A stretch of DNA of 8,739 bases from an uncultured Bacteroidota bacterium (GTDB taxonomy: Bacteria > Bacteroidota > Bacteroidia > Flavobacteriales > Flavobacteriaceae): contig CAILTC010000157.1 of assembly GCA_903837025.1 (NCBI GenBank), positions 1 through 8,739 of the forward strand, read 5' to 3'. Positions 1 through 8,739 of the stretch are shown piece by piece. Position 1 is the stretch's first letter; every line of letters starts with the position of its first letter. A program made the position numbers and the translations under genes. The notes beneath the pieces were generated by a model. It worked only from the letters and a program-made list of their open reading frames with translations, had not been told where the DNA came from and made no database searches.

Positions 1-1
1 A

Positions 2-1186
2 ATTGCGGGTATTGCAGCAATGATTTATTGGTATGTAAAAAAACATCAAAAGAAAAAAGCCGAAGAAGAAATCTATAAAACGCCTATAGAAAAAGCGACG
101 AGTTTATTGAATTCATTAGAGAAAAAAGAGCTTTGGCAACATGGCGAGGTTAAGGAATATTATAGTGAATTGACGGGAATTGTTCGAAACTACATCGAAG
201 AAGCAATAGAAATTCCGGCGATGGAAAGTACGACTTCGGAATTGATTGAAGGACTTAAAGTAGCTTCGAAGAAAAAGAAAATGAAACTTTCGCAAGAAAC
301 TATCGAGAATTTGTTCGTGGTTTTAAAACAAGCCGATTTAGTGAAATTTGCTAAATCAAAACCATTGGATTATGAAATTACCGAAGACAGAAAGAAGATA
401 GAAAGAGCCATTGTTACGCTTGATAAATCGATTCCGGTAGTGGTGGAGAACAATGAAGAAATGTTGCTTAACGAAATGCAGCGTCAGGAACAGCTTAAGA
501 AAGAGTTACAAAAACTGCGTAAAAAACGAATTGTGATTACGATAGTTTCGGTTTTATTTCTGCTTTTTGCAACGACGACTTTTTTCATCGTTACCAAAGG
601 TTTCGATTATGTGAAAGATAATATTTTGGGTCATCCGTCGAAAGAATTGCTAGAAGGGGAATGGATAAAAAGCGAATACGGAAATCCGAGTGTACGAATT
701 GAAACGCCTCGAGTTCTAAAAAGAGTTGACTTGACAAAATCGCTTCCGAAAGACGGAATGGCTTTGATTAAGGAAATGCAATCTTTTGCTTATGGCGGTT
801 TGTTGGATAATTTTTATATTATGGTTTCAACCTTTCAATACAAGCAAGATCCGAGCGCTGGAGAACAAGGTAAGGGAATTGACTTATCAAAGGCATTGGA
901 CGGATCTTTGAAAGCGATAGAATCTCAAGGCGCACAAAACATGATTGTGAAACAAGAAGATTTTGAAACTAAAGAAGGAATCAAAGGAATCAAAGGATAC
1001 GGAACGTTTTCTAAAATTGACGGAATCAATAAAAGCAGCACAAAACTTTATTATGAAGTACTACTCTTTAGTCAAGAAGGCGGATTGCAACAAATTATGA
1101 TTGTTCATGAGGAAGGCGACAAATATGCGAATGAAATTTCAGATCGGGTTTTGAGCTCTGTTGAACTTAAAAAAGCACAGCAATAA
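2..1186 (+). CDS. BatX/DUF4381-like membrane protein of the bat cluster, 5' partial
   Basis: The frame is open to the left edge: six codons (I-A-G-I-A-A) precede the first ATG at 20 and complete a hydrophobic stretch running into IYWYVKK. That ATG is therefore probably internal to a membrane helix, and the true start lies outside the window. Numbering from the ATG at 20, a basic helical region follows the first helix. Residues about 21-138 form a cytoplasmic helical domain with the pattern seen in DUF4381/BatX-type proteins (TPIEKA, HGEVKEYYSEL, VRNYIEE, ESTTSELIEGL). A lysine-rich coiled stretch (about 150-170) leads to a second membrane helix (171-193), then an extracytoplasmic C-terminal domain of about 190 residues. 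The stop overlaps the batA start in TAATG, so the two genes are almost certainly translated together. The likely role is as an accessory membrane subunit of the Bat complex. The exact biochemical function is unknown. Confidence 0.8.
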   Translation: MAGIAAMIYWYVKKHQKKKAEEEIYKTPIEKATSLLNSLEKKELWQHGEVKEYYSELTGIVRNYIEEAIEIPAMESTTSELIEGLKVASKKKKMKLSQETIENLFVVLKQADLVKFAKSKPLDYEITEDRKKIERAIVTLDKSIPVVVENNEEMLLNEMQRQEQLKKELQKLRKKRIVITIVSVLFLLFATTTFFIVTKGFDYVKDNILGHPSKELLEGEWIKSEYGNPSVRIETPRVLKRVDLTKSLPKDGMALIKEMQSFAYGGLLDNFYIMVSTFQYKQDPSAGEQGKGIDLSKALDGSLKAIESQGAQNMIVKQEDFETKEGIKGIKGYGTFSKIDGINKSSTKLYYEVLLFSQEGGLQQIMIVHEEGDKYANEISDRVLSSVELKKAQQ

Positions 1187-2187
1187 TGGGAAAAGTATCT
1201 TTTTTAAATCCAGAGTTTTTTTGGTTGTTTCTACTAATTCCAATGGCTATTGCATGGTTGTTTTGGAAAAAAAACGAACAATCAGCAACGTTAAAGATGA
1301 GTTCTATTGAGGGATTCAAGGGCTCAAATTCATTTTTGGCAAAAGCAAAACCAATGCTAAATGTGTTTCGAATTTTGGCGCTAAGCTCTTTAATTGTTGC
1401 CATGGCAAGACCAAGAACCGTTGACATGAGCAATAAAACAAAAACCACAAAAGGGATTGATATTGTAATGGCGATCGACGTTTCGGGAAGTATGCTATCT
1501 AAAGATTTAAAGCCTAATAGAGTAGAAGCTTTAAAGCGTGTAGCTGCTGATTTTGTTGGCGAAAGACCAAATGACAGAATAGGATTGGTGGTTTATACTT
1601 CGGAAGCCTATACAAAAACACCAGTAACCAGCGACAAAGCTGTCGTTTTAGAAGCGGTAAAAAGCATCAAATATGATAATGTTTTGCAAGACGGAACCGG
1701 AATAGGAATGGGATTGTCAACTGCCGTAAACCGATTAAAAGACAGCAAAGCCAAAAGCAAAGTGATTATTCTAATGACGGATGGGGTGAATAATGCTGGA
1801 TTTATAGAACCTGAAACCGCTGCGGATATTGCCAAACAATACGGAATAAAAGTCTATACAATAGGAATCGGGACAAACGGAATGGCAGAATCTCCTTATG
1901 CTTTATCTCCAAACGGACAAATTATGTTCCAAATGATGAAAGTAGAAATTGATGAACAATTACTGAAAAATATAGCCAGAAAAACCGATGGAAAATATTT
2001 CCGAGCAACAAGCAATAGCAAATTAGCCGAGATTTATGCTTCGATCAACAAATTGGAAACAACCGAAATCAAAGAGTTGCGATTCTATGATTATGATGAA
2101 AAATTCAGACCTTTTGTGTGGTTTGCAGGCTTTTTGATCCTGTTGGAAATTGGATTACGAAACACGGTGTATAGAAGTTTTATTTAA
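1186..2187 (+). CDS. batA: BatA, von Willebrand factor A domain membrane protein
   Basis: The protein has 333 residues, the normal length for BatA. There are two N-terminal hydrophobic segments (about 9-27 and 60-74), then a VWA domain (about 90-285), then a C-terminal membrane helix (about 310-326). The metal-ion-dependent adhesion site is complete: DVSGS at 98-102, the threonine in DGTG at 171, and the aspartate of TDG at 199. The fold should therefore bind a divalent metal ion and probably a protein partner. Family knowledge places BatA in the inner membrane with its VWA domain outside the cytoplasm, paired with BatB and linked to a MoxR ATPase encoded just upstream. The start is fixed by the 1-base TAATG overlap with the preceding gene; six bases separate its stop from batB. 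The role in aerotolerance or envelope stress comes from Bacteroides and other bacteria and is not visible in the sequence. Confidence 0.93.
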   Translation: MGKVSFLNPEFFWLFLLIPMAIAWLFWKKNEQSATLKMSSIEGFKGSNSFLAKAKPMLNVFRILALSSLIVAMARPRTVDMSNKTKTTKGIDIVMAIDVSGSMLSKDLKPNRVEALKRVAADFVGERPNDRIGLVVYTSEAYTKTPVTSDKAVVLEAVKSIKYDNVLQDGTGIGMGLSTAVNRLKDSKAKSKVIILMTDGVNNAGFIEPETAADIAKQYGIKVYTIGIGTNGMAESPYALSPNGQIMFQMMKVEIDEQLLKNIARKTDGKYFRATSNSKLAEIYASINKLETTEIKELRFYDYDEKFRPFVWFAGFLILLEIGLRNTVYRSFI

Positions 2188-2193
2188 AATAAT

Positions 2194-3228
2194 ATGGAAT
2201 TAGACGAACGCAACTATTTATACCTCCTTTTTATAGTACCCATTTTGGTAGTGCTTTTTCTATTCAATTTGTATTGGAAAAGAAAAAAACAACGCGAATT
2301 TGGTGATTTAGATTTGGTGAAACGACTAAGCCCTGAAAGCTCTGTTTTTAAACCTATTTTGAAATTGGTAGTAATGCTTTTGGTATTAGTTGGCATTATT
2401 TTCGGATTGGTAAATCCGAAAATTGGAACCAAAATGGAAAAGGTAAAACGCGAAGGAATCGACATTGTTTTTGCAATGGATGTTTCCAAAAGTATGCTTG
2501 CCGAAGACGTTGCTCCAAGCCGATTGGAAAAAAGTAAACAAATTGTTTCGCAAATTATCAATCAGTTGGGCAATGATAGAATAGGAATCGTGGCTTACGC
2601 CGGAAGTGCTTTTCCGGTGTTGCCAATTACTACAGATTATAGCGTGGCGAAAATGTTTTTGCAAAGCATGAATACAGATATTGTTTCCTCGCAAGGAACA
2701 TCGTTGGTAGAAGCTATCAAATTATCATCGACTTATTTTGATGATAAAAGCAAAACCAGCAAATTGATGATTTTGATTTCGGACGGTGAGGATCATTCTG
2801 ATGGTGCAGATGAAGCTGCTGCAGAAGCTAATAAATTGGGAATAAAAATCATAACTATTGGCGTTGGAACCGAAAAAGGAGGTCCAATTCCTTTAAAAGT
2901 AAATGGTATTGTTCAAAGTTTTAAACGCGACAATAACAATGAAGTGGTTGTCACTAAGATGAATCAAGAAAGTTTGAAAGCCATTGCTAAAGCTACAAAA
3001 GGCGGATATGTGAATGGAAATAATACTAAAGAAGTGCTAGAATATATCAAAAACGCGCTGAATAATATACAGAAAACCGAATTTGAATCGACGCAAATGG
3101 CCGATTTTCAATCGCAATTTCAATGGTTTTTAGGGTTTGCTTTTCTACTGTTGTTTTTAGATATTTTCTTTTTAGAAAGAAAAACTAAATGGGTAAGAAA
3201 GTTGAATTTGTTTAATGAAAAAGAATAA
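2194..3228 (+). CDS. batB: BatB, von Willebrand factor A domain membrane protein
   Basis: The protein has 344 residues and is a paralogue of BatA next door. An N-terminal helix (about 9-27) and a second hydrophobic segment (about 55-73) precede the VWA domain. A C-terminal helix (about 311-327) ends in a basic tail. The MIDAS residues are present: DVSKS at 96-100, T169 in QGTS and D197 in SDGED. The second position of the signature that is glycine in BatA (DVSGS) is lysine here, which does not touch a coordinating residue. BatB is expected to sit in the inner membrane beside BatA, with TPR proteins BatC and BatE as partners. Translation starts six bases after batA, and the stop overlaps the batC start in TAATG, so coupling is likely. 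Identification rests on MIDAS, topology and position in the cluster. Confidence 0.92.
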   Translation: MELDERNYLYLLFIVPILVVLFLFNLYWKRKKQREFGDLDLVKRLSPESSVFKPILKLVVMLLVLVGIIFGLVNPKIGTKMEKVKREGIDIVFAMDVSKSMLAEDVAPSRLEKSKQIVSQIINQLGNDRIGIVAYAGSAFPVLPITTDYSVAKMFLQSMNTDIVSSQGTSLVEAIKLSSTYFDDKSKTSKLMILISDGEDHSDGADEAAAEANKLGIKIITIGVGTEKGGPIPLKVNGIVQSFKRDNNNEVVVTKMNQESLKAIAKATKGGYVNGNNTKEVLEYIKNALNNIQKTEFESTQMADFQSQFQWFLGFAFLLLFLDIFFLERKTKWVRKLNLFNEKE

Positions 3229-3995
3229 TGAGAAATTTTATAATATATATTTTACTAGCGTTTTCTTTTGCTGTTTCGGCACAAGAAAAAGACAAAACTT
3301 TGCCTAAAGCAAATGATGAATATGCGGAAAAAAAATTCGTTGATGCGGAAGCGGATTACAGAATTTCGCATTCAAAGTTTCCAAAAAAAGCGGAAGCCTC
3401 TTATAATTTAGGAAATGCTATTTATAAGCAAAACCAAAATTCGGAAGCCAAATTTGCTTATGCAAATGCAATTAAAAACACGAAATCAAGAACTCAAAAA
3501 CATTTGGCTTTTCACAATTTGGGAAATGTTCTTATGAAGGAAAAAAATTATTCGGAAGCGGTTGAAGCCTATAAAAATGCTTTGCGCAACAAACCGTCGG
3601 ACGAACAAACAAGATATAATTATGCTTTGGCCAAAAAAATGCTCAAAGAAAATCCTCCCAAAGACGATAAGAAAAAAGATAAAAATAAAGACAAGAAAGA
3701 CGACAAGAAAAAGGACGACAAGAATAAAGATAAAAAGGACGATAAGAAAGACGGAGACAAGGATAAGAAAAAAGACGACAAAGGAAAAGATAAGGATAAA
3801 CCCAAAGATAAGCCAGGTGAAAATGATAAAAAACCAGGTGATAATGGGCAACCAAAACCAGCTCCAGGCGGAATTTCGAAACAACGATTAGAGAATCTTT
3901 TAGACGCGGTAAACAACGAAGAAAAGAAGGTTCAAGACAAAGTAAACGCACAGAAAGTAAAAGGAAAACCAGTAAAAACTGAAAAAGATTGGTAA
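3228..3995 (+). CDS. batC: BatC, exported TPR protein with a lysine/aspartate-rich linker
   Basis: The protein has 255 residues. A signal peptide covers residues 1-18, with a likely cut after AVSA and glutamine as first mature residue. TPR-like helices span about 25-138, with recognisable repeats at SYNLGNAIYK and AFHNLGNVLM followed by YSEAVEAYKNAL. A very charged low-complexity linker follows (about 145-205); in residues 145-190, 42 of 46 are lysine or aspartate. A proline/glycine stretch leads to a conserved-looking C-terminal helix beginning at GGISKQRLENLL and ending in KDW, as I remember for Bacteroidetes BatC. TPRs usually hold protein partners, so BatC probably scaffolds BatA, BatB or BatD at the outer face of the inner membrane. 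The start overlaps the batB stop by one base. Several long open frames on both strands across the linker are artefacts of its repetitive codons. Confidence 0.9.
   Translation: MRNFIIYILLAFSFAVSAQEKDKTLPKANDEYAEKKFVDAEADYRISHSKFPKKAEASYNLGNAIYKQNQNSEAKFAYANAIKNTKSRTQKHLAFHNLGNVLMKEKNYSEAVEAYKNALRNKPSDEQTRYNYALAKKMLKENPPKDDKKKDKNKDKKDDKKKDDKNKDKKDDKKDGDKDKKKDDKGKDKDKPKDKPGENDKKPGDNGQPKPAPGGISKQRLENLLDAVNNEEKKVQDKVNAQKVKGKPVKTEKDW
3660..3842 (+). repeat. Lys/Asp low-complexity tract inside batC
   Basis: These bases encode residues 145-205 of BatC and consist almost only of AAA/AAG and GAC/GAT codons, so the DNA is purine-rich on the + strand with near-repeats of AAAGACGAT and GACAAGAAA. The protein segment is expected to be disordered and highly charged with nearly balanced sign (24 K and 18 D in residues 145-190). 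Such tracts often change length between strains by slippage or unequal recombination. Here the reading frame is kept throughout. Confidence 0.85.
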
Positions 3996-4017
3996 TTCAA
4001 TTAGAATAATACAAAAA

Positions 4018-5784
4018 ATGAAAAAATTTATAATAGCGATTGTTTTATTGGTGAGCAACTCTCTTTTGGCCCAAGTTCAATTTGAAGCCAAAGTAAGTAA
4101 AAACACGCTGGGACTAAACGAGAGACTTCGCATCGATTTTACCATGAATATTGATGGTGACAATTTTAATCAGCCTTCATTCGAAGGATTTAGGGTTATA
4201 GCCGGACCAAGCCAGCAAGTGAGTCAATCATGGGTTAACGGGAAAAGTTCTTTCGAAAAAACCTATTCTTATTACCTTTTGCCACTACAAAAAGGGGCTT
4301 TCATTATCAAACAGGCTTCGATAGAATACAATGGGCAAATTTATAAAACATCACCCATAAAAATCAATGTTACTAATGCGGTGCAAGAAGCAAAAGATCC
4401 CAATGATGTTGCTCAGGTTTCGGCGGACAACAATATTTATCTCGTTGCAGATATTTCTAAAACAAACCCCTACATCAACGAACCCATTACGGTCGTGTAT
4501 AAATTGTATTTCAGTTATAATGTAGGAATCTCCAATTGGAGAGAATTAGACAAGCCAAAATACAATGATTTTTGGAGTCAGAACATTGATATTAAGCAGC
4601 TTGTTGGCGAAGAAGGAATGTTTAAAGGGGAGAAATACCGTTTTGTAGTACTTCGGAAAACAGTTTTATATCCGCAAAAATCCGGAAAACTGGTCATAGA
4701 ACCATTGTCTTTAGATATCGACGTACAATTACCAACCAATCGTAGAGATATGTTTGGTCGTGTAGTTGTAACCAACGGAAGCAAAAGAGTTTCTGCTGGC
4801 GCCAAAACAATTTCGGTTAAAGCGCTTCCGGAAGCTGGAAAACCAGCAGGATTTTCAGGAGCTGTTGGGAAATTTGATTTTAGAGTTACCCCTTCAAAAA
4901 CGAATTTGAAAAACGGAGAAAGTCTAACTTTACTTGTTAGTGCTTCTGGAAACGGAAACATGAAATTGTTTAATTTGCCAAAACCAGAAGTTCCAAATTC
5001 ATTAGAAATGTACGATCCAGTTCATAACGAACAAGTCAATACGGCCTTGACAGGAATGTCAGGAAAAATATCGGACACCTATACAATTGTTCCACAGTTT
5101 AAAGGGAATTATGCCATAAAACCCATGCAGTTTTCTTATTTTGATTTGAATTCCGGAACTTATAAAACCATCAATTCACCAGAAATAATGGTTAATGTTC
5201 TTGATGGTCCAATGGCAAATAATGAGCAAGCTGCTGCAGCTACAACTGCTGGTGTTGCGAAAAATAAAATATCGAGTTCGGATCAATTCAAATACATTAA
5301 GCTAAAAAGCAATCTTGTTTCGATGAAAAAGGAAGATTTCTTTGGGTCGAAATCTTTTTATGGATTGTTATTTTTGCCGTTTTTAATCCTACCATTAATT
5401 GTATTGTTCAAAAAGAAAAAAGAAGCAATAGATGGCGATGTTAGAGGAAACAGAATCAAATTGAACAACAAATTGGCTAAAAAATATTTATCAGAAGCCA
5501 AAAAACAAATCAATAACAAAGAGCCATTTTATGTAGCTTTAGAAAAAGCCATGCACAATTTCTTGAAAGCCAAATTGCATATCGAAACTTCGGAAATGAG
5601 TAAAAGCAATATTCAGGATCTCTTGTTATCAAGAAATGCAAGTCCAGAAACGGTAATCGAATTTATTGCTCTAACCGAGAACTGTGAACTGGCAAGATAT
5701 GCGCTGACATCAAGTTCTGTTATTCATCAGGATTTTGATAAAGCAGTTTTGATCATTTCAGATTTAGAAAAACAGATTTCTTAA
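4018..5784 (+). CDS. batD: BatD, large exported and membrane-anchored protein
   Basis: The protein has 588 residues, typical for BatD. A signal peptide covers about residues 1-18 (cut near SLLA before QVQF). A long extracytoplasmic part follows (about 20-440), rich in beta strands and with Ig-like character. The BatD-type stretches include LNERLRIDF, INEPITVVYKLYF and RKTVLYPQKSG. One membrane helix (449-464) is followed by KKKK, placing the last 120 residues in the cytoplasm. That tail (about 482-587) is helical and resembles the cytoplasmic domain of the first gene in the window (see findings). The gene begins 22 bases after batC behind an A-rich leader (ACAAAAA then ATG), normal for this phylum. 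The role is inferred from the family: the large periplasmic component of the Bat complex. No enzymatic motif was seen. Confidence 0.9.
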   Translation: MKKFIIAIVLLVSNSLLAQVQFEAKVSKNTLGLNERLRIDFTMNIDGDNFNQPSFEGFRVIAGPSQQVSQSWVNGKSSFEKTYSYYLLPLQKGAFIIKQASIEYNGQIYKTSPIKINVTNAVQEAKDPNDVAQVSADNNIYLVADISKTNPYINEPITVVYKLYFSYNVGISNWRELDKPKYNDFWSQNIDIKQLVGEEGMFKGEKYRFVVLRKTVLYPQKSGKLVIEPLSLDIDVQLPTNRRDMFGRVVVTNGSKRVSAGAKTISVKALPEAGKPAGFSGAVGKFDFRVTPSKTNLKNGESLTLLVSASGNGNMKLFNLPKPEVPNSLEMYDPVHNEQVNTALTGMSGKISDTYTIVPQFKGNYAIKPMQFSYFDLNSGTYKTINSPEIMVNVLDGPMANNEQAAAATTAGVAKNKISSSDQFKYIKLKSNLVSMKKEDFFGSKSFYGLLFLPFLILPLIVLFKKKKEAIDGDVRGNRIKLNNKLAKKYLSEAKKQINNKEPFYVALEKAMHNFLKAKLHIETSEMSKSNIQDLLLSRNASPETVIEFIALTENCELARYALTSSSVIHQDFDKAVLIISDLEKQIS

Positions 5785-5913
5785 AAAAGCACACCGATTA
5801 AAAGGATGCAAGCAACGCCGATAAAAACAGATTTGTATTTTAAAATATTCGTAGAAATCCGTGTTTTCAATTTGTCGAATCCGTTTCATCTGTGTTCCAA
5901 ATAAACATAAACA
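5785..5913. other. batD-batE spacer with short degenerate repeats
   Basis: This 129-base gap is the only sizeable one in the bat cluster. It holds two near copies of CCGATWAAAA (about 5794 and 5818), a perfect 12-base palindrome TATTTTAAAATA (5836-5847), and three near copies of ATCYGTKT (5857-5864, 5879-5886, 5888-5895). From memory, words like the last set are common in flavobacterial intergenic repeats. No clear terminator or TAnnTTTG promoter box was found, so batE probably still depends on readthrough from batD. Confidence 0.5.
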
Positions 5914-6657
5914 ATGAAAAAGTTATTATTTATTTTTTTACTTACCACCCAAGTTTTCTTTGCCCAAAGCGGTTTCGAAACAGGGAATTCCTTATATCAA
6001 AAGGGAAAATACGAGCAAGCTGTTACCGCTTATGAAAGTGTTTTGGCCACCAAAATGCAATCATCAGAATTGTATTTTAATATAGGAAATTGCTATTTTA
6101 AATTAAACAAAGTAGCTCCTGCAATTTATAATTATCAAAAAGCTTTGGTGCTTAATCCAGACGATTCTGAAATTCAAAATAATCTTAGATTCGCTCAAAA
6201 ATTAACCATCGATGAGGTAAAAGAAGTGCCAAAAGTGGGTTTCTCCAAATGGATTCATGATCTCACCTCGACCTTTCAGTACAATACTTGGGCGTGGATT
6301 TCGGTTGGAATTTCAACCGTTTTTCTATTGTTTTTTCTTGGCTATTATTTTTCACAAACAACATTATACAAACGCCTTTTTTTCTTCGGGATGTTCGCTT
6401 TATTATTCCTGCTTTTAATCAGTATTGCGGCAGCTATTACAGAGAAAAACGATTTTGACAATGAAAGACCAGCCGTTGTTTTTGCCGAGATGGTTTTGGT
6501 AAAAAGCGAACCACAAGCAGCAAGTTCAACCGTTTTTACCCTTCATGAAGGAACAACAGTATTTGTTTTGGAATCAGTTGACAGTTGGAAAAAAATTCAA
6601 TTGGCCGATGGAACCCAAGGCTGGATAGCGAAAAACGCAATCAAAGAAGTAAAATAG
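5914..6657 (+). CDS. batE: BatE, TPR and SH3-like membrane protein
   Basis: The protein has 247 residues. A signal peptide covers about residues 1-18 (VFFA before QSGFE). Two TPR units follow (about 19-85: GNSLYQKGKYEQAVTAYE, then LYFNIGNCYFKLN and YQKALVLNPDD). Two membrane helices lie at about 126-146 and 154-175. A C-terminal bacterial SH3-like domain spans about 187-245, recognisable from VVFAEMVLVKSEP, LHEGTTVFVLE and DGTQGWIAK. This order (signal, TPR, two helices, SH3) is the BatE layout. The protein should sit in the inner membrane with both the TPR and SH3 parts outside the cytoplasm, perhaps touching cell wall or Bat partners. It is the last gene of the cluster, separated from batD by 129 bases and followed 145 bases later by a strong hairpin terminator. 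Confidence 0.9.
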   Translation: MKKLLFIFLLTTQVFFAQSGFETGNSLYQKGKYEQAVTAYESVLATKMQSSELYFNIGNCYFKLNKVAPAIYNYQKALVLNPDDSEIQNNLRFAQKLTIDEVKEVPKVGFSKWIHDLTSTFQYNTWAWISVGISTVFLLFFLGYYFSQTTLYKRLFFFGMFALLFLLLISIAAAITEKNDFDNERPAVVFAEMVLVKSEPQAASSTVFTLHEGTTVFVLESVDSWKKIQLADGTQGWIAKNAIKEVK

Positions 6658-6664
6658 AACTCAA

Positions 6665-6685
6665 TTTCAGATTTCAGGTTCCAGA
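6665..6685 (+). repeat. Heptanucleotide tandem array A (three units)
   Basis: Three seven-base units follow one another: TTTCAGA, TTTCAGG, TTCCAGA. The seven bases before them (AACTCAA) differ by one base from the AACTCAT seen in array B. The array starts eight bases after the batE stop codon. Its function is unknown. It shares period and spacer location with two other arrays in the window. Confidence 0.6.
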
Positions 6686-6702
6686 TTAAATTTCTTTACA
6701 AT

Positions 6703-6725
6703 TTTGTCATTCCATAGGAATCTCA
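6703..6725. repeat. Possible dispersed-repeat remnant around GTCATTCC
   Basis: The stretch contains GTCATTCCATAGGAATCTC, whose centre is a perfect small inverted repeat (ATTCC, ATA, GGAAT at 6709-6721). From memory, GTCATTCCGTAGGAATCTC-like words are widespread in intergenic DNA of Flavobacterium, so this is probably a decayed copy of a dispersed repeat. This was not tested against any genome. Confidence 0.4.
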
Positions 6726-6801
6726 AAGAAAATTTGGTTTCTGATTTTAGTTTGCAGAACGCGGAATTGGTATCAATACATTGAAATTGGAAGATTAATA
6801 C

Positions 6802-6851
6802 AAAAAAAGCAGTTTAAAATGATGCATTTCATTTTTAAACTGCTTTTTTTT
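6802..6851. terminator. Strong bidirectional Rho-independent terminator between batE and cvpA
   Basis: The left arm AAAAAAAGCAGTTTAAAAT pairs with the right arm beginning ATTTTTAAACTGC and ending in a T run. The arms continue inward through ATGA/TCAT, with one bulged A, to a six-base loop. Because the arms begin with A7 and end with T8, the hairpin is followed by a U tract on either strand. It lies 145 bases after batE and 14 bases after the stop of the convergent cvpA-family gene, so it can end both transcripts. Confidence 0.9.
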
Positions 6852-6864
6852 ACCTGCAACCTGC

Positions 6865-7368
6865 CTACTTCTTTTTCAAATCGTCATACCATTTTTCAAT
6901 CGAAGGATACATGTAGGAAGCCGTTTTCCGAATAGGATTGTAAAACAACGATTTATCAAGTGTTTCTCTTTTGGCAATAAAATTGTTGTAATTTATTTTT
7001 TCGAAAAGATTCAGAAAAATGCTCACGATCAATACCATTTTTAATACATGAAAAAAGCCACCACCAATAGTGTTTACACAACCTAAGTGAGCAAAATTCG
7101 CTATTTTGGTCAGCGATTTTGCTAAAAGTGACAATCCAATAATAACAAAGATAAAAGTGAAAATAAAAGCCATGATTTGAATCGTTTTAGGATTCCAATG
7201 CGTAATTTCTACTAGTATTCCTGCAATAATTGAAGAGAATTTTATGGCGAAATAAATCCCCAAAACTAAAGAAATCAAGGAAGCTAACTCGACAAAAAGT
7301 CCATTTTGAAAGCCTTTATACATGGCATAAACAAGGATTCCTCCTAAAATAATATCTAAAACACTCAT
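6865..7368 (-). CDS. cvpA: CvpA family membrane protein
   Basis: The protein has 167 residues from the ATG at 7368. It has four membrane helices (about 2-18, 27-47, 62-86 and 105-122) and a short charged C-terminal tail ending in KKK. The N-terminal pattern MSVLDIILGG followed by KGFQNGLFVELASL, and the GGGFFHVLK before the last helix, match the CvpA/colicin V production family. CvpA proteins lie in the inner membrane; in some bacteria they affect envelope integrity, but the molecular role is unsettled. A longer frame starts with TTG at 7395. I prefer the ATG at 7368 because that TTG lies inside the -7 promoter box (7393-7400) and so would not be in the mRNA. The leader before ATG is A-rich (TTACAAA). 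The gene converges on batE and shares its terminator. Confidence 0.85.
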   Translation of the reverse strand: MSVLDIILGGILVYAMYKGFQNGLFVELASLISLVLGIYFAIKFSSIIAGILVEITHWNPKTIQIMAFIFTFIFVIIGLSLLAKSLTKIANFAHLGCVNTIGGGFFHVLKMVLIVSIFLNLFEKINYNNFIAKRETLDKSLFYNPIRKTASYMYPSIEKWYDDLKKK

Positions 7369-7392
7369 TTTGTAATTTTTAAATTCAATTGG

Positions 7393-7420
7393 CAAATATA
7401 AAGGAATATTCCATTTTCAA
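7393..7420 (-). promoter_or_regulatory. Bacteroidetes-type promoter for the cvpA-family gene
   Basis: Read on the - strand, TTG (7420-7418) is followed after 17 bases by TATATTTG (7400-7393). This fits the Bacteroidetes consensus of a TTG/TTTG -33 element and a TAnnTTTG -7 element. Transcription would start about 10 bases further on, leaving a short leader of about 15-20 bases before the ATG at 7368. Confidence 0.65.
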
Positions 7421-7425
7421 CTTCT

Positions 7426-7433
7426 TATATTTG
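7426..7433 (+). promoter_or_regulatory. TAnnTTTG -7 box for the 118-residue gene
   Basis: TATATTTG matches the Bacteroidetes -7 consensus on the + strand, and is back to back with the cvpA promoter. No good TTG lies at the expected -33 distance. Transcription from it would start near 7440 and give a leader of about 60 bases that includes heptanucleotide array B. Confidence 0.5.
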
Positions 7434-7462
7434 TCAAAAATAATTTTATGACAGATGATTTA

Positions 7463-7497
7463 ATAACTCATAACTCATAATTCATAACTCATAAATC
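7463..7497 (+). repeat. Heptanucleotide tandem array B (five units)
   Basis: Five consecutive seven-base units occur: ATAACTC, ATAACTC, ATAATTC, ATAACTC and ATAAATC. The array ends two bases before the ATG at 7500, so it makes up most of the presumed 5' leader, including the place where a ribosome would bind. Confidence 0.8.
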
Positions 7498-7499
7498 AA

Positions 7500-7856
7500 A
7501 TGTCAAGAGATATACAACTCAAAGAGCGCTGGGAACAGCTTGTTATTATACTTTCCAATCAATTTTCGCAGGGCGAAGACTTAGATCTCGATGCCATTAT
7601 CTATTTAATTGGCGTACAAGAACTCGGAAAAGTACATCAAACGTATGAAAAAGACGAAAAATTAAACTTGATGCACATTGCCATTTGTCGATTATTAGAA
7701 CCGTATGGTTTTTATGAATTCGAATTTTTCGACGAAGAAGGTTGGCCTCATTATAAGGTAAAAGAGGAATTACCGCCTTTAAAAGCAGGCGAACAATCAG
7801 TTTTAATGAAAGAAGCAATTGTTAATTATTTTCTCGAAAAAGAAATAATTGATTGA
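7500..7856 (+). CDS. Conserved-looking 118-residue protein of unknown function
   Basis: The protein is acidic and soluble, with no signal peptide or membrane helix. The N-terminal helix (IQLKERWEQLVIILSNQF, about 5-22) is followed by an acidic turn (GEDLDLDA), a central helical part (LIGVQELGKV, about 36-45), and NLMHIAICRLLEPYGFYE (about 56-73). A compact aromatic/acidic segment follows (EFEFFDEEGWPHYKV) and a final helix (about 100-116). I recall similar uncharacterised proteins in flavobacteria but cannot name a family. The frame and codon use look like real coding sequence. It is divergent from the cvpA gene and lies just before the pheS 5' end, so a housekeeping role is plausible but unproven. 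No sequence-based function can be assigned. ATG at 7500 is the first start in frame after array B. Confidence 0.8.
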   Translation: MSRDIQLKERWEQLVIILSNQFSQGEDLDLDAIIYLIGVQELGKVHQTYEKDEKLNLMHIAICRLLEPYGFYEFEFFDEEGWPHYKVKEELPPLKAGEQSVLMKEAIVNYFLEKEIID

Positions 7857-7863
7857 TTTGTAT

Positions 7864-7882
7864 TTGCGAGGAATGGAGCAAT
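7864..7882. repeat. Possible dispersed-repeat remnant (TTGCGAGGAA)
   Basis: TTGCGAGGAATGGAGCAAT resembles the TTGCGAGGAACGAAGCAAT words that I recall as abundant intergenic repeats in many bacterial genomes, including flavobacteria. The ends TTGC and GCAA are complementary but the stem is too short to act as a terminator. The copy looks degenerate. Confidence 0.4.
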
Positions 7883-7899
7883 TAAGATTTGCTTCAAAA

Positions 7900-7934
7900 A
7901 CTTACAACTTACAACCTATAACTTACAACTTTTA
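7900..7934 (+). repeat. Heptanucleotide tandem array C (five units)
   Basis: Five consecutive seven-base units occur: ACTTACA, ACTTACA, ACCTATA, ACTTACA and ACTTTTA. Read in the same phase, array B units are ACTCATA, so both fit ACTYAYA loosely. The array ends two bases before the TAAATTTG box at 7937 and occupies where a -33 element would be. Confidence 0.8.
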
Positions 7935-7936
7935 CC

Positions 7937-7944
7937 TAAATTTG
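7937..7944 (+). promoter_or_regulatory. TAnnTTTG -7 box upstream of the pheS start
   Basis: TAAATTTG matches the Bacteroidetes -7 consensus and lies 16 bases before the first ATG of the pheS-like fragment. There is no TTG at the -33 distance; array C sits there. A transcript would have a very short leader. Confidence 0.55.
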
Positions 7945-7960
7945 CACTCTCAATTATTGG

Positions 7961-8029
7961 ATGAAAATGATAGACAAGATAAAAGAATATATGTCTATAT
8001 TTTTCACAAATAGAACCCTTAAAAAATAA
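7961..8029 (+). pseudogene. pheS: 5' fragment of pheS, cut off by foreign DNA
   Basis: A promoter box is followed by a 22-codon frame beginning MKMIDKIKEYM and ending in TAA at 8027-8029. From the second methionine (ATG at 7967) the residues MIDKIKEY match the start I remember for flavobacterial phenylalanine-tRNA ligase alpha subunits (usually MIDKIKEYI and onward, over 330 residues). After about 7992 the sequence no longer follows PheS: the next residues (SIFFTNRTLKK) fit nothing in it. Since pheS is essential, a complete copy must exist elsewhere, most simply at the far side of an inserted element. The assignment rests on about nine residues plus promoter and gene context, so a chance short frame remains possible. 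Confidence 0.5.
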
Positions 8030-8136
8030 GAGTTTATAAAAACTATTGAGCTTTATTTTTGATGATTTATTATATTTAATCGCCCCACTTTCACCCCACC
8101 TTGCAAAATTACTTACATAGTTTTTTCTAGAACTAT
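7993..8136. other. Non-coding AT-rich stretch at the putative element boundary
   Basis: There is no gene here beyond the tail of the truncated frame. It holds a small inverted repeat (AGTTT at 8030-8034 with AAACT), an unusual C-rich direct repeat (8083-8104), a GTAATTTTGC word on the - strand (8112-8103), and an ATAGTT/AACTAT hairpin before a T run (8117-8148). These could belong to the end of an integrated element. No inverted terminal repeat of an IS was recognised. Confidence 0.45.
8083..8104. repeat. Two-copy 11-base C-rich direct repeat
   Basis: CCCCACTTTCA is followed directly by CCCCACCTTGC (8 of 11 bases match). The block stands out in otherwise very AT-rich DNA. Short direct repeats at this position relative to a junction resemble recombinase arm-type sites, but that is only an inference. 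Confidence 0.45.
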
Positions 8137-8148
8137 TTATTTTTTTTT
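8117..8148 (+). terminator. Weak hairpin plus T run, + strand
   Basis: ATAGTT (8117-8122) pairs with AACTAT (8131-8136) around an eight-base loop, followed closely by TTATTTTTTTTT. It could end transcripts entering from the pheS promoter. The stem is only six A/T-rich pairs, so the call is weak. It has no U tract on the - strand and so would not serve the leftward gene at 8137. Confidence 0.3.
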
Positions 8149-8739
8149 AAATTTAAATCTATTTACGTTTAATATGTACAAATCATAACCTAAATAATCA
8201 GCGACAACTCCTATACAATCATAAAATTCTGTTTGTAATTTAATATAATCATCAAGTAATATAAGTTTATTATCATCATCATGATCATCATGATAACGTT
8301 TATATATCAAAAAAGTTTTTGTTTTACCTGTAATTAATAATATGAATTCATCAAATATATTGACTTCTGATAAATGCTTATCTTTTAATTTACCATTCCT
8401 ATAATAGTCATCAAACTTTTTAAAATCAAATTCAAATGAAGTTTCAAATCCACTATTTTGAAAATCAAAATGAATAAATCTCTCTTCTAAAGCTTTTGTA
8501 AAAGCTTCTTTTAATGGTTCTTGTTGTGTTTTTATCAATATGGGACCTAACTCATTACTTTTAGCATGTCCTTTCATTCTATTTATAGATTCTAATAGAT
8601 TATTATCACTTTTAAAGTTTTCAAAGGATTTTAAAAATCTCCTTTGATAAGTAATTTGTTTTATAGCTCTATGGTCAATATATTTTGTGAAATTTTCAAC
8701 TATTATATATTTTTTGTTATTATATTTTTTGAATACACC
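8137..8739 (-). CDS. Unrecognised accessory protein, 5' partial
   Basis: The frame is open from the right edge to TAA at 8139-8137, giving 200 visible residues. A methionine at 8577 is the first ATG in view, but 54 sense codons precede it without a stop, so the true start probably lies outside the window. No signal peptide or membrane helix is seen. The visible N-terminal part is basic and helical (FTKYIDHRAIKQITYQRRFL). The middle is rich in F, D and E. Near the C-terminus there is an acidic patch HDDHDDDN (from an ATCATCATG DNA repeat near 8273-8293), then a long helix (DDYIKLQTEFYDCIGVVADY) and a basic tail FKFKKK. I do not recognise a family. The DNA is much more AT-rich than the genes to the left (14 G/C in 8341-8400 against 23 in 7501-7560), which suggests acquired DNA. 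A role in the inserted element is likely but undefined. Confidence 0.65.
   Translation of the reverse strand, partial: GVFKKYNNKKYIIVENFTKYIDHRAIKQITYQRRFLKSFENFKSDNNLLESINRMKGHAKSNELGPILIKTQQEPLKEAFTKALEERFIHFDFQNSGFETSFEFDFKKFDDYYRNGKLKDKHLSEVNIFDEFILLITGKTKTFLIYKRYHDDHDDDNKLILLDDYIKLQTEFYDCIGVVADYLGYDLYILNVNRFKFKKK

Follow-up and report, generated by a model that had tools for sequence, protein, structure and literature searches.

A Flavobacterium island, likely inserted by its own tyrosine recombinase, appears to rebuild the start of pheS and is predicted to drive the gene

Introduction

The closest described counterparts of the island reported here, which lies at the start of the essential gene pheS in Flavobacterium, come from various hosts, among them that of PICI4, a phage-inducible island of a Gram-positive bacterium, and Riemerella anatipestifer, a flavobacterial relative. 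The dusA-specific integrative elements, e.g., IMEVchUSA3, and ICE SXT, which resides in prfC, are treated in PMC8409611. In the relevant part of this source both target genes are, like pheS, translation-related, the hosts are Gammaproteobacteria (V. cholerae and E. coli for SXT) and not Flavobacterium, and expression was measured. Moreover, those elements alter the N-terminus of the target protein (in dusA, 61% identity across 35 residues; PMC8409611), while PheS would be unchanged from MIDKIKEYI on.

SpyCI islands of Streptococcus pyogenes sit at the 5′-end of mutL and part the gene from its promoter, as set out in the section of PMC3430984 on these islands. In one strain a promoter within the defective integrase gene rescues mutL, a case that may be compared with the integrase-less remnant of G173 described below. 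The intact SpyCI silences mutL as a growth switch (PMC3430984); the pheS island, however, could hardly shut off its target if this gene is essential. PICI4 of camel group B Streptococcus adjoins an aminoacyl-tRNA synthetase gene, but the passages of PMC9504112 on this island neither name the synthetase nor describe a replacement of its start, whereas the start of pheS is probably rebuilt here. The 10K genomic island of R. anatipestifer has a tyrosine integrase and direct repeats, and in the part of PMC6764341 devoted to it both integration and excision are shown; its site, however, is an Arg-tRNA gene and not the start of pheS.

Thus, the mechanism proposed below is known in kind from the dusA and prfC islands, while the case of pheS is without a match in the literature searched, in which no paper linked phenylalanyl-tRNA synthetase with an integrase and an attachment site; the survey of Mageeney 2020, which lay outside this coverage, may list pheS. 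The original prediction for our locus, made from the letters of the DNA, regarded the 5′-end of pheS as an unusual integration site. This view has to be refined, since 5′-ends of protein genes have precedents in dusA, prfC and mutL (PMC8409611, PMC3430984).

Results

The window carries the left end of an island

The window, i.e., the whole stretch of 8,739 nucleotides that was analyzed, is the entire contig C157 of a fragmented Flavobacterium assembly (G000; 665 contigs, 89.42% complete, 4.58% contamination). Its right part was compared with Flavobacterium sp. N3904 (G283) and genome G173 and contains the following features:

7500 to 7856, plus strand: 118-aa chromosomal gene, the usual left neighbour of pheS
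7937 to 7944, plus strand: TAAATTTG, presumably the -7-like box (by the promoter consensus) of the native pheS promoter, separated from pheS by the island; activity predicted
7961 to 8029, plus strand: truncated frame MKMIDKIKEYMSIFFTNRTLKK, the pheS start fused with the island left end, as read from sequence and translation
7967 to 7991, plus strand: 25-nt att core repeat, attL copy, with paired copies in N3904 and G173
7976 to 7992 (to 7991 in N3904), plus strand: putative strand-exchange stretch, placed by a C/T difference at 7975
7993 to 8739, no strand: island left end, homologous to that of N3904 and running off the contig
8083 to 8099, plus strand: CCCCAC pair at a spacing of 11 bp, putative arm sites for the integrase, conserved in other ends
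8137 to 8739, minus strand: 200-aa ORF that extends past the contig end, an island gene (from the ORF list and family scans)

It had been proposed that pheS is cut after about nine codons, and this proved correct: the match to uninterrupted pheS stops at 7992. The promoter box, the ATG and, after an abrupt turn to unrelated residues, the stop at 8029 on which the proposal relied are found at 7937-7944, at 7961 or 7967 (both ATG codons) and at 8027-8029, respectively. The drop in G+C was likewise seen (0.324 in 7501-8000, 0.224 in 8001-8500), while the announced change in gene content came down to the single 200-aa minus-strand ORF, for which the family scans, PHROGs included, gave no confident family. 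Further to the left, positions 20-6657 hold a run of chromosomal genes 5′ of the site, among them two adjacent ORFs (333 and 344 aa) resembling, by eye, VWA-domain aerotolerance proteins.

The same site is empty in other Flavobacterium genomes

Sixty relatives were searched, 36 of them from the same genus; 21 of these 36 gave loci and 20 of the loci cover the pheS start. All 20 contain an undisturbed start into which the promoter continues straight, with a TANNTTTG box 26-31 bp 5′ of the ATG. The 118-aa gene lies 76-149 bp 5′ of pheS in 19 of them (the exception, L023, gave no match to it), and it also adjoins the island on the left in N3904 and G173.

A pattern for the pheS start, allowing up to two mismatches, matched in 323 of 398 genus genomes; the remaining 75 are uninformative and include G023 and G028, whose pheS gene runs into the end of a contig. 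Two matches on the same strand were obtained for G000, N3904 and G173, and one match per strand for G218, G270 and G368. G270 was discarded as a further occupied genome, its two matches being two uninterrupted pheS alleles. G218 and G368 were discarded as well: their second matches have two mismatches and lie 294 kb off or on another contig.

A far junction with a tyrosine recombinase occurs in the same assembly

A profile search of G000 yielded pheS in two pieces, the 5′-part on contig C405 and the 3′-part on C286. The relevant features of C405 are:

C405 4274 to 5860, strand opposite to pheS: 528-aa tyrosine recombinase with SAM-like and catalytic domains
C405 5992 to 6726 (contig end): 5′-part of pheS, reading MNMIDKIKEYIGEAQ

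The recombinase scored above the Pfam cut-offs for both PF13102 and PF00589, and its gene lies 131 bp from the pheS start. The insertion lies inside the 5′ coding end, and at this junction the reading frame of pheS is restored, as it is in N3904. C405 also encodes a Fic protein with PADLOC matches. No contig overlap connects the window to C405, bridging having been tried within the assembly. The overlap of C405 and C286 (L003:6596-6726 versus L004) spans 131 bp with 6 differences; therefore, the bin is a mixture of strains, and the strain of the window may differ from that of C405. The two pheS alleles of the bin are 95% identical across the 131 bp and identical in protein.

A complete island in N3904 and a remnant in G173

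N3904 harbors a complete homologous island of 24.8 kb between the same flanking genes. Its core copies, at 1272294 and 1297108, are situated 24.8 kb apart on the same single 4.38-Mb contig, flanked to the left by the 118-aa gene and to the right by full-length pheS, a 138-aa gene and a gene that we take to be gpsA-like. The window aligns with the left flank and left end of N3904 (116 of 143 columns identical, the BLAST match reaching 8119) and C405 with its right end (116 of 137). The N3904 integrase (530 aa) is 88% identical to that of C405. In G173 the core copies are 1.8 kb apart and both island ends are kept, the left one sharing 100 of 157 columns with the window and 99 of 156 with N3904, the right one 105 of 148 with C405 and 103 of 143 with N3904. 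An intact integrase is absent from G173, which retains a trace of the integrase start alone. The sole sizeable gene of this remnant (L118:5315-6172) is a 285-aa ORF that looks leucine-rich-repeat-like by eye.

With 665 contigs, 4.58% contamination and two pheS alleles, one might suspect that assembly or binning has joined unrelated DNA to the pheS start. The same junction, homologous on both sides, is nevertheless present within the one 4.38-Mb contig of N3904 and again in G173, which makes an artefact extremely improbable. We therefore read the junction as the boundary of an inserted island, in line with what had been foreseen: the core recurs on C405 and forms a pair around the complete N3904 island, an intact pheS start lies beyond the element on C405 (the contig end cuts the gene) and at full length in N3904, the recombinase was met beside the far junction, and the same-genus relatives are uninterrupted. 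Among the loci compared, the left-end sequence at 8030-8739, which as ordinary core genome would have told against an element, was found again only within the N3904 and G173 islands.

The core repeat and the stretch of strand exchange

The core at 7967-7991 differs from C405:5998-6022 by one mismatch over 25 nt, and the longer repeat of 7961-7992 expected at a far junction is present in N3904 as 32 bp at 93.75% identity; the core pair brackets the complete island there. At a left junction, bases to the left of the exchange are chromosomal, while at a right junction they belong to the island. The left junctions of the window and of N3904 read C at position 7975, while the right junctions of C405 and of N3904 read T there, for which reason the exchange is placed to the right of 7975, within 16-17 nt. 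G173, with T at both junctions, is uninformative on this point. An exchange in this stretch implies that a copy of the pheS start, together with an upstream region, arrives with the island. The start codon and the early codons of the rebuilt pheS would then come from the island, and the PheS protein would probably be the same from MIDKIKEYI onward after rebuilding.

Arm repeats and a predicted promoter at the right end

The CCCCAC pair with a spacing of 11 bp recurs in all three left ends (window, N3904, G173). The right-end pairs of C405 and N3904 have a spacing of 12 bp, whereas the right end of G173 has one exact CCCCAC and one CCCAC. Further single copies occur elsewhere, one in C405, three in N3904 (on both strands) and one in G173. 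Most of twelve relatives inspected by eye also have paired short repeats close to the start of the integrase gene, for the most part in reverse orientation. On this evidence the CCCCAC repeats are putative arm sites, predicted to bind the integrase.

All three right ends contain an outward TATCTTTG box aimed at pheS, 112-120 bp before the gene. It is a perfect TANNTTTG in each of them, including the integrase-less remnant of G173, while 0.09-0.18 such boxes are expected by shuffling. An inward box at most 40 bp from the integrase start was found in nine of ten relatives without an assigned insertion site, two of which have an outward box as well (for L080 and L081 this count uses integrase starts placed by hand). 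The outward box is hence not peculiar to islands that sit at a gene start, which weighs against our reading. The pheS islands contain no inward box toward the integrase. This arrangement, an outward box and none inward, leads to the prediction that pheS is driven from the TATCTTTG box, through a transcribed leader that includes the repeats.

Another sequence at the right end, TGTAAAGTATTGA, was set aside as the pheS promoter; by eye it also occurs in G028 and G295, two distant relatives, and it may be an integrase site. On the other hand, TGTAAAGTATTGA is nearer to pheS than the TATCTTTG box, whose distance to the gene is far from the native 26-31 bp, and the conservation of the box is partly due to shared descent because the right ends align overall. 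The island could thus be real and pheS transcribed by read-through or from some other promoter, the TATCTTTG box being a chance or integrase-related motif. We consider this unlikely, though a serious competitor, in view of the excess over shuffled sequences, which extends to a remnant devoid of an integrase, and of an outward box that also precedes ettA in G004. The TATCTTTG box remains our preferred candidate for the pheS promoter of the island.

Cargo and class of the island

The cargo of N3904 was scanned with Pfam and PADLOC for 10 of the 32 ORFs of at least 50 aa. Within this part, HamA and HamB (Hachiman), a type IIG MmeI-like restriction-methylase and a ShosT-like protein were identified, together with the large subunit of exonuclease VII, a resolvase and an M78 peptidase; three of the ten scanned ORFs had no family. 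For conjugation genes, the partial scan gave MobP3 at E 0.021, far below the cut-off, and TraI_2_C at E 0.059. An intact recombinase at one end, direct repeats and empty sites in relatives place the element among the tyrosine-recombinase islands.

The integrase matches the phage integrase family phrog_1 (E 2.7e-16), as would be expected if the element were a prophage instead of a defence-carrying island. Yet none of eight proteins compared with PHROGs matched a head, tail or terminase family better than E 0.08, the N3904 genes that could be named (10 of 32 ORFs scanned) are defence and restriction genes, and two scans of viral contigs, by pattern and by protein, yielded no locus. A prophage is thus very improbable, and we retain the designation as a defence-carrying island.

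The rarity of the integrase counts against our reading: at E 1e-3 it has a match in 115 of the 398 genus genomes, of which only G000 and N3904 contain full-length close matches; at E 1e-30 one of 397 family genomes was hit, namely G000 itself. A protein search with 7996 scored candidates gave four proteins at 84-98%, the next one being at 43%. The broad genome-contig and viral-contig collections, which may omit records near the genome of the window, revealed no relative of the integrase protein. The CCCCAC pattern combined with the pheS start hit five genome-contig records (Aminicenantes, two Clostridia, Enterococcus and Methanomicrobium) and none in the viral-contig collection, to which the same reservation applies. 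A search of seven relatives for 16-base repeats flanking their integrases gave matches in two (L077 and L078, in G295 and G173); these belong to other integrases and are possible att sites of further islands.

A sister island at ettA

In G004 (C3:35930-58665; L136-L138) a 22.7-kb island is bracketed by two copies, at 35930 and 58665, of the first bases of a gene that is presumably ettA. The integrase adjacent to the right copy is approximately 25% identical to that of C405. Each end of this island has paired GTGGG repeats (spacings of 21 and 13 bp), and a TATATTTG box precedes ettA by 120 bp. In G083, which has an integrase beside ettA, neither a second ettA start nor either type of box was found on the 27-kb contig, which speaks against a general rule.

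A 323-aa protein of the G004 island is 98% identical to one of the N3904 island. Five of the 398 genus genomes have a match to it, one of which is weak and partial, and no Pfam, PADLOC, NCBIfam or PHROGs family was assigned. Besides N3904 (L069:13360-14328), it is present in G004, G327, G103 and, weakly, G211, and its end resembles by eye a small family-A DNA polymerase. A search of G000 did not find the 323-aa protein, and one backbone common to the islands was therefore rejected for this genome.

Discussion

We hold with high confidence that an island, likely inserted by its own tyrosine recombinase into the first codons of pheS, rebuilds the start of this gene, and we predict that it drives its expression. 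The recombinase would insert the island at 7976-7992, and the copy of the pheS start carried by the island would hand pheS a new start codon and new first codons. Transcription of pheS is predicted to start from the outward TATCTTTG box and to pass through a leader in which two putative arm repeats of the integrase lie; the native promoter, orphaned by the insertion, would make only a peptide of 22 codons. Excision by the same enzyme is predicted to bring the native arrangement back.

The finding may be carried further. Defence islands of Flavobacterium might hold pheS and ettA hostage through a promoter and start codon of their own with arm sites in between, so that occupancy by the integrase sets the supply of PheS or EttA and loss of the island kills or cripples the host; we regard this extension as speculative and rather doubtful. 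If the expression of pheS depends on the island, an essential gene would be tied to a mobile defence island, which would help to explain its resistance to loss. Among the genes with a 5′-end that an island rebuilds, pheS would be a further entry, as would ettA in a related island; the short exchange region and the island ends are candidates for an integration system in Flavobacterium.
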